Program-made: the position numbers and the translations under genes
Part shown: piece by piece, positions 1 through 64,000 of the stretch
How positions within the stretch are numbered: position 1 is the first letter of the stretch
How the letters are laid out: each line of letters opens with the position of its first letter
The notes under the pieces: generated by a model
The model's input: only the letters and a program-made list of their open reading frames with translations
Told to the model about the DNA's origin: nothing
The model's database searches: none
Assembly (NCBI GenBank): GCA_944326545.1
Contig: CALVEH010000002.1
Location: forward strand, 124,001 to 188,000
DNA: 64,000 nt
Direction: 5' to 3'
From: Candidatus Gastranaerophilales bacterium
Lineage (GTDB): Bacteria > Cyanobacteriota > Vampirovibrionia > Gastranaerophilales > Gastranaerophilaceae

Positions 1-433
1 TTTCTTGAGCGATTCTGATTTTTTCATTTCCATCATAAAGTTTGTGAGAAATTGAACGAGCCCAATCTGAGTTGCCGTCAACATCTGTTGTTAACAAGTA
101 AACAGGGCAAGAACCGAATAAATCAGGATCTACACGGAAAGCTTTAACGATAACTTTTTCACCAAAGATATCGAGAATAACTTCAGCATCAACTTCTTGC
201 AAGAAATCATAGTGTTTTCTGATGTAAGCTACATCAACATTTCCTTCTTCATTAATTCTTTGGTTGTAATAGCCGTAAGACCATAACATTGTAACGCCGA
301 CCATAGGAAGCTGTAAGTAACCCGCTGAAAGCATGTGGGAACCTGCCAAAAATCCTAAACCACCTGAGTAAGTACTCAAAGATTGGTCTAATGCTATTTC
401 CATAGAAAAATATGCTACTTTAGGTAATCCCAT
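1..433 (-). CDS. glgP: Alpha-glucan phosphorylase, N-terminal part (runs off the window)
   Basis: The first 144 residues are readable; the rest lies left of base 1. The protein opens with PKVAYFSMEIALDQSLSTYS followed by GGLGFLAGSHMLSAG. This is the signature N-terminus of the short alpha-glucan phosphorylase family (TIGR02094 type), which releases glucose-1-phosphate from glycogen or maltodextrin using pyridoxal phosphate in the cytoplasm. The start at 433 is preceded by a good ribosome site (AAGGAG, about 5 nt upstream). The PLP lysine and catalytic C-terminal half are outside the window, so activity cannot be judged. Together with pgi at 40.9 kb it suggests use of stored glucan. The family call is strong from the N-terminus alone. 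Confidence 0.9.
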   Translation of the reverse strand, partial: MGLPKVAYFSMEIALDQSLSTYSGGLGFLAGSHMLSAGYLQLPMVGVTMLWSYGYYNQRINEEGNVDVAYIRKHYDFLQEVDAEVILDIFGEKVIVKAFRVDPDLFGSCPVYLLTTDVDGNSDWARSISHKLYDGNEKIRIAQE

Positions 434-526
434 AATTCTCCTTTTTCATCACTAATCTACCATACGCACCATGTGCAGTTAAATTTATACCAACAACATA
501 GCACAAATGCAATAAAAAAATAAAAT

Positions 527-919
527 TTATTTGCAAATTCTTTCAAATGGCCTTATTTCAACGGAAAAAGTCGAACAACTATCCACTCTGTAAACTAAAA
601 GTTTAACAGGTCTTTCAATTCTTACAGACTCCATCACCTCAAAAAAAGCTTTAACATCTTTAACTTGAATATCATTAACTTTTAAAATTCTATCGCCAGG
701 TTCTAATCCTGCATTCATAGCAGGTGTATATTTTAAAACATCAACTATTTTTACCTTTCCCTTATAGTCTTTTACATACAAACCAAAAGGAGATGATGCT
801 TCGATACTTTCATGCAAAGTATTCTGCTCTTCATAAAAATCACGTATAGCTTTAAAATTGATGTTTAAAATTAGGCATATTACAAGTAATATGCCCAGAA
901 AAATTTTAATAAGTTCCAT
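527..919 (-). CDS. Membrane-anchored PDZ-domain protein
   Basis: A 130-residue protein. Residues 5-22 are hydrophobic (KIFLGILLVICLILNI) and form a signal anchor. Residues about 45-125 are a PDZ domain, with a carboxylate-binding-type SPFGLYV segment and the AGLEPGDRILKVNDIQV core typical of PDZ domains from HtrA, RseP and CtpA proteases. There is no protease domain, so it is a stand-alone PDZ protein, probably held at the periplasmic face of the inner membrane to bind C-terminal peptides. It lies 18 nt after glyS on the same strand and is probably co-transcribed. No clear Shine-Dalgarno is seen before the start. The fold call is firm; the partner is unknown. Confidence 0.75.
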   Translation of the reverse strand: MELIKIFLGILLVICLILNINFKAIRDFYEEQNTLHESIEASSPFGLYVKDYKGKVKIVDVLKYTPAMNAGLEPGDRILKVNDIQVKDVKAFFEVMESVRIERPVKLLVYRVDSCSTFSVEIRPFERICK

Positions 920-937
920 TTACCATAGATAGATTTA

Positions 938-2965
938 TTAGATTACAAACTTTGAAAAATCGGCAATTTTGTCGAATTTTCTCTTTAATGAATAAAGAAG
1001 AGCAAGTCTGTTTTCTTTTACTTTTTCATCTTTATCCATTACAAGAACATTTTCAAAGAATTCATCAATACATTTTACTGTTTTGGATAACTCAATGAAG
1101 AGTTCCTTATAATCTAATTTATCCATATCTATAACTGATGTACATTCCCAAAGTTGTGATTCAGAAGCATTATTGAACAATGCCTTATCAGGCAATTGTT
1201 CAGTTTTATAATCTTTCGTAATTCTGATAATTCTGTTTGCAGCTTCATTCAAACTTGCAAACTCTGGGGTTTTAACTTTATCAGCCAAAAATTCAATTTT
1301 ATCAGCAAAATCTTTAAGATTTGATAACACTTCACCATTTGAAATACAAGCATCGACAACATCATGTCTGTATTTTTCTGTATAGAAAATATTCAATCTT
1401 TGTTCAAAGAAGTTTTTAACATCTTCAAATAACACTTTTTTATCCTTTATTTCTACAGGCATAAGTTCTATTGATTTTTCTATAAGAGCTAACAAGTCAA
1501 TATCCAAACCTTTTTGAGTAATTGTTTTTATAATACCCAAAGTTGCACGTCTAACCCCTAACGGATCAGCAGAACCTGTAGGTTTTTTGCCTTCTGCAAA
1601 GACAGCAACAATAGTATCAATCTTATCAGCTATACCAACCAGCTGGCCTTCAATGCCTTCAGCAAGCTCTGAATCTGCACCCAAAGGATAATAATGTTCT
1701 TTTATACCTTTAACGACTTCTGGTTTTTCACCCGCATTAAAAGCATAGTCAGAACCTATGAAACCTTGTAACTCTGTAAATTCAAAAACAAGACTTGTAA
1801 CCAAATCTGCTTTACACAATAAAGCAGTTCTTTTAACAGTATCCATAGGAGCATTAACTCTTTGAGCTAAAAACTCTGCCAACTTAACAATACGGCCTGT
1901 CTTATCATAAACAGATCCCATACCTTTTTGGAAAGTAATTCCTTTTAATTTTTCTACATAGCTATCAAAAGGAACTTTAGTATCTTCGTTAAAGAAGAAA
2001 ATTGCATCGTCCAATCTTGCAACAACAACTCTTTCATTGCCTGCTTTGATATTTTCAAAATTGTCACCAATATAGTTTGTAATCGTAATAAAGTTGTTGA
2101 GTAATTTTCCGTTTTTGTATAGAGGGAAGTATCTTTGATGTACAGCCATAACAGTGACTGTAACTTTTTCAGGAATACTCAAATACTTTTCATCAAATCC
2201 GCAAATTACAGGTACTGGCCATTCACAGATATTTGTAACTTCTTCCAACAAATCTTCGTCAAAATAAACTTCTGCACCGATTTTTTGAGCTTCTTTTTTT
2301 GCAGATTCAACAATAAGATTCTTTCTCTTATTAAAATCAACTACAACATTGTTATCTAACAAAGCTTGTTCATAAGAATCAGGATTTTTTATCTCAACCT
2401 TATCAGACTTAAATCTGTGACCTCTTGAAAATCTTGAAGATTCAACATCTGCTATTTTAATTTTTAATTCATTATCATTTAAAAGAGAAACAACCCATCT
2501 TATAGGTCTTTGGAACTTAACATCCAAATCAGCCCAACGCATAAAATAAGGACCTTGCATTTTTAAAACAATTTTTTCAATGTTTTCCTGCAAAATATCC
2601 TTGATTTCCTTACCTTTTTGCTCAACCTTAGCCCAAACGTAGTTATCTTCTTTGTACAATGCAGATTCATCAACACCGTTCTTTTTTGCAAATCCTTGAC
2701 CTGCTTTAGAAAGATTTCCATTTTCGTCGTATGCGATGTTTAAAATAGGACCTTTAACAACTTTAACAGTATCTGGCTGTTTTTCTTCAAACCCTTCAAT
2801 AATTAAAGTTAGACGTCTTGGAGTTGAAAAATATTTAATTTGAGAAAATTCTATTTGATTATCTTTTAAAAGTTTCTCAAAAGAATTTTTAAGTTGAACA
2901 ATTCCGCTATTAACAAATTTATACGGTAATTCTTCTGTTCCTATTTCCAACAAATATTTATTCAT
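938..2965 (-). CDS. glyS: Glycine--tRNA ligase beta subunit
   Basis: A 675-residue protein, normal for GlyS. It is the beta subunit of the bacterial alpha2beta2 glycyl-tRNA synthetase, which charges tRNA-Gly; the beta chain binds tRNA. It starts MNKYLLEIGTEELPYKF, the standard GlyS opening. The family motif HQRYFPLY is near residue 275, ADPLGVRR is near 470, and a helical anticodon-binding C-terminus follows. The reading frame stays open 19 codons further upstream, but ATG at 2965 has the ribosome site (AGAGGGA) and matches the family start. glyQ (alpha subunit) is not in this window and not adjacent, so the two subunits appear to be encoded apart. Confidence 0.97.
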   Translation of the reverse strand: MNKYLLEIGTEELPYKFVNSGIVQLKNSFEKLLKDNQIEFSQIKYFSTPRRLTLIIEGFEEKQPDTVKVVKGPILNIAYDENGNLSKAGQGFAKKNGVDESALYKEDNYVWAKVEQKGKEIKDILQENIEKIVLKMQGPYFMRWADLDVKFQRPIRWVVSLLNDNELKIKIADVESSRFSRGHRFKSDKVEIKNPDSYEQALLDNNVVVDFNKRKNLIVESAKKEAQKIGAEVYFDEDLLEEVTNICEWPVPVICGFDEKYLSIPEKVTVTVMAVHQRYFPLYKNGKLLNNFITITNYIGDNFENIKAGNERVVVARLDDAIFFFNEDTKVPFDSYVEKLKGITFQKGMGSVYDKTGRIVKLAEFLAQRVNAPMDTVKRTALLCKADLVTSLVFEFTELQGFIGSDYAFNAGEKPEVVKGIKEHYYPLGADSELAEGIEGQLVGIADKIDTIVAVFAEGKKPTGSADPLGVRRATLGIIKTITQKGLDIDLLALIEKSIELMPVEIKDKKVLFEDVKNFFEQRLNIFYTEKYRHDVVDACISNGEVLSNLKDFADKIEFLADKVKTPEFASLNEAANRIIRITKDYKTEQLPDKALFNNASESQLWECTSVIDMDKLDYKELFIELSKTVKCIDEFFENVLVMDKDEKVKENRLALLYSLKRKFDKIADFSKFVI

Positions 2966-3045
2966 ACGATTCTTCCCTCTGCAATGTAATGTGTACCAAT
3001 AATTATAATACAAAAACAGCAATCTTTATCACAAAAAATTTTTAA

Positions 3046-3054
3046 TGGTATAAT
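3046..3054 (+). promoter_or_regulatory. Extended -10 promoter for the 3076 gene pair
   Basis: The sequence reads TGGTATAAT, a perfect extended -10 element (TG-N-TATAAT). A weak -35 candidate (TTTATC) lies 18 bp upstream. It sits 22 nt before the start codon at 3076 and faces away from glyS. Confidence 0.55.
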
Positions 3055-3075
3055 ATTAAGCGTGGGAGATATATC

Positions 3076-3381
3076 ATGAACAATAAACGTTGGTATGACC
3101 AAGAGCCTACAATAAGCTTGGCTGTCAGCTTGATAAAGAATTCTAAAAAAGAAACACAAATTGAATGTGCAGAGTTTATAAAAAGCCAAGCACAAAATTA
3201 CGGAATTGTTTTGCAAACAAATCTTCTTGGCGCTTTTAACTATGTATTGAACAGATGGTACGATACAGAAGAGCAACTTGCTGAAGCATTTTGCTATCTA
3301 AAAGAAGCAGATGAAGAAACAAGAAAACAAATAGCAATGGAAATAATTGCATTTCTTGAAAAAGCAGAAACACTACAATGA
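3076..3381 (+). CDS. Conserved-looking small cytoplasmic protein, unknown function
   Basis: A 101-residue protein that I do not recognise. It is soluble, acidic and mostly helical, with no signal peptide or membrane span. The repeated pattern of RWYD (residues 5-8 and about 61-64) and helix-rich segments rich in E, A and Q suggests an all-helical bundle. The start has GGGAG 8-9 nt upstream. Its last codon overlaps the start of the SpoIID-like gene (ATGA at 3378-3381), so the two are very likely translationally coupled. The gene could support or regulate that secreted protein, but nothing in the sequence proves it. Confidence 0.7.
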   Translation: MNNKRWYDQEPTISLAVSLIKNSKKETQIECAEFIKSQAQNYGIVLQTNLLGAFNYVLNRWYDTEEQLAEAFCYLKEADEETRKQIAMEIIAFLEKAETLQ

Positions 3382-4268
3382 AAATGAAATTAAAAAATAT
3401 AATTGTTACATTAAGTTTGCTCATTGCACCGTTAATAAGTTCTAATAGTGCATTAGCAATGAAAATAGGATTGGTTGATGGAGTTTCGCAAGTCAGCGTT
3501 GGAACAAGTAAAGACGCTGAATTAATAAGCCCTTTACACAACAAGTCTTTTTACAAACTTTCAGCAATGAAGGCTTATCCTTTTAAAGCAACTGGCAACA
3601 CAATTTCTATCGAGCTTCAAAATCAATGGTTTAACCTCAATATCAACAGGTTAGTAATCAAGCCTGCGGAAAAAGGCTTTATATCAACAAAAAGAAGATG
3701 GTATAGAGGTGAATTTATTATAGAAAATAGAGGTGGAAATCTGGTTGTTATAAATAATCTTCCACTGGAAGACTATTTGTTAGGTGTAGTTCCTGCAGAA
3801 ATGCCATCAAAATGGAGTTACGAAGCACTAAAAGCACAAGCAATTGCAGCCAGAAGTTACGCCATTGCAAACAGAGGAAAAAGAGCGTCAAGAGGCTACG
3901 ATCTTAAAGATACACCAGAAGACCAAGCATACGGTGGTGCATCATCAGAAACAGCAACCACTAATAGTGCAGTGATAGAGACAAAAGGTGTCGTTATAAC
4001 GTACAACCAGAAGGTCATACCTGCATACTATTCTGCATCTGCAGGAGGGCACACTGTTAACGCAGGTGCTGTATGGAATAAAGATTTACCATACCTAAAG
4101 TCTGTTCCTTCTTTTGACGAAGGAGTAAAAAAGAACGGGCATGGTCTTGGCATGAGCCAACACGGAGCAAATAAAATGGCTCAAAGCGGCTATAATGCTT
4201 ATCAAATCTTAACCTATTATTACAATAACGTAAAATTTGGCAAACTTGATCCATCATGGGCGTTATAA
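3378..4268 (+). CDS. SpoIID/LytB-domain protein (secreted, peptidoglycan-related)
   Basis: A 296-residue protein. Residues 1-27 are a signal peptide (hydrophobic stretch ending SSNSALA). The SpoIID/LytB domain covers about residues 125-285, with LPLEDYLLGVVPAEMPSKW, ALKAQAIAARSYA, AYGG, YYSASAGGHT and the terminal HGLGMSQHGANKMA motif. SpoIID in Bacillus is a lytic transglycosylase acting on denuded glycan strands; LytB enhances an amidase. Here it is expected in the periplasm acting on peptidoglycan. Cyanobacteria and other non-sporulating bacteria carry such proteins, so sporulation is not implied. The catalytic glutamate of SpoIID corresponds to the E in VVPAEMP, which is present. The gene is coupled to the small gene upstream by an ATGA overlap. 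Confidence 0.9.
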   Translation: MKMKLKNIIVTLSLLIAPLISSNSALAMKIGLVDGVSQVSVGTSKDAELISPLHNKSFYKLSAMKAYPFKATGNTISIELQNQWFNLNINRLVIKPAEKGFISTKRRWYRGEFIIENRGGNLVVINNLPLEDYLLGVVPAEMPSKWSYEALKAQAIAARSYAIANRGKRASRGYDLKDTPEDQAYGGASSETATTNSAVIETKGVVITYNQKVIPAYYSASAGGHTVNAGAVWNKDLPYLKSVPSFDEGVKKNGHGLGMSQHGANKMAQSGYNAYQILTYYYNNVKFGKLDPSWAL

Positions 4269-4369
4269 GCTTACAACCTCAAACCCTTGTTAACATTAGC
4301 TTTAACCAACTGTTATATTTGTAAAAGTAGTTATAATAAAAAAAATGATTATTTTTACAGTAAAAAGTC

Positions 4370-4397
4370 TTGCTAAAATAAGGAAAATAGATATAAT
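4370..4397 (+). promoter_or_regulatory. Sigma70-type promoter of the HU gene
   Basis: A TTGCTA -35 (4370-4375) is followed after 16 bp by a perfect TATAAT -10 (4392-4397), about 30 nt before the HU start codon. Confidence 0.6.
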
Positions 4398-4425
4398 AAT
4401 CTATGTTAACAAAAAGGAGGTTCTT

Positions 4426-4698
4426 ATGAACAAAGAAGAATTAGTAAAAGAAGTTGCAAAAAAAGCAAAAGTTTCTCAAAAAGCTGCTGCTGATGTTATC
4501 GCTGCTACTTTAGAAACAGTTACAAAAACTGTAGCTAAAGGACAAAAAGTTACTTTAGTTGGTTTTGGTACATTCGAACCAAGAAAAAGAGCTGCTCGCT
4601 CTGGTCGTAACCCACAAACTGGCGCTACAATCAAAATCGCTGCTAAAACAGTTCCTGCTTTCTCAGCTGGTAAAAAATTCAAAGAAGCTGTTAAGTAG
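4426..4698 (+). CDS. hup: HU-family DNA-binding protein
   Basis: A 90-residue protein, the exact size of HU. It reads MNKEELVKEVAKKAKVSQKA at the N-terminus, with VGFGTFEPRKRAAR and GRNPQTG in the DNA-binding beta arm and ending in AFSAGKKFKEAVK. HU is the abundant homodimeric or heterodimeric nucleoid protein that bends DNA. The frame continues upstream of 4426, but this ATG is chosen because AAGGAGG sits 6-7 nt before it and it matches the family start. The gene has its own promoter and a strong terminator, so it is a single-gene transcript. Codons are dominated by GCT, AAA and GTT, unlike the more mixed usage next door, as expected for a highly expressed gene. Confidence 0.97.
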   Translation: MNKEELVKEVAKKAKVSQKAAADVIAATLETVTKTVAKGQKVTLVGFGTFEPRKRAARSGRNPQTGATIKIAAKTVPAFSAGKKFKEAVK

Positions 4699-4710
4699 TT
4701 TTAAAGATTT

Positions 4711-4751
4711 AAAAAGAGAGTCTTTGACAAAAGTCAGAGGCTCTCTTTTTT
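4711..4751 (+). terminator. Rho-independent terminator of the HU gene
   Basis: The arm AAAAAGAGAG (4711-4720) pairs with CTCTCTTTTT (4741-4750), with an inner TTTGAC/GTCAGA stem and a T-run at the end. Confidence 0.8.
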
Positions 4752-4763
4752 ATTACGTAAATA

Positions 4764-5666
4764 TTATTCAAAAATAATTACATAATTTATATCCGCTAAA
4801 GAATTTTTATCTTTAGGCTTATTTTTCCACAACTTTATTGTAAACGAAGCAGGAAAATCACTGAAACTGTAAGCCAACTCACTCTGATACGGAGATGCAT
4901 TATTACAACCATTTTTATATCTACAAGTACCGCCAAGATGAATAAAGTCTCTAAATTGGTAAACGGCTGTCGAAATATTTGGTACACTTTTGAAGTTTAC
5001 ATTTTTAACTGCAGAGACAAAGGCGTAATCATAACCCAAATCTTTTGCATTTATACCAACTAACGCCATTGGGCCAAGGTACTTCCAACTATATTTTGCT
5101 GTTATCGTCTTTATCTTTGGATTGTAGGTAAAAGATGAGGGTATTACCCAATATTTTTCATCAAAACAACCTGCCGAATCAGGCTCAATATTTTGAGAAC
5201 CAGAAATTACCCCAACTAACATATTAGGATTATTAACAAACCTGCTTTCTTCGGAAGGGCCTTGCACAACCTTTTTGGTACCTATAACACGTGAAATACA
5301 TCCACTGTAATCAAGCCCATACCAAGGGGCTTTATCAGCGATTTGCCCAAATACGTATTCTGATGGCACATAATCATTTTTTTTAAATAAAGATTCAGCT
5401 ACATATTTTTTTCTTAATTCATAAATATCTTGTTTGGTCATAGATTTATAATCTGCAACCGGATTTACAACAAGATTTATCAATCCCATTTCTAAACTGG
5501 ATTTATTTTCGCTTTTTTCTTCATAAATGGGTATATAAGCTTCTTCATATTTAGTAATTAAAGGACTATAAGACTGTTTTTTAAACATTAAACCCAAAAC
5601 TGGAGAAATCGCAGTGACAATAAGAATATAGCAAACAACCCTAAAAAAAACAGACTTTGCATTCAT
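4764..5666 (-). CDS. Secreted or membrane-anchored protein, unknown
   Basis: A 300-residue protein that I do not recognise. It has one hydrophobic segment at residues 5-26 (SVFFRVVCYILIVTAISPVL), a signal anchor or signal peptide; the rest is predicted to be periplasmic or extracellular. Cysteines near residues 130, 175, 250 and 257 (including CRYKNGC) could form disulfides. Many aromatic and glycine residues suggest a beta-rich fold. The frame is open 15 codons further upstream, but ATG at 5666 follows AGGAGA and gives a clean signal sequence. It converges on the HU gene and diverges from the helicase gene at 5760. Function cannot be assigned. Confidence 0.7.
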   Translation of the reverse strand: MNAKSVFFRVVCYILIVTAISPVLGLMFKKQSYSPLITKYEEAYIPIYEEKSENKSSLEMGLINLVVNPVADYKSMTKQDIYELRKKYVAESLFKKNDYVPSEYVFGQIADKAPWYGLDYSGCISRVIGTKKVVQGPSEESRFVNNPNMLVGVISGSQNIEPDSAGCFDEKYWVIPSSFTYNPKIKTITAKYSWKYLGPMALVGINAKDLGYDYAFVSAVKNVNFKSVPNISTAVYQFRDFIHLGGTCRYKNGCNNASPYQSELAYSFSDFPASFTIKLWKNKPKDKNSLADINYVIIFE

Positions 5667-5714
5667 TAGAATAGTCTCCTTTGTTTTAAACAATATTACA
5701 ATTATTCTCATTAT

Positions 5715-5750
5715 TTCGTATGATACGAATGCAGTATTATAATGTATAAT
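5715..5750 (+). promoter_or_regulatory. Palindrome and -10 element in front of the helicase gene
   Basis: TTCGTATGATACGAA (5715-5729) is a perfect 15-bp palindrome (7-bp arms, 1-bp centre). It is followed by two TATAAT boxes (5738-5743 and 5745-5750). The second lies 10 nt before the ATG at 5760, so a transcript from it would be leaderless or nearly so. The palindrome covers where a -35 box would be and has the form of a dimeric repressor site. The binding protein is unknown. Confidence 0.45.
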
Positions 5751-5759
5751 TAAAGTACT

Positions 5760-8700
5760 ATGTTACAAGAAGCTACAAAAATTATTCAGTCGGCATTTCA
5801 CGACAGTTTTATTAAAAGATTAAGTTTATATTTACACGATTGCGTTAGGGAAGAAGTCCAAAGTTCAACGTTCCGTAATCTTAAACAGGATAAAGACAAC
5901 AAATGGCTCTTTATAAAAGGAGATGAATCTCTTTTTACAAAGTTTGACCAACCGTTAAACCTAGACGGTTCTGACAGCGACTTGACGGAACTGATGATTC
6001 AAAGTGAAATGAGCCAAAAAGATAAGTACCTCATTTACGGTCACTTATTCTTGGTTGGGAAAAATTCAAGAACTAAAAGAAGTAACGAGTTTTTAACTCC
6101 GCTTTTGTACGCTCCTTGCAAGCTTGAACGTGAAGGAATGAATATCACTTGCACGCTGCAAGATGACGTTTTGTCTTTAAACACAGGTGCCCTTACAGCA
6201 CTTATGAGAAAAAGCGATGACGAAGACGAAATGGAACACATGCTTGACGGTTTGCTTGAAGTTGTTCCAGAGTTACCTCTAACACAAGAAAAACTAAACG
6301 TATTTTTAACAACTTTAAAATCAATATTACCGGATGTAGAAGTTTCTTTAAATCACGAAGATGATGCCAATGAAAACTTTGTTAAAGATGAAGCAGAATC
6401 TTTCTATAATCAAAAAATAGACTCTGAAAATCTTGATGAATTTATAGAAGAAGCTCATTCATCAAGACCGGTAATGAAGTTAGACAAAGTTACAATAACA
6501 AACCAAAGCGCAGTTATTTTAACAAAAAGACCGTCAATTACGGCAGGTGTTTTGCATGAATTAACCCAAATTGCAGAAAAACCAAGCGGTGTTTTTAGAG
6601 AAACTGCCCTTTCAGTTGTAAACGACGAGTACTTAAGAGGTATAGGCAAATTATTTGATAAAGCCAATAAAGAAAAGAAAGACTCTGATGATTTTGCTGC
6701 AGTAACACCACTTTCTTTGAGTGACTCACAAGAAGACGTTATTAAAAAAATTGAACAAAATACACTACTAGCAGTTTATGGACCTCCTGGGACAGGAAAG
6801 TCTCAAACAATTGTAAACTTAGTTGCTCACCTTGTTGCAAACGGAAAAACAGTCCTTGTTGCATCAAGAATGGATAAAGCAGTTGACGTTGTAGCTCAAC
6901 GTTTAAACGAACTGGGTGCACCGTTTTTGGCTCTTAGAGCAGGTCGTTTGAACTACCAAAAACAATTAAGTTTTCAACTGCAGGATTTAATCGCTAATAA
7001 AATCGATATCGACACAGGCTATGAAGATGCAATTTTTGTTGATGTTGATGATATGTATGAGCTATTAAACGCTATAAAAGAGCTTGAAAACAAGTGTGAA
7101 AAAATTATTGAACTTGAAAAAGAATGGCAAACTATTATCGGTAAAAAACTTGCATTAGAAGCCGATTTAGGAGAAAAAGAATTCATCAACCATAAACTCA
7201 AAAAAGATGAAATTGATGAAATAAAAAAAGTTCTTTCTAGCATAGAAAAAAATCTTGAAAAATCAGGATTATTTACATCTATAGCAAACACAATGTCTGC
7301 TATGAAGTTGAAAAAGATATTAAATATAAGCTCATTACCGTCAGATCCTGAGTCTATAATGCGTTTATCTTTAGAGCTTCAAGCAGAAGAAATGGATTGC
7401 AATGCGAGAATTACTGAAACAAGAATACACAAAATAGGTAACATACATCAAATTCTTGCACAAATAAAAGAGCTTAAGAAAAAACAAAGAGGTCTTGCAG
7501 TAGATATATTAAAAAACAAAAGACGAGAATCTTTAAAAGGTCTTTTAAGAGATCAAATAAAACGTCAAAGACTTATTGTACATACTAAAGCTATTGTTGA
7601 AAGAAAGAAAAATCTTCAAAATAGATTATTGGAAGAAGAAGATTTCACTCCACTTTTAGAAGCATTCCCTTGCTGGTGTTTAACAACATACGCTGTATCA
7701 GGCTCACTACCTATGAAACCGGGTCTGTTTGACGTTGCAATTATAGATGAAGCTTCTCAATGCGATATAGCAAGTTGCTTCCCAATTTTATTTAGAGCGA
7801 AAAAAGCGGTAATAGTTGGTGATGACAAACAGCTTCCTCACCTTTCATTCTTGGAAAAAGCAAAAGAACAGTCATTCTTAAGCCAATACAACATACCTGA
7901 CAAATATCAATTAATGTGGCGTTTTAGAACAAACTCAATGTTTGATTTGGCTAATTATTATTCAACAAATCCAGTTCTGTTAGATGAACACTTTAGAAGC
8001 AGTTATCCGATTATTCAGTTCAGTAATAAAGAATTTTACGGAAACAGAATCCGTATTATGACAAAAGATACTGGCTCTGATGATGTGTTGGAATTGCATA
8101 TTGTAAAAGATGGAAAAGTTGATTCAGATGCAACAAGAAACATGCCTGAAGTCGAAGCTGTATTAAAAAGAGTACACGAACTTATACTTGCTGACGAAGG
8201 TAATGACGAACACCCTGTATCTATTGGTATAATTTCACCTTTTAGAGGACAAGTTGATTTAATATCAAAAGCATTAAGACAAGTATTAACAGAAACAACA
8301 ATAAGAAAACATCAAATAGAAGTCGGTACAGCTCACACTTTCCAAGGTGATGAAAGAGACGTTATGATACTTTCTTGGGCAGTTGCCGAAAATAGCTTTG
8401 TACAAAGTTTAACCTTTTTGCAAAAGCCGAATTTGTTTAATGTAGCAATTACAAGAGCAAGAAAAAAACTTATTTGTTTCATTTCAAGAGATCCAAAAGG
8501 TTTACCGGCAGGCTTATTAAAAGATTATCTGGAATACATACAACAATATATTGAATCAGCAAAAGATGACGAATTCCAAAAGAATAAATTCAAAAACTCT
8601 TTTGAACAGGAAATAGCACAAACACTAATGATGGAAGGCTTTGAAATAAAAGCAGGTATTGAAGCAGCCGGTGTAATTCCTGATTTAATAGTCAAAGATG

Positions 8701-8891
8701 AACTCGGTAAAGAAATAATTATTGAAGTTGACGGCGTAGAAGACAATATAAAAACAAATATAAAAGATACTAAAAAACAAACAATACTCGAAAGAGCCGG
8801 CTACAAAGTCACAAGAATTTCTTTCCGTGAATGGCAGCACAGCTCTCAAGCTTGTATAGACAGAGTAAAAAGAATCATCACTGAGATTTAA
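5760..8891 (+). CDS. UPF1-like superfamily 1 helicase fused to a C-terminal restriction-endonuclease-like domain
   Basis: A 1043-residue protein. Residues 1-310 are an N-terminal region of unknown fold. The SF1 helicase core has Walker A GPPGTGKSQTIVNL (about 341-348), a long coiled-coil insertion (about 425-620), Walker B VAIIDEASQ (about 660), VGDDKQLPHL, ISPFRGQVD, GTAHTFQGDERD and VAITRARKKL near 900. This order is typical of the DNA2/NAM7/UPF1 group. Residues about 945-1043 look like a PD-(D/E)XK nuclease of the very-short-patch/MTES_1575 type, with PDLIV (about 973) and IIIEVDG (about 986). The expected role is ATP-driven nucleic-acid unwinding coupled to cleavage. No Shine-Dalgarno is seen, in line with a near-leaderless mRNA. 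It may be housekeeping repair or a defence protein; the neighbours do not decide. Confidence 0.88.
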   Translation: MLQEATKIIQSAFHDSFIKRLSLYLHDCVREEVQSSTFRNLKQDKDNKWLFIKGDESLFTKFDQPLNLDGSDSDLTELMIQSEMSQKDKYLIYGHLFLVGKNSRTKRSNEFLTPLLYAPCKLEREGMNITCTLQDDVLSLNTGALTALMRKSDDEDEMEHMLDGLLEVVPELPLTQEKLNVFLTTLKSILPDVEVSLNHEDDANENFVKDEAESFYNQKIDSENLDEFIEEAHSSRPVMKLDKVTITNQSAVILTKRPSITAGVLHELTQIAEKPSGVFRETALSVVNDEYLRGIGKLFDKANKEKKDSDDFAAVTPLSLSDSQEDVIKKIEQNTLLAVYGPPGTGKSQTIVNLVAHLVANGKTVLVASRMDKAVDVVAQRLNELGAPFLALRAGRLNYQKQLSFQLQDLIANKIDIDTGYEDAIFVDVDDMYELLNAIKELENKCEKIIELEKEWQTIIGKKLALEADLGEKEFINHKLKKDEIDEIKKVLSSIEKNLEKSGLFTSIANTMSAMKLKKILNISSLPSDPESIMRLSLELQAEEMDCNARITETRIHKIGNIHQILAQIKELKKKQRGLAVDILKNKRRESLKGLLRDQIKRQRLIVHTKAIVERKKNLQNRLLEEEDFTPLLEAFPCWCLTTYAVSGSLPMKPGLFDVAIIDEASQCDIASCFPILFRAKKAVIVGDDKQLPHLSFLEKAKEQSFLSQYNIPDKYQLMWRFRTNSMFDLANYYSTNPVLLDEHFRSSYPIIQFSNKEFYGNRIRIMTKDTGSDDVLELHIVKDGKVDSDATRNMPEVEAVLKRVHELILADEGNDEHPVSIGIISPFRGQVDLISKALRQVLTETTIRKHQIEVGTAHTFQGDERDVMILSWAVAENSFVQSLTFLQKPNLFNVAITRARKKLICFISRDPKGLPAGLLKDYLEYIQQYIESAKDDEFQKNKFKNSFEQEIAQTLMMEGFEIKAGIEAAGVIPDLIVKDELGKEIIIEVDGVEDNIKTNIKDTKKQTILERAGYKVTRISFREWQHSSQACIDRVKRIITEI

Positions 8892-9151
8892 GCGAGCTTG
8901 TTAAATTTCAAACCGACCTCATCTAATAAGTCTTCAAATTCAAAATTTCTACTGTCATCAATGTCAAATACGTAGTTGTTTTTGTCAATTTGATTCTTTG
9001 CGTTCATTTTGCATAACAATTCCAATTCATTATCAGCCATAGCAATAGAATAACCAAGCGAAATTAAATGATCGGGATTTTGCAAATCAATGTCGTTACC
9101 CTTTACAAGATATTTACTTCCAAATGAAATATTTTGTCTACCTATTTCCAT
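8888..9151 (-). CDS. Small soluble protein, unknown
   Basis: An 87-residue protein that I do not recognise. It is acidic, with no signal or membrane segment. The segment DIDDSRNFEFEDLLDEVGLKF at the end looks helical. It converges on the helicase gene and the two stop codons overlap by 4 bp (8888-8891), so the coding ends are read on both strands. It is kept as a gene because the codon pattern is like its neighbours and it fills the gap exactly; it could still be spurious. Confidence 0.5.
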   Translation of the reverse strand: MEIGRQNISFGSKYLVKGNDIDLQNPDHLISLGYSIAMADNELELLCKMNAKNQIDKNNYVFDIDDSRNFEFEDLLDEVGLKFNKLA

Positions 9152-9246
9152 ACAAAAGACCTATCTGTTATTGCACACAAGAGTAACAACCGTAAAATTT
9201 ATTTTTTGCTAATGAGTATACAAAATTTACGTTATTTTACAATCAA

Positions 9247-10368
9247 TTAAAAACCGATAAGCATTGAAAGCTCAGAATATGGACGCCCAAGCGTTTTTGC
9301 AACATCAGCATTAGTCAGCTTACCTTGGAAAGTATTAATACCTTTATATAACTCTGGTGTTGATTTAACAGCCGCAATAAATCCTTTTGTAGCAAGTTTC
9401 AATATATAAGGCATAGTATAGTTATTTAAAGATATAGCTGCAGTTCTTGCAACACAACTAGGCATATTAGGTACAGCATAGTGAACAACACCGTGTTTTT
9501 CAAACACAGGCGAATCTATAGTTGTAGGTTCTTTTATCGTTTCTACAATACCACCTTCGTCTATAGATACATCAACTATAACAGAACCCTTTTTCATAGA
9601 CTTAACCATATCTTCTGTTATCAATATAGGCGTTCTTTGAGAAGGAACAAGCACTGCGCCAATAACAATATCTGCTCTTTGAATGTATTTTTCAAGATTA
9701 TAGCGATTGGAAATAATCGTACTTATTTTTCCATTCAAAGTTCTTTCAATTTCAATCAATTTTGAAGGATCAACATCAGTCACGGTAACATTAGCACCCA
9801 TACCAACAGCTATCTTAGCCGCATTTGTGCCTACAATACCAGCACCAATAATTAAAACTCTGCAAGGATAAACCCCTGGCACACCGCCAAGCAATTTGCC
9901 AACACCGCCAAAATCATTATGCAAGTATCTGGCACCAATTTGTACAGACATTTTTCCGGCAATTTCACTCATTGGGAACAACGCAGGTCTTGAGCCATCC
10001 TCTCTTTGTATTGTTTCATACGCAACAGATGTTATTTTCTTTTTCAAAAGAACATCAACAAGCTCAGGCTCTACAGACAAGTGAAAATAAGTTATAACTG
10101 TTTGCCCGTTCTTTAGTAAAGCATACTCCTCTTTTTGAAGCTCTTTAACTTTAACTATAATTTCTGACTTTTCATAAATTTCTTGTGCAGAATCAACAAC
10201 TTTAGCCCCTACAGCAAGATAATCCTCATCGGTAAAACCAATCATTTTACCTGCATCTTTTTGAACATAGACAACATTATCATTATCAATCAATGTTTTT
10301 ACGGAAGACGGTATTAACGATACCCTGTTTTCACAGCTTTTAATTTCCTTAGGAACACCAATAATCAT
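9247..10368 (-). CDS. ald: Alanine dehydrogenase
   Basis: A 373-residue protein of normal length. It starts MIIGVPKEIKSCENRVSLIP, the family opening, with substrate residues in RVSLIP and in the VITYFHLS segment (histidine). The Rossmann motif GAGIVGTNAAKIAVGMGANV lies near residue 173, and a conserved MPSCVARTAA segment is present. It catalyses reversible NAD-linked deamination of L-alanine to pyruvate and ammonia in the cytoplasm, useful for alanine fermentation or ammonia assimilation. The start has a strong GGAGGT site. It follows pyrF by 26 nt on the same strand and probably ends the thrS-led operon, though a separate transcript is possible. Confidence 0.95.
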   Translation of the reverse strand: MIIGVPKEIKSCENRVSLIPSSVKTLIDNDNVVYVQKDAGKMIGFTDEDYLAVGAKVVDSAQEIYEKSEIIVKVKELQKEEYALLKNGQTVITYFHLSVEPELVDVLLKKKITSVAYETIQREDGSRPALFPMSEIAGKMSVQIGARYLHNDFGGVGKLLGGVPGVYPCRVLIIGAGIVGTNAAKIAVGMGANVTVTDVDPSKLIEIERTLNGKISTIISNRYNLEKYIQRADIVIGAVLVPSQRTPILITEDMVKSMKKGSVIVDVSIDEGGIVETIKEPTTIDSPVFEKHGVVHYAVPNMPSCVARTAAISLNNYTMPYILKLATKGFIAAVKSTPELYKGINTFQGKLTNADVAKTLGRPYSELSMLIGF

Positions 10369-10394
10369 TAATACCTCCTTATCAAAATGATTAA

Positions 10395-11153
10395 TTAAAC
10401 TTCCAACATTTTAGATGCTTCTTCAATTTCATCGATTATTAAATTTGCTGCAGCAATAGGATCATCAGCAGCTGTAATAGGTCTTCCGACAACCATATAG
10501 TCAACGCCTGAACGAATAGCGTCAGCAGGTGTAACAACTCTTATTTGGTCGTTAACAACAGACCAAGTAGGACGGATTGCAGGACACAAAATTATAAATT
10601 CATCAGAAAACTCTTTTCTTATTTTCTTAGCCTCAGATGCACTTGCAATAACACCATCGATGCCAGATTCTTTAGCCAAATATGTTAAATGTGCAACATA
10701 CTCATCAATATTCATTTTTACGTTTAACTCTTCAGTCAAAGTACGTTGACCAAAGCTTGAAAGTAATGTTACACCTAAAATAGTAGGATTAGGCTGTTCG
10801 AATTTTTTGGCAGTTTCTCTTGCAACTTTAACAGTTGTCTTTAACATCTTTGAACCACCTGCAAGATGTGCACTAAATGTAGTAACACCTCTTTTTACGA
10901 GATTTGATGCAGCTTTAGCAACTGTTGAAGGAATATCGTGGAATTTAGCATCAAAATATACATTACCACCATTATTCTTAATCAATTCAACAGCCTGATA
11001 TCCGCAAGAAAGATACAATTGCGGACCAATTTTAAAGCAACCTACATAATCTTTTAATAAAGTAACTAATCTTTCAACTTCTTCTAAAGAATCTGTATCA
11101 AGTGCCAAAACTATTCTGTCTTTTGCCGATAAATTTTTATTACTAAAACCCAT
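10395..11153 (-). CDS. pyrF: Orotidine 5'-phosphate decarboxylase
   Basis: A 252-residue protein that decarboxylates OMP to UMP, the last step of de novo pyrimidine synthesis. The catalytic DxKxxD signature is DAKFHDIP (D68, K70, D73 from the chosen start), preceded by VLALDTDS and FKIGPQLYLS and followed by CPAIRP, VTPADAI and YMVVGRPITAADDP. This is the long-type PyrF with an intact active site. A TTG two codons upstream could also start translation; the ATG at 11153 is preferred, though its ribosome site is weak. It lies 69 nt after the hypothetical gene and 26 nt before ald. Confidence 0.95.
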   Translation of the reverse strand: MGFSNKNLSAKDRIVLALDTDSLEEVERLVTLLKDYVGCFKIGPQLYLSCGYQAVELIKNNGGNVYFDAKFHDIPSTVAKAASNLVKRGVTTFSAHLAGGSKMLKTTVKVARETAKKFEQPNPTILGVTLLSSFGQRTLTEELNVKMNIDEYVAHLTYLAKESGIDGVIASASEAKKIRKEFSDEFIILCPAIRPTWSVVNDQIRVVTPADAIRSGVDYMVVGRPITAADDPIAAANLIIDEIEEASKMLEV

Positions 11154-11222
11154 ACCCAATCCATAAAATACTATAGCTCTTCAAATATATCACTATAATC
11201 AGCTATTTGCAAGTATTATACA

Positions 11223-11681
11223 TTATTTACAAAAAGTTTTGTACAGCCCAAAAGACCTTCCTCTTGGTGGTCTGTAACTTAATGAAAAATATACCTCAGT
11301 TTTGATAATAAAACCAAATTGTCTTTCTTGTACATCATTAAAATCTTCGCAATTTAAATCAAAAATTCCCATAACAAGGCCATTTGGTGATTTATAAACG
11401 CCCATATGTCTGTTATACAAGCTCCATAAAGACTTGGAATCATAATACCAACCATTAGGTAATTTTTTCCAAACAGCAGTATTTTCATTAAAATGCAACA
11501 TATTAGCATCAATCAAGAAAGAAGCAACATTTTCCTTCATATCATCACTTCTTGATTGGCTATACTTTGCCATACTGTTTGCAACAGAATAAAGCTGCCT
11601 GCCAATTTCTGCATTAGAACGAGCAAAAACAGGTAAGCCTGCAATAAGCAAAATTAAAAAGAAAACGCTTTTTTTTAGCAT
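11223..11681 (-). CDS. Secreted protein, unknown
   Basis: A 152-residue protein. Residues 1-20 are a signal peptide (KKSVFFLILLIAGLPVFA followed by a charged stretch), so the mature protein is periplasmic or exported. The body is rich in Tyr, Trp and Phe (GWYYDSKSLWSLYNRH), with two cysteines near residues 110 and 151 that could pair. I do not recognise the family. Its first 7 bases overlap the end of tsaD, so it is translated from the same messenger. The link with tsaD looks positional rather than functional. Confidence 0.7.
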   Translation of the reverse strand: MLKKSVFFLILLIAGLPVFARSNAEIGRQLYSVANSMAKYSQSRSDDMKENVASFLIDANMLHFNENTAVWKKLPNGWYYDSKSLWSLYNRHMGVYKSPNGLVMGIFDLNCEDFNDVQERQFGFIIKTEVYFSLSYRPPRGRSFGLYKTFCK

Positions 11682-12736
11682 CTTGAGAAAACTTCAATTT
11701 CCAACGAATCCATTGTATTAGCAAGAAAATATGCAGAACTTGCTATCATAGAAGCATTGTCGGTACAATATTTCATCGCAGGAGCAAAAATCTTGTACCC
11801 TTTATCTTCAAGAGCGAAAAATTTCTTTCTAATCTCAGAATTAGCAGCAACACCACCACCAAGAACAATCTGCTTTATTCCGTATTTTTCTGCAGCCTTA
11901 ACTGTCTTTTTAAACAAAGTCGAAGTTATGCACTCTTGAAAACTAGCTGCTACATCTTCTTTAGGAATTGCACCATGTTCTTTTTCTAGCTTTCTTGTTA
12001 GATTCAAAACAGCCGTTTTCAAACCTGAAAAACTGAAATCAAACTCACCTTGAACTTTTGCCTCAGGAAGTTTGTAAGCTTTCGGATTACCGTTTGGAGC
12101 CATTCTATCCAAATTTAACCCGCCAGGATATGGCAAACCTAACAATCTTGCGACTTTGTCATAAGCTTCACCGGTTGCGTCATCAATTGTCTCTCCAATT
12201 ATTTGTTGATTTAAATAATCATCAACCTTAATAATTTGAGTATGACCGCCACTGACCAATAATGCTATCATCGGCGGTTTTAAATCAGTATCTATATAGT
12301 TAGCACAAACATGGGCATTAAGATGATTTACACCGATAAAAGGTTTGTCATAAGTAACAGCCAAAGCCTTAGCTGCATTAAGACCAACAAGTAAAGAACC
12401 GACTAAACCAGGGCCTACTGTTGCAGCTATAGCTGTGATATCAGCAGGTTTTAAACCTGATTGTTCAAAAGCTTCTTCTATAATCAAGTTAACAGCATCA
12501 AGGTGTTCTCTTGCTGCAACTTCAGGAACAACACCGCCAAATTCACGATGTGTCTTAATCTGAGAAGCTACAACGTTAGCTAAAACCTCTCTACCGTTTT
12601 TGACAATAGCACACGCCGTTTCATCACAGCTGGACTCTAATGCCATTATGATAATATCTTCGTCAACATCAGGGCCGATAAAAACAGACTCACCTGATAT
12701 TGGCTTTTTGAATTCTTTTACAAGTTTATTTGTCAT
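11675..12736 (-). CDS. tsaD: tRNA threonylcarbamoyladenosine transferase TsaD
   Basis: A 353-residue protein of the Kae1/TsaD family, which transfers threonylcarbamoyl to A37 of ANN-decoding tRNAs. Motifs seen are ALESSCDETACAIV, VVPEVAAREHLD, the metal-binding GVNHLNAHVCA (H138, H142), LLVSGGHTQI and a terminal CTDNASMIA. The N-terminus carries about 28 extra residues before the usual TsaD start. An internal ATG just before ALESSCDET (codon 31) would give the usual length, so the true start may be there. It follows thrS by 6 nt. Both proteins serve threonine and tRNA biology, a sensible pairing. Confidence 0.95.
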   Translation of the reverse strand: MTNKLVKEFKKPISGESVFIGPDVDEDIIIMALESSCDETACAIVKNGREVLANVVASQIKTHREFGGVVPEVAAREHLDAVNLIIEEAFEQSGLKPADITAIAATVGPGLVGSLLVGLNAAKALAVTYDKPFIGVNHLNAHVCANYIDTDLKPPMIALLVSGGHTQIIKVDDYLNQQIIGETIDDATGEAYDKVARLLGLPYPGGLNLDRMAPNGNPKAYKLPEAKVQGEFDFSFSGLKTAVLNLTRKLEKEHGAIPKEDVAASFQECITSTLFKKTVKAAEKYGIKQIVLGGGVAANSEIRKKFFALEDKGYKIFAPAMKYCTDNASMIASSAYFLANTMDSLEIEVFSRC

Positions 12737-12742
12737 AAGTGC

Positions 12743-14692
12743 CTATACTTTATTTTTAATATCTTCTAACAGCATAGCTTCAAAATCATCAACAGATTTA
12801 GTTCCAACAGGACCTTCACCGCGTTTTCTTATTGCAACTGTACCATCTGCCATTTCTTTATCACCTACAACTACAACATAAGGAATTTTCTTATCTTGCA
12901 ATGCTTCTCTTATCTTGTAATTCATACTTTCAGAACGATCATCAAGAGTTACTCTGATACCTGCATTTCTAAGTTGTTTATATACTTTTTCCGCATAATC
13001 AGTATGTTTTTCGTTAGAAATAGGAACAACTGCAACCTGAGTTGGCGCTAACCATAATGGGAACGCACCGGCATAGTGTTCAATCAAAATACCGTGGAAT
13101 CTTTCCATTGAACCGAATATAACCCTGTGTAACATAACAGGAGTTTTCATTTGTCCGTCTTTATCTTGGTATTTAATTTCAAATCTTTCAGGAAGGTTGA
13201 AGTCTAGCTGGATGGTAGCACATTGCCAAGTTCTGCCAATAGCGTCTTTTACCTTAAAGTCTATTTTAGGACCGTAGAAAGCACCATCGCCTTCGTTGAT
13301 TTCATACTTCATACCACGTCTGTCCATAGCTTCTTTAAGGCCTGCCTCTGCTCTGTTCCAGTTTTCAATTTCACCAACATAGCTTTCAGGACGAGTTGAC
13401 AATTCAACTTCAAAATCCATTTTAAAGATAGCCATTGTATCAGCTACAAAATCAATAATTTCATTAATTTCATCAACTAATTGTTCAGGTGTACAGAAAA
13501 TGTGAGCATCGTCTTGAGTAAAGCCTTGTACACGAGTTAAACCTGCAAGAGCGCCTGAATGTTCTTTTCTGTAAACTGTACCCAACTCAGCCATTCTCAA
13601 TGGTAAAGAACGATAAGAATGTCTGTTTGCTTGATAAATCAAAATATGGAAAGGACAATTCATTGGTTTTAAAATAAATTGATCTTCTGAATCGTCTTCT
13701 TTTTGAATAAAGAACATATTTTCTCTGTAGTGATCAGCGTGACCTGAAATTTCCCATAATTTAGATTTAGCAATATGTGGAGTATTGACTATTACATAGC
13801 CTCTTTTTCTGTGTTCTGTTCTCCAATAATTTTCTATTTCTTCTCTTACAACAGCTAGGTTTGGATGCCACAATACAAGACCACCGCCTAATTCTTCTCT
13901 GGTTGAGAACAAATCAAGTTTAGCTCCTAATTTTCTGTGGTCACGTTTTTCAGCCTCTTCAAGCATTGTTAAGTATGCTTTTAAATCATCTTTTGACCAA
14001 AATGCTGTAGCATAGATTCTTTGAAGCATTTTATTCTTAGCATCGCCTCTCCAGTAAGCACCTGCAACCTTCATCAATTTAAAAGCTTTGATGAAAGAAG
14101 TATTTGGCAAATGTGGACCAGCACAAAGGTCATTGAATAAAGACTTACCTTCGCTGTTTTTAGTCAAGAACAATGTTGGTTTATGATTTCTGTGTTCTTC
14201 TAAAAGTTCAGCCTTATATATTTCGCCTTGAGATTTAAATTCGTTTATTTGAGCATCAACATCCGGAATAAGATATTTTTCAAAAGTAAGATTTTGTTTA
14301 ACAATCTCATTCATCTTATCTTCGATTTTTTTCAAATCTTCTTCAGTAAAAGTATGACCATCCAAGTCGAAGTCGTAATAGAAACCGTTTTCAATAGCAG
14401 GACCTATTGCAAGCTTAGCTTGAGGGAACAGTTCTATAACAGCCTGTGCCATAACGTGAGAAGTTGAGTGTCTCATTATATGCAATGTTTCAGGATCTTT
14501 AGAGGTAAGGATTTTAACTTTGTCACCATCAGACAACGTCGTTCTAATGTCTTTTACTTCACCATTTATTTCAAGTGCAACAGCATTCTTTGCAAGACCT
14601 TCACTGATTGTTTTAGCTAAGTCAAAACCGTTAGCTTTTTCTTGTAATGAAATTTTTGAGTTGTCAGGTAAAATTACCTCGATGTTAGACAT
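12743..14692 (-). CDS. thrS: Threonine--tRNA ligase
   Basis: A 649-residue full-length bacterial threonyl-tRNA synthetase. In order it has an N-terminal TGS domain (about 1-65), the editing domain with MRHSTSHVMAQA (HxxxH), and the class II catalytic core with PMNCPFHI, the motif 2 arginine region RMAELGTVYRKEHSG and the VMLHRVIFGSMER segment. The C-terminal anticodon-binding domain (from about 540) contains VVVVGDKEM. It charges tRNA-Thr and clears Ser-tRNA-Thr. The start has an AAGGGGAT site. It heads the leftward operon thrS-tsaD-hypothetical-pyrF(-ald). I see no T-box in the short upstream region shared with rpaB. Confidence 0.98.
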   Translation of the reverse strand: MSNIEVILPDNSKISLQEKANGFDLAKTISEGLAKNAVALEINGEVKDIRTTLSDGDKVKILTSKDPETLHIMRHSTSHVMAQAVIELFPQAKLAIGPAIENGFYYDFDLDGHTFTEEDLKKIEDKMNEIVKQNLTFEKYLIPDVDAQINEFKSQGEIYKAELLEEHRNHKPTLFLTKNSEGKSLFNDLCAGPHLPNTSFIKAFKLMKVAGAYWRGDAKNKMLQRIYATAFWSKDDLKAYLTMLEEAEKRDHRKLGAKLDLFSTREELGGGLVLWHPNLAVVREEIENYWRTEHRKRGYVIVNTPHIAKSKLWEISGHADHYRENMFFIQKEDDSEDQFILKPMNCPFHILIYQANRHSYRSLPLRMAELGTVYRKEHSGALAGLTRVQGFTQDDAHIFCTPEQLVDEINEIIDFVADTMAIFKMDFEVELSTRPESYVGEIENWNRAEAGLKEAMDRRGMKYEINEGDGAFYGPKIDFKVKDAIGRTWQCATIQLDFNLPERFEIKYQDKDGQMKTPVMLHRVIFGSMERFHGILIEHYAGAFPLWLAPTQVAVVPISNEKHTDYAEKVYKQLRNAGIRVTLDDRSESMNYKIREALQDKKIPYVVVVGDKEMADGTVAIRKRGEGPVGTKSVDDFEAMLLEDIKNKV

Positions 14693-14781
14693 TATTTTAT
14701 CCCCTTTTTTAATTATCCTAATAACTTTATAACACCAGCAAAAAACTAATGCAAACTTGTCAATTGTCCGCCTATGTTAAG

Positions 14782-14849
14782 TTGACTATATGAAAAAATT
14801 GTAATATAATTTAAAAAAAATCAATATTTTGTAATATTTTTATTACAAA
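14782..14849 (+). promoter_or_regulatory. rpaB promoter with a palindrome just downstream
   Basis: TTGACT (14782-14787), a 17-bp spacer and TATAAT (14805-14810) form a near-consensus sigma70 promoter pointing at rpaB. TTTGTAATA (14828-14836) and TATTACAAA (14841-14849) form a perfect inverted repeat with a 4-bp centre at about +12 to +33. This is a position suited to repression. The TTACAAA half-site resembles the KTTACAWW half of the cyanobacterial RpaB box (HLR1) but is not in the usual direct-repeat layout. Confidence 0.65.
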
Positions 14850-14903
14850 TTTATTTAGAACATGTGGTTTACAAAATAGGGTAAAGAAAGATAGGTTTTT
14901 AAC

Positions 14904-15656
14904 ATGTGTCCAAATAGTGAAATTCCTAATGAACAAACTGAAGCTAAGCAAAAGATATTAATTGCTGATGATGAAGCCAGTATCAGAAGAATTCTTGAAA
15001 CAAGACTCAGTATGATCGGCTATGATATAGTTACAGCTGCAGATGGTGAAGAAGCTGTAGCAGTTTTCAACAAAGAAAACCCTGACTTAGTTGTTTTAGA
15101 CGTAATGATGCCTAAAATGGACGGTTATGGCGTTTGTAGAGAAATCAGAAGAACATCTGATGTTCCTATCATTATATTAACAGCACTTGGTGATGTTTCT
15201 GAAAGAATCACAGGTCTTGAATTGGGTGCAGATGATTATGTTGTTAAACCTTTCAGCCCTAAAGAACTTGAAGCTCGTGTAAAATCTGTTTTAAGAAGAG
15301 CTACAAACAGAGAAATAGCTCCTTCAACAGGTAAAGTTACTAAAAACGTTATCACAACAGGTAACATCAAAATTGACACAGCGAGACGTCAAGTATTCAG
15401 AAAAAATGAAAGAATCAGACTTACAGGTATGGAATTCAGCCTTCTTGAATTGCTTGTTAATAACTCTGGTCAAGCATATTCAAGAAACGAAATTCTTCAA
15501 TATGTATGGGCTTATCCGCCAGATCATAGAATCGATACAAGAGTTGTTGACGTTCATATTTCAAGATTGCGTTCAAAACTCGAAACTGACCCGGCTAATC
15601 CGGAATTGATTCTTACAGCACGCGGTATCGGTTATATGTTCCAAAGAATATCTTAA
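14904..15656 (+). CDS. rpaB: OmpR/PhoB-type response regulator, RpaB orthologue
   Basis: A 250-residue protein. The receiver domain covers about residues 17-130, with phospho-acceptor D66 in VVLDVMMPKMDGYGVCREIR and the acidic pair in IADDEAS. The winged-helix DNA-binding domain covers about 155-250. The stretches LETRLSMIGY, LTALGDVSERITGLELGADD, VVKPFSPKELEARVKSVL, IRLTGMEFSLLELL and DVHISRLRSKLE match cyanobacterial RpaB almost word for word. In photosynthetic cyanobacteria RpaB, with the kinase Hik33/NblS, controls high-light and photosystem genes. None of those targets is visible here, so the regulon must differ. It has its own promoter and terminator and no kinase beside it. Confidence 0.93.
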   Translation: MCPNSEIPNEQTEAKQKILIADDEASIRRILETRLSMIGYDIVTAADGEEAVAVFNKENPDLVVLDVMMPKMDGYGVCREIRRTSDVPIIILTALGDVSERITGLELGADDYVVKPFSPKELEARVKSVLRRATNREIAPSTGKVTKNVITTGNIKIDTARRQVFRKNERIRLTGMEFSLLELLVNNSGQAYSRNEILQYVWAYPPDHRIDTRVVDVHISRLRSKLETDPANPELILTARGIGYMFQRIS

Positions 15657-15660
15657 AATA

Positions 15661-15688
15661 AAAAAGACCTCTCAAAAGAGGTCTTTTT
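15661..15688 (+). terminator. Bidirectional terminator between rpaB and the radical SAM gene
   Basis: AAAAAGACCTCT and AGAGGTCTTTTT form a perfect 12-bp stem with a CAAA loop. Runs of A and T flank it, so it works for rpaB and also for the convergent gene, whose stop codon overlaps its end. Confidence 0.9.
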
Positions 15689-17108
15689 ATTTACGCTTAT
15701 GAAGCTTATAAACAAAACTATTATCTAATGTATGAAACTTGTCAGAAGATTTATTCCTGTTGATATAATTTAGCTGTATGTCTGTTGGAATAACTCTTTG
15801 ATTATCTGATAAATACACTTTACCTGTTATATCAATCAGTTTTCCATAAAGTTCATCAAAAAAATCACTTTTTTTACCTAATTTTAAATCGACATATTGT
15901 TCATCAACAAAGTATGCTTTAGGAAAAATATCTTTAAAAGATTCCATATCCATATCGGGATTTCTTTTTAAAATCAATTTTTTTATTTTGTTAGAAGGAA
16001 CAATATTTGTATCAATATCAAAACCTTTAAGTTGAGCCTCACAGATATTTAATACGGTTTTTAAATCAAATTCATTTTTTATATAAGTTTTATGAGAAGA
16101 TAGATCGTCTATACATCTCTTACTAAAACTTTCGTATATATCATTTATAAGATTACGTAAAGCATCAATATTATACCCATGCATGTTTGGAATCGAATCA
16201 GGCAAAGCACGTGTAATTATGCCAAAATTTTTATTGCTCATAAGAGGAATAAATGTAAATAAAGCGTTAGACATTCTATCAACATATGCTTTATAAATTT
16301 TTTCAGATAGTTCAATATAACCTTTTTGCTTTAACTCAAGAGATTTTTCATACATTGAATGAAATGGATTAATAGAAACATTAAATTGATACAATTCATC
16401 CATTTTGTTTGGTTGTCTATAATATTCTATAATTTTTTCAGCTCTTTGTTGATAAATTTTACTCTTTGGATTCCAACCTGAAGTATCAAAAACACTTTTA
16501 ATATCAAAACCGTCTAATACAAGTTTATTTAATTCAGAAAACAAATGAATATTACCCAATGAATCTTTTGCGGCAATCTCCATACAGTCAGAATCAAATA
16601 CAAAAGCATTATATTTTATACCGGAATTTCTAACAAAATTTATACCAGTTCGATGCTTCAAAACATTAAAACCATCAGCTAAAGCTTTTATATCATCAAA
16701 TAAAACGCTGTTTACAGAAGAAGCATTTTCTTTTAAAGGTTTTTGAGCATTAGCATAACAATGTGTACATTTTGAATAACAACCTTGCTTTGCAATGATA
16801 GCGTGTAAATCCTTACCAATAAAAGAAATATCTTTTAAAGACAAGCCTTTAAATACAGGTATATCTCTTTGAATACCTTCTAACAAGTTCAAACTAAAAA
16901 AATCAGGGTTATGTGATTGAAAAAAAATTTTTGCTAAAGCTTTTTGAGAAGACAACAATAATTTTTGAGACATAGACAAGCTAATATCATCACTTGAGGT
17001 AGTTAAAGTATCCACATTTTTAGAAAAATATGTGCATAATAAAGGTTTTATTTGTTTAGTTTTATTTATAACAGTTTGCTTAATTAGCGGTAATTTATTA
17101 ATTCTCAT
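15687..17108 (-). CDS. Atypical radical SAM-like protein, unknown substrate
   Basis: A 473-residue protein. It has a CxxxCxxC cluster at C110, C114 and C117 (KQGCYSKCTHCYANAQ), the classic signature that ligates a 4Fe-4S cluster for radical S-adenosylmethionine chemistry. The cluster is far from the N-terminus, after about 105 residues of uncharacterised sequence, and the C-terminal half shows no SPASM or other auxiliary cysteine cluster that I can identify. FDTSGWNP and NVSINPFHSMY fit strands of the TIM barrel. The reaction cannot be told. It stands alone between rpaB and the fumarase gene on the minus strand. The radical SAM assignment rests mainly on the cysteine motif. Confidence 0.7.
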   Translation of the reverse strand: MRINKLPLIKQTVINKTKQIKPLLCTYFSKNVDTLTTSSDDISLSMSQKLLLSSQKALAKIFFQSHNPDFFSLNLLEGIQRDIPVFKGLSLKDISFIGKDLHAIIAKQGCYSKCTHCYANAQKPLKENASSVNSVLFDDIKALADGFNVLKHRTGINFVRNSGIKYNAFVFDSDCMEIAAKDSLGNIHLFSELNKLVLDGFDIKSVFDTSGWNPKSKIYQQRAEKIIEYYRQPNKMDELYQFNVSINPFHSMYEKSLELKQKGYIELSEKIYKAYVDRMSNALFTFIPLMSNKNFGIITRALPDSIPNMHGYNIDALRNLINDIYESFSKRCIDDLSSHKTYIKNEFDLKTVLNICEAQLKGFDIDTNIVPSNKIKKLILKRNPDMDMESFKDIFPKAYFVDEQYVDLKLGKKSDFFDELYGKLIDITGKVYLSDNQRVIPTDIQLNYINRNKSSDKFHTLDNSFVYKLHKRK

Positions 17109-17150
17109 TGTAAAAGGAATAAAACAGAAGAAAAAATAATTTGCTACATA

Positions 17151-18503
17151 CTAACAAAAAACTTTTAAAGGTAGATTTTCGACATACAGTTTTCTAACTG
17201 CTTCGGTTCCTAAATCCTCAAAACAAAACATCTCTGATTTTTTTACACATTTAGCAAGTAAACAAGAAATACCGCCTTGAGCAACAAAATACTTACCGTT
17301 ATATTTATTTATTGTCTTTAATGCATTTTCTGAACGCTCACCTTTGCCTATAGTTGCAACAACACCATTTGAATAAGTTAATTCGCAATACTCATCCATT
17401 CTTGCTGAAGTAGTAGGCCCTATGGGGCCGATTACTTCGTTGTTTGCAGCAGGACAAGGACCGGCATAAAAAATTACTTTGCCTTTTAAATCAAAAGGAA
17501 ATAAACCATTTTGCTCATAATATTCTTTAATACGTTTATGAGCAGCATCCCTTGCTGTATAAATTTCTCCTGACAAAAGAATATTATCTCCTTGTTTTAA
17601 ATCTCTTATTGCATTTATGTCACTAGTATGAACTCGTTTATAATCAATGTTATTTGAATCAACATATTGATATTCACATTTTTTATTTAAATAAACAATT
17701 TGTGAATTAACAATTTTGCAAGAACTATGCCTACAACTGTGACAATTAATCGTTAAAGCAACTGGCAAAGATGCAATATGAGTTGAAGATGACATTAAAT
17801 GCACATCCAAAATTGAATCACAAACAGGCCCCAAATATTTTTTCAACTCATCAATAAAACCTAATTCAGCCTCGGATTCTTTATGGAAAAAAGCTTTTTT
17901 AGATAACAAAGCTGCATAATCAATTGTACCGCCTATTCCTACCCCAATAACTAAAGGCGGACAACTTTTTTCACCTGATTTAACAATAGTGTCTTTAATA
18001 AATTTAAAAATGTCCTCTTTTTGGGCAGAAGGCACAAACATATTTGCAGCACTGCAGTTTTCAGAACCAGCACCTTTTACCATTAAATCTATAAAAATTT
18101 CATCACCATCAACTATTTCAGTATAAACTATAGCAGGTGTGTTATTTTCAGTATTTACACGGTTAAATAAGGAATTAGCAACAACGGATTTTCTGTAAAA
18201 ATTTTCAGAATAAGCTTTTGAAACAGCGCTGTTGACAGCATTAACAATATTTTTACCTTCAATAAAGATATCAGAACCAATTTTAACAAAAACAAGAACT
18301 TGTCCCGTATCCTGACACAAAGGACGTTTGGAATCAAAAGCAAGTTTGATATTATTCAAAATATTTGCATATTTTATTTTTAAATCACAATCTTGTACAT
18401 TGTTATACTTAGCCAATACAACGTCATACAAACCGGATGAGTACTCAGTATTTGCTTTTATACACAAATTATAAACAGCTTGTTCTATCAAATTTGAATT
18501 CAT
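17151..18503 (-). CDS. fumA: Class I fumarate hydratase, alpha and beta parts in one chain
   Basis: About 450 residues. The N-terminal alpha part has LCQDTGQVLVFVKIG, GAGSENCSAANMFVPS and GVGIGGTIDYAALLSKKA. The C-terminal beta part has LSGEIYTARDAAHKR, YAGPCPAANNEVIGPIGPT, SARMDEYC and GKGERS. This iron-sulfur, oxygen-sensitive type interconverts fumarate and malate and fits an anaerobe. Related enzymes act on tartrate, so substrate is not certain. The start chosen at 18503 has GGAAG 5 nt upstream; an ATG three codons earlier (18512) is possible. A cysteine-rich stretch (NCHSCRHSSC) lies near residue 250. In many bacteria the two parts are separate genes. Confidence 0.9.
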   Translation of the reverse strand: MNSNLIEQAVYNLCIKANTEYSSGLYDVVLAKYNNVQDCDLKIKYANILNNIKLAFDSKRPLCQDTGQVLVFVKIGSDIFIEGKNIVNAVNSAVSKAYSENFYRKSVVANSLFNRVNTENNTPAIVYTEIVDGDEIFIDLMVKGAGSENCSAANMFVPSAQKEDIFKFIKDTIVKSGEKSCPPLVIGVGIGGTIDYAALLSKKAFFHKESEAELGFIDELKKYLGPVCDSILDVHLMSSSTHIASLPVALTINCHSCRHSSCKIVNSQIVYLNKKCEYQYVDSNNIDYKRVHTSDINAIRDLKQGDNILLSGEIYTARDAAHKRIKEYYEQNGLFPFDLKGKVIFYAGPCPAANNEVIGPIGPTTSARMDEYCELTYSNGVVATIGKGERSENALKTINKYNGKYFVAQGGISCLLAKCVKKSEMFCFEDLGTEAVRKLYVENLPLKVFC

Positions 18504-18621
18504 AACTTCCATTCAAATATGATAAACTTTTCACGATTTAAAATCAAATCGTTATTTATTGTCATTATTACACTTAATAGATATCAAAAGATATACACTT
18601 TATAAGTTTTTTTGCAAGAAT

Positions 18622-18660
18622 AAAAAAAAGCCACTCAGTTTTTGAATTCTGGGTGGTTTG
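18622..18660 (-). terminator. Terminator in the 18.5-18.8 kb gap
   Basis: Read on the minus strand, ACCACCCAG pairs with CTGAGTGGC (one G-U pair) across a short loop and is followed by eight Ts. It would stop leftward transcription coming from the radical SAM gene at 18839. Confidence 0.7.
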
Positions 18661-18709
18661 TTTTCTGCATCCTAATGGTCTCTTTTGTGTTTATTATTTA
18701 GGAGTTTAT

Positions 18710-18829
18710 ATGTGTTCGGGGTTATTAATGTTATCAATGCTATTTAGTGTTTCGACTACACTTAAACCTTACATATTTTATTTTGCCATAAGAAAAAATT
18801 ATGTCAACCCTTTTATATATAAAATTTGA
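18710..18829 (+). CDS. Possible 39-residue membrane micropeptide
   Basis: In the 326-bp gap between the fumarase and radical SAM genes, an ATG at 18710 follows AGGAG by 5 nt. It opens a 39-codon frame: MCSGLLMLSMLFSVSTTLKP, then a second hydrophobic part with two aromatic clusters (YIFYFAIR), ending NPFIYKI. It reads like a small transmembrane peptide. It points opposite to both neighbours and has no clear promoter. The ribosome site is the main support; it could be chance. Confidence 0.3.
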   Translation: MCSGLLMLSMLFSVSTTLKPYIFYFAIRKNYVNPFIYKI

Positions 18830-18838
18830 AAAAAGATT

Positions 18839-20461
18839 TTACATTTTGTTATAATCGTCCAAAAGCCTTGTGTATTCTTTATTTAAAGAATCCCTATATG
18901 GATAGATTTTTATAAAATCCCAAGGCAAAATATCGGAAATTTTTCTTTTTTCTAAAGCAATTTTTTCAGAAGACGGCAACGACAAATCTTTTTTTACATT
19001 CTTATAAGAAGATTTAAAAGCTCCTAAATTACCGCCGTTATTATAAACTTCTATTAAATAATCAGCAAGTCTTCTATCACCACGAGAAAGCAATGATTGC
19101 CAGTAATCCCACTTTACGCTTGATGTTCGTATTTTTACACCTAACTTATGGAATTCTTTTTTCAAATATTCATACTTTGCTTCCAAGTCCTTAATCGATT
19201 CTCTCTCACAAAATTGAAAAGGCGTGTGAGATTTTGGGACAAAAGAAGAAAAAGAAAATGTGAATTCAAAAGTTTTAAATTCAGATTTTAGTTTTCTTGC
19301 AAGATTTATCAGCTCATCGATATCTTCTTTAGTTTCTGTAGGATGACCAATCATTGCATAAATTTTTAACCCCTTCAATCCATTTTCCTGAGCGGTTCTG
19401 ACAGTATCAAAAATCTGTGATTCTTTAAGATTTTTATTTATCAATTTTCTTAATCTTTCAGATCCTGCTTCTATAGCAATTGTTGAATGTTTTTGTCCGC
19501 AAGCAACGAGAGTTTTAATTATTATCGGTGAGATAGAATCAGCTCTTAACGAAGACACAGAAAGCTCTAAATCAGGTATATCTTCTTTTCTTTTTAGAAT
19601 ATGTTCACAAATTTTATCAAATTGAGGATGCGCAGTAATCAACGCGCCCAACAAAGCAATCTTGTTTGTATACTTTAAACCCTCGTCAATTTTTTCAATA
19701 ATTTTGTCTACATCACAAAAACGTGCAGGCAAGTTCAAATATGATGCAATACAAAAACCACAGCGCTGAGGACAGCCCCTTACAACTTCTATTACATAAG
19801 TGTTTGAGAAAAAACTTTTTTCACTAAGCACCGGTGTTGTTATACACTCTTCAAGCTGAGAAGATATTTTTTCAACAGAATAAGGCTCACCTTTTAATGA
19901 AAGAACACCTTTTTTTTCATCAAACTTAGTTAAAGAAGGAACATAAACACCTTCAACCTTAGACAACTCAAATAATTTTTGATTTCTTGTTAAATCTTTA
20001 TTGTTTTTTATAACGTCAATAATGTGTGTATCAATATTTTCAGCATCACCAATAATAATAAAATCAAAAAACTCACAAAAAGGTTCAGGGTTAGCCGTCA
20101 AAACAGGGCCTCCACCAAATATGATAGGAGTATTTTCATCTCTTTGTGACGATTTTAACGGAAATTTAAAATTTTCGAGTATCTTAAAAATCCCCAAAAA
20201 ATCAATTTCAAAAGATACAGAAAATCCTAAAACATCAACATCTGATGGTTTAATATGAGCTTTAGTTGTATCTGTGAATATTTTTTCTACATAATAGTCA
20301 CTTCTCATATCTAATCTTTTAACGATAGACATGTATCCCAAAGAAGACATCCCAAATGATGTCATAGCAGGGAATGCCATCCATATATTTATTTCAGGTA
20401 TTTTCTTAGGAATATCATATAGAACAATATCAGACACTTTTTTAACCTTCATTTCCGTCAT
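18839..20461 (-). CDS. Radical SAM protein with a cobalamin-binding-type N-terminal domain
   Basis: A 540-residue protein. Residues about 20-215 look like a B12-binding Rossmann domain of the TIGR03960/YgiQ-like group (VDVLGFSVSFEID, IIFGGGPVLTANPEPF, FIIIGDAENI). The radical SAM cluster is EVVRGCPQRCGFC (C230, C234, C237), followed by the barrel with LSVSSLRADSI, TIAIEAGSERLRKLINK, GLKGLKIYAMIGHPTETKED and FSSFVPKSHTPFQ. Such proteins occur widely in cyanobacteria and anaerobes, mostly without a known substrate. The usual DxHxxG cobalamin ligand is not evident, so B12 binding is doubtful. The start overlaps the permease gene by 20 bp; ATG at 20452 is an alternative. Translation is probably coupled. 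Confidence 0.85.
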   Translation of the reverse strand: MTEMKVKKVSDIVLYDIPKKIPEINIWMAFPAMTSFGMSSLGYMSIVKRLDMRSDYYVEKIFTDTTKAHIKPSDVDVLGFSVSFEIDFLGIFKILENFKFPLKSSQRDENTPIIFGGGPVLTANPEPFCEFFDFIIIGDAENIDTHIIDVIKNNKDLTRNQKLFELSKVEGVYVPSLTKFDEKKGVLSLKGEPYSVEKISSQLEECITTPVLSEKSFFSNTYVIEVVRGCPQRCGFCIASYLNLPARFCDVDKIIEKIDEGLKYTNKIALLGALITAHPQFDKICEHILKRKEDIPDLELSVSSLRADSISPIIIKTLVACGQKHSTIAIEAGSERLRKLINKNLKESQIFDTVRTAQENGLKGLKIYAMIGHPTETKEDIDELINLARKLKSEFKTFEFTFSFSSFVPKSHTPFQFCERESIKDLEAKYEYLKKEFHKLGVKIRTSSVKWDYWQSLLSRGDRRLADYLIEVYNNGGNLGAFKSSYKNVKKDLSLPSSEKIALEKRKISDILPWDFIKIYPYRDSLNKEYTRLLDDYNKM

Positions 20462-21473
20462 TCATAGTTTTAACATAAATCTCTTCAAAAAGGGTAACAA
20501 CAACAGCTGCAATCGCTGGAGCGATAAGAACGCCAACTACACCCAAGAACTTAGCTGCTACGACGAAAGAAAATATAACAACTAACGGGTGCAAATCCAT
20601 AAATTTTGAAAAGAAATATGGTTTTGCCCAGTTATTTTCAAGAAATTGTCCCAATAAAAGAGAGAATATAGCAATCACGCAAACAATCCAACCTTTTGGG
20701 AAAGCTATCAATAATATCAACACACCTGATAAAAGTGGACCTACAACAGGAACTAAATCCAAGATTGCAGAAATAAGTCCTAAAAATATCGCATAGTCAA
20801 CTTTCATAACTAGTAAAAACAAAGCAACTACGATGCCTACTATTGAAATTGATAAAATCTGAGCTGTAACATACCCACCAACTTTAGCTTCGAGGTCATC
20901 AATAACTTCAGAGGCTCTAGGTCTTAAGTGAGAAGGGAAAAGTTTTAGCGAAAATTTCTTAATATCATCTCTATCATTTGTCAAGAAATAAACGATAATA
21001 CCCACAGTAACAAGTATTGTTAACACACCAACAATACCAATCGTAAAGTTAATTGATTTATCAATAACTTCTTTAGCAATACTTGAGGAATTATTTAAAA
21101 CAGTATCAACATTAAAATACTGAGAAACATTATGTCCACCAATTTGAAAAGTAGATATAAACTGTTGAAGATTAGCTATCTGCTTTGGAAGCTGACTTAA
21201 AAAGTCACTTATTTCATTTACAGACATTATTACAATAGGAATAAAAACCCCCATTGTAACAATAGAGATTAACACTATCATCAAAACCGTTGCTAAACTT
21301 CTTGGCATTTTTTCAGACATTTTATCTACAAAAGGATTTATTGCACAAGAAATCACATAACTACAAAATAGCAAAAGTGCAATATCAGTCATTTTTATTA
21401 ACAAAAAAATTATAAAAAGAATTAACAGAGTAAAACTTATATTTTTTGCGGTTAGAACACTTTTAAAATCCAT
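20442..21473 (-). CDS. AI-2E family transporter (PerM/TqsA type permease)
   Basis: A 343-residue polytopic inner-membrane protein. It has hydrophobic segments at about 10-50, 60-85, 145-170 and, in the C-terminal half, 200-330, including GLISAILDLVPVVGPLLSG and LHPLVVIFSFVVAAKFLGVVGVL, the hallmark of the family. Members export autoinducer-2, Na+/H+ or other solutes; the substrate cannot be told from sequence. The start follows GGAG by 8 nt. It lies directly upstream of, and overlaps, the radical SAM gene, so the two are one transcript. Confidence 0.9.
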   Translation of the reverse strand: MDFKSVLTAKNISFTLLILFIIFLLIKMTDIALLLFCSYVISCAINPFVDKMSEKMPRSLATVLMIVLISIVTMGVFIPIVIMSVNEISDFLSQLPKQIANLQQFISTFQIGGHNVSQYFNVDTVLNNSSSIAKEVIDKSINFTIGIVGVLTILVTVGIIVYFLTNDRDDIKKFSLKLFPSHLRPRASEVIDDLEAKVGGYVTAQILSISIVGIVVALFLLVMKVDYAIFLGLISAILDLVPVVGPLLSGVLILLIAFPKGWIVCVIAIFSLLLGQFLENNWAKPYFFSKFMDLHPLVVIFSFVVAAKFLGVVGVLIAPAIAAVVVTLFEEIYVKTMNDGNEG

Positions 21474-21576
21474 ATAAAATCTCCATTATTTACACACAAT
21501 TGATTCTACTATAAATTTTGACATATTAAAATAGCCATTTTTAATATATAATTAACTAGAGAATGAGAGGTAAAAA

Positions 21577-22809
21577 GTGATACAAGCACAAAAAGGAACG
21601 AAAGATATACTACCTGAAGAAATTTCCAACTGGCACAGAATGGAAAAAGCAGGTTATGAAGTTTTTTCAAAAGCAAACTTTAAAGAAATAAGAACACCTA
21701 TCTTTGAAGCAACAGAACTTTTTGCAAGAGGTGTAGGTGATTCTACAGATATTGTAAATAAAGAAATGTATACCTTTGAAAAAAGTGAACGTTCACTAAC
21801 TCTCAGACCGGAAAACACAGCAGGAGTTGTTAGAGCTTACATAGAACATGGATTTCACAGAGCTCCACAACCAGTAAAACTCTGGTATAAAGGACCAATG
21901 TTCAGATACGAAAGACCTCAAGCAGGCAGACAAAGACAATTTCACCAAATAGGCGTAGAAATGTTTGGAGCTGCAGAGCCAAGCGCAGATGCAGAAGTTA
22001 TTAATCTTGCTGTTAAATATTTAAACGAACTTGGATTAAATGATCTAGAAATAGAAATTAACTCTTTAGGCTGTCCTGAATGCCGAAAAAAATACCGTGA
22101 AGCTATTAAAGAAGTTCTAAAACCTCACTTGGGCGAGTTGTGCGAAGATTGCAATTTTAGATACGAAAAAAATCCGTTAAGAATACTTGATTGCAAAGTG
22201 GATTCTTGTAAAAAAATATTCGAGCGAGAAGATATTCAAAAAGTAATTCTTGGCGATTTCATTTGTCCAGAATGTAAAGAACACTTTGAAAAGGTACAAG
22301 AATATCTTACAGCCCTTAACATTCCTTACAAAAGGAACAAACAACTTGTAAGAGGCTTAGATTATTACAACAGAACTGTTTTTGAAATAAAATCAAACAA
22401 CCTCGGTTCTCAAAATGCCGTTTGCGGTGGCGGACGTTATGACTCTTTGGTTGAAACCCTTGGCGGTCAGCCAACACCTGCAGTGGGTTGGGCTATGGGG
22501 ATGGAAAGACTCAACTCATTAATAAACAAAGTAGAAGCTGAAAAATTAAATACTTTTGTTATTTCAGAAGATTCTATACAAGCAATTAAACTTGTTGAAG
22601 AAATCAGAGAGCACGGTTTTAGCTCTGAATTTGATTACGCAAACAGAAAATTCAAAAAACAGCTTGATAAAGCAGCTAAAACTGCTAAATATGCAATTAT
22701 CTTGATGGACGATGAAATAAAAACAAATACCGTAACTATAAAAAATCTTGATACATCCGAACAAATAAATGTTTCAAGAAATGAGTACATAAATCACATC
22801 AAAATTTAA
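21577..22809 (+). CDS. hisS: Histidine--tRNA ligase
   Basis: A 410-residue class II synthetase. It has IQAQKGTKDILPEE at the start, motif 2 GPMFRYERPQAGRQRQFHQ, the histidine-specific LVRGLDYYNRTVFE, and motif 3 VGWAMGMERL, with a C-terminal anticodon-binding domain from about residue 325. A four-cysteine patch (CPEC and CEDC around residues 167-208, then CKVDSC and CPEC) suggests a zinc-binding insertion like that in other bacterial HisS. Translation starts at GTG (21577) with GAGAGG 6 nt upstream; no better ATG exists. Its last 11 bases overlap the end of the convergent outer-membrane gene. Confidence 0.97.
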   Translation: MIQAQKGTKDILPEEISNWHRMEKAGYEVFSKANFKEIRTPIFEATELFARGVGDSTDIVNKEMYTFEKSERSLTLRPENTAGVVRAYIEHGFHRAPQPVKLWYKGPMFRYERPQAGRQRQFHQIGVEMFGAAEPSADAEVINLAVKYLNELGLNDLEIEINSLGCPECRKKYREAIKEVLKPHLGELCEDCNFRYEKNPLRILDCKVDSCKKIFEREDIQKVILGDFICPECKEHFEKVQEYLTALNIPYKRNKQLVRGLDYYNRTVFEIKSNNLGSQNAVCGGGRYDSLVETLGGQPTPAVGWAMGMERLNSLINKVEAEKLNTFVISEDSIQAIKLVEEIREHGFSSEFDYANRKFKKQLDKAAKTAKYAIILMDDEIKTNTVTIKNLDTSEQINVSRNEYINHIKI

Positions 22810-23782
22810 AAGAAGTGGAAAATTTCAAACGTTGTCTTGTAATAACATTTTGTGATTGATAGTTTGCAGCTGTTACCTCAAACTGCAACTTGTCTGTATC
22901 TTTCAGCGGATTTAAGACAACTCCGACTTCACCTTGAATTTCATCAATTCCAAAGTTTTTCACGATTTTATTTTTCAAAGACAAATGATCATTAACCTTA
23001 TATTTTGTTAGAAAATGCGCCTTGCTATAATCATCATATCCCCCCTGACTATATGATGAATTAGCTATCTGAGCACCAAAAGAAAATTTATCATTTTTAT
23101 ACTGAGCAAAAACCCCAGTAGTATTAAAGTTAAGATCATTTTTTAAAGTAGAAAAAGTTCCGCCACCAACATAAAACTTACCCTTAGAGTTCAAAATACT
23201 TCGCGGCTTAGTCGTAACGATAGCACCCAACTCTTGGTTAAGAGTATCTGTTTCATTGAACGCCCCAACAGAATAGTTAAAAGAATTCGTTTTACCATCA
23301 ATCCTTGCACCGCTGCTATAGTAAGAATAATGTTCATAAGCAAAATTTACCGTATCACCGTTAATTTCTGATATACCGTCTTGACCCACCATAACAGAAG
23401 TATTTTCATCCAAATCCCTTGTAACATAGCTGCCTAAAGAACCGTAACTTGGCAAAACTCGAAGGTTTGTATCGTCAGAATAGAAATTATACCTAAACAA
23501 CATATCTTCATCCCAAATCTGACCATTATTCTTTACGTAAGAAGGCTTACCTTCTTTTTCAGCAGATAACTTAAAAGTCTTATTTTCCTTATTCATATAA
23601 GAATAATCTGTTAAATCCAAATCTACAGGAGCAAACATATCATCTTCTACAGCCTTTTTATCAGAAACAATATTTTCTGAGTCAGTTTGTTCAGGATAGA
23701 CAACATCAAGAGCAAACACAGGATTAACGAGTGTTGAACAAAATAAAATCAAAACAAATAATAATCTTTTTACTTTATTCAT
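22799..23782 (-). CDS. Outer-membrane beta-barrel-like protein, unknown
   Basis: A 327-residue protein. Residues 1-24 are a signal peptide (LLFVLILFCSTLVNPVFA). The mature part has alternating polar and hydrophobic residues in short repeated strands (GKFYVGGGTFSTLK, DKFSFGAQIANSSYS) and ends in aromatic F (TSFKF), the usual terminal signature for BamA-assembled barrels. I read it as an outer-membrane protein of 12-16 strands, possibly preceded by a short linker (residues 25-60). No family name comes to mind. Transcription is divergent from the M15 peptidase and convergent with hisS. Confidence 0.65.
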   Translation of the reverse strand: MNKVKRLLFVLILFCSTLVNPVFALDVVYPEQTDSENIVSDKKAVEDDMFAPVDLDLTDYSYMNKENKTFKLSAEKEGKPSYVKNNGQIWDEDMLFRYNFYSDDTNLRVLPSYGSLGSYVTRDLDENTSVMVGQDGISEINGDTVNFAYEHYSYYSSGARIDGKTNSFNYSVGAFNETDTLNQELGAIVTTKPRSILNSKGKFYVGGGTFSTLKNDLNFNTTGVFAQYKNDKFSFGAQIANSSYSQGGYDDYSKAHFLTKYKVNDHLSLKNKIVKNFGIDEIQGEVGVVLNPLKDTDKLQFEVTAANYQSQNVITRQRLKFSTSFKF

Positions 23783-23911
23783 ACTTATATGTTCGTTTGT
23801 TTAAGAATGATTTGCAAACATTTTCTTAATATTTTTTAACATTATCTCATTTTAGGCAATATATTTCAACAAAAATACTTTATTAATATAAGGATAATAA
23901 AAGGGAATGTT

Positions 23912-24553
23912 ATGTCTTTACCATTTGGCTTAAACAACAATATGTTTAATATTGGATTCAATACCAACTTTGGTTTTGGAATGACCGACATTGGTTTTAT
24001 GCCGTCAATAACCTCGACAAGCATACCAAATATCGGTTTAATGGGATTCCAAACAGATCCTATAGATAATTTTTGCACAAACATTATGAGCGATTACGCA
24101 CAAATGGAACGCGAATTTTTCCAAGTTTTGATGGCAATCTTAATGGATCCAAATATAAACCATATCCCAACACCGGACATATTAAGCAATATAAGGCCGT
24201 ATGACTACAATAGCTACGGTAAAAACGGAGACAAAATTTCAAAATTAACTCCAGAAATGCAAGAAAAAACAATGCAGTTGCTCGACTATGCAAAATCACA
24301 AGGAATGACTGTGACAATAAATAGCGGATATAGAACCCAAGAAGAACAAAGGGAACTTCAAAGGACAAGGGGTAAATACGCTGCCAAAAACTCGCTTCAT
24401 TGTCAGGGAAAAGCTATAGATATAAGTATAGCGGGTGGAAAAGATTCTGATTATAAAAAACTTGGTGACTACGCAAAATCAATAGGTATGCGTTGGGGTG
24501 GCGATTTTTCAAAAGTAAAAGAAAGATGGCACTTTGATTTGGGTTGGAGCTAG
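23912..24553 (+). CDS. Peptidase M15-family cell-wall hydrolase
   Basis: A 213-residue protein. Residues 1-110 are an uncharacterised Phe/Asn/Gly/Met-rich region without a signal peptide. Residues about 112-213 are an M15 (VanY/L-Ala-D-Glu endopeptidase type) domain with NSGYRTQEEQ, the zinc ligands in LHCQGKAIDI (H near 162, D near 168) and the terminal MRWGGDF...WHFDLGW (H near 206). It should cleave peptides of peptidoglycan. The lack of a recognisable signal means export is unclear; the unusual N-terminal extension might act instead. The ribosome site is AGGGA. It diverges from the outer-membrane protein gene. Confidence 0.85.
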   Translation: MSLPFGLNNNMFNIGFNTNFGFGMTDIGFMPSITSTSIPNIGLMGFQTDPIDNFCTNIMSDYAQMEREFFQVLMAILMDPNINHIPTPDILSNIRPYDYNSYGKNGDKISKLTPEMQEKTMQLLDYAKSQGMTVTINSGYRTQEEQRELQRTRGKYAAKNSLHCQGKAIDISIAGGKDSDYKKLGDYAKSIGMRWGGDFSKVKERWHFDLGWS

Positions 24554-24593
24554 TAACAATAAAATAATATTAATTGTTTAGTCATATATTTTT

Positions 24594-24852
24594 GTTCATT
24601 TTTAGCTCGCCTTTGGCTCCGCAGACAAGTTCACTAGGCTCGCTTCGCTGCGCCTGTTCATTTTTAGCTTCGCCTTTGGCTCCGCAGACAAGTTCACTAG
24701 GCTCGCTTCGCTGCGCCTGTTCATTTTTAGCTCGCCTTTGGCTCCGCAGACAAGTTCACTAGGCTCGCTTCGCTGCGCCTGTTCATTTTTAGCTTCGCCT
24801 TTGGCTCCGCAGACAAGTTCACTAGGCTCGCTTCGCTGCGCCTGTTCATTTT
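24594..24852. repeat. Four tandem copies of a GC-rich 62/63-bp repeat
   Basis: Units run 24594-24655 (62 bp), 24656-24718 (63), 24719-24780 (62) and 24781-24843 (63), plus a 9-bp start of a fifth. Odd and even units differ by one inserted T (agctcgcc versus agcttcgcc), so the array is a duplicated 125-bp dimer. The units are far richer in G and C than the flanking DNA, and each contains AGGC/GCCT-type short hairpin arms. There are no spacers, so it is not a CRISPR. Confidence 0.95.
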
Positions 24853-25195
24853 GTCAAAAAAAAAGAGGCTTTTTTTAAATAGCCCCGTGTTTTAAATACC
24901 TATTTCCCGTTCCTTATAGTTTTAAGTTTATTATAATCAATTAGTCTAGTTTATCTCTTTAGTGGTTTGTTTATTTCTTACATTTATATAAAGTATATAA
25001 AAAAGAAATAATTGCCTCTCAAGAGTTATGCAAAAAATTCAAATATTAAGAATTATTACAAAAAACATAAAAGAGTATATACTTTCACACGCTTAAGAAT
25101 AAAAAACAGCAATTTAGTATATACTAAATGCATAAAAAAGCAATTGTAAATAATTGTTAAGAATACTTCAATAATTAAATCTAATCCCATATAGA
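24853..25195. other. Gene-free AT-rich stretch between two convergent genes
   Basis: No credible gene is seen here. It starts with A9-GAGGC-T7 (24856-24876), a weak hairpin that could end the M15 gene transcript. It then holds three copies of TTAAGAAT (25046, 25093 and 25157) and two copies of AGTATATACT (25074 and 25116). A 22-codon ATG frame at 25028 has no ribosome site and is not called. Confidence 0.6.
25074..25129. promoter_or_regulatory. Palindrome pair with AGTATATACT core
   Basis: ATTTAGTATATACTAAAT (25112-25129) is a perfect 18-bp palindrome. Its core AGTATATACT also occurs at 25074-25083, 42 bp away, which is four helical turns. The form suits a dimeric DNA-binding protein bound on one DNA face. 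No nearby gene start explains it. Confidence 0.4.
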
Positions 25196-25226
25196 AAAAA
25201 GAGCCCTGCTCTGCAGGACTCTTTTC
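25196..25226 (-). terminator. Terminator of the rpsL-rpsG operon
   Basis: AAAAGAG(C)CCTGC pairs with GCAGG(A)CTCTTTT with one mismatch and is flanked by A- and T-runs. It follows the rpsG stop by about 19 nt. Confidence 0.85.
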
Positions 25227-25244
25227 TTTCTAATAAATTTAGAA

Positions 25245-25715
25245 TTAGTATCTGTAATGAGCAAAAGCTTTGTTTGCTTCAGCCATTTTGTGAGTATCTT
25301 CACGTTTTTTGCAAGCTGCACCTTGTCCGTTTGAAGCATCAATCAATTCAGCAGTCAATTTTTCTTTCATTGATTTGCCGTGTCTTTTCTTAGCAGAATC
25401 AATCATCCAAATAGCTGCTAAACCTTTACCTCTGTCAGCTTTAACTTCTACAGGTACTTGGTATGTAGAACCACCGATTCTTCTAGCTTTAACTTCAAGC
25501 AACGGAGTTGTGTTAGCAAAAGCTTTGTTGAAGATTTCGATAGGATCTTCTTTTGTTCTTTCTTTAATAGCTTCCATTGTTTCGTAGAAAATTCTTTCTG
25601 CAATAGATTTTTTACCGCGTCTCATCAATCTGTTGATGAATTTAGCGATATCGACACTGTTGTAAATTGCATCAGGTGCCGGAATACGTTTTGGTGGTTT
25701 ATTTCTTCTTGACAT
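25245..25715 (-). CDS. rpsG: 30S ribosomal protein S7 (uS7)
   Basis: A 156-residue protein of standard length. It starts MSRRNKPPKR with PDAIYNSVDIAKFINRLMR, IFNKAFANTTPLLEVKARRIGG and STYQVPVEV, and ends in EANKAFAHYRY. S7 nucleates assembly of the 30S head by binding the 3' major domain of 16S rRNA. It lies 39 nt after rpsL in one operon. A terminator follows, and fusA and tuf, which usually come next in the str operon, are not here. Confidence 0.98.
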   Translation of the reverse strand: MSRRNKPPKRIPAPDAIYNSVDIAKFINRLMRRGKKSIAERIFYETMEAIKERTKEDPIEIFNKAFANTTPLLEVKARRIGGSTYQVPVEVKADRGKGLAAIWMIDSAKKRHGKSMKEKLTAELIDASNGQGAACKKREDTHKMAEANKAFAHYRY

Positions 25716-25754
25716 CTTTATAATTCCTTTTCTTTAAATACTTAACGAATCAGC

Positions 25755-26138
25755 CTATTTTTTAGCTGCTTTAGCTTTTTTAGCACCATATTTAGATCTG
25801 CTTTGTGCTCTGTTAGCAACACCAGCTGTATCCAATGTGCCTCTTACGATGTGATATCTAACACCAGGAAGGTCTTTAACCCTACCGCCTCTGATAAGAA
25901 CAACACTGTGTTCTTGGAGGTTGTGTCCGATACCAGGAATATAAGATGTAACTTCAAAACCGTTAGTTAATCTAACCCTTGCAACTTTTCTCAAAGCTGA
26001 GTTAGGTTTTTTTGGTGTAGTTGTATAGACTCTTGTGCAAACGCCACGTCTTTGTGGACAGTTTGTAAGAGCTGGTGATTTAGTTTTATCAACTAATTTT
26101 TTACGTTCTTTTCTTACCAATTGTGCAATTGTTGGCAT
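25755..26138 (-). CDS. rpsL: 30S ribosomal protein S12 (uS12)
   Basis: A 127-residue protein. It starts [14 protein letters not shown], with [20 protein letters not shown] (the decoding-centre loop with the lysine linked to streptomycin response), [25 protein letters not shown] and [14 protein letters not shown]. It functions in mRNA decoding in the 30S subunit. The sequence at the KPNSALRK loop is wild-type in form. The start has GGAG upstream. A structured 5' leader precedes the gene. Confidence 0.98.
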
Positions 26139-26176
26139 GATTTCTCCTTGTATATAAATTTTTATTATTATTAATT

Positions 26177-26272
26177 CAGGTTAGGCAAACACACCTTAGC
26201 CCTTTTACGGAGTTTGCAACGACGCTCCGTGCGTCATACCCATACCGAAAATCAGCGTTCAGCACAAACCTG
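26177..26272 (-). ncRNA. Structured leader of the rpsL operon (candidate cis-regulatory RNA)
   Basis: In the 306-bp space upstream of rpsL, read on the minus strand, CAGGTT (26272-26267) can pair with AACCTG (26182-26177) to close a domain of about 95 nt. Inside, GACGC-ACGGA-GCGTC (26235-26221) is a hairpin. An alternative pairing ACGGAG (26230-26225) with CTCCGT (26212-26207) uses the same bases, so the two are mutually exclusive. That layout is typical of ribosomal-protein leaders and other switches. The family is not one I can name. The call is inferred from base pairing only. Confidence 0.45.
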
Positions 26273-26311
26273 GTACTCCCGATAGAGATACAACTATATC
26301 AAACCCCAAAC

Positions 26312-26344
26312 AAAAGCCGATGTCAACGCTAACATCAGCTTTTT
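26312..26344 (-). promoter_or_regulatory. Hairpin and -35-like box upstream of the rpsL leader
   Basis: AAAAGC(C)GATGT and AACATC(A)GCTTTT form an imperfect stem with a T-run on both strands. Its loop side contains TTGACA on the minus strand (26326-26321), a consensus -35 pointing at rpsL. A weak TTTGAT -10 lies 17 bp on. The site may combine a terminator and a promoter. Confidence 0.4.
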
Positions 26345-26391
26345 ATTAAGGATTTTAAACGATTTTACTTATAAAACAAATTTCATATATA

Positions 26392-26424
26392 AAAACAAGA
26401 GGCTAAAACATAGCCTCTTGTTTT
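26392..26424 (-). terminator. Terminator of speD
   Basis: AAAACAAGAGGCTA and TAGCCTCTTGTTTT form a perfect 14-bp stem with a 5-nt loop and end in Ts. It follows the speD stop by about 20 nt and separates speD from the rpsL operon. Confidence 0.9.
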
Positions 26425-26444
26425 GTTGTTAAAAATTTATATTA

Positions 26445-26891
26445 TTAAAACTGATTCGCAATTTCAAAAGGAGTTTCTGAAACATGAGAAGCAGCATCAA
26501 TTTTACCTCTTTTTAATTCTGAAAAAGATGCTTTAGTTGAATGAAAAGCTTTTTTCAAAAACTCATAAGCAACTTTAGGGTCACACTTGTCACCACATGT
26601 GAACAAATCAACAGCAGCATATCCAAGCTCTGGCCAAGTATGAATAGCCAAGTGACTTTCAGAAATAATTACTACACCGCTAACTCCGTGCGGACTAAAC
26701 ATATGAAAACATTTTTGAACAATTGTTGCACCGCATTCTAACGCTGCATCAATCATCAAACTCTCAACTTTTTGAGAATTGTTTAAAATATTAGGATCAC
26801 ACTCAAAAAATTCAGCCAAAACGTGCTGTCCAAGATACTTCGCTTTTGTATCAACGTGATAAACGTTAGAAGCTGTCATAGATTTAGTCAA
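26445..26891 (-). CDS. speD: S-adenosylmethionine decarboxylase proenzyme
   Basis: The chain is about 148 residues, of the small bacterial class 1 type. The self-cleavage site is the serine in IISESHLAIHTWPELG, which becomes the pyruvoyl group; HTWPELGYAAVDLFTCGDKC carries the conserved His and Cys. It makes decarboxylated SAM for spermidine synthesis. The frame is open to 26915, but AAGGAG lies inside that extension. The likely start is the TTG at 26891, 9 nt after GGAG, or the ATG at 26879. An out-of-frame ATG-AAT-TGA mini-frame sits between the ribosome site and the TTG. The MTA phosphorylase at 31.3 kb would recycle the by-product of the next step. Confidence 0.95.
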   Translation of the reverse strand: MTKSMTASNVYHVDTKAKYLGQHVLAEFFECDPNILNNSQKVESLMIDAALECGATIVQKCFHMFSPHGVSGVVIISESHLAIHTWPELGYAAVDLFTCGDKCDPKVAYEFLKKAFHSTKASFSELKRGKIDAASHVSETPFEIANQF

Positions 26892-27090
26892 TTCATTTAT
26901 CTCCTTTTCTAACAACTACAGTGTAATTTTTACAATTAAAAATATAATACTACAAAAATCATAAAATCATAATTTTTGCTAAATTTAGTAAAATATCTTA
27001 AAGTTTCTAAACATAATAGAATATATTTACATTTTTGTTTATTATACATATAGATGAATTCTACATTTGATGGAGTTTTAGGCTAAAATT

Positions 27091-27804
27091 ATGAGCAAAA
27101 TTTTAGTTGTTGATGACGACGAAGCGATTAACGAACTTATAAAAATTAACTTGGAACTTTTGGGTTATGAGGTAATTACCGCCTATGACGGAATACAAGG
27201 TTTTACTCTCGCAAAGCAAGAATTACCTGACTTAATCATACTTGATGTAATGATGCCCGATGTTGACGGTTACACCGTAGCCAAAAGAGTCAGAGAAAAC
27301 CAAACAACAAAAGATATTCCAATCCTAATGCTAACTGCACTAAATATGCTCCAAGACAAAGTAAAAGGTTTCGATATCGGGGTAGACGACTATCTCGTTA
27401 AACCATTTGAAATGGAAGAATTAAAAGTAAGAGTACGAGCATTACTAAAAAGAGTTAATGCAATACCTGAATCACTTGCAACAAAAGAAATTTTGACTAT
27501 CGGCGATATAACTCTTCTACCGGAAACATATAGTGTAAAAATTAAAGATAAAACAGCTAAATTAACACCTATCGAATATGATATTTTAAACTTGCTTGTG
27601 CAAAATCATGACTGCATGGTTTCGTCATCAAAACTACTTGCAGATATTTGGGGATATGGGCCTGAAGACGATGTAGAAACAATCAGAGTCCATATCAGAC
27701 ACCTTAGAACTAAAATCAAAAAAGTTTCTGAAGGAAAAGAATATATAGAAACCATTTACGGCGGTGGATATAGACTTTTACCAAACGGTAAACCTGCAAA
27801 ATAG
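27091..27804 (+). CDS. rpaA: OmpR-type response regulator, RpaA-like
   Basis: A 237-residue protein. The receiver has D52 in LIILDVMMPDVDGYTV; the winged helix covers about residues 135-232. IPILMLTALNMLQDKVKGFD, GVDDYLVKPFEMEELKVRVR and DDVETIRVHIRHLRTK match cyanobacterial RpaA closely, including the ETIRVHIRHLRTK recognition part. In Synechococcus RpaA is the output of the Kai clock through kinase SasA; no kai or sasA genes are present here. It stands next to ctpA in the same direction, with a 59-nt gap. I rate RpaA over other OmpR types because of the unbroken identity at these positions. Confidence 0.85.
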   Translation: MSKILVVDDDEAINELIKINLELLGYEVITAYDGIQGFTLAKQELPDLIILDVMMPDVDGYTVAKRVRENQTTKDIPILMLTALNMLQDKVKGFDIGVDDYLVKPFEMEELKVRVRALLKRVNAIPESLATKEILTIGDITLLPETYSVKIKDKTAKLTPIEYDILNLLVQNHDCMVSSSKLLADIWGYGPEDDVETIRVHIRHLRTKIKKVSEGKEYIETIYGGGYRLLPNGKPAK

Positions 27805-27863
27805 TCAAATCTTTAAACAATAGTATTATTGATTAAAATTTATTTAAGCTGTTAAATGAATTT

Positions 27864-29135
27864 ATGTACAAAAAAATATTATCAAGAGTAGTTTACATAT
27901 TTATAATTTTTCTAATCAGTTTTGCACTTTACAACTATTTGAATATGCAAAACTCACAAATGTTTTTATCTCCAAGTTTTGAAAATGAAGAACTAATCAA
28001 CAAACAAACAACAGACCCTAAAAGATTATTTTTAAAGTCTTGGAGGATTATAAAAAGCAAATATTACGACCCAACTCTAAACGGGCAAGATTGGTCAAAA
28101 TGGAACAGACATTACATCGACCAAATAAAAACTCAAGAAGACGCCTATGTTGCAATAAATTCAATGTTGGCAAGCCTTGATGACCCATATTCAAGATTTT
28201 TAAACCAAGATGAATACAAAGAACAAAATACAAACATAGATGCCAAGATTGTTGGTATTGGCGTAAACATAATGTCAGTTGCCGGAAAAATCATAATAAT
28301 AAGTGTTGTTGACGAAACACCGGCAAGCAAAGCAGGTATCAAAGCCGGTGATATAATATTAAACGTTGACGGAAAAAGCGTAAGTGGAAAAACAATAAGT
28401 GATGTAGCCGCTCTAATAAGAGGAGAAATCGATACTAAAGTAAAAATTGAATTACTCAGAGATAAAAAGAAAATTACAAAAGAAATAACAAGGCAAGAAA
28501 TTAAAATTAAAAACATAAAAGCCTCTGTCATAGATAAAAACATAGGTTACATACAGATAGTAAGCTTTATAAGCTCTGATATGACAAAAGAATTTATAGA
28601 TGCGCTCAACAAAACTCAAGATTGTCAAGGTTTAATAATTGATTTGAGAGGTAACACAGGCGGATTAATGCCGAATGCTGTTATAATAGCTGATATGTTC
28701 CTCACTCAAGGGCACATTGTTAGTGTGGTAGACAGAGACAAACAAAAATCTGATATAAACGCTCAAGCCAAACCTTATGCAATCAACAAACCTCTAGTTA
28801 TTCTTATCGATGAAGGTACAGCAAGTGCATCTGAAATTTTAAGCGGAGCTTTAAAAGATAATCAAAAAGCAATACTTGTGGGTCAAAGAACCTATGGAAA
28901 GGGCATGATACAAAGAATTTATCCAATGCCTAACCAAACAGGTATGAATCTAACAATCGCTAAATACCTTACCCCAAAAGGAATAGACATAAATAAAAAA
29001 GGTATTACGCCTGATTACGAAGTACTATATACAACTCAAGATTTTCTGAATGACAAAGACCCACAACTTGATAAGGCAAAAACAATAATAAAGAAATTGA
29101 TTAACACTCAACACGAGATTGCAAAAGCAAGTTAA
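27864..29135 (+). CDS. ctpA: Carboxyl-terminal processing protease (S41)
   Basis: A 423-residue protein. Residues about 8-27 are a signal anchor (VVYIFIIFLISFALYNYL). A PDZ domain follows at about 120-205 (GIGVNIMSVAG, ETPASKAGIKAGDIILNVDG). The S41 protease core covers about 225-400 with LIIDLRGNTGGLMPNAV, the catalytic serine in EGTASASEILSG and the catalytic lysine in RTYGKGMIQ. It cleaves near the C-terminus of periplasmic substrates. In photosynthetic cyanobacteria CtpA matures photosystem II protein D1; here other envelope proteins must be targets. The stop abuts the end of the convergent obgE gene with no gap. Confidence 0.95.
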   Translation: MYKKILSRVVYIFIIFLISFALYNYLNMQNSQMFLSPSFENEELINKQTTDPKRLFLKSWRIIKSKYYDPTLNGQDWSKWNRHYIDQIKTQEDAYVAINSMLASLDDPYSRFLNQDEYKEQNTNIDAKIVGIGVNIMSVAGKIIIISVVDETPASKAGIKAGDIILNVDGKSVSGKTISDVAALIRGEIDTKVKIELLRDKKKITKEITRQEIKIKNIKASVIDKNIGYIQIVSFISSDMTKEFIDALNKTQDCQGLIIDLRGNTGGLMPNAVIIADMFLTQGHIVSVVDRDKQKSDINAQAKPYAINKPLVILIDEGTASASEILSGALKDNQKAILVGQRTYGKGMIQRIYPMPNQTGMNLTIAKYLTPKGIDINKKGITPDYEVLYTTQDFLNDKDPQLDKAKTIIKKLINTQHEIAKAS

Positions 29136-30407
29136 TTAATCATAATAGTCAAATTCAATGTGACCGATTTTTACAATGTCACCTTCTTTAATACCTGCTT
29201 GTTTTAGAGCCTCATAAACATTCATAGAAGCTAAAATGTTTTGGAATCTGTAAAGTTGATCAATGTTTCTAGTATCTGTTACGTTTGCAAGCCTTATAAG
29301 CTTCCCACCTTCAACAGAGTATGTATTTTTATCAATCTTATAAACTGAATAAGAACTATCATCATTATCAAAAGCAGCTAAATCCTCATCAATATCAATC
29401 TTGAATTCAGGCTTCGGTATCTCATCAACCTTTTGGGTAACAAAATTCAAGAAAGTATCAATATTTTGTTTTGTAGCAGCTGATATTAAAAATACATCAT
29501 CAGCATATGCTTTAAAAAGTTGCAAATACTCTTGTTGCTTTTCTTCTTCAACAGAATCAATCTTATTTAAAGCAACTACCTGATAAAGATCAGCCAGTCT
29601 TTGAGAATGTTTTCTTAACTCTTCATTAATTTTCAAATAATTTTCTATCGGATTTTCGTCAGTTATATCAACAACGTGAATTAAAAATCTACAACGTTCA
29701 ACGTGTCTTAAAAACTCATGTCCCAACCCAACGCCTTCACTAGCACCTTCAATAAGCCCTGGAATATCAGCAATAACATAGCCATCACCTGAAGGCTTTT
29801 TAACAACGCCTAAGTGAGGAACTAAAGTTGTAAAAGGATAATTTGCTATTTTAGGTTTTGCAGAGCTGACAACGCTTATAAATGTTGATTTTCCAGCATT
29901 AGGCATACCCAACAGCCCTACATCAGCGATAAGTTTCAATTCTAACTCAAGGTTACGCTCAATACCAGGCTCACCAGGCTCACAAAATTGCGGTGCTCTT
30001 TTTTGAGCAGTAGCAAAACGAGCATTACCTCTACCGCCTCTACCACCTTTAGCGACCAAAACAGTTTGCTCATCTTGAGTTAAGTCAGCAATAACTTTAT
30101 CATTTTCAGGATCTTTTACGACAGTACCGAGAGGAACTTTAATATATAAGTCTTTCCCTCCTTTGCCGTGTTGAGATTTTGGACGTCCGTTTTCACCATT
30201 TTCCGCCTTAAATATAGACTGGTATTGAAAATCCATCAATGTAGTCATATCTTCGTCAGCAACAAAATAGACATCACCACCACGGCCACCGTCACCACCG
30301 GCAGGGCCGCCTTTGTCAACATACTTTTCTCTACGCCAAGCAACAGCGCCGTTGCCACCACGACCTGAAAGTATTTTTATTTTAGCTTTATCTAAAAACA
30401 TAGCCAT
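29136..30407 (-). CDS. obgE: GTPase Obg
   Basis: A 423-residue protein. The glycine-rich Obg fold (about 1-158) has LSGRGGNGAVAWRREKYVDK and GGRGGRGNARFATA. The G domain has GMPNAGKST (G1), DIPGLIEGAS (G3) and ALNKID (G4). The C-terminal OCT domain (about 345-423) has GGKLIRLANVTD and IKEGDIVKIGHIEFDYYD. Obg binds the 50S subunit and links ribosome assembly with nutrient state. The OCT domain is present, as in cyanobacteria and Firmicutes. ATG at 30401 is an equally good start. It lies 37 nt after the small gene at 30445 and probably shares its transcript. Confidence 0.97.
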   Translation of the reverse strand: MAMFLDKAKIKILSGRGGNGAVAWRREKYVDKGGPAGGDGGRGGDVYFVADEDMTTLMDFQYQSIFKAENGENGRPKSQHGKGGKDLYIKVPLGTVVKDPENDKVIADLTQDEQTVLVAKGGRGGRGNARFATAQKRAPQFCEPGEPGIERNLELELKLIADVGLLGMPNAGKSTFISVVSSAKPKIANYPFTTLVPHLGVVKKPSGDGYVIADIPGLIEGASEGVGLGHEFLRHVERCRFLIHVVDITDENPIENYLKINEELRKHSQRLADLYQVVALNKIDSVEEEKQQEYLQLFKAYADDVFLISAATKQNIDTFLNFVTQKVDEIPKPEFKIDIDEDLAAFDNDDSSYSVYKIDKNTYSVEGGKLIRLANVTDTRNIDQLYRFQNILASMNVYEALKQAGIKEGDIVKIGHIEFDYYD

Positions 30408-30444
30408 AAAATCAGATTAACACAAAAAAAGATAAAGCAATAAA

Positions 30445-30828
30445 TCAGTCTACATACAAAAAATCTTCATTCTCATCTTGATAGTCTTCCCAAACAGGGA
30501 TTTTAGAATCAAGGTGCTTTTCTTTTTTTTCTTTCTCGTTTTTATAATCTTCCAGTTTAGATTTTTCTTCTTTATTCTTTTTTATAAGATTAGCAACATT
30601 CATCATTGCAAGAGAATTCAAAGTTGCATTCAGTTGAGCACTTCTGTCAACAAACTGAGACTCACTAAATTGGTTAGCTTCTTCAGCAAACTCGCCCTGT
30701 TGAAAATATTCCATTCCAGGGCTTTGACGGTCATCAGCAGTTTTTGCGGCAGTACCGGATATGTCGCCGCTTTTAAAATTAAAGCTGCCACCAATTCCGA
30801 AAAATCCTGCTGAACGATTATCGACCAC
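30445..30828 (-). CDS. Small charged coiled-coil protein, unknown
   Basis: A 127-residue protein that I do not recognise. Residues 1-40 are Gly/Ser/Phe rich (FFGIGGSFNFKSGDISG). Residues about 80-110 are a highly charged helix (KKNKEEKSKLEDYKNEKEKK), probably a coiled coil. It has no signal peptide. The start is GTG, chosen because AGGAGAG sits about 8 nt upstream. It is located between yggT and obgE on the minus strand and probably forms part of the obgE transcript. Nothing in the sequence points to a function. Confidence 0.6.
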   Translation of the reverse strand: MVDNRSAGFFGIGGSFNFKSGDISGTAAKTADDRQSPGMEYFQQGEFAEEANQFSESQFVDRSAQLNATLNSLAMMNVANLIKKNKEEKSKLEDYKNEKEKKEKHLDSKIPVWEDYQDENEDFLYVD

Positions 30829-30984
30829 TATGGACTCTCCTGAGTTTCTCTCTTACACTAAACCAAGGCAATAAAAACTGCCTCATATTATTTTAAAGCC
30901 CAGCAAAATATTTTTTGCTAGTCCATCTTTAATATTTTAAGGTATATTAACATTTTTTTACATCCGTCTTTTGGTGTAAATGTG

Positions 30985-31251
30985 TTACAACCCTAGTATT
31001 AAAAGCATTCTTACAACACAGAATTGAAGAAACTGTAAGAACAAAAGTGCCACAATAGGAGAAAAATCAAGACCTCCCATAGGTGGAATTATTCTTCTAA
31101 ACGGATTCAAAACAATATCAGCAAAAGCAGCAATTGTTCTAAACGGTTGAGAATACCAGTTTATTGATGGTATCCAAGTCAGAAAAATTCTGACAAGGAT
31201 AAACCAAAAATAAAAATTAAATAAACTATTAACTATATATGCAATACTCAT
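30985..31251 (-). CDS. yggT: YggT family membrane protein
   Basis: An 88-residue protein with two hydrophobic spans (about 8-26 and 66-85) around the family motif NPFRRIIPPMGGLDFSPIVALL. The N-terminal span ends in VRIFLTWIPSINW. YggT proteins of cyanobacteria and plastids (Ycf19/CCB3 group) affect division or cytochrome assembly; in other bacteria they influence osmotic response. The start lies 14 nt after the MTA phosphorylase stop, so the two are co-transcribed. Confidence 0.93.
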   Translation of the reverse strand: MSIAYIVNSLFNFYFWFILVRIFLTWIPSINWYSQPFRTIAAFADIVLNPFRRIIPPMGGLDFSPIVALLFLQFLQFCVVRMLLILGL

Positions 31252-31265
31252 TATTTCTCCGTTAA

Positions 31266-32069
31266 TTAAACTCTTGAATGAGATATTGTATTAGCACAAT
31301 CGCAATGTTCTCTTTCCATAGGCAATTTTTCTATAAGATTAAACAAGAGTGCTTTCAATTTTTCGTTATTATCGTTAAATACTTTAATAACTTCTGCATG
31401 CTGAACAGGTGGAACTTCACCAACAAGACCTGCGTCATAATCTGTGATTAAAGAAATATTTAAAGGACACATATCCATTTCCTTAACAAGATATGCTTCA
31501 GGGAACTGAGTCATGTTTATAACTTCCCAACCTTGAGAAGTAAAGAATTTAGACTCGGATTTTGTTGAAAATCTAGGCCCGTTAATAACAACAACAGTAC
31601 CTGTTTCATGTACAGTAATACCCAATTCCTTAGCAGTAGCAACAGCCAACTGTCTCATTTCTTCACAATAAGGATTTGCTGCACTTACGTGCGTAACAAT
31701 AGGTCCATCAAAAAATGTTGATTTTCTACCGTCTGTCCAATCTACAAATTGGTCACAAATTACAAAATGCCCCGGAGCAACATGCTTTTGCAAACTACCT
31801 GCAGCACAAGGTGAAATAACTCTTGTACAACCAATAGATTTCATAGCCCAAACGTTAGCTCTGTAGTTAATCAAGTGTGGTGGAAGTGTATGGCTTCTAC
31901 CATGTCTTGGCATAAAAGCGACTTTGTGTTGACCTATTTCACCAATAAATACACTATCAGAAGGTGAACCATATGGTGTTTCGACTTTTACTTCTTCGAT
32001 ATTATCCAAGAATTTGTAAAAGCCAGAACCACCAAAAACACCTATATCTGCTAATTTTTTATTTTCCAT
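31266..32069 (-). CDS. mtnP: S-methyl-5'-thioadenosine phosphorylase
   Basis: A 267-residue protein of the PNP/MTA phosphorylase family. Motifs are ADIGVFGGSGFY (phosphate loop), AFMPRHGRSHTLPPHLINY, NVWAMKSIG, VINGPRFSTKSES, INMTQFPEAYLVKEMDMC and SLITDYDAG. The TDYD form points to methylthioadenosine rather than plain purine nucleosides. It splits MTA, the by-product of spermidine synthesis, into adenine and methylthioribose-1-phosphate. The frame is open 5 codons upstream with TTG, but GGGGAG lies there, so the ATG at 32069 is the start. It shares polyamine metabolism with speD at 26.4 kb. Confidence 0.93.
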   Translation of the reverse strand: MENKKLADIGVFGGSGFYKFLDNIEEVKVETPYGSPSDSVFIGEIGQHKVAFMPRHGRSHTLPPHLINYRANVWAMKSIGCTRVISPCAAGSLQKHVAPGHFVICDQFVDWTDGRKSTFFDGPIVTHVSAANPYCEEMRQLAVATAKELGITVHETGTVVVINGPRFSTKSESKFFTSQGWEVINMTQFPEAYLVKEMDMCPLNISLITDYDAGLVGEVPPVQHAEVIKVFNDNNEKLKALLFNLIEKLPMEREHCDCANTISHSRV

Positions 32070-32110
32070 TTTATTTCTCCCCAAGTATTTACCTATTAAT
32101 CAATTATACA

Positions 32111-32773
32111 TTAATTTTTAATTTGTGTTTGATCTTGAATCCATCTATAAGCGTCATGTTGAAGAGATCCATCTGCACCATCTTCAACTGTCATTTTACC
32201 TTCTTTAAACACTTTTATTTTATAGCCTTCTTCACCCTTACATGTTGGATCAACCATACCTTCTATAGAGTCAGAGCCAAAGCTGCCCCAACCATAGAAA
32301 CAAACACCGTTAGTTGATTTAAAGTTTAAAGTTTTATCCCCGGCTGAACAATCAAACCCACCAATAAAGTTAATCTGTTCAGCTAAAAAATAGCACAATG
32401 CATTAGACTGATTAATTTCAGTATTCGAACATTGAACCCCTGTTTCTCCTTTAGAGGCATCAGGATTTTGCCAAGCAGGAGTACAATAAACCGTACCATT
32501 GATATTTGCAAAAGCAGTAGCTAAAGGAATTGTTGAGAAATCACCGTTTTCTTCTGTATTTTGGTCGTATTTAGAAGGGTCAGAGATTATATTCGCAACT
32601 GCAGCTTCTACAGAGTGATAAGATTTTAAAAACAAAATTTTATCTTTATCAGGGTTAACACGACTAATAGATCTCAACATTATAGCCATTAACACGCCTA
32701 TTATTGTAAGAGTTAGCAAAACTTCTGCTAGGGTAAAAGCAACTTTTTTTATAGATTGTTTATTCATTTTCAT
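32111..32773 (-). CDS. Type IV pilin-like (pseudopilin) protein A
   Basis: A 220-residue protein. The N-terminus KKVAFTLAEVLLTLTIIGVL is a type III (prepilin) signal. Cleavage is expected between A and F, leaving FTLAE with the conserved Glu at +5, followed by one hydrophobic helix. The body is globular with six or so cysteines (VYCTPAW, VQCSN, LCYFLA, FDCSAG, VCFYGWG, TCKGEEG), probably disulfide-bonded, and matches the paralogue next to it. It is handled by a PilD peptidase and put into a pilus or secretion pseudopilus. The start has AGGAGA upstream. It lies 54 bp from its paralogue. Confidence 0.88.
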   Translation of the reverse strand: MKMNKQSIKKVAFTLAEVLLTLTIIGVLMAIMLRSISRVNPDKDKILFLKSYHSVEAAVANIISDPSKYDQNTEENGDFSTIPLATAFANINGTVYCTPAWQNPDASKGETGVQCSNTEINQSNALCYFLAEQINFIGGFDCSAGDKTLNFKSTNGVCFYGWGSFGSDSIEGMVDPTCKGEEGYKIKVFKEGKMTVEDGADGSLQHDAYRWIQDQTQIKN

Positions 32774-32827
32774 TATTGTCTCCTATATATTTAATCAAAG
32801 TATACATTCTAATACAGACAAGAAAGG

Positions 32828-33520
32828 TTAGTCAGTTTTTTCATCAAAATTATAATTTTTTTGTTTTACATCAGTCTGTTCATTAATCCATTTAAACGCT
32901 TTCTTTTGACCGTCTTTATCCTCAAAAATGCTTTCATAAGTAGAAGAAGACTCTTTAACTGTCATATTACCAGATGGGTAAATATACGCAGCATAGCCAT
33001 TTTTTGCACCTTTACAACCAGGATCAATTACAAAATCAAAAGGTGCGACTCTTCCAGCTAAACCATAAAAACAAACACCATTGCCGGTCCTGAAATTCAG
33101 AACTTCTTCACCAGCATCACAATTAACAACGCCTGTGAGATTTAATCTTCCAGCTAAAAGATAACATACCGAATTTGTATTTGAAAGAATTTTTTTACAA
33201 TCAGAAAATCTAGAATCAGTAGAACAAAGCAATCCGCCTTCTTTTGAATTTAACTCAACTCTCGCGGTAGGCAGCGGTTTTGTTGACAAGTCAGAAACAG
33301 TTTCCAAGTCAGGATCATAATAGGAAGTATCATTCACCACCTCACCAGCTGCTGCCTCAATTGCGTGATAAGAACGCAAAAACAAGGTTTTATCCTTATC
33401 TGGATTAATACGGTTAATAGATCTCATCATTAAAGCAGCAACAACACCAATTATTGTTAACGTGAGAATAGCCTCAGCCATCGTAAAAGCTATTTTCAAA
33501 TATTTCTTGCGATATTCCAT
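32828..33520 (-). CDS. Type IV pilin-like (pseudopilin) protein B
   Basis: A 230-residue protein. Its prepilin signal LKIAFTMAEAILTLTIIGVV is like that of its neighbour but has FTMAE instead of FTLAE. Shared blocks are RSINRINPDKDKTLFLRSYH, EAAxG(E)VV(N)D, NSVCYLLA, NFRTGNGVCFYGLAG and DPGCKGAKNGY, with the same cysteine order. This is a recent tandem duplicate of the 32111 gene by sequence pattern. The two may be minor pilins with different binding faces. The first ATG is used. The ribosome site is not strong. Confidence 0.88.
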   Translation of the reverse strand: MEYRKKYLKIAFTMAEAILTLTIIGVVAALMMRSINRINPDKDKTLFLRSYHAIEAAAGEVVNDTSYYDPDLETVSDLSTKPLPTARVELNSKEGGLLCSTDSRFSDCKKILSNTNSVCYLLAGRLNLTGVVNCDAGEEVLNFRTGNGVCFYGLAGRVAPFDFVIDPGCKGAKNGYAAYIYPSGNMTVKESSSTYESIFEDKDGQKKAFKWINEQTDVKQKNYNFDEKTD

Positions 33521-33677
33521 ATTTTATAAACTCCTATAATGAATTCATTCTCATTATATTAATAATTCCCCAAAATTGCAAAAAATAACATTATTTGAAC
33601 AAATTTTAAAAATTTAGCAATTTTTATTTACAAATTGTTTTTATATATATAGGTAGTGAACGTAAGGTAGTAAAATT

Positions 33678-33911
33678 ATGGTAATTGGTGTTTATTCTTC
33701 TCAAATTCCGTATCAAGGATTTCCATCAAATGCGGTAGGTGCAACAAAAGTAACAAAAGATATAGCAAGCTATTGTTACGATACACAAAGAAATAATATA
33801 TCCAAAACATACACATATCTGACAACTGATGACACCCCTAGCTACAAATGGCCAGTAATCGGCACAGTAGTTTCATTATTGTCATTAGCAGCAATAAGAT
33901 ATATCAAATAG
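33678..33911 (+). CDS. Small protein with one C-terminal membrane segment, unknown
   Basis: A 77-residue protein that I do not recognise. The N-terminal 50 residues are polar, and residues about 58-72 are hydrophobic (WPVIGTVVSLLSLAAIRY), as in tail-anchored proteins. The ribosome site is AAGGTA about 11 nt upstream. It converges with the FeS gene and overlaps its end by 8 bp. It is flanked by a 157-bp AT-rich space on its upstream side. Confidence 0.5.
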   Translation: MVIGVYSSQIPYQGFPSNAVGATKVTKDIASYCYDTQRNNISKTYTYLTTDDTPSYKWPVIGTVVSLLSLAAIRYIK

Positions 33912-35121
33912 AAGATTGTCTACAATATTCAGCTAAAAACACAAACAAATTAATCGGTGTCGGCTTGCGCTGGCAGTCAATTTCTGCCAACCCTTGATTA
34001 AGCCCAAGTAAACATGCCGGACAAGTTGTAATAATGTAATCAACACCAGAATCAACGTATTGTTGAACTTTTGAGGTTGAAATTTTTCTTGAAACATCTT
34101 GATTTTGAATTGCAAATTTACCTGAAAAACCACAACATTTATCAAAGTCATCTACTTCAACAAAGTTAATTCCTTCTATATTTTTTACTACATCAATAAA
34201 ATCATAATCATCATGACAAGGTTTATGTACAGCTACTGTGTATTTTTTATTTGCAGTAAATTTTAAATTCTTCATTAAGTCTAAAGCACTAACTACTTTA
34301 TTACTCAATATCTTTGAATTTTCAGAATCATCATACTGGCTGTATTTTTTCAATACATAATTACAAGAAGAACAATCAGTTATCAGATAATCATATTCAA
34401 CATCAAGTTGCTGCAAGTTTTTTTGGATAAGTTTTTTAAATCCTCTAATATCACCATCATGCAGATAGCTAACTCCGCAACATTCAAATTTTTTATTTAC
34501 TGTTGTAATACCACTATTTGCCAATATATTAACAACTGCAGTTTTAGTAGCATTATCAATGTACTTATTAAAACAGCCATCAAAGTATATAGCAGTCTTC
34601 AAAGCATTTTTTGGAGCAAATTTAGTTCTGTTTTTAACAGAAAAGCAAAATAATGAATTAAAAAGTACAAGTCTTTTTCCTAAATACCCTGTTTTTATAA
34701 AGACACTTTCCAATAACTTTATCAATCTTGTAATTTTAAAAATTTTTAAAATTTTGCCAAATAAACCTGCCCACAATAGAGAAAACTTAAACAGTTCATA
34801 AGAATTAATAAGCTTATTTCTAAAAGAAATTTCATTTTTTGAATAAAAGTCTTGTTTAGCTGCTATAAAAATTTCTCTTGCATCTATACCACTCGGACAA
34901 AAATCTTTGCAAGCATTACAACCTGTACACAAATCAAGGTATGACTTGACATTATCAGTCATTTTTAAGTCACCTTTGATAATCCCGTTTAGTATATTAA
35001 ACTTTCCTCTTGAAACAGCACATTCATTCATCGTTGCCTTAAAAACAGGACAAACAGATTGACACAACCCGCAACGGGAACACTTATATATCTCTTCTTC
35101 AAAGTCTTGTAAATTTTTCAT
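33904..35121 (-). CDS. Glycolate oxidase-type (Fe-S)-binding subunit (GlcF/heterodisulfide reductase family)
   Basis: A 405-residue protein. Two 4Fe-4S clusters at the N-terminus (YKCSRCGLCQSVCPVF and LCTGCNACKDFCPSG) are followed by two CCG domains (FECCGVSYLHDG and DKCCGFSGKFA) with another cysteine pair TTCPACLLG. This is the layout of GlcF/GlpC/LutA-type subunits, which pass electrons from a flavoprotein that oxidises a 2-hydroxy acid (glycolate, lactate). No flavin partner gene (GlcD) is adjacent, so the substrate is open. Many cyanobacteria have such proteins. The chosen start is ATG, with a TTG two codons earlier as an alternative. No ribosome site is clear. Confidence 0.88.
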   Translation of the reverse strand: MKNLQDFEEEIYKCSRCGLCQSVCPVFKATMNECAVSRGKFNILNGIIKGDLKMTDNVKSYLDLCTGCNACKDFCPSGIDAREIFIAAKQDFYSKNEISFRNKLINSYELFKFSLLWAGLFGKILKIFKITRLIKLLESVFIKTGYLGKRLVLFNSLFCFSVKNRTKFAPKNALKTAIYFDGCFNKYIDNATKTAVVNILANSGITTVNKKFECCGVSYLHDGDIRGFKKLIQKNLQQLDVEYDYLITDCSSCNYVLKKYSQYDDSENSKILSNKVVSALDLMKNLKFTANKKYTVAVHKPCHDDYDFIDVVKNIEGINFVEVDDFDKCCGFSGKFAIQNQDVSRKISTSKVQQYVDSGVDYIITTCPACLLGLNQGLAEIDCQRKPTPINLFVFLAEYCRQSSI

Positions 35122-35230
35122 AGACAAATTGGTAATACAAATTACTTACTACACTACATTATTATATTCACAAAGAATTATTTAGTGATAGAATTTTAAA
35201 TTATTGAAGAACACAGGGGTATGTAAAACA

Positions 35231-36259
35231 ATGAAAGTTGCAGTAGCAGAAAATCAAAAAATAACAATTGAAGACAGACCACAACCAACACTTGCAGAAT
35301 ACGGAGATAAAGGGGCAATAGTAAAAGTTCTCGGTTGCGGACTGTGCGGTTCTGATATAGTTAAGTTTGTTCATGACGGAACCCCTAAAGTTCTTGGACA
35401 CGAAGTCGTAGGTGAAATCATTGAAATCAAAAACGGAATCTTTTCGGACTTCAAAAAAGGAGACAAAGTTGTTTTAGGTCACCACGTTCCCTGTATGAAA
35501 TGCGACTACTGTGCAAACGGAAATTATTCTATGTGCAGACAATTTAAAGAAACCAATATATTTCCGGGTGGATTTTCAGAATACATATATGTATCTGCGC
35601 TACACTTAAAAAATACCGTGTTCAAAGTTCCTAAAAACCTTGATGATATGGAAATATCATTTATGGAGCCATTAGCCTGCTGTATAAGAGCGGTTGAAAG
35701 AGCAGAAGTTCAAAAAGGAACGACATCTCTTGTAATAGGTTTAGGCTCTATTGGTTTACTGATGGGGCAAGCTGTTAAAGCATTTGAAGGCGATGTTATA
35801 GGGTGCGACTTAATAGAAGAAAGAGTTGCTTTAGCTAACAATCTTAACTTTGACGCAACAATAAAATTTACTGACAATGATGAGACATCTGCAAAAATAA
35901 AAGAAATGACATGCGGTCTTGGTGCAGATATTATTTTTATGACATCAGGTTCAGACAAAGCTCTGGAATTTGCAATAAAGTCAGTACGTGACGGAGGAAC
36001 AATTCTGGTATTTTCATCTGTTCCAGTCGATAACGCAGGATATACAAACAACGAAATATATTATAGAGAATTAAAAATACTAGGCAGCTATTCGCCGGCT
36101 CCAAAAGATTTAGAATTAGCGCATAATTTACTGGCTAAGAAAAAAGTCATTGTTAAATATTTATCAACACCATATAAATTAGAAGAACTCGGTGAAGCTA
36201 TACAAGATACGCAAACAAATAAAACACTCAAGGCATACATAAAAATAGAAAAAGATTAA
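35231..36259 (+). CDS. Zinc-dependent medium-chain dehydrogenase A
   Basis: A 342-residue MDR-family NAD(P)-dependent alcohol dehydrogenase. Catalytic zinc ligands are in GCGLCGSDIVKF and VLGHEVVGE. The structural zinc lobe has CMKCDYCANGNYSMC. The Rossmann motif is GLGSIGLLMGQ near residue 172. The nearest patterns are sorbitol/threonine-type dehydrogenases, but the substrate cannot be told. The frame is open 9 codons upstream; ATG at 35231 gives the family start. The neighbour at 36262 is a second member 2 nt away, so they may act in one pathway on similar polyols or sugars. Confidence 0.9.
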   Translation: MKVAVAENQKITIEDRPQPTLAEYGDKGAIVKVLGCGLCGSDIVKFVHDGTPKVLGHEVVGEIIEIKNGIFSDFKKGDKVVLGHHVPCMKCDYCANGNYSMCRQFKETNIFPGGFSEYIYVSALHLKNTVFKVPKNLDDMEISFMEPLACCIRAVERAEVQKGTTSLVIGLGSIGLLMGQAVKAFEGDVIGCDLIEERVALANNLNFDATIKFTDNDETSAKIKEMTCGLGADIIFMTSGSDKALEFAIKSVRDGGTILVFSSVPVDNAGYTNNEIYYRELKILGSYSPAPKDLELAHNLLAKKKVIVKYLSTPYKLEELGEAIQDTQTNKTLKAYIKIEKD

Positions 36260-36261
36260 CT

Positions 36262-37299
36262 ATGAAAATGAAAGCAATAAGGTACTACGCGCCTCAGGAC
36301 ATACGGTACGAAGAAGTTGAAGTAAAAGAGCCAAACGATAACGAAGTACTTGTTAAAATAGAAGCTGCTCTTACATGCGGAACAGATGTAAAAACTTTTA
36401 GAAGAGGACATCCTGTTTTGATAAAAAAAACGCCATCCGGCTTTGGTCATGAGTTTGCAGGCACTATAGTACAAGTAGGAAATAACGTAGTTGATTTTAA
36501 AATAGGGGACAGAGTTGTTGCTGCAAATTCTGCACCATGCGGGAAATGTTTTTTCTGTCAGAAAAAACAATACAATCTTTGTGAAAATCTTGACCTGTTA
36601 AACGGAGCTTATGCTGAATATATAACAATTCCGCAACGTATTGTTGAAAAAAACCTTTTAAAAATTCCAAATGGTTTAAGCTTTGAAAAAGCTGCTTTTT
36701 GTGAACCTTTAGCAAACGTTGTTCACGGCGTTGAAAGAACAAACATTCAACCCGGAGATACTGTTGGTGTAATAGGTATTGGACCTATCGGACTAATGTT
36801 TGCAAGACTTGCTAAACTAAAAGGTGCAAAAGTTATAGCAGCAGGCAGAAATCCTTTAAAACTTAAGCTTGCTAAAGAATTTTCACTTGCTGATGAAGTT
36901 GTAGATTTAACAAAATATCAACATCCAGACAAAATCTTTAAATCATTCACTCAAGATGGAAGAGGCTTAGACGTTGCTGTCGAATGTGTCGGACTGCCCG
37001 AAATTTGGGAAAAGATGTTCAACCTTGTAAGAAAAGGCGGTAAAGTACACCTGTTTGGCGGTTGCAAATCAGGCAGTACTGTTACTCTTGATACACGACA
37101 ATTACATTACGATGAAGTACAAATAATAAGCGTTTTCCATCATACACCGCAATATTTTAGACAAGCACTTGATCTTATTGCTGACGGTCATGTGGATGTT
37201 ACAAAACTTATCACCAAAAGAATGCCGCTTTCTCAAGCTAAAGAAGCTATTTTGGCTCATGATAAAGGCGAAGCTATTAAAGTTTTGTTAACTCCATAA
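36262..37299 (+). CDS. Zinc-dependent medium-chain dehydrogenase B
   Basis: A 345-residue MDR-family enzyme. It has AALTCGTDVKTFRRGHPV and GFGHEFAGT (catalytic zinc), CGKCFFCQKKQYNLC (structural zinc), GIGPIGLMFARL (nucleotide binding) and AVECVGLPEIW. The first residues MKMKAIRYY suggest ATG at 36262 or two codons on. It shares order and domain layout with the preceding gene but differs widely, so it is not a recent duplicate. The 2-nt spacing means the pair is one transcript. No clear ribosome site is seen, so its translation may depend on the upstream gene. Confidence 0.9.
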   Translation: MKMKAIRYYAPQDIRYEEVEVKEPNDNEVLVKIEAALTCGTDVKTFRRGHPVLIKKTPSGFGHEFAGTIVQVGNNVVDFKIGDRVVAANSAPCGKCFFCQKKQYNLCENLDLLNGAYAEYITIPQRIVEKNLLKIPNGLSFEKAAFCEPLANVVHGVERTNIQPGDTVGVIGIGPIGLMFARLAKLKGAKVIAAGRNPLKLKLAKEFSLADEVVDLTKYQHPDKIFKSFTQDGRGLDVAVECVGLPEIWEKMFNLVRKGGKVHLFGGCKSGSTVTLDTRQLHYDEVQIISVFHHTPQYFRQALDLIADGHVDVTKLITKRMPLSQAKEAILAHDKGEAIKVLLTP

Positions 37300-37495
37300 A
37301 GCCAAATATTAAGTTATGTGAACAGAAATTAAATTGTCAAAAATACACTTAAATTCAGGTATTCAGACAGTAAGATTTTTGCATCTCATTAAAAAGATGT
37401 ATTGAATTGTAAATTTAATATGATACACTAGCAAAAGATAAGATTTTTGAACTTCTAATAAATGTGGAAGCAAAAAAGACTTGTGAAAGAGGAAA

Positions 37496-38287
37496 ATGTT
37501 AAATTTACAGCTTAATACCGTAAATATAGCACCTAAGCAGTTCACAGGGTTGTCGAAGGAGACAACGAGAGAATCAATTTCTCAATTCATGTTATATGAT
37601 TCGTTACATGATAAGTCATCAAAACAAACAGATAATTTTATTTTCAGAAAGACCGCTAAAAATGTTTCATTTGGCGGTCTTTCTTTATCTGAAGTTAATA
37701 AAATAAAACAAAGCAAATTATGGAAATTTTTAAACAATAAAACGCTTGAAAAATTTATTGGGATGGCTGATGCGAGTCAAACAATTTTTGATGCTGTGTT
37801 TGCTTTAGGTATAACTTGTGTTTTAAGACCGGCAGCTATTATGGCCCAGTCAAACGAAAAGAATAAAGAGAAAAACAAAAAAGCCGCATCTCACTCAATC
37901 TCATCAGGTTTAATAGGATACGGCTTTGCTGTTGCAATATTCTCACCAATCAAAACAGGATTAAACAAACTCAAAGCGCATCCTGAAATCTTTGCTAAAA
38001 AAGCAGCTAAATTTATGGGATCAACAAAAAATGCTCAAACGTTCACAATGTTAGTAAACAAATCAACAGAAGCTTTAACAGCAAGTGTTCGTTCAGCAAT
38101 AACAATTGCATTGATTCCATTTATCGACAAGTACCTGCTTAATAAAATTTTTGGTACACCACAAAATAATAAAAAAATAGAAAAACAAGAGTTACAAAAT
38201 CCAATTTACAAATACTCAATTATAAACTTTAAGAACAATGCAAAAGCAAGTAAAACATTCCAGAATTTTACAGGGGGGCTAGAATAA
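37496..38287 (+). CDS. Membrane-associated protein of unknown family, tandem copy 1
   Basis: A 263-residue protein. The N-terminal 60 residues are polar and flexible and end in KNVSFGGLSL. The middle (about 95-150) has hydrophobic segments TIFDAVFALGITCVLRPAAI and GLIGYGFAVAIFSPI separated by a charged KNKEKNKKAA loop, so it may span the membrane twice. A third amphipathic region follows (SAITIALIPFIDKYLL). I do not recognise it. The ribosome site is AGAGGAA. Its stop overlaps the start of the next gene by one base (TAATG). A NVSFGG- or NSFK-type motif after a flexible start is shared with the next protein. Confidence 0.6.
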   Translation: MLNLQLNTVNIAPKQFTGLSKETTRESISQFMLYDSLHDKSSKQTDNFIFRKTAKNVSFGGLSLSEVNKIKQSKLWKFLNNKTLEKFIGMADASQTIFDAVFALGITCVLRPAAIMAQSNEKNKEKNKKAASHSISSGLIGYGFAVAIFSPIKTGLNKLKAHPEIFAKKAAKFMGSTKNAQTFTMLVNKSTEALTASVRSAITIALIPFIDKYLLNKIFGTPQNNKKIEKQELQNPIYKYSIINFKNNAKASKTFQNFTGGLE

Positions 38288-39240
38288 TGGAAATAAGAAG
38301 CATTAATACATACACCCCACAACAAAGAAATTCATTCAAACGTTATGATTTAACCGCTGTAAAAAATGCAGCTAAGCAAGCAAAAACCCTTGCTAATAAA
38401 GCCGGTAACAAAGGAACAGACGGTATTGCTTATGCATTAGGAAAACTCGCTGAATTTAAGGGAGTTCAAAACCTGGTAGATTGGCTAAAAAACAAAAATT
38501 ATCAGGAACACCTTGCTGCTTTTGTCGGTTGCACATTATCAGGCTTTTATATGCTTGATACAGCGCGTTCAAAAACAATAGAAAAAGACCAAAAAACACC
38601 TTTAATAATAAATCAAGGGGTTGTTTGTGCAATGTCCACAGCTGGTGCATACACACTTAACCACTATTTAAATAAAAAAATCAACCACGTTGCTGAACTT
38701 TTCCACATAGCGAAAATTCCGGATAAAAAAATCCAAGACAAGTTCTTGAAATTTAAAGCAAATCCTGAATATGCTCAAGTAGTTGAAAGAGCTGCAAATA
38801 AAAACAGTGTTCTAAAACAAACACTAGATTCATTAAAAAGTAAATTTGAATTCACAAACAACGTAAAAGTTTACTTGAAAGAAGAAATTAAAAAGCAAAA
38901 AGGCGACAAGGTTGCCCAAGATTTCTTGAAAGAAATCAAAAGAGTTGTTGTTGAAAAAGGCCAAGACAAAGCAGAAATAGTGAAAAAGCTTTATATTGAA
39001 AGAATGAAAAACAGTAAAGCAATGCAAGCAGCCTTCAATAGAGAAACTATGAACAACGCAATCAAGCTTGTTGCAAAAACCGACTCAACACAAAAACTTA
39101 CAAGAATGATGAACGGATTTAAAACAGCACAAGCATTAATGGTATTTGCGCTGATATACAGATTTGTTTCACCTGTTATCGCAACACCTATAGCCAATAA
39201 CTTAAGCGAAAAATTAGAAGCCAGAAAAAAAGCAAAATAA
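38287..39240 (+). CDS. Membrane-associated protein of unknown family, tandem copy 2
   Basis: A 317-residue protein with a layout like the gene before it: a polar start (RNSFKRYDL), then hydrophobic stretches near 77-90 (GCTLSGFYML) and 104-125 (VVCAMSTAGAYTLNHYL), a long Lys/Glu-rich helical region (about 140-265), and a C-terminal hydrophobic segment (ALMVFALIYRFVSPVIA). The central part could form a coiled coil. Similarity to the 37496 protein is low but the pattern of loops suggests common origin. The one-base overlap (TAATG) implies coupled translation. A hairpin ends the pair at 39260. Confidence 0.6.
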   Translation: MEIRSINTYTPQQRNSFKRYDLTAVKNAAKQAKTLANKAGNKGTDGIAYALGKLAEFKGVQNLVDWLKNKNYQEHLAAFVGCTLSGFYMLDTARSKTIEKDQKTPLIINQGVVCAMSTAGAYTLNHYLNKKINHVAELFHIAKIPDKKIQDKFLKFKANPEYAQVVERAANKNSVLKQTLDSLKSKFEFTNNVKVYLKEEIKKQKGDKVAQDFLKEIKRVVVEKGQDKAEIVKKLYIERMKNSKAMQAAFNRETMNNAIKLVAKTDSTQKLTRMMNGFKTAQALMVFALIYRFVSPVIATPIANNLSEKLEARKKAK

Positions 39241-39259
39241 AATTTTTCAAACAAAAAGA

Positions 39260-39289
39260 AATCCCGTAGCTATATTGCTAACGGGGATT
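39260..39289 (+). terminator. Hairpin after the tandem gene pair
   Basis: AATCCCGTAGC and GCTAACGGGGATT form an imperfect stem of about 10 bp with an AT-rich loop. The T-run after it is poor, so termination is only likely. Confidence 0.5.
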
Positions 39290-39374
39290 GGTTAGGTTTT
39301 AGTTTGTTTATAATAGGTTATATGTTTAATTTAAGAATAAACTTAAATAAATAATTATAAATCTTTTTAATTTA

Positions 39375-40742
39375 TTACGCTTGCATTTGAGCTAATAATT
39401 CAGCTAGTTTGTCAGCACCTTTTGCATTTTGACCAATGCTGTAACCGTTAGCTAATGTTTCAGGAGTATGAGTTGTATAAACAACTGAACCATTAGAAGC
39501 TAAGTCAGGTCTAACTGCATTCAAATTATTATTAGCGTTCATAGCAGGTGTTTGTTGGCTAGCAGTCAAAGGAGTTGTATAAACATTACCAGATGATGGC
39601 AAGTCCATTGCTGCTGCTTGTTTATTCAACGCATTTTGTACTCTTGATGTATGTTCCGGTAAATAACCTGCCGGTTGAGCACTTGGTGTTGTATAAACAT
39701 TGCCTGATGATGGCAAGTCCATTGCTGCTGCTTGTTTATTCAACGCATTTTGCACTCTTGATGTATGTGCTGGTAAATAACCTGCCGGTTGAGCAATTGG
39801 TGTTGTATAAACATTACCTGATGAAGGTAAGTTCATTGCTGCAGCTTGTTTATTTAAAGCATTTTGTACTCTTGAAGTATGTGCTGGTAAATAACCTGCT
39901 GGTTGAGCACTTGGTGTTGTATAAACATTACCTGATGATGGCAAGTTCATTGCTGCTGCTTGTTTATTCAACGCATTTTGTACTCTTGAAGTATGTGCTG
40001 GTAAATAACCTGCTATAGTTGACTGAGCACCATTACCAGTAACAGGAGTAGTTGCACCTGTAATAGGAGCTGTTGCACCAGTAATAGGAGCTGTTGAACC
40101 TGTTATTGGAGCTGCTGCACCAGTATTAACAATTGTAGGATTATTATAAATTGGAGCAGGTAAACTATTTGGATTAATTGGTTTATGAGGTAATAAACCT
40201 GCTACTTGTGAATTACCGCCTGTTGGAATACCACCTGTTGGAGCATTTGCGCCACCTGTAGGAAGACCGCCTGTAGGAAGGCCACCTGTTGGTGCACCTG
40301 CACCGCCTGCAGCGCCTGTAGCACCTGCACCACCTGTAGTTCCTGCTGGAGGAAGAGGTCTTGGTGAACGTTTAAATTTACCCTTAGCCAAAGCTGTTAG
40401 TAAAGCAGCTGTACCCAAAGCAGTACCTAAAATACCAAGAATTGTTGGGAGTTCATCTTTTTTCTTGTGAACAGCGATAGGTCTAGCGTAATAGTTATTA
40501 AGTTGATCTTCGCCTTTTAAAAGATAATCAGCTCTGAATTGACCGATACCAACGTTAGCCATTGGACCCATTGCATACATACCCATCATAGCAGGATTCA
40601 TATAACCTGCACCGATTCCAGCACCAGCACCAGCTGCACCAGGGTAACCACCCATTCCCATAGTATAATTTGCATTTACATTATACATTGGCTTCATCAA
40701 GCTTTGAAAACTTGTGCTGTATGTATCAAAATTCATTGCCAT
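39375..40742 (-). CDS. Low-complexity protein with Gly/Thr/Pro repeats and four 38-residue repeats
   Basis: A 455-residue protein with no signal peptide. Residues 1-70 are Met/Gly/Ala/Tyr rich. A hydrophobic segment at about 100-118 (PTILGILGTALGTAALLTAL) may be a membrane span. It is followed by GGAGATGAAGG, PTGG repeats (seven) and APITGAT repeats, then four near-identical 38-residue units (AGYLPAHTSRVQNALNKQAA followed by AMNLPSSGNVYTTP) and a final unique tail. I do not recognise the family; the repeats suggest a surface or scaffold role. The start at 40742 has GGAG 8 nt upstream. The repeats are nearly unchanged at DNA level, so they are recently expanded or held by recombination. Confidence 0.75.
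   Translation of the reverse strand: MAMNFDTYSTSFQSLMKPMYNVNANYTMGMGGYPGAAGAGAGIGAGYMNPAMMGMYAMGPMANVGIGQFRADYLLKGEDQLNNYYARPIAVHKKKDELPTILGILGTALGTAALLTALAKGKFKRSPRPLPPAGTTGGAGATGAAGGAGAPTGGLPTGGLPTGGANAPTGGIPTGGNSQVAGLLPHKPINPNSLPAPIYNNPTIVNTGAAAPITGSTAPITGATAPITGATTPVTGNGAQSTIAGYLPAHTSRVQNALNKQAAAMNLPSSGNVYTTPSAQPAGYLPAHTSRVQNALNKQAAAMNLPSSGNVYTTPIAQPAGYLPAHTSRVQNALNKQAAAMDLPSSGNVYTTPSAQPAGYLPEHTSRVQNALNKQAAAMDLPSSGNVYTTPLTASQQTPAMNANNNLNAVRPDLASNGSVVYTTHTPETLANGYSIGQNAKGADKLAELLAQMQA
39558..40013. repeat. Four 114-bp tandem repeats inside the 39375 gene
   Basis: The phase marker aaataacctg recurs at 39661, 39775, 39889 and 40003, exactly 114 bp apart, in frame with 38-residue protein units. 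Copies differ by single bases, such as the Asn or Asp before LPSSGNV and the Glu or Ala in YLP(A/E)HTS. Confidence 0.95.
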
Positions 40743-40888
40743 AACCTAAACTCCAAACTATATTTTTCTAACCTTACTTTTATAAAAACAATCGCTTTAT
40801 CAAAATTGCCTATCATAAAAGATATTGTTAAGAAATATTACACACACAACTATACATAATCTGTTCTTTTAGATGTCAGCAAGTAGAA

Positions 40889-40918
40889 TAGATATAGTGT
40901 ATAAATTTTTTATATAAT
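40889..40918 (+). promoter_or_regulatory. pgi promoter with GATATAGTG motif
   Basis: TATAAT (40913-40918) is preceded at -35 position by TAGATA within GATATAGTG (40891-40899), spacer 18 bp. The same GATATAGTG with TATATAATAT at the same 20-bp offset is found in front of the gene at 45471. Confidence 0.5.
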
Positions 40919-40937
40919 ATTTTCAGAGGAGATACAG

Positions 40938-42323
40938 ATGTTAGAATTTAACTGCAAGAATGTCAGTGCCGAAATTGTGGGTGAAGGCAACGGATTAAAT
41001 CTTGAAGAAGAATTCAACAATTATAACGCACAGATTGCAAAAATCATAAGCGACTTAAACTCCAAAAAAGATAAACCAGGTCAATGGCTGCAATGGATGA
41101 ATCTTGGCTATAGTGAAGAAACAGTTTGGCTGGTTAAAGAATATGCGGCTATGACAGAAGGACGTTTTGAAAATATCCTTGTTCTCGGCATTGGAGGTTC
41201 TGCTCTTGGTGGTATGGCTGTTTGTGAAGCGCTACTAAAGCCATACTGGAACATATTGACTGACGAACAAAGAAATAAATTTCCTAAAATATTCTTCTTA
41301 GACAACATTGATCCGGATCAAATGCAAGGTTTGTTGGATGTATTAGATTTAAAAAAGACATTGGTTAATGTAATAACAAAATCCGGTTCTACTGCAGAAA
41401 CAATGTCTCAATTTATGATACTCAAAAACAGGTTGCAAGAAGAACTTGGTGATGATTACAGAAAGCACATTGTTGCAACAACTGATCAAACAACAGGTAT
41501 TTTAAGACAAATTTCAAATGAAGAAGGCTATAAAACATTTGTAATCCCAGACGATGTAGGGGGCAGATTCTCAGTATTTTCAGCAGTAGGCTTGTTACCA
41601 CTTGCACTTGTCGGCATAGATATTGAAGAAATTATGCAAGGTGTCAAGGATATGGATTTGGCACTTAAAAATACAGATATAAGACATAACATTGCAGCAC
41701 AAAACGCATTAATTCATTACCTGCTTGATACCCAAAAAGGTAAAAATCTTGCAGTAATGATGCCTTATTCAAGTAGATTAAAGTATGTTTCTGATTGGTT
41801 TGTACAATTATGGGCAGAAAGTTTAGGAAAAAATAAAAACCTTGACGGAGAGCCTGTATGTGTTGGCCCAACCCCAATAAAAGCACTTGGTGCAACCGAC
41901 CAACACTCACAGATACAACTTTACAATGAAGGTCCAAACGACAAACTTATTACATTTATTCGAGTAAAAGAGTTTGATAATACACTTAACATACCTAAAA
42001 TATTTGAATACACAGGTATCGGCTACCTTGGCGGAAAAACAATAAATGACTTGTTAAACGCTGAAGCTGATGCAACAAAAGTAACACTGGTTGATTACCA
42101 AAGACCTAACGTAACAATTACAATTGATAAAATATCACCATACAACATAGGTCAGTTATTATATATGCTGGAAGTTCAAACAGCAATAGCAGGAGCGTTG
42201 TACAACATAAATGCATTTAACCAACCCGGTGTAGAACAAGCTAAAAACTACACGTACGCATTAATGGGCAGAGCAGGATACGAAGAGTCTGCCGCTATGT
42301 TACAACGAAAATTGTCAATATAA
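40938..42323 (+). CDS. pgi: Glucose-6-phosphate isomerase
   Basis: A 461-residue protein, the shorter form found in many bacteria. It has LGIGGSALGGMAVCE (phosphate-binding loop), VITKSGSTAETMSQF, IPDDVGGRFSVFSAVGLLP, GATDQHSQIQL and the catalytic lysine region YTYALMGRAGY near the end. It interconverts glucose-6-P and fructose-6-P, joining glycogen breakdown (glgP) with glycolysis. The ribosome site is GAGGAGAT 5 nt upstream. The transcript leader is short, about 13 nt. Confidence 0.96.
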   Translation: MLEFNCKNVSAEIVGEGNGLNLEEEFNNYNAQIAKIISDLNSKKDKPGQWLQWMNLGYSEETVWLVKEYAAMTEGRFENILVLGIGGSALGGMAVCEALLKPYWNILTDEQRNKFPKIFFLDNIDPDQMQGLLDVLDLKKTLVNVITKSGSTAETMSQFMILKNRLQEELGDDYRKHIVATTDQTTGILRQISNEEGYKTFVIPDDVGGRFSVFSAVGLLPLALVGIDIEEIMQGVKDMDLALKNTDIRHNIAAQNALIHYLLDTQKGKNLAVMMPYSSRLKYVSDWFVQLWAESLGKNKNLDGEPVCVGPTPIKALGATDQHSQIQLYNEGPNDKLITFIRVKEFDNTLNIPKIFEYTGIGYLGGKTINDLLNAEADATKVTLVDYQRPNVTITIDKISPYNIGQLLYMLEVQTAIAGALYNINAFNQPGVEQAKNYTYALMGRAGYEESAAMLQRKLSI

Positions 42324-42352
42324 ATTAAATCTTCAAAAATCTTATACAAAAA

Positions 42353-42410
42353 TGTAAAATATGTAACAGAAAGTTACATTTTACACATGCGTTTTTGAGT
42401 CTGATACAAT
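42353..42410 (+). promoter_or_regulatory. Promoter of the 867-residue coiled-coil gene with an inverted repeat
   Basis: TGTAAAAT-AT-GTAAC (42353-42367) and GTTACATTTTACA (42373-42385) form an inverted repeat with a 2-bp insertion on the left arm. TTACAC (-35) and TACAAT (42405-42410, -10) with an 18-bp spacer follow. The GTTACAT and TTTACA parts resemble RpaB-type half-sites. The arms could also act as a weak terminator for pgi. Confidence 0.4.
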
Positions 42411-42444
42411 AGACTAGGGAGCTTTAACGAGAGAGTAATCTTTT

Positions 42445-45048
42445 ATGTCAGAAAATAATACATACTTTGAGGTTATACAAAACAGACTAGATACATTAGT
42501 CGACAAAATAATACAAAAAGAACAATCTGATGAAGATTTTCGCATTACGTATGCACAAATCTTGGAAAAAATTAATACAAAGATTGATTTGTTTTCAAGC
42601 AACGATACTACAGAAGAAATAAAGACTCTTGGTGTTGAAATTGGGCAGCTAATGCAAAGTCGCCAAGAGATTTTTGACGCAAAATTTGCAGCAATAAAAG
42701 CAGAATTTGACAACCTAAACAAACTCTTATTTGAATCGTTAAAGACACCTGAATTACTAGCTGCTTTTAACAAAATCCAAAACCAGATACATTACCTTAC
42801 TGATGAACAAGAAAACCAAAAATTAACATTTAATTCGATAATTTCTCACATAAAAGATTTTGGTTCATTAGACGAAACAAATTCATTAATTGTGAATGAT
42901 TTTGCTATCTTAAATGAGCAAAACACAACAATAAAAGATAAGTTAGATCAGCTCGAACAGTTTAACAAAGAAGTTGAAATAAACAACAAAAAACTTATCG
43001 ATGAAATTTCATCAGTTATATTCAAGATAAAAGATCTTTCAGAAAAAATTGATGAAAAATCAGACGATACAAAAACATTTATTGCTGACAGAATTGATTC
43101 TGTCATAACAAAAATACATGAATCTGACTCAAGTATTGAAATTTTGAACAACAACTTATCAACATTGGTAGAAGTTGTTGGCAATATTTTTGAGGACGAA
43201 TCATTTGAAGAACTCAAAACAGATGTTGCCGATATAGTAGCAAAAACTGAGTTACTATCTGAATCGTTAAAACAAATTGCAACAAGAGATGAATTGATAG
43301 AAAACTCTTCTAAAAACAAAGAAGATATAAAAAGCTATAATTTGCAATTAATCTCAGAACTTGAAAGCAATATTTTCTCAAAATTAAATGTTGCAGATAT
43401 CACAGACATTAAAGATTACGCTGAAAAGATATTTTTCCAAGGTACAGAAGTTCTTAAAGAAGAAGTTTGGGGAATAAAAGATACTGTTAAAACAATTGAT
43501 TCAACTTCTTTAAAAAGAGATTATTTCGATAAAAGTATACAGTTTGTCAAAGAAGATTTAACAGATGCAATTTCAGAAGAAAGTGTTGCAACATCTCAAC
43601 AAATAACAGAAGTTTCTGAAGCAGTAAACACATTAAAAGAAGAGTTAACAGACATAATTTCAGAAGAAAGTGTTGCCGCCTCTCAACAACTAACAGAAGT
43701 TTCTGAAAAGTTAGATACTGTAAAAGAAGACATCAGCAAAATTATTTCTGAAGAAAGCGAAGAATCTTCACAACAAGTAAAAAAAGTTGCATCAGCAATA
43801 GACAACTTAAAATCAGAAATCAACAAGCTTGTTTTAGAAGAACAAGGACAACAGATAGAAATAGCCTTACAAAACTTGCAAACAAAGTTTGTAACACAAC
43901 TTGTACAAATAGCTGACAATATATCTTTTGAAGAACAAGCTGATGAAATAAACGAAAATATTTTATCAACATCAGAAACTGCATTAAACACAATAAATGA
44001 CAGTTCAACAAAAATATCATCTCAACTTGACCAATTAAAAGATGATATCAATGATGTACAAAAAAATACTGCTGAAAGCAGTAAAGAGATTGTCACGAGT
44101 GTAAACAGACTTGATGAAACGTTAAAAGCCAATGTAGCAGAAGAAATAAAAGACCTGACTTCAAAAATCAGATTGATGACAAACGGCTTAAGAGATGATG
44201 AAAATTATTCATACACTCTACCTGATGTTGAAATAGATATAGCTAAAATAAGAAAAGACTTAGCAGATCTGCAGAATATCTTAATTAATCCAAACAGTCT
44301 GACAGAAGATTACAGCGTTGATATAGTAACAAGAATCAGTGACTTAAAATCTGCAGTACAAAAAATGCAAGAAAGTCCGATAACTCAAGAAGTAACAGAA
44401 ATTAAAGACATGTTTAGCGGACTCACTGAAGATATATCAAGCATAAGCAAAAGAACAAATAAGCTAATTATTTCTTCAGACGAAGTAAACAAAAAATTGC
44501 TATCTAATATTACAGCTTTTACTTCACTAATAAACACATTTGAAAAACAAAGCAAATCATTCTACAATTCTACATTTTTAAAAGATATTTACAAAAAAGT
44601 AGATGTTATTACTAAAGGTACAGAAGCTTTAATTAGTTCAAACCAAGCTGTTAATGAAGCTTTTGTCTACATGGGAGAATGGATAGATACAGCAAGTGAC
44701 TCTTTTGACAACTTGCAAAGTGATATTACAAAAATTAAGAAAAATTTGCTATCAGGCGACGAAGACCTTGCAAACAAATTTGAAGGTGCGATAACAGCTA
44801 TCAACCAAAGATTAGACGAGCAAGAAAATAAAATAAACCAAATTTTGGCTCAACAGTCAGAATCACAAGAATTGAAGTCTTTACTTGAATATGTAGCTTC
44901 ACAAGTAAGTGTTACAAACGAAAAAATTATTGAAAATGAACAACTTACTCAAAAAATTCTTAGCATGGAAAAACAATTGAAGAAAATAGAAAAAAATATC
45001 GCCATAATTACCGAGTACATTGATGATGACGATAATTATGACGAATAG
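42445..45048 (+). CDS. Long coiled-coil protein, unknown
   Basis: An 867-residue protein that is almost all heptad-like helix with no signal peptide or membrane span. It is acidic and rich in E, K, I, S, T and N. A repeated block of about 30 residues (EDLTDAISEESVATSQQ, EELTDIISEESVAASQQ, EDISKIISEESEESSQQ) appears three times near residues 370-455. It is like filament-forming or structural coiled-coil proteins; the family is unknown to me. Its last part ends ITEYIDDDDNYDE, an acidic tail. The start is ATG at 42445 after GAGAGAG, about 11 nt. Its size makes it one of the largest genes of this stretch. It may work in cell shape or scaffolding. Confidence 0.75.
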   Translation: MSENNTYFEVIQNRLDTLVDKIIQKEQSDEDFRITYAQILEKINTKIDLFSSNDTTEEIKTLGVEIGQLMQSRQEIFDAKFAAIKAEFDNLNKLLFESLKTPELLAAFNKIQNQIHYLTDEQENQKLTFNSIISHIKDFGSLDETNSLIVNDFAILNEQNTTIKDKLDQLEQFNKEVEINNKKLIDEISSVIFKIKDLSEKIDEKSDDTKTFIADRIDSVITKIHESDSSIEILNNNLSTLVEVVGNIFEDESFEELKTDVADIVAKTELLSESLKQIATRDELIENSSKNKEDIKSYNLQLISELESNIFSKLNVADITDIKDYAEKIFFQGTEVLKEEVWGIKDTVKTIDSTSLKRDYFDKSIQFVKEDLTDAISEESVATSQQITEVSEAVNTLKEELTDIISEESVAASQQLTEVSEKLDTVKEDISKIISEESEESSQQVKKVASAIDNLKSEINKLVLEEQGQQIEIALQNLQTKFVTQLVQIADNISFEEQADEINENILSTSETALNTINDSSTKISSQLDQLKDDINDVQKNTAESSKEIVTSVNRLDETLKANVAEEIKDLTSKIRLMTNGLRDDENYSYTLPDVEIDIAKIRKDLADLQNILINPNSLTEDYSVDIVTRISDLKSAVQKMQESPITQEVTEIKDMFSGLTEDISSISKRTNKLIISSDEVNKKLLSNITAFTSLINTFEKQSKSFYNSTFLKDIYKKVDVITKGTEALISSNQAVNEAFVYMGEWIDTASDSFDNLQSDITKIKKNLLSGDEDLANKFEGAITAINQRLDEQENKINQILAQQSESQELKSLLEYVASQVSVTNEKIIENEQLTQKILSMEKQLKKIEKNIAIITEYIDDDDNYDE

Positions 45049-45063
45049 TCTTTATTCTATTCT

Positions 45064-45267
45064 TTAGTTATTACTTGTCACAAGTTTAAAAGTTGCAAGA
45101 TTTTTAATTGCAAACAGTTTTGTCTTCATATTTTGTTCTTCATTTATTTTAAATATTCTAATAATACGTTGAATTTCTGCTAAATTTTTTCTTGATGAAA
45201 TGTCATAAACATTCTTTATAGGGTCTGAAACTACGTCCATAATTGTATTTAATTCATGTTCTTGCAT
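45064..45267 (-). CDS. Small helical protein, unknown
   Basis: A 67-residue protein that I do not recognise. It is soluble, with helix-forming segments (RKNLAEIQRIIRIFKINEE). The ribosome site is GAGGAA 9 nt upstream of the ATG. It converges with the coiled-coil gene, with 15 bp between the stops. The case rests on the ribosome site and the clean frame, and remains modest. Confidence 0.45.
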   Translation of the reverse strand: MQEHELNTIMDVVSDPIKNVYDISSRKNLAEIQRIIRIFKINEEQNMKTKLFAIKNLATFKLVTSNN

Positions 45268-45408
45268 ATTTTCAATTCCTCTAAAACTCTATATTCTAAT
45301 AAAGTGATGATTGAGAAGAAAATTGCCTAATTTGTTTGCAAATGTTAAGAAATATATACAAATTATTTAAAATTTATATACACAAAGTTTGTTCCTAATT
45401 GATATAGT

Positions 45409-45438
45409 GGATAAAAAAGCAATGTTTTAGTATATAAT
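45409..45438 (+). promoter_or_regulatory. Promoter of the 45471 gene, same type as for pgi
   Basis: TTGATA (45409-45414) as -35 and TATAAT (45433-45438) as -10 are 18 bp apart. The block GATATAGTG and the block TATATAATAT are placed exactly as in front of pgi. Confidence 0.55.
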
Positions 45439-45470
45439 ATTACATATAAGTCATGATATAAGGAGAGTTT

Positions 45471-45725
45471 ATGTTACCTATAGTCACCGAAGAACATACA
45501 TCACTGGCATTTGCAGAAATATTCCAAGATGTACACGGTTGGCGTAAAAAAATGATTCACTACATAAAGGACGAAAACCCCGAAATCAATAGTGCAATTA
45601 TCGAAGCAGCCAACAATACAGATTTAGATCCAAAAGCTGTTGCTCTAGGCGCATACATGACATATATATTAATTGAAATGGCAGCAAAAGACGACTCAAA
45701 TATGAACTTTGAAATTGACGAGTAG
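45471..45725 (+). CDS. Small helical protein, unknown
   Basis: An 84-residue protein that I do not recognise. It is soluble, acidic at both ends, with HGWRKKMIHYIKDENPEIN and a short hydrophobic helix near residues 57-70 (VALGAYMTYILIEMA), probably part of a bundle. The ribosome site AAGGAGAG is strong and the promoter is clear, so expression is likely. It has no partner nearby; the next gene is on the other strand, 5 bp away. Confidence 0.7.
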   Translation: MLPIVTEEHTSLAFAEIFQDVHGWRKKMIHYIKDENPEINSAIIEAANNTDLDPKAVALGAYMTYILIEMAAKDDSNMNFEIDE

Positions 45726-45730
45726 TCTTA

Positions 45731-46087
45731 TTACTGAACAATTTTTACTTTAAAATTTTGAATCGGCTGATTTGTTAAAAGTTTTTTCTGGTTCTCCAGA
45801 TTATTTTTTATTGCAAATATCCAGCCGGTTTTTGGGTTGACAAAAAGAAAGAATGCAGCTTGACTTTCAATAACCTTCTGTTGGCTATCAATCAACAACT
45901 CTCCCTTGTCTGATAATTCAAAAACAGTAAAAGATAACGGTGTAGTCAAATTGCTGTCGATAAAAGCATCAAACTTAGTATTTTTAAGCTTAGTAGTATC
46001 TCTTAATAGAGCTTGGTCTTTATAAGTAGTACACCAACGATACAATTTTGTTATTATTTCGTCAGTTTTATTATTGTTTTCTTTCAT
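45731..46087 (-). CDS. Small soluble protein downstream of the GGDEF protein, unknown
   Basis: A 118-residue protein that I do not recognise. It has a helical N-terminus (DEIITKLYRWCTTYKDQ) and a beta-type second half (LSFTVFELSDKGELLID, AAFFLFVNPKTGWIFAIKNN). It has no signal peptide. Its first 17 bases overlap the end of the GAF-GGDEF-HD gene, so it is translated from the same messenger and may work with it, for example as an effector or regulator. This is inference from the overlap only. Confidence 0.6.
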   Translation of the reverse strand: MKENNNKTDEIITKLYRWCTTYKDQALLRDTTKLKNTKFDAFIDSNLTTPLSFTVFELSDKGELLIDSQQKVIESQAAFFLFVNPKTGWIFAIKNNLENQKKLLTNQPIQNFKVKIVQ

Positions 46088-47981
46088 TCATCAATCTCAC
46101 AAATTCATCTACAAGCTTTTCATTCCACTTTTTACCTGTTTCAAGCTTAATTATTTCCAACGCCTCGTCTTTTGTTCTTGCAATTCTATATGGTCGGCTT
46201 TGAATCAATGCAAAGTATGAATCAATTAACAAAATTATTTGCGAAGACAAAGGAATTTCTTCTCCACTTAGTTTGTTAGGATATCCGCTTCCATCCCAAT
46301 TTTCGTGATGTGCCTCAATAATGGGGACAATATCTGCAATCGAACTAATCGGTTGCAGAATCTTTCTTGCAGCAATAAGAGGATGTTCTTTAATTTTTTG
46401 TTTTTCATCTTCAGAAAGAGGTTCTTTTTTGTTCAGAATATCCTCAGGAATCATCAATTTACCGATATCATAAAGCATCATAGCTATTTTAAGCTTATCA
46501 ATATCTTCTTTAGGTAATTCCAGTTTTCTTGCAAGTTCAATTGCTAAAGAAACTTTTTCTTTAGTAACACCTCTTTTATAATGAGCATTATAGGTCTGAG
46601 CTATTGTATCTGCAACTGAAAAAAGAGTATCCTTAGTTTCTGCGGTATCAATAGATTTTAACTTGGAAGTAATCTCTTTTGCAATTTTATCAGGTATTGG
46701 CACTTTTTGTTTTGTTAAAATGTCCATAAATGCGCCAAAGGCAACTTCATGCCATTCTGACTCGTCTTGAGAGCTTTTCGCCAGTGTAACCCGATTTCTA
46801 CCGTTAATCTTAGACTTATACATAGCTTGGTCAGCCATGTCGAGCAATTCATCCAATTTTATAGAGTGTTCTGGGAAAGTAGCAACCCCAACACTAGCAG
46901 TAATATGGCCAATAGTATCCAACTCTTGTGCCTCAATAGCAGCTCTGATTCTTTCTGCAGCGACCATGGCCCCCTTAGAATCAACACCGGGTAGTAAAAC
47001 AGAAAATTCTTCACCACCCAAACGAGAAGGGACGTCTATAGAACGTGCATTTTTTTTCAAAATGTCAGCAATAGTCCTAATAGCCAAATCACCAAAAAAG
47101 TGACCATAAGTATCATTAATTTTTTTCAAATAGTCTAAATCCAAACTAACCAAAGAAAACGGCTGTTGAAGACGTTGCGCACGTTCCAACTCTTTTTGAA
47201 GAGCCTGATTAAAGTATCTGCGGTTATAAAGTTCAGTTAAAGAATCAGTAACGGCTTCTTTTTTCAAGTTTTCAAAAAGATTAGCGATAGTTATAGCCAT
47301 TTCAACTTGATTAGCAAACAAAGTTAAAAAGTTCAGCTCCTTATCAGTAACCTCTTCTCTTGGAGAAAATACCATCATAACCCCAAAAGGCTTATTTGAC
47401 GGAGAGAGCGGAATACATATAACGCTCTTACTAATACCCAGTTTATTAATAGACTCAATATTTTCTGGCGTAAAATCATACAAGAGATTATTAATAACAT
47501 TCATATAATCAGTTGTATGTAATATATTTTTTTCTTCTATTGCTCTTGTAATGAGCATTTTTGAGTCATACTTAAGGTGATACTCATGGATATCAATGTT
47601 TTTTTCTTGTAAAAATTGGACAAGTTTTTTAAAGATAGGGCTTTCAGAAAAAGCTTTAACCTTATAATATTTACCCTTTTCATCGTCACATACCTGTAAG
47701 ATAGTACTATTTATATAGCCCATTTCACCATGTAACGAATTAACAAGCTTTTGCAGCACGCTGGATAACGGTTCTGAGGAGTTCATCAATTCCCATACAT
47801 GCTTTAATGTTAAAAAAGCCTTATTAGCCTGATCTAACTCTTGCGTACGCTGAACTATCTCTTTTTCTAAAGCGAGATTTCTTTCATATATTTCAAGAAA
47901 CTCCTTTTTATTATTAGAGATGCTGTATTCTATTTCATTAACTTTTCTTGTATATTCTTTTAGCTTTTTAAATAAATCCAT
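46071..47981 (-). CDS. GAF-GGDEF-HD-GYP signalling protein with altered HD motif
   Basis: A 636-residue cytoplasmic protein. Residues 1-55 are coiled coil and 60-240 a GAF sensor (NKPFGVMMVFSPREEVTDKE). Residues about 245-405 are a GGDEF diguanylate cyclase (DSLTELYNRRYFN, the active-site form GGEEF near 320, VGVATFPEH). Residues about 420-630 are an HD-GYP domain. The HD site reads MLYDIGKLMIPEDILNK near 502, so the first metal histidine is Tyr. HHENWDGSGYP (near 560) is intact, and the next D is in LLIDSYFALI. Cyclic-di-GMP is probably made here; breakdown is doubtful. No rrp-type receiver is present. The 118-residue gene overlaps its end. Confidence 0.92.
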   Translation of the reverse strand: MDLFKKLKEYTRKVNEIEYSISNNKKEFLEIYERNLALEKEIVQRTQELDQANKAFLTLKHVWELMNSSEPLSSVLQKLVNSLHGEMGYINSTILQVCDDEKGKYYKVKAFSESPIFKKLVQFLQEKNIDIHEYHLKYDSKMLITRAIEEKNILHTTDYMNVINNLLYDFTPENIESINKLGISKSVICIPLSPSNKPFGVMMVFSPREEVTDKELNFLTLFANQVEMAITIANLFENLKKEAVTDSLTELYNRRYFNQALQKELERAQRLQQPFSLVSLDLDYLKKINDTYGHFFGDLAIRTIADILKKNARSIDVPSRLGGEEFSVLLPGVDSKGAMVAAERIRAAIEAQELDTIGHITASVGVATFPEHSIKLDELLDMADQAMYKSKINGRNRVTLAKSSQDESEWHEVAFGAFMDILTKQKVPIPDKIAKEITSKLKSIDTAETKDTLFSVADTIAQTYNAHYKRGVTKEKVSLAIELARKLELPKEDIDKLKIAMMLYDIGKLMIPEDILNKKEPLSEDEKQKIKEHPLIAARKILQPISSIADIVPIIEAHHENWDGSGYPNKLSGEEIPLSSQIILLIDSYFALIQSRPYRIARTKDEALEIIKLETGKKWNEKLVDEFVRLMNERKQ

Positions 47982-48228
47982 GTGTTACCGATTAAACTAT
48001 TTAAAAGACCGTTATTGAGTCATTATACTACTATTTATTAGAATATGTAAAATACTTGTATTACTTTATAAAAACAATACCATACAAAAGATTTACTAAT
48101 CTTAATCCATTTTACTTTTTTTGGTGGAGTCATAAATTTAATATATTTATTATTATATGAGAGTTGAAATCGTCACAGATATTACAAATTTGAATTAAAA
48201 CCCCATACAGAATATTAAAGGATAAATA

Positions 48229-48474
48229 ATGAGCAGCAAACAGGAACAAAAGCTCCGACAGTCAATATTAAAATACAATACTGAGATGTTAAAGCTCAAA
48301 GAAGATTTGGTTTATTCAGAAGAAGCAAACATAAGATACAACAAATTAGTTGTAAAAAAAGCTATATGTAAAAAAGCACTTGAAGAAACCAAAACGCCTT
48401 TTTTAGAAAGACTGCTCAAAAAATTCTCTCACAACAAAGAGAAAAAGCTTATTTGCGACTACTTTAAGTCTTAA
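48229..48474 (+). CDS. Small coiled-coil protein, unknown
   Basis: An 81-residue protein that I do not recognise. It is very basic and helical (EQKLRQSILKYNTEMLKLKE, KKALEETKTPFLERLLKKF) and may be a nucleic-acid or protein binder. The ribosome site is AAGGAT 7 nt upstream. It converges with the thymidine kinase gene and its stop abuts that gene's end. Confidence 0.5.
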   Translation: MSSKQEQKLRQSILKYNTEMLKLKEDLVYSEEANIRYNKLVVKKAICKKALEETKTPFLERLLKKFSHNKEKKLICDYFKS

Positions 48475-49089
48475 TTATTTAGTAAAATTTAAAAGCCTGA
48501 ATGTCTTTTTCTTTTCTTCTGCCATTCTGTCGGGAAGTTCGTAGCATTTTAGGCATCTGGCTTCATAAGTTTCATCCCCGCCAATCATAATCAATGGTGA
48601 AGATTTATCCGCAGGTGCACCATTAATAAGTCTTTGCGTCCTTGTAGCATGGTCAGATCCGCATTTCATGCAAACAGCCGTCAATTTATCAACTTTATCT
48701 GCAAGACACAAAAGTTCAGGCATTGCACCAAAGGGTTCACCTTTAAAATCCAAATCCAATCCGGAGGCAATGACTCTTTTGCCGTGTTCTACCAATTTAC
48801 GAACTACTGGAACTATTTCCATATCAAAAAACTGAATCTCATCAATGGCAACAATTTCATCATCAGAAGAAATATAATTGAGTATGTCTCTGGCGTTTTT
48901 TACAGTAATTGCATCAAGCCAAAGACCATTTCTTGACTCTATATAATCCCCTTTTGCTCTCGTATCAATCTCGGGAGAAATAACTTTAACTTTTTTCTGT
49001 GCAATTATACATCTTTTAACACGTCTTAAAAGTTCTTCTGTCTTTCCGCAACTCATCGGCCCGGTTATTATCTCAAAAGAGTAAACCAT
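48475..49089 (-). CDS. tdk: Thymidine kinase (type II)
   Basis: A 204-residue protein. P-loop GPMSCGKTEELLRRVKR, Walker B VAIDEIQFF, and the structural zinc ligands CMKC and CLKC, with YEARCLKCYEL near the end. It phosphorylates thymidine to dTMP in nucleotide salvage. The frame is open 4 codons earlier with TTG, but GGGGAG is inside it, so the ATG at 49089 is the start. It is transcribed alone, divergent from the histidine kinase gene. Confidence 0.96.
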   Translation of the reverse strand: MVYSFEIITGPMSCGKTEELLRRVKRCIIAQKKVKVISPEIDTRAKGDYIESRNGLWLDAITVKNARDILNYISSDDEIVAIDEIQFFDMEIVPVVRKLVEHGKRVIASGLDLDFKGEPFGAMPELLCLADKVDKLTAVCMKCGSDHATRTQRLINGAPADKSSPLIMIGGDETYEARCLKCYELPDRMAEEKKKTFRLLNFTK

Positions 49090-49234
49090 AATTCTCCCCA
49101 ATCTCTAATAAAATTTGCCTTATCATTTATATTTAAACAATATTTTTAGCAAACATCTTCCTCTTATTATATGATAAATTTAAAAGAAAGTTTAATAATT
49201 AGCCTGATTATTTACAGCGTGTTAACATGTCATC

Positions 49235-51328
49235 ATGCCAAAAATATTGTTAGTATCGGACAACGAAAATCAAAATAAAATAATATCTCATGCAATATCA
49301 AAAAATTCTGTTGCTATTATTACAGCGACAGAAGAAAAAACAGTGTTAAACTATGCAGAAAAAAGTCTTGTATCGCTTATTATAGTTGACGAAGAAAACC
49401 AAAACTGCGATCCGATTATATTGTGCAAAAAACTACAGTCATACACATTAAAAGAAAACATTGCAATAATAGCACTTCTAAAACAAGATACAGAAAATAC
49501 AGAGCTATTAAAGCTTACAAATGCATATATAACAAAGCCCATAAATGAGAAAATATTGGCAGCCGCAATAAATTCTAATTTAAAGCTTAAAAAAGCTGTT
49601 GACACTTTGTCTATGAACAACAGTGAACTTGCAAAAAGCTTATACCAGCTCGATGTACTTTATAATACATCAACACAACTTGCAGGTTCATTAAACAAAC
49701 AAAAGCTCATAAACATAATGATAGACGGATTGGAAAAAAGCTTGAGTTTTTCTCTGTCCTCAACATTAGTTTTTAATGATGAACATGATATTGATCTGAT
49801 AATTAACTCACTATACGCAATATCACCTCGACTGGAACATTCACTTAAGCTAAGAGCAATTTTAAGCTATAGAGCCCTTTTTGACAAAAAAAGAATCCCG
49901 TATGACTTAAATATCAACGATATAAAAGTAACTAAGCACATCAAACATCCTTTAGAAGAATACGACCTTAACATACTGAAGTTTGATAACCTTTTTGCTC
50001 CGATAAACGTTGGTGAAAAGTTTTTTGGTCTTATTGAAGTCTTTAGAGAAAACGAATTTTCACAAGAAGATACAACCTGTTTCCAAACCCTTGCACGACA
50101 GGTATCTTTGCCATTAGAAAATGCGTCATTATATGAGGAAATCAAAAAAACGAATACAAAACTGGAAAAACTCGAACGCCTTAAATCAGAGTTTATATCA
50201 ATAGTTTCACACGAGCTAAGAACACCTCTAACAGCAATCAAAAACTCTTTAGAAATCTGTCTTAGCGGCAAAGCTGGCGATGTAAGCTCGATTATGGATA
50301 AATTTTTGAATATGGCCAAAAGAAACGTTACAAGACTTTCCGGAATTATTAACGATCTTCTTGACCTTTCAAAAGTAGAAGCAGGAAAAATGGACTTCAA
50401 ATTTGAAAAGGCAAACATCAATACTCCTGTTGAATTTATCAAAAACACTTTTGAAAATGTTGCAAAAGAAAAGAATATAGAACTTATATTAGAAAAAGAT
50501 CAAGACACTTACCTCACATACTTTGATAATCAAAGAATAGAACAGGTTATGTCTAACCTGATTTCTAATGCAATAAAATTCACTAACGAAAACGGTAATA
50601 TCGTTGTTAAAGTTGAAAATATTAAACTTGCAGACGTCGATAAAACAAAACTTCTCGGATACGAAAACCCTGTATTTTATGAAAATTACATAAAAATTTC
50701 AGTTAAAGACAGCGGTATAGGTATAGCAGAAGAAGATCAGAAAAAAGTCTTTGACCAATTCCAGCAAATAGAAAACTCTCTTAACAGAAAAAACGGCGGC
50801 ACAGGCCTTGGGTTACCTATTGCTAAACAACTTATTGAAGCACACAAAGGTTTTATCTGGGTAGAAAGCGAAATTAACAGAGGTACTACATTCTCTTTCA
50901 TTATTCCGATATTAAGTGAAAAAGAAAAATTCATAATTGACTTGGATAAAGAAATAAACAAAGCAAAAACCTGTAACCAAAGCCTTTTGCTTGTATTAAT
51001 TAAAGAAGAATCTGAATCTTGCGAATTTTTAAAAGACATGCAAGAAGGAAAAATCTCAATTATAAGAAAAACAGCAAACACCAAAGAAGCATACTTTTCA
51101 GAAAATAATGCAAACTATTTAGCAGTTATGATTCCAGAAGCCGACAAGTTTGCACAAAGCTTTATCGAAAAGAAAATAGAAAGCACAATATCGTCATCAG
51201 AACAACAAACTGTAAAATATGATATATTGTATTCAACAGCGACTTTTCCAGAAGGTGGAACTGATGCAAAAGAATTATTTGAAACTGTAGAAAAATCACT
51301 AAAGCACAACAACCTGGCGGAGGTATAA
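49235..51328 (+). CDS. Cytoplasmic hybrid-type histidine kinase with N-terminal receiver-like and GAF domains
   Basis: A 697-residue protein with no membrane span. Residues 1-120 resemble a receiver domain (PKILLVSDNE, LIIVDEEN, AYITKPINEKILAAAI), though its acidic pair reads SDNE. A short coiled coil and GAF-like part (about 140-300) follow. HisKA has IVSHELRTPLTAIKNSLEIC (H near 328). HATPase_c has NLISNAIKFT, KDSGIGIAEEDQKKVFDQF and NGGTGLGLPIAKQLI. Residues about 570-697 are an extra domain of unknown kind that reads like a degenerate GGDEF or receiver. It autophosphorylates on the H box. The receiver at 51333 lies 4 nt downstream and the PilB-like protein after that, so the three are one operon. 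Confidence 0.9.
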   Translation: MPKILLVSDNENQNKIISHAISKNSVAIITATEEKTVLNYAEKSLVSLIIVDEENQNCDPIILCKKLQSYTLKENIAIIALLKQDTENTELLKLTNAYITKPINEKILAAAINSNLKLKKAVDTLSMNNSELAKSLYQLDVLYNTSTQLAGSLNKQKLINIMIDGLEKSLSFSLSSTLVFNDEHDIDLIINSLYAISPRLEHSLKLRAILSYRALFDKKRIPYDLNINDIKVTKHIKHPLEEYDLNILKFDNLFAPINVGEKFFGLIEVFRENEFSQEDTTCFQTLARQVSLPLENASLYEEIKKTNTKLEKLERLKSEFISIVSHELRTPLTAIKNSLEICLSGKAGDVSSIMDKFLNMAKRNVTRLSGIINDLLDLSKVEAGKMDFKFEKANINTPVEFIKNTFENVAKEKNIELILEKDQDTYLTYFDNQRIEQVMSNLISNAIKFTNENGNIVVKVENIKLADVDKTKLLGYENPVFYENYIKISVKDSGIGIAEEDQKKVFDQFQQIENSLNRKNGGTGLGLPIAKQLIEAHKGFIWVESEINRGTTFSFIIPILSEKEKFIIDLDKEINKAKTCNQSLLLVLIKEESESCEFLKDMQEGKISIIRKTANTKEAYFSENNANYLAVMIPEADKFAQSFIEKKIESTISSSEQQTVKYDILYSTATFPEGGTDAKELFETVEKSLKHNNLAEV

Positions 51329-51332
51329 ATAT

Positions 51333-51704
51333 ATGGATAATAATAAAAAAATTCTCATAGTTGATGACGAGCAAGACATCGTAGAGACTCTAAAATTTAT
51401 GCTCGAAGCACAAGGTTATGAATGTTTTTGCGCATACGATGGCGAAGCTGGCCTCAATATGGCTAAAGAAATAATGCCAGACTTGATGATACTTGATGTA
51501 ATGATGCCTAAAATTAACGGCTACAAAATTAGCAGACTGCTAAAATACGATAACAAATACAAAGATATCCCTATCATAATGGTAACAGCTCGTTCACAAG
51601 AAGATGATAAAATAATCGGACAAGAAACCGGCGTAAACGAATATATAACAAAGCCTTTTGAATTAGACGAAGTAATAAACAAAGTTAAAGAATACTTAGA
51701 TTAA
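51333..51704 (+). CDS. Single-domain response regulator (CheY-like)
   Basis: A 123-residue protein. Acidic pair IVDDEQD, phospho-acceptor D55 in LMILDVMMPKINGYK, T/S in IIMVTARSQEDD, and the terminal K in ITKPFELDE, all intact. It has no output domain, so the phosphate acts by binding another protein. Its neighbours are the kinase before it (4 nt, GGAGG ribosome site inside the kinase end) and a PilB-like ATPase after it (16 nt). Direct action on the PilB-like protein is an attractive inference, by analogy with PilG/PilH in type IV pilus control. Confidence 0.93.
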   Translation: MDNNKKILIVDDEQDIVETLKFMLEAQGYECFCAYDGEAGLNMAKEIMPDLMILDVMMPKINGYKISRLLKYDNKYKDIPIIMVTARSQEDDKIIGQETGVNEYITKPFELDEVINKVKEYLD

Positions 51705-51720
51705 CAGGAAGCCATCAAAA

Positions 51721-53115
51721 ATGGAGTTTGTAAGAAATAAAACACTTGAAAAACTAAAATATGACCTTGTAAGAGACAATCTTATCAAATACGAGGACTT
51801 AGAAACTGCAGAACAAGTTGCTGCTGCCCAAAACGTTAACATAGGTCAAGTTTTAATATCATCAGGGCTAATTGAAGAAGATACTTTGCTCAAGTTTCTT
51901 GAAAGCAAACTCCACATACCATACGTAAATCTTGAAGATTACTCGCTTGATAAAAAATGTTTAAGCTACATAAATTTAAATAACGCACAGAAATACAAAG
52001 TTATTCCTCTTTTTGAGATTGAGGGCATTTTGACAGTTGCTATGTCAGACCCGTTGGATTTGTTCGCAATAGACAAAATTGTAGAAGACGCAAAATGCGA
52101 AATAGAGCCCGTTATTTCATCAGAAAACGCAATTATAAAGAAAATCGAAGAATATTACACAAGCTCAAGCTCTGTCGGACAAATTTACATTGACGAAAAC
52201 AAGCCAAAATACGATTGGAGAGAAGTTTTAAGCAACCAAGACTTAACCAACAGCCTCTCTGATGAGCATATTCAAAAAATGATTAGGGCAATACTAAAAC
52301 AGGCAATATCTCAAAACATACACGAGCTGTTTTTTGAGCACGTTCCTAACGGTTTGAGCGTAATTTTTAGAGAAAATTCACAAAACATATTAACCGGAGA
52401 AATACCGTCAATTCTTGTTTCTTCATTCATTGCAAGGCTTAAAACACTTTCAAATCTTGATCCTACTGTTTCAGAGCTTCCACAGCTTGGAAAACTAAGT
52501 TTTAAAGTTGATGATATAGCATTAATTGCTAGTATTTCAGCATTCCCTACTATACATGGAGAAAGAATATCCATAAAAATATATAAACCGCCTAAAAAGC
52601 TTACTGAATGTGGCTTAGACGACAAAAAAATAAACATAATATCTAAAGCAATAAATGAACCGGGCATAATTCTTGTTTGCGGTTCTGCTTTGTGCGGAAA
52701 AACGCACATGATATACTCCATTCTTTCTGAAATAGCATCAGAAAATAAGAATGTCATGACAATAGAATCCATAACAAAATACAATTTAGAAAATGTTAAC
52801 CAGTGCGAGCTTAACGAACACATTGGCTTTAACCTTGATAAAGCAATGAGATTTATTGAGTTTCAATCTCCCGATATATTGTATTTTGAAGGAATAAACA
52901 CAAAAGAAGGTTTAGATTACTTCACATCACTTGTTTTCAAAAACAAAACACTTATTACAGAGTTCTTGGCTGAAAACATTGCAGACTTAATGAAAAAATT
53001 CTCTATAAGTGAATTTTCAATGTTTAAATCAATGCTGACTTGTATGATATTCTTGCATAGCAAAGAAAGTGTTGAAGTATTTGACAAGCAAGCACTTGAA
53101 AAATACTTCACATAG
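51721..53115 (+). CDS. PilB/GspE-like protein with degenerate ATPase motifs
   Basis: A 464-residue protein. Residues about 15-150 are the MshEN/T2SSE N-terminal domain (IGQVLISSGLIEEDTLLKFL, VIPLFEIEGILTVAMSDPLD) known in some family members to bind c-di-GMP. Residues about 180-460 follow the GspE/PilB fold (HGERISIKIYKP, IILVCGSALCGKTHMIYSIL, FQSPDILYFEGI). The P-loop GPTGSGKT of true PilB is GSALCGKT here; the Walker B acidic pair GEIRD is FEGIN; and the Asp box and the CxxC zinc pair are missing. It probably binds but cannot turn over ATP well. Together with the kinase and receiver it suggests a signalling branch of the pilus motor. Confidence 0.85.
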   Translation: MEFVRNKTLEKLKYDLVRDNLIKYEDLETAEQVAAAQNVNIGQVLISSGLIEEDTLLKFLESKLHIPYVNLEDYSLDKKCLSYINLNNAQKYKVIPLFEIEGILTVAMSDPLDLFAIDKIVEDAKCEIEPVISSENAIIKKIEEYYTSSSSVGQIYIDENKPKYDWREVLSNQDLTNSLSDEHIQKMIRAILKQAISQNIHELFFEHVPNGLSVIFRENSQNILTGEIPSILVSSFIARLKTLSNLDPTVSELPQLGKLSFKVDDIALIASISAFPTIHGERISIKIYKPPKKLTECGLDDKKINIISKAINEPGIILVCGSALCGKTHMIYSILSEIASENKNVMTIESITKYNLENVNQCELNEHIGFNLDKAMRFIEFQSPDILYFEGINTKEGLDYFTSLVFKNKTLITEFLAENIADLMKKFSISEFSMFKSMLTCMIFLHSKESVEVFDKQALEKYFT

Positions 53116-53155
53116 CCTGTGACACTGCACATACAACAATGATTTATTATAGTAT

Positions 53156-53368
53156 GCCAAGATATTGAAGCCCTATAAAAATACAAATTAACTTGTTTGA
53201 TGTGATTAAGCTGTCCAATTTGCTTAGTTAGCCAAGATACTGAAGCCATATGAAAAAGTACTAAGTAGTGGGAAGGCCTGTGGCCCTAAACAAATACCAA
53301 TGGACTTGTTGTTAACAATTTATGTGTCTAATTGACATAGTTAGCCAAGATATAGAAACCATATAAAA
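53156..53368. repeat. Three imperfect copies of a GCCAAGATA motif after the autotransporter gene
   Basis: The block (A/T)GCCAAGATA-N2-GAA(G/A)CC occurs at 53156, 53231 and 53345. On the minus strand each reads about GG(C/T)TTCN(A/G)TATCTTGGC. Intervals are 75 and 114 bp. The 253-bp space has no gene. No terminator is clear; a GGCC-TGT-GGCC hairpin lies near 53280. Confidence 0.6.
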
Positions 53369-56290
53369 TCACTTACCAACAGACCATCTAATACCACCAG
53401 TGAGTGATACACCGTTACGACCACCGTTGTGTATCATTGCTTGACCAAAAGCTATAAATCTGTCTTTAAATCTTTTTTGAATACCTGCTCCATATTGTAC
53501 ATATGGGTCTATACTCATCTCAGGTAATCTTACATCATTTGCTGTTACCTTACTATCATCTAGTAAGTTCCATATCATTGCTACACTTAAATATGGTTGC
53601 CATCCGTTTTTTGTGTTTCCGATAAGTTTTAATCCCGGTGCAAGTTGGATTGCGTTAAGCGGGTCACTTTTTATTCTTACACCTGCTCCGTTTGTATAAT
53701 CAAATGTATTTACGAATGTATATGATATTAAGAAGTTTGGTTGTAAGATTATTCTTCCATCTTTAAATTCAAAGTTGTATCCTGTTTTGTTTCCTATTCC
53801 GGCTAACAACATTGCATAGTTTTCATTTCCATACATTGTACTTGCATCTCCTGCTGTTGCTCCAACTGATAATGTTGTTGCGTTAAAGAAGTTGCCTTTA
53901 TACATTGTTGCTGTTCCGCCTAAGATACCACCGTTTTGATATGCATCTACTCCGCTATAACGTTGTGACGCTCCGTTGTATCCTACGTATCCTGTTAATA
54001 CTCTTTCCCAGCCTTTAGCTACCGGTGTGAGTGAGCTATCGTATCCGACTAATGTTCCATAGTTGATGTTTGATACTTTAGGGCCATTGTTTAACGGGAT
54101 ATTTTCAAAGCTTGCATATGGTTTTACCCAGAAGCCTGATGTATCTTCTTTTGTTAAAAGTGGGGAGAATGTTCCTACATCTGTTGCGTCTCCTGTTGGA
54201 GATACTGCATATCTTCCTGTGTTTTTCATTGCTACACGTTCAAGATATGGTATGTTCATAAATGTATCAGAATGTTGGAATGCATAGTTAAATGTTTGTA
54301 GTTGGGTTGTATATGCGCCTGCTTGAGTTGCTACGCTAGGTGCTAATACTGCAGGGTTAAATGCATCAGATGGATTTGAAGAACCTCCACCATCAGATGT
54401 TGATCCACCTCGGCTGAATGTGAAGAATCCCTCATCAGGGTTGTAGCTTACTTCGTATTTGTATATCGGTGAGTAAGCTATCGGACTTGCTCCTGTGTAG
54501 CTTACTTGTGATTTATAATCATCTGTTGCAAACTGAATATTGGTTAAATCTTTTGTGGCATCATTTATAAGATTTATATTGTTAACACCGATTTTAGCAG
54601 AATCACTAACTACAACATTATCAGGTAATGTATCCATTTTTTCATTTTGAAGGTCAACATCCACCGCCATGTTAATGTTTCCGTTGATGTTTGCCGATTT
54701 CATAATCTGTTGTTCTGCAACACCGTTTATAAATCCTAATGTACCTGAATTTATTGTAAAATCAGAATTTTGAAATACATTATTTTTCCCAAGATTTAAA
54801 TTAACATTTTCACTTGTTACTTTTGCATTTATTACAGAGTTATTAAGATAAATTGTACCTGTTTTATCACCTGTTAGTGTAAGATTGTATGAGTTTGTAC
54901 GGTCTATTTCATACTTACCTGTTTCAGCATTTTTCTTAGAGACACCACCATCTATTTGGTCATCAAAGACTATTGAACCTTTATTTTGTGCTTGAAGTTT
55001 AATTGTTGGAGATGAATCTTCTGCGGTTTCCACAAATATTGCGTTAGGAATCTTACCTCTATAGTCTTCTGTATAGTTTCCAGAGAATACATTTGTTTGA
55101 TTGTCAGCTATAAAGTTCATATCTTTTGAGGTGTAAACAGCACCTCCAATAGCTAAATTATTGTCAGATTCAGTTTTTGCATAGTTATTTATAAAAGAGC
55201 CGTATATACCACCTATTAAATTTTGTTGATCATCTTGTTGACCAATTTCACCATTGTTGTATATTGCTCCACCTATAGCATAAGACGGTTTGGAAAAAGC
55301 ATAGTTACCAATAAAATCACCTTTAATATTTCCAATAGTACTTCTATTATAAATAGCACCACCATAGCTTGTTCCACCTTTAGCAGATGAATAATTACTA
55401 ATAAAATCTCCTGTTATGTTACCTATTTTCCCTTGATTATTATAAATAGCCCCACCTTCGGCAAAATTAGAAACTGAAACAGAAAGAGCTCTATTACCAA
55501 TAAAATTACTATTTATAGCCAAAATAGTTGAGTTTTCAGAGTTAGAGATTGCCCCACCTTGAACTTGGGAAAACTCAGCATATCCATAATTACCCAAAAA
55601 ATCGCCTTCAATAAAGTCTATGCAACCATTAGCAACATTTGCTATTGCACCGCCTCTAACATAGTTGTACTTTGAATAAGCGTAATTTCCAATAAAATCA
55701 CCTTGGATTTGATTTATCTCTCCACCATTATTAAAAATTGCACCACCACTAATATAATATCCACTTGGTGCAGCATTATTTTCAATAAAATCACCAATTA
55801 TTGTGGTTTTTGTAGCACCTGTATTATAGTGATTAATCGCACCACCATTTGTAGCACCTGTATTACCAATAAAATCGTTATTAATATGAAGCTCACCGTT
55901 TTCCAGAATAAAATTATCAAGCCTAGAAGAAAGACGTTTGTTATCAACATAGTATTTAACATTAAAAACAAAATTATGATTATCGGGTTTATTGGTATCA
56001 ACACCTGTAATTGTATAATTATTTTGAGAATCTGCTACATCTTTATGACCATATTCTGTTTTCATTAAATCAATGCGATAATTTATAGGCATAAGCTTAT
56101 TTTCAGTATCTGACCATTCATATTTTGTTATTGTGTTTTCGCCTGCTTGATCGACCTTTGTCAGGGTATAAGCATTATTATCACTTTTAGGTAGAGGCAC
56201 ATCATTTGCAAAAGCATTTTGCTGAGCCAACAAAGCAAAAGCACCTATTGCAACGCATATCTTTAAAAAATTATTATCAATTCTACCCAT
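53369..56290 (-). CDS. Autotransporter with Pmp-like GGAI/FxxN repeat passenger
   Basis: A 973-residue protein. The signal peptide is residues 1-28 (ICVAIGAFALLAQQNAFA). The passenger (about 30-640) is a beta-helix with repeats GGAIYNN, GGAISNS and GGAIAN alternating with FIGNYA, FIENNA and FISNYS; GGAI plus FxxN is the Chlamydia polymorphic membrane protein signature. Residues about 655-973 are the beta-barrel (SGFWVKPYASFENIPL, TLVGYDS, YVQYGAGIQKRF, TGGIRWSVGK). The last residue is K, not the usual F or W. It is exported through the outer membrane by its own barrel; the passenger may bind host or bacterial surfaces. The start is ATG. Confidence 0.9.
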   Translation of the reverse strand: MGRIDNNFLKICVAIGAFALLAQQNAFANDVPLPKSDNNAYTLTKVDQAGENTITKYEWSDTENKLMPINYRIDLMKTEYGHKDVADSQNNYTITGVDTNKPDNHNFVFNVKYYVDNKRLSSRLDNFILENGELHINNDFIGNTGATNGGAINHYNTGATKTTIIGDFIENNAAPSGYYISGGAIFNNGGEINQIQGDFIGNYAYSKYNYVRGGAIANVANGCIDFIEGDFLGNYGYAEFSQVQGGAISNSENSTILAINSNFIGNRALSVSVSNFAEGGAIYNNQGKIGNITGDFISNYSSAKGGTSYGGAIYNRSTIGNIKGDFIGNYAFSKPSYAIGGAIYNNGEIGQQDDQQNLIGGIYGSFINNYAKTESDNNLAIGGAVYTSKDMNFIADNQTNVFSGNYTEDYRGKIPNAIFVETAEDSSPTIKLQAQNKGSIVFDDQIDGGVSKKNAETGKYEIDRTNSYNLTLTGDKTGTIYLNNSVINAKVTSENVNLNLGKNNVFQNSDFTINSGTLGFINGVAEQQIMKSANINGNINMAVDVDLQNEKMDTLPDNVVVSDSAKIGVNNINLINDATKDLTNIQFATDDYKSQVSYTGASPIAYSPIYKYEVSYNPDEGFFTFSRGGSTSDGGGSSNPSDAFNPAVLAPSVATQAGAYTTQLQTFNYAFQHSDTFMNIPYLERVAMKNTGRYAVSPTGDATDVGTFSPLLTKEDTSGFWVKPYASFENIPLNNGPKVSNINYGTLVGYDSSLTPVAKGWERVLTGYVGYNGASQRYSGVDAYQNGGILGGTATMYKGNFFNATTLSVGATAGDASTMYGNENYAMLLAGIGNKTGYNFEFKDGRIILQPNFLISYTFVNTFDYTNGAGVRIKSDPLNAIQLAPGLKLIGNTKNGWQPYLSVAMIWNLLDDSKVTANDVRLPEMSIDPYVQYGAGIQKRFKDRFIAFGQAMIHNGGRNGVSLTGGIRWSVGK

Positions 56291-56371
56291 AATAAAATCC
56301 TTCGGTTTAACAATTAACTATCTTCTAAAATCGACAATTAAACTTATAAACTTTAGAAAAAATTGAAAAAA

Positions 56372-56386
56372 TTTACAAATTTGTAA
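56372..56386. promoter_or_regulatory. Palindrome in the divergent autotransporter/HD promoter region
   Basis: TTACAAATTTGTAA (56373-56386) is a perfect 14-bp palindrome within TTTACAAATTTGTAAC. A further TTTGTAAC lies at about 56439. The half-site TTACAAA is the one that forms the inverted repeat after the rpaB promoter. Confidence 0.4.
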
Positions 56387-56529
56387 CAAATCAAAACCCA
56401 AAAAACATCTTATATTATGTATTTTTTTGTTAAAAATTTGTAACAATTTTATAAAAAACGGAAATATTTCTGAAAAAAATTTGTTTATAAGTATATAAGG
56501 AACCGAAGGGAAAAAAGGAATAGTTAATT

Positions 56530-57564
56530 TTGACAGTTACAGGGATTAAATATCAACCTGTCGGAGATTCTGGCGTACCAGCTTCTGAATCAAAAGCAGT
56601 TGAGAATAATAGCTTTAATAGTTCAAAAATAAATCCGTTTATGACCGGAGATAGCTCTTATGTGCAAAAACCTGTTGCACCCAAAGAAACTCCTTTATTC
56701 GGCAATAAAATCATCAGTGAAAATACAAAGAATGAACAACAAGTTCAAAGCAATAACTGGTTTAATAGTTTAAAAAATACAAATATTGGTTGGTACAACA
56801 CTTATGTACCTACTAACAAGGCAACATCGCCTTTTAATCCACAAGTAACAACAGATAAAGCAAATCTGTTCTCTACAAATAGAACAGTTACTCAGCCAAA
56901 TAGAAAAAGCAATGAAGCAGCTATTAAAGGAGCTTTAAGCTATTTTCCAAGCGCATCTGATTTACAATTACTTGTTGAATCAAACCCAAGAATTACAGCC
57001 ATTCTTGCAGAAAACGGCTTGCCAGTAAAAGTAAACTACGACAACTTAAAAACAATTAAACATACGCACATTGCAACAACAGTTGAGTTTGCAAGAGCAA
57101 TTGGCGAAGAACTTGGAATGAGCGAAAGCGATATAAAAACAATGGAAGTTGGTGCAGCATTGCATGACACAGGCAAATCACTTATTCCATCAGAAATTCT
57201 CAACAAAAACGGTAAATTAGACAGCGATGAAAGAGCTGTAATTAATTTACACTCTGTTTTGGGCTATGAAATATTAAAATCTGCTGGTTATGGTGTTAAC
57301 GTTGCTGAAATAGCAAGAGACCACCACAACCCAAAATCAACTAATAAAATGGCACAAATCGTAAGAGCCGCTGATGTTTACTCTGCAATGAGAGAAGAAC
57401 GTCCATACAAAACAGCAAAAACTCACGAAGAAGCAATGGCAGTATTAAAAGACATGAAAATCAATCAAAATATATTGGATGCACTCGACAGAAAATACGG
57501 AACACAAAACACTGTTGCTACTTCAAATCCTTTAGCTGGCGGTATTCAATCTGCAGTTGCTTAA
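56530..57564 (+). CDS. HD-domain protein lacking the GYP motif
   Basis: A 344-residue protein. Residues 1-130 are flexible and polar (N, T, S, P, K). Residues about 170-325 are an HD phosphohydrolase-like domain: a histidine in IKHTHIATT, the intact HD in ALHDTGKSLIPSEILN, NLHSVLGYEIL and IARDHHNPK, and AADVYSAMREERPYKTAKTH. The GYP part of HD-GYP enzymes (HHExxDGxGYP) is shortened to DHHNPKSTNKM, so the c-di-GMP specificity loop is absent. Translation appears to start at TTG (56530) with AAGGAA about 10 nt upstream; the next in-frame ATG is 37 codons on. The end overlaps the convergent TPR gene by 47 bp. Confidence 0.85.
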   Translation: MTVTGIKYQPVGDSGVPASESKAVENNSFNSSKINPFMTGDSSYVQKPVAPKETPLFGNKIISENTKNEQQVQSNNWFNSLKNTNIGWYNTYVPTNKATSPFNPQVTTDKANLFSTNRTVTQPNRKSNEAAIKGALSYFPSASDLQLLVESNPRITAILAENGLPVKVNYDNLKTIKHTHIATTVEFARAIGEELGMSESDIKTMEVGAALHDTGKSLIPSEILNKNGKLDSDERAVINLHSVLGYEILKSAGYGVNVAEIARDHHNPKSTNKMAQIVRAADVYSAMREERPYKTAKTHEEAMAVLKDMKINQNILDALDRKYGTQNTVATSNPLAGGIQSAVA

Positions 57565-58450
57565 TATCAACCGACAAAGTATCGTGATTATTCATAGCTT
57601 CTTTTAGGTGGTATTTATACTGTTCGTCGTTGCCTGTTTCTTTATACAGATGAGCAATCGTATAGTTAACATCCCCGTTATATGGGTTATTCAGCAATGA
57701 ATTTTTAAGGAGCATGACTGCATCTTCATAATTATTTTCTTTGGCAAGAATTTTTGCCAATATAACAGCCGCATTATCGTCTTTAGGATTAAGCTCTAAT
57801 GTCTTTTGCAGGTACATTTTTGCCAAATTATTATCACCCTCATCATAGTATATTGAAGCAAGATTAAAACATGCCCAACTGTAATCAGGAGACAACTCCA
57901 ATACTTTTTGGTATAAGGCTTTAGCATCTTCTCTCTTGCCTGTTTTATCATATTCATAAGCAAGATAAAACAATGCTAAATAATCATTAGGGTTAAGTTC
58001 TATAGCTGCATTCAAACATTTTATAGCAAGGTCATGTTCTGATTGCTTGGAATATATAAATCCAAGGTTAAAATAACTGTTCGCATCGTCTTCTTCCAGT
58101 TGCAAAACTCTCTTAAAGTATGGGATTGCCTTTTCATAATCACTAGTTTGCAAATAAGCATACCCAAGATTGTATAGGTAATCAGGTTCATCTGGTTTGA
58201 TATTCAATGCATTTTGGTACGAAATTATTGCCTTATCAAAATTTTTTAAATTTTCGAGGACAATCCCTGCATTATAATGAAGACGAGGATCTTCAGGAAA
58301 TCTTTTTAAAAGATAGTAGAGTTGCTTTAAAGCATCCTCGTTGTAACCGTTAATTAAAAACTCAACAACGAGTTCTCTTCTAACCGCAAAATCAGTCGGA
58401 TTTTCTTCCAGTTTTTTAGTTAATTCGTTAATTTTAGACTGACTATCCAT
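57518..58450 (-). CDS. Tetratricopeptide-repeat protein
   Basis: A 310-residue protein with about eight TPR units, such as NYNAGIVLENLKNFDKAIIS, YLYNLGYAYLQTSDYEKAIP and YFNLGFIYSKQSEHDLAIKC, each with the A/G/Y pattern. It has no signal peptide or membrane anchor, so it is cytoplasmic and acts as a protein-binding scaffold. The partner is unknown. It converges with the HD-domain gene, sharing 47 bp of coding sequence at the 3' ends. Transcription begins 40 bp from the tRNA region promoter, divergently. Confidence 0.93.
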   Translation of the reverse strand: MDSQSKINELTKKLEENPTDFAVRRELVVEFLINGYNEDALKQLYYLLKRFPEDPRLHYNAGIVLENLKNFDKAIISYQNALNIKPDEPDYLYNLGYAYLQTSDYEKAIPYFKRVLQLEEDDANSYFNLGFIYSKQSEHDLAIKCLNAAIELNPNDYLALFYLAYEYDKTGKREDAKALYQKVLELSPDYSWACFNLASIYYDEGDNNLAKMYLQKTLELNPKDDNAAVILAKILAKENNYEDAVMLLKNSLLNNPYNGDVNYTIAHLYKETGNDEQYKYHLKEAMNNHDTLSVDIKQLQIEYRQLKDLK

Positions 58451-58492
58451 AAATAGATTTTACCTTTTTAAATTCAATATATCAATATTCGC

Positions 58493-58524
58493 TTGACAAT
58501 AAAAGGTTTTTACAGGAATATAAT
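58493..58524 (+). promoter_or_regulatory. Promoter of tRNA-Leu
   Basis: TTGACA (58493-58498) and TATAAT (58519-58524) are both perfect hexamers, but the 20-bp gap is longer than the ideal 17. A second TTGACA lies at 58625 inside the duplicated leader without a matching -10. Confidence 0.45.
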
Positions 58525-58546
58525 AAATGTGTTCGAAAGATCACAT

Positions 58547-58702
58547 TTTGAAAATTAAATACTATTTGCCCTGGTGGCAGGAACCAATAGGGCAAGAAGC
58601 TACAAAAACAATTAAGTATTGTTTTTGACATGGCGTTCAGAACACACGGAGTGTTCCGCCACAATACACGTTTGAAAATTAAATACTATTTGCCCTGGTG
58701 GC
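58547..58702 (+). repeat. 32-bp direct repeat that copies the 5' end of tRNA-Leu
   Basis: The same 32 bases (TTTGAAAATTAAATAC, continuing TATTTGCCCTGGTGGC) occur at 58547-58578 and 58671-58702, 124 bp apart. The second copy covers the first 11 bases of the tRNA gene. After copy 1 the sequence stays tRNA-like (AGGAACCAATAGGGC versus GGAATCGGTAGACGC) and then diverges, so it is a decayed 5' fragment of a duplicated tRNA-Leu. Confidence 0.9.
58631..58661 (+). other. Strong hairpin in the tRNA-Leu leader
   Basis: TGGCG, a TTCA bulge, GAACAC, loop ACGGA, GTGTTC, CGCCA: an 11-bp two-part stem. It has no T-run, so it is not a terminator. It lies 31 nt before the mature tRNA 5' end and might be a processing signal or a remnant. 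Confidence 0.6.
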
Positions 58703-58780
58703 GGAATCGGTAGACGCGTCGGACTTAAAATCCGATTGGGCTCACCCCCAGTGCCAGTTCAAGTCTGGCTCAGGGCACCA
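58692..58780 (+). tRNA. tRNA-Leu (anticodon UAA), CCA encoded
   Basis: An 89-nt class II tRNA. The acceptor arm GCCCTGG pairs with TCAGGGC (one G-U), a D arm with GGTAGAC follows, the anticodon arm TCGGA-CTTAAAA-TCCGA has anticodon TAA, there is a long variable arm, and the T arm is GCCAG-TTCAAGT-CTGGC before the encoded ACCA. It reads UUA/UUG codons. The group I intron that sits in this tRNA's anticodon loop in many photosynthetic cyanobacteria is absent. Confidence 0.97.
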
Positions 58781-58784
58781 CTTT

Positions 58785-58815
58785 TAAAGACCCACTATAT
58801 GTGGGTCTTTGTTTT
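58785..58815 (+). terminator. Terminator after tRNA-Leu
   Basis: AAAGACCCAC (58786-58795), loop TATAT, GTGGGTCTTT (58801-58810), then GTTTT. This is a perfect 10-bp stem. Confidence 0.85.
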
Positions 58816-58830
58816 AGTCGGGGATATAAA

Positions 58831-60915
58831 ATGGATTGCAATACGTTTGAAAAAGAAAAAAAAAGCTACCTTAAAAGGTTTTTGGCTTTTATTTTCAGCG
58901 TTAATTTTACAATTATTTTTGCATTTCTAATTAAGTATATAGCAGGCATCTTTTTCCATGATTGTGTCCCAGCAAACATAACAGAACATTTTAATCTGTA
59001 TGTGATGGATTTTCGACCAGAAAATGCAGAAAAAATGCAGTTTTTTGGATGTTTGATATTTTTCCCACTAATTTACATGCTTTTTATGAAAATACTTGAT
59101 AAAGCATTAGTTAATGTAAATAATAAACTATTTAATCTCATAGCCTTTTTAGAAATTACATTTCCTTTATTATTAACTGTATTTCTTTGTGTAAATATAG
59201 ATAATGATGCTTTGAATATTTTGTACCTTGGAATAAAAAGCCCTTTTTTATATTTGGCATGGGCAATAATATCACTTTTATTAATATACTTATATGAAAA
59301 AGCAAATAAAAAACTCAAGTACACAATAAACACAGGTATAGGACTAATCAGCGCAGCTGTATTTTACACAATTGCAAAGCTATACTACACCCCAACATAC
59401 GATTTTTCTGAAGCATCAATTATGCATTTTGCTTCATACTTTAGTCCTGTTTATAAAGTATATTCAGGACAGACAATAGGTGTTGATTTTACTAATTTGT
59501 ACGGATACTATCCATATTTTTACAATATCGTTTTCAAGATTTTCAACAATGCCTCAGTGCCATTTTTTAGCTTAATAAACAGCTTGCTAGTATGTTTATC
59601 AACGTTTTTTGTATTTATAACTATATTTTTAAATGTAAAAAATAAAGTTTTGGCTTTTAACTTTTTTCTCACATACGTTTATTTATACAACTTTGCTAAT
59701 ATTTTTTCGACACACACACTTTATTTTCTCCAATTCATGCCACATAGAATATTTTTCATAACTTTTATAATGGCATTTGCTTCTTTGTATACCAAAATAA
59801 AACAAGTTAATGTTCAAAATATAATGAATGTTATAGGATATCTAATATCTTTATTATCAATACTTTGGAATATAGAATCAGGATTAATTGTTCTGTTTGC
59901 TTGGACTCTATTTTTAATTTACAGACAAATTGAAGAAGATATTCAAAAAGGTACAAAAACACAAGTTAATAAGTTTTCTATCTATGTTGTTGCACCAATC
60001 ATTGTTATTTTAAGCTTTTTGGCAATTATAAAACTGATAACATTTGCCAAAAGTGGAGTATGGACAAATACAAACAGCAATTTTTACTATCAAACATTAT
60101 TTTACAAAGCCGGATATTATATGCTCCCGATGCCTCTTTTTAAACATCCGTGGCTGCTAGTTATATTAGCATACTTAATAGCATTGATAAGGCCAATAAA
60201 CTACCTATTTGACAACCAAAATAAAAAAGAACAAGATACTGCAATGTTTTTGTTATTATCTCTCTGTGGTTTAGGAATATTTGTATATTATCAAGGAAGA
60301 AGCTATATTCTTAATCTGGTTGGCGTCAGTTTTCCTGCTTTGATAATAACAGCATTGCTATGCAACACATTCATTAAAAATGCGTTTAATAACAATATTG
60401 AAAAAATTCATAGTTCAATCAATATAGCAAAAATCACGTTATTACTTTTGCCAGTACTGTACTTTTCAATATCTACAGTCAATTCGGTTTTTATAAAAAG
60501 TCCTGTTCCGTATTTTGACCTGCTAAAACAAAATGTTTCACAAAACGGATCATGCATAAATAATTATCTATTTATAAAAGAAAATACTTCTGATAACGAA
60601 AAAATTGATATACTTACAATAGATGCAGATACGTTATACTCCATGCTAAAAAGGAGCGATAACCTAAAATTTAACACTTATATTGATTGGTGTGATAAAG
60701 CACAATATCAAAAGGTATTTGATTACCTACAAAAATCTAATAATACTCTTGTAATTGACAGATATGTAGCTGATAATTTTAAAAAATACGAAAGAACAAA
60801 ATTTGAAAAATTGTTTAAAGAAAAAGGATACGTAATAACCGCTCAAAACAAAGATTTATATATTATTAAACAAAAAATGAACAAAAAAAGTTTTACATCG
60901 TTATATAAGATGTAA
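58831..60915 (+). CDS. Polytopic membrane protein with a C-terminal soluble domain (GT-C-like)
   Basis: A 694-residue protein with about 13 hydrophobic segments from residue 15 to 565 (for instance FLAFIFSVNFTIIFAFLIKY, LEITFPLLLTVFLCVN, FFSLINSLLVCLSTFFVFIT, LITFAKSG). A periplasmic-type loop and a C-terminal soluble part (about 570-694) contain TIDADTLYSMLKR. The size and layout resemble GT-C glycosyltransferases such as PMT/ArnT and oligosaccharyl transferases, though I see no clear DD or DE loop motif, so this is tentative. An upstream GTG frame (58801) lies in the terminator; the ATG at 58831 with GGGGAT is the better start. Confidence 0.7.
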   Translation: MDCNTFEKEKKSYLKRFLAFIFSVNFTIIFAFLIKYIAGIFFHDCVPANITEHFNLYVMDFRPENAEKMQFFGCLIFFPLIYMLFMKILDKALVNVNNKLFNLIAFLEITFPLLLTVFLCVNIDNDALNILYLGIKSPFLYLAWAIISLLLIYLYEKANKKLKYTINTGIGLISAAVFYTIAKLYYTPTYDFSEASIMHFASYFSPVYKVYSGQTIGVDFTNLYGYYPYFYNIVFKIFNNASVPFFSLINSLLVCLSTFFVFITIFLNVKNKVLAFNFFLTYVYLYNFANIFSTHTLYFLQFMPHRIFFITFIMAFASLYTKIKQVNVQNIMNVIGYLISLLSILWNIESGLIVLFAWTLFLIYRQIEEDIQKGTKTQVNKFSIYVVAPIIVILSFLAIIKLITFAKSGVWTNTNSNFYYQTLFYKAGYYMLPMPLFKHPWLLVILAYLIALIRPINYLFDNQNKKEQDTAMFLLLSLCGLGIFVYYQGRSYILNLVGVSFPALIITALLCNTFIKNAFNNNIEKIHSSINIAKITLLLLPVLYFSISTVNSVFIKSPVPYFDLLKQNVSQNGSCINNYLFIKENTSDNEKIDILTIDADTLYSMLKRSDNLKFNTYIDWCDKAQYQKVFDYLQKSNNTLVIDRYVADNFKKYERTKFEKLFKEKGYVITAQNKDLYIIKQKMNKKSFTSLYKM

Positions 60916-60928
60916 GGACAAAAAAGAT

Positions 60929-61288
60929 ATGAACGACGAAAAAAAAGAAAAAACATGTAACGGATACGAAGCAATGTACACATTCCTAAGCGAAGATGAT
61001 TTTAACAAACATCTCGAGGTATGTGAAGCTTGTGCAAAAGAACACGCAAGAATGCAAAGAGTTTCCGAACTAATACAAGAAGCTAAACCATATATAAAAG
61101 AAAAGCAAAAACAAAGCAGAATACTTAAAAGTGCAGCAGCCTTCTTTGTGGTAGCATTTGCAACATTAAGTATCCCTGTATATATGGCTGGAGCTAATAT
61201 GTATGATAACATGGTTGCCCAAAACACATTAACAGCCCAAGAACTTGGATTTCCTGTTGATGAGTACGGGTTGCTGTATGTGGAATAG
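60929..61288 (+). CDS. Anti-sigma factor-like protein with a zinc finger
   Basis: A 119-residue protein. The N-terminal zinc-binding anti-sigma motif HLEVCEACAKEH (HxxxCxxC) lies near residues 28-39, typical of ZAS-domain anti-sigma factors. One membrane segment lies at about 68-90 (AAAFFVVAFATLSIPVYMAG) and a short periplasmic tail follows. It is expected to hold the ECF sigma factor encoded 3 nt downstream at the inner membrane. The order anti-sigma then sigma is the reverse of the usual one. Confidence 0.85.
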   Translation: MNDEKKEKTCNGYEAMYTFLSEDDFNKHLEVCEACAKEHARMQRVSELIQEAKPYIKEKQKQSRILKSAAAFFVVAFATLSIPVYMAGANMYDNMVAQNTLTAQELGFPVDEYGLLYVE

Positions 61289-61291
61289 GTA

Positions 61292-61789
61292 ATGGATTTA
61301 AAAGATATAATAACAAACCACGGTAATACCGTGAGAAGCATAATAAAAAGAATAACAAACGAACAAAACGAAGACCTTGAACAAGAGGTTTATACAAAAA
61401 TATGGAAACACTCAGACAAATATGAAGAAAGAGGGGTCATACAGGCGTGGATAAAAACAATCAGTGCAAATTTATCCAAAGATTACCTAAAATCTTCACA
61501 AAAAAAATTATCCGACAATACAACAAATGACGAAACAGTAATGTCATTTGTACCAGATCAAAAAGAGAGTCCGGAATCTCTTTTAATCAGAAAAGAACGT
61601 CAAAAAGAAATTTCTGAAGCAATTAACAAATTAAAACCTAAATTTAAAGAAGTAATTATGCTTTATGAAATTGAAAACAAATCGTACGAAGAAATATCTC
61701 AAAAAATAAAATGTCCTATAGGAACGGTTAAATCTCGTTTATACAATGCAAAAAAAGAACTGGCAGTAATGCTTGAACACTTAATTTAG
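61292..61789 (+). CDS. ECF-type RNA polymerase sigma factor
   Basis: A 165-residue protein. Region 2 is near the N-terminus (NEQNEDLEQEVYTKIWKHSD, AWIKTISANLSKDYLK). Region 4 is at about 105-165 (LKPKFKEVIMLYEIENKSYE, EISQKIKCPIGTVKSRLYNA). There is no region 1.1 or 3, as expected for the ECF group. The start is 3 nt after the anti-sigma stop. It probably drives the periplasmic protein gene at 61804 and itself; no matching promoter can be proven from one copy. Confidence 0.93.
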   Translation: MDLKDIITNHGNTVRSIIKRITNEQNEDLEQEVYTKIWKHSDKYEERGVIQAWIKTISANLSKDYLKSSQKKLSDNTTNDETVMSFVPDQKESPESLLIRKERQKEISEAINKLKPKFKEVIMLYEIENKSYEEISQKIKCPIGTVKSRLYNAKKELAVMLEHLI

Positions 61790-61803
61790 AAAGGATATAC
61801 AAT

Positions 61804-62346
61804 ATGAAAAAATCATTAATCATTGCAGGTCTTGCTGCAAGTATTATGCTTACGTCTACAATCGCAAATGCAGCAACAACTCCTGCAAATACAGACAAAC
61901 AGCCAGCAGGCGTAGAAAAACAATTACCTAAAAAATGTGATAAAAAAATGAAACGTTCACCAATAGATGAAAGACTAAAACTTACTGATGAACAAAAACA
62001 ACAAGCTCATGAAATCAGAATGAAAGGTCATAAAGAAATGAAGCCTATATTTGATAAAATTAAGGCTAAAAAAGCAGAAATAAGACAAATTGCAGACAAT
62101 CCAAAACTTTCTGAAGACCAAAAAACTAAAAAAATAGATGCATTGGAAATAGAAATATTAAAACTTAAACAACAAGCAAGAAAAGTAAGAATCCAAAACG
62201 CAAAAGAATTTGAAGCTATTTTGACACCTGAACAAAAAGCTGAATTCAACAAAATGAAAGAAGAAGGCAGAAAAATGCACATGATGAAAAAGCGTAACGG
62301 TCATAAAAAACCTGCCAAATTCCCTCAACAAGCTCCTCAAAAATAA
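61804..62346 (+). CDS. Periplasmic LTXXQ-motif protein (Spy/CpxP/CnrX-like)
   Basis: A 180-residue protein. The signal peptide is residues 1-23 (KKSLIIAGLAASIMLTSTIA, cut after NA). The mature part has LKLTDEQKQQAHEIRMKGH and ILTPEQKAEFNKMKEEGRKM, two LT-x2-Q type motifs. The body is all helical, with a pattern of positive charges, and the tail has MHMMKKRNGH. It is like Spy and CpxP (chaperones, envelope-stress sensors) and CnrX (metal sensor). Two potential metal clusters are the H/M patch and a Cys. It lies 15 nt after the sigma factor and ends in its own terminator. Confidence 0.88.
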   Translation: MKKSLIIAGLAASIMLTSTIANAATTPANTDKQPAGVEKQLPKKCDKKMKRSPIDERLKLTDEQKQQAHEIRMKGHKEMKPIFDKIKAKKAEIRQIADNPKLSEDQKTKKIDALEIEILKLKQQARKVRIQNAKEFEAILTPEQKAEFNKMKEEGRKMHMMKKRNGHKKPAKFPQQAPQK

Positions 62347-62388
62347 AACATACAATACCCGAAAATAAACACTCATAATATTTTTCGA

Positions 62389-62425
62389 GCCTTCCTTATT
62401 GCAAAAAATAAAGAAGGCTTTTTTA
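62389..62425 (+). terminator. Terminator of the anti-sigma/sigma/LTXXQ cassette
   Basis: AGCCTTC-C-TTATT and AATAA-A-GAAGGCT form a stem with a six-base loop, followed by TTTTTT. Confidence 0.85.
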
Positions 62426-62497
62426 TAAAATTTTAATAAAATCACGTTGACATGGCTATTTTCAGCTAGATATAATTGTACTTGGAAGTGGAGGGAT

Positions 62498-63178
62498 ATG
62501 AGAATATTTAGAGTTCTTTTAATAACTCTTTTTATGCTATTTGCAACAGGTTCTGTTATTGCAAAAGATTTTAATGTGCCTGAAAACGTAAAAATACAGC
62601 AAGAAATAAACCAAACGGGTTTTAATCTTCTTAACTCCAGTAATTACCACAAAAGAATAACCTTTTATTTAGTACCTCAAAACAAAGTAAAAACTAAAAT
62701 CAATAAAAGAACTAATCGTATATACGTCTATAAAGGGACTCTGACATACATAGAAGATCCAAACGAACTTGCAGCGTTGCTAAGCTTGGACATAGCCAAA
62801 CTCATGGATTATAAAGCAGGATTTTTCAGACAATTTTCTATAAGTTTCTCACCACGTAAATACGAGATAAAAGCAGACAAAAAAGCTGTAGATTTAATGG
62901 CTAAAGCGGGTTATAACCCTGTTGCACTTATAAATCTTATGAATAAAACAGCAGAAGAACCTAACTGGTTTGAGCATAATATTATGCACCACAAGGGCAA
63001 AGAAAGAGCAACGTACATTTATCAATATATTTACGAAAAATATCCCGTTTATATAGCCAATAACACATATCTAAAAGAATATGAATACCAAAACTTCCTA
63101 AGAGTAACTCCAAAAGCAAGAAAAAAAGTGCGTTTTATACAACAAGAACGAATAAAAATACAAGATTCAGAGAAATAG
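62498..63178 (+). CDS. M48-like secreted protein lacking the HExxH zinc motif
   Basis: A 226-residue protein. The signal peptide is residues 1-22. The sequence follows M48 peptidases: NRIYVYKGTL, PNELAALLSLDIAKLMDYKAG, and the downstream helix KYEIKADKKAVDLMAKAGYN with the conserved E and D, then VALINLMNK. At the place of HExxH it has LDIAK: H and E are replaced by L97 and D98, and the second H by K101. It cannot hold zinc in the normal way and may be a pseudo-enzyme or chaperone. ATG at 62498 follows GGAGGGAT; the frame is open upstream. The next gene begins 2 nt after the stop. Confidence 0.8.
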   Translation: MRIFRVLLITLFMLFATGSVIAKDFNVPENVKIQQEINQTGFNLLNSSNYHKRITFYLVPQNKVKTKINKRTNRIYVYKGTLTYIEDPNELAALLSLDIAKLMDYKAGFFRQFSISFSPRKYEIKADKKAVDLMAKAGYNPVALINLMNKTAEEPNWFEHNIMHHKGKERATYIYQYIYEKYPVYIANNTYLKEYEYQNFLRVTPKARKKVRFIQQERIKIQDSEK

Positions 63179-63180
63179 AA

Positions 63181-64000
63181 ATGAAGATAATTAATAAAAT
63201 AATAAGCATATTTATTATTGCAATTTATGCAACAAACATAACAGGTCCGTTATGTTATGCTAAAGCACAGCCAACCAAAAAGACAGTACTCAAAGCTACA
63301 ATAAAAAAAGAAATTAAAAATGACCAACCCAAAACAAAATATGAGAGTGAAATCATAGAAGACGAGTTGGCAAAAGAAATAGAATCTCAGTCAGTACAAA
63401 AGATAAAATACAAAAAACTTGAAATAAAAGACGATGCAGTTGCAATTTTACCTGTGGACACAAAAGTACAAAAAAGAATATATAAAGAAGAAATTCTTGA
63501 TGACGAAAAAGTTGTAATTAGCAAATCAAATAAAAAATACAAACCTTCCGATTATGTAAAACAAGTAAAAACAGAAAACGGCTCCGAGGTTATTTTAAGA
63601 CCTGTAAAACGAATATCAACAAAAAGTAAAAGAATAAAAATAAAAAAAGATACAGGTGAAGAAGAATACAGAGTTCCATTCCCTTCAATAGGTGACAAAG
63701 TTGCGTTTAAAGTAGTTAAAGATGTCAAAAAAGACGGAAAAATAGTTATCCCCAAAGGGACAATTGTATATGCAAGTGTTGGAGAAGTTGCCCCAAGAGC
63801 AATGGGTGGAGCTCCTGCAGAAATGACTCTTGAAAATTTTGAAATGAAAGACAAAGACGGAAATATGATTTCTTTAGATGGAGAAATCGCAAGTAGCGGA
63901 TATTCCCTTTCCTTTTGGATTGGGCTCGCTGAACTTGCAACAACACCGTTTTTATTCGGCTTAGCAGTACCTTTACTAAGGGTATTGCCGGGAGGACAAG
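63181..64000 (+). CDS. Secreted basic protein, C-terminus outside the window
   Basis: The first 273 residues are readable. The signal peptide is residues 1-27 (IISIFIIAIYATNITGPLCYA). A Lys/Glu-rich linker (about 28-150) follows, then a domain with VPFPSIGDKVAFKVVKDV, KIVIPKGTIVYASVGEVAPR and APAEMTLENFEMKDKDGN, and a final hydrophobic segment (about 242-265). I do not recognise the family. The GTIVYASVGEVAPRAMGG part resembles beta-barrel-like domains of VirB10/TrbI or capsule-export proteins, with low confidence. It is probably co-transcribed with the M48-like gene, 2 nt upstream. Confidence 0.7.
   Translation, partial: MKIINKIISIFIIAIYATNITGPLCYAKAQPTKKTVLKATIKKEIKNDQPKTKYESEIIEDELAKEIESQSVQKIKYKKLEIKDDAVAILPVDTKVQKRIYKEEILDDEKVVISKSNKKYKPSDYVKQVKTENGSEVILRPVKRISTKSKRIKIKKDTGEEEYRVPFPSIGDKVAFKVVKDVKKDGKIVIPKGTIVYASVGEVAPRAMGGAPAEMTLENFEMKDKDGNMISLDGEIASSGYSLSFWIGLAELATTPFLFGLAVPLLRVLPGGQ

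Follow-up and report, generated by a model that had tools for sequence, protein, structure and literature searches.

The str operon of Escherichia coli is repressed by ribosomal protein S7, which acts at the spacer between rpsL and rpsG (PMC10931766). Repression of this operon is the sole extra role described for S7 in that review, and no autogenous role is described there for S12 (PMC10931766). For the cyanobacterial str operon, regulation by S7 has been suggested, with a 16S rRNA-like site upstream of rpsG (Meng et al., 1989, as cited in PMC10931766), and S7-mediated regulation is said to be unstudied outside the phyla of E. coli and the cyanobacteria (PMC10931766). Structured RNAs have also been described upstream of rpsL. 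In Listeria, Xanthomonas, Pseudomonas, Rickettsia and streptococci, the rpsL-leaders are predicted to attenuate transcription by way of terminators and were proposed to respond to S7; whether such diverse leaders all answer to S7 was posed as an open question (PMC2965389). The rpsL motif of Candidatus Pelagibacter ubique, restricted to Pelagibacter and marine metagenomes, lies directly upstream of rpsL, has a bulged P1 stem and a three-stem junction, and is thought to regulate ribosomal protein expression through an unknown ligand (PMC2704228). Leaders of rpsL are already known in several forms, with no motif in common (PMC2965389, PMC2704228). Comparative genomics has yielded 20 ribosomal leader candidates, the same class of object as the one described here; a search of that text finds no uS7, uS12, rpsG, Cyanobacteria or Melainabacteria (PMC7247131). 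The literature searched contained no riboswitch or ribosomal leader for the lineage studied here.

The window (64,000 nt from a 2.19-Mb Gastranaerophilaceae genome, whose S12 has its nearest named relatives in Candidatus Gastranaerophilales) carries the same operon as the E. coli site, and the ligand is likely the same. However, the element lies upstream of rpsL and folds as a capped stem followed by a pseudoknot, and fusA-tufA, present behind rpsG in E. coli, does not follow. The E. coli spacer does not contain the conserved loop of the new element, YGUGCUGR, and neither does the 39-nt spacer of the window; the E. coli-type location is occupied in a single genus, g26. In contrast to the E. 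coli and cyanobacterial sites, no likeness to the S7 region of 16S rRNA could be detected in the new element. The cyanobacterial operon belongs to a related phylum, yet YGUGCUGR is absent from the sampled cyanobacterial spacers, bar a possible chance match (L069). The attenuator-type rpsL-leaders share the operon but differ from the window leader, where no terminator-like site was found. Unlike the Pelagibacter motif, the window leader is a single capped stem with a pseudoknot, from another phylum and with no match in Rfam.

The rpsL-rpsG locus and its promoter

The features of the locus are as follows.

25245-25715, minus strand: rpsG, ribosomal protein S7, 156 aa (open reading frame), 39 nt 3' of rpsL
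25755-26138, minus strand: rpsL, ribosomal protein S12, 127 aa (open reading frame)
26144-26149, minus strand: Shine-Dalgarno sequence of rpsL, AAGGAG
26298-26326, minus strand: putative promoter, TTGACA (26326-26321), 17-nt spacer, TTTGAT (26303-26298)

Since rpsL and rpsG are both on the minus strand, the leader is taken as a minus-strand RNA. The next open reading frame 3' of rpsG is convergent, so that fusA and tuf do not follow, and across 23912-25715 the str operon is cut down to rpsL-rpsG. In the family, rpsL was detected in 181 of 191 genomes (its positions were given by two protein searches), and wherever both genes were found rpsG follows it on the same strand. Regions upstream of rpsL were gathered for 80 genomes, besides further loci.

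The TTGACA box is conserved in relatives at a constant distance 5' of the leader. The promoter pair is missing from the list of a consensus scan because its -10 element has no A at position 2. Judged from this pair, the transcript would start near 26290. AAGGAG or a near form precedes the rpsL start codon in relatives, and no terminator-like site occurs in 26100-26480, including the stretch between leader and rpsL.

The -35 box is itself enclosed by an inverted repeat (26311-26344, minus strand), AAAAGCTGATGTTAGCGTTGACATCGGCTTTT, next to which comes TTTTGTTTG. Its arms co-vary in most members of the genus (CCCGATGT/ACATCGGG, CCTGATGT/ACATCAGG, CCCGTTGT/ACAACGGG), and it looks as if it were an upstream terminator or an operator overlapping the rpsL promoter.

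Structure and covariation of the leader

The leader extends on the minus strand from about 26290 down to 26183 and contains the following elements, each given with the proportion of paired cells in the alignment.

26237-26290, minus strand: P1 of the 5' stem, 26290-26286 with 26241-26237 (97.8%)
26245-26282, minus strand: P1b, 26282-26279 with 26248-26245 (95.8%)
26253-26272, minus strand: P2 hairpin, the core of "hairpin A", CAGGUU 26272-26267, loop UGUGCUG 26266-26260, 3' arm 26259-26253 (91.7%)
26221-26235, minus strand: pseudoknot stem 1, GACG 26235-26232 with CGUC 26224-26221 (100%)
26207-26230, minus strand: pseudoknot stem 2, ACGGAG 26230-26225 in the loop of stem 1 with CUCCGU 26212-26207 (93.5%)
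26183-26202, minus strand: short 3' hairpin, GGGC 26202-26199 with GCCU 26186-26183, loop UAAGGUGUGUUU (98.4%)

Covariation was counted on alignment A2, 18 sequences from two genera with N padding in two rows to keep register. Over P1, P1b, P2 and the two pseudoknot stems, 95.3% of 450 cells hold standard pairs, 14 of 25 pairs are double-changed and 60 cells are compensatory; none of 500 shuffles matches the leader in paired cells, double changes or covariation score. When the structure is slid along the alignment, 31-49% of cells pair, a generous control given that the structure was derived from the same sequences, and the double changes carry more weight. Within the 5' stem, one pair of P1 is double-changed (UA, CG, GC, UG) and three are invariant, three of the four P1b pairs are double-changed, and P2 has three such pairs out of six, with G26256 bulged. 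The P2 loop UGUGCUG is invariant in alignments A1 and A2. Folding without the 3' part predicts P1-P1b-P2 as a single long stem, and P1b was also predicted independently by folding.

The pseudoknot has a four-pair stem 1, a 1-nt loop, a six-pair stem 2 and an 8-nt crossing loop, GUUGCAAA (26220-26213). Stem 1 (consensus GRCG/CGYC) has one pair in GC and AU forms and three invariant pairs. Compensatory changes affect all six pairs of stem 2 (ACGGAG/CUCCGU, ACAGGG/CCCUGU, ACGGAA/UUCCGU, UAGAG/CUCUA), and genus g33, outside the A2 alignment, has GCGGAAAA/UUUUCCGC at the equivalent place, which supports stem 2 independently. A hairpin loop thus pairs with a 3' segment and both stems are conserved, as in H-type pseudoknots. 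Support for the short 3' hairpin is moderate and at genus level, with one of its four pairs double-changed.

These results revise a sequence-only reading of the same DNA, which had placed a structured, perhaps self-regulatory leader of no named family at 26272-26177, before rpsL, with a 96-nt closing helix (CAGGTT/AACCTG) and two mutually exclusive hairpins. Its strings lie on the minus strand as described (CAGGTT 26272-26267, GACGCACGGAGCGTC 26235-26221, CTCCGT 26212-26207, AACCTG 26182-26177), with rpsL directly 3' of them. The closing helix does not hold: it has no double-changed pair, 80% of its cells pair against 80% in shuffles, and 12 of 18 sequences break its fourth pair. What the CAGGUU strand forms instead is a local, covarying hairpin, CAGGUU-UGUGCUG-AACGCUG, and the element begins about 18 nt further 5', at the P1 strand 26290-26286. 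Both proposed hairpins, GACG/CGUC and ACGGAG/CUCCGU, are real; their mutual exclusion, as a switch, is unsupported, and the comparative data fit a single pseudoknotted structure. The two compete for one base only (G26225, which the small hairpin needs for a fifth pair that is not conserved) and so coexist in the pseudoknot. Covariation among close relatives, whose lack was to count against the stems, is strong in the leader stems and nil in the closing helix. A local 5' hairpin competing with P1, GUAUCUC/GGGAGUAC, was considered as well and is not claimed as a switch, since it shows no compensatory changes.

Folding energy is no guide here. The 96-nt piece is unremarkable (z -1.8 on the plus strand, equally weak as the -1.9 on the minus strand) and a longer stretch gives z -0.4, so relatives had to decide and the evidence is comparative. 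Such values speak for functionless chance pairing, an explanation whose probability is next to nil, refuted as it is by the covariation and opposed by conservation across genera.

The complete leader is narrowly distributed. Searched for as DNA in 99 genomes, it turns up in 18 of the 23 genomes of the genus, the window's own included, with three weak matches beyond. A covariance model run on 182 family genomes, the kind of search the earlier reading had called for, finds strong matches nowhere but at the rpsL loci of g1 and g19, a single one per genome, and weak matches at those of g33. On a tree of S7 proteins, the three pseudoknot-bearing genera cluster (support 100/99). Rfam 15 reports only a tRNA in the window. 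At E values up to 10, all matches listed for 26000-26500 lie outside the leader (at or beyond 26301) and far under gathering scores, and 12 relatives searched at E up to 0.5 give no match, in line with the absence of a named family. The element is a real, conserved and covarying RNA structure in the mRNA of a ribosomal protein operon, that is, a ribosomal protein leader, and it is unlisted.

A core hairpin shared across the family

Other genera have differing leaders with a common hairpin, of the P2 type, whose loop YGUGCUGR lies 44-66 nt 3' of TTGAC. Of 37 genera sampled in the family, 26 have the motif near the transcript start upstream of rpsL when GUGUUG is allowed as well (g1, g2, g5, g6, g7, g9, g10, g12-g19, g22, g23, g25, g27, g30, g32, g33, g35, g38, g69, g70). 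In the other 11 the exact motif is absent from the leader position, and several lack it at both the leader and the spacer site; g24 and g29 have UUGCCGG at its place. GUGCUG is invariant in 35 aligned sequences, which were, though, picked for the motif. The core hairpin may stand alone, as a short hairpin is all that some genera retain, or be followed by differing 3' hairpins.

Support for the stem across the family comes from folding single sequences against shuffles, because the MAFFT alignment of hairpin A aligns the loop and not the stems. The loop is enclosed by a mean of 10.4 pairs in 75 unique cores and 5.9 after flank shuffling (mean z -2.6); many of these cores are related, and some, including several of g26, are singly no better than their own shuffles. 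A search for promoter plus motif in 79 genomes returned the rpsL site and scattered chance-like matches, and a reversed-pattern control also matches. Among other organisms, 76 S12-S7 regions contain the motif at chance level (2 matches, 1.3 expected).

Genus g26 has no leader upstream of rpsL. In all six of its genomes examined, the spacer between rpsL and rpsG carries GUUGCAAUAAAUU-CGUGCUG-AAAAAUUACAAC or a variant of it, whose loop lies 43-53 nt 5' of the rpsG start (the 5' arm has diverged in L312). On the S7 tree g26 is nested in a clade with support 98/93. The remaining sampled genera of this clade, g3, g21, g36, g37 and g68, lack the motif at both sites. A relocation of the hairpin inside the operon is therefore probable; a tree of one short protein does not fix the sequence of events.

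Ligand and mode of control

The position of the g26 hairpin coincides with that of the E. coli S7 repressor site, and it is on this ground that an S7-binding autoregulatory element is proposed. We consider it fairly probable that the leader is a cis-acting element of the rpsL-rpsG (S12-S7) mRNA through which excess S7 lowers translation of both genes. The structure stands on covariation; S7 as ligand, translation as the level of control and the part given to the pseudoknot are inferred. Self-regulation, as the sequence-only reading had it, is likely right and has gained from the strong covariation and from the single copy per genome, always at rpsL; the structure it drew was right only in part. 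S7 in excess over 16S rRNA would bind the capped hairpin with its UGUGCUG loop, with help from the pseudoknot in the window's clade. Sitting 5' of the ribosome-binding site, the bound protein would lower translation of rpsL and of the rpsG that follows. Control is probably translational, as no terminator was found. Simple hindrance is plausible in g18, whose short leaders bring the hairpin near the Shine-Dalgarno sequence, and in g26, where the hairpin is just 5' of the rpsG site. In the window, 33 nt separate the end of the 3' hairpin from the Shine-Dalgarno sequence and blockage is less obvious, for which reason the pseudoknot may add contacts or keep the 30S subunit off.

Against S7 stand the genera without the motif and the lack of detectable mimicry of the rRNA site. 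A first impression of likeness to 16S helices 42 and 43 fell in a test of hairpin A, hairpin B, the pseudoknot, the 3' hairpin and the spacer hairpin, whose best local matches to 16S rRNA do not exceed those of shuffled queries (p 0.26-0.99), and the choice of S7 accordingly rests on position. It comes close to an even chance, without quite reaching it, that this is a novel S7-recognition RNA, specific to the lineage and with no sequence relationship to the 16S site, with a core hairpin (YGUGCUGR) that moved between leader and rpsL-rpsG spacer in one family and a pseudoknot module gained in the window's clade. Such a family would offer a compact recognition hairpin, a natural relocation experiment in one operon and testable structural predictions.

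Could the same leader bind S12, the product of the first gene and, beside S7, the second ligand offered by the sequence-only reading? The element lies directly 5' of rpsL in 26 of 37 genera, but in g26 the same hairpin is 3' of rpsL and just 5' of rpsG, which favours S7, and it is S7, not S12, to which the review gives an autogenous role (PMC10931766); S12 is an unlikely ligand. A general 5' structure serving mRNA stability or ribosome standby, with no specific ligand, would explain why the leader sits at the extreme 5' end of the RNA and why a short hairpin suffices in some genera. It would explain neither the strict conservation of the loop sequence nor the internal site in g26, so unlike that of a 5'-end protector, and it is rather improbable. 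A small-molecule riboswitch or a transcription attenuator is very improbable: the pseudoknot is compact, the loop is conserved and attenuators are predicted 5' of rpsL in other phyla (PMC2965389), but there is no terminator-like site, the element was found only at a ribosomal protein operon and no Rfam riboswitch matches.

Alternatively, the leader could have two states, in which parts of the hairpin (UUGUGC, UGAUUUYC) open and pair with the rpsL start (GCACAA, GRGAAAUCA), masking the ribosome-binding site, with a protein or other signal choosing between them. This is the minimum-energy fold predicted for the first 181 nt of the mRNA. With their own rpsL start the loops pair far better than scrambled loops do, and other starts are slightly poorer partners for them (3 of 500 shuffles do as well, in a test that ignores relatedness). 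Among 19 genus-level genes no invariant run is longer than the opening 18 nt of rpsL, though the genes were found by that string. However, these codons are under protein constraint, the complementarity is absent in several genera, and a protein on the hairpin would expose the start site, which is opposite to what feedback requires. A switch of this kind is thus quite unlikely as the mode of control; in the window's genus the loop could pair with rpsL codons 5-6, and the modelled energies are suggestive, but this pairing is not general across genera.

Under S7 control, further hairpins may provide a second contact for the protein. One is an extra 3' leader hairpin with a conserved bulge, CCGGAAUGCGUAAGGGUUUCAGG, in nine genera (g2, g6, g9, g10, g13, g17, g34, g35, g38), paired in 100% of cells over 19 sequences and double-changed in three of six pairs; in this set L201 (g35) is identical to L200. 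The other is a hairpin of the rpsL-rpsG spacer in g5, g11, g15, g16 and g23, ending in GGUAAGAC or similar.

Several minor observations touch on these regions. Larger leaders of the form GGCAAAAnAGGACGUAAGG ... AGUCCnGUCAUAACCGGAAUGCGUAAGGGUUUCAGGAUUAUGAUUUUGCC, with the covarying CCGGAAUGCGUAAGGGUUUCAGG, occur 5' of rpsL in L152-L154, L160, L172, L178-L180 and L200-L201. The spacer hairpin takes the form GUCCCGAG...CUCGGUAAGAC in L026, L319, L324, L328 and L329 (five genera); its GUAAG recalls both AAGUAAGG of the E. coli spacer and the leader hairpin GUAAGGG seen in other genera. The 16S rRNA pieces of L227 (G016) and L219 (G031) differ greatly, and one of these bins may carry a foreign rRNA contig. 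Bacteroidales-type loci (L059, L072, L089, L095, L102, L117) have in common a long rpsL-rpsG spacer, GGUUGAGUAAA...GUUGAAG, possibly another S7 site. Three loci of family f6, a different order-level family (L139, L144, L148), have a conserved leader element of their own 5' of rpsL, GUCGGUnAnnnCCGGCAUG, with GGCAUAAGGAGG at the ribosome-binding site.
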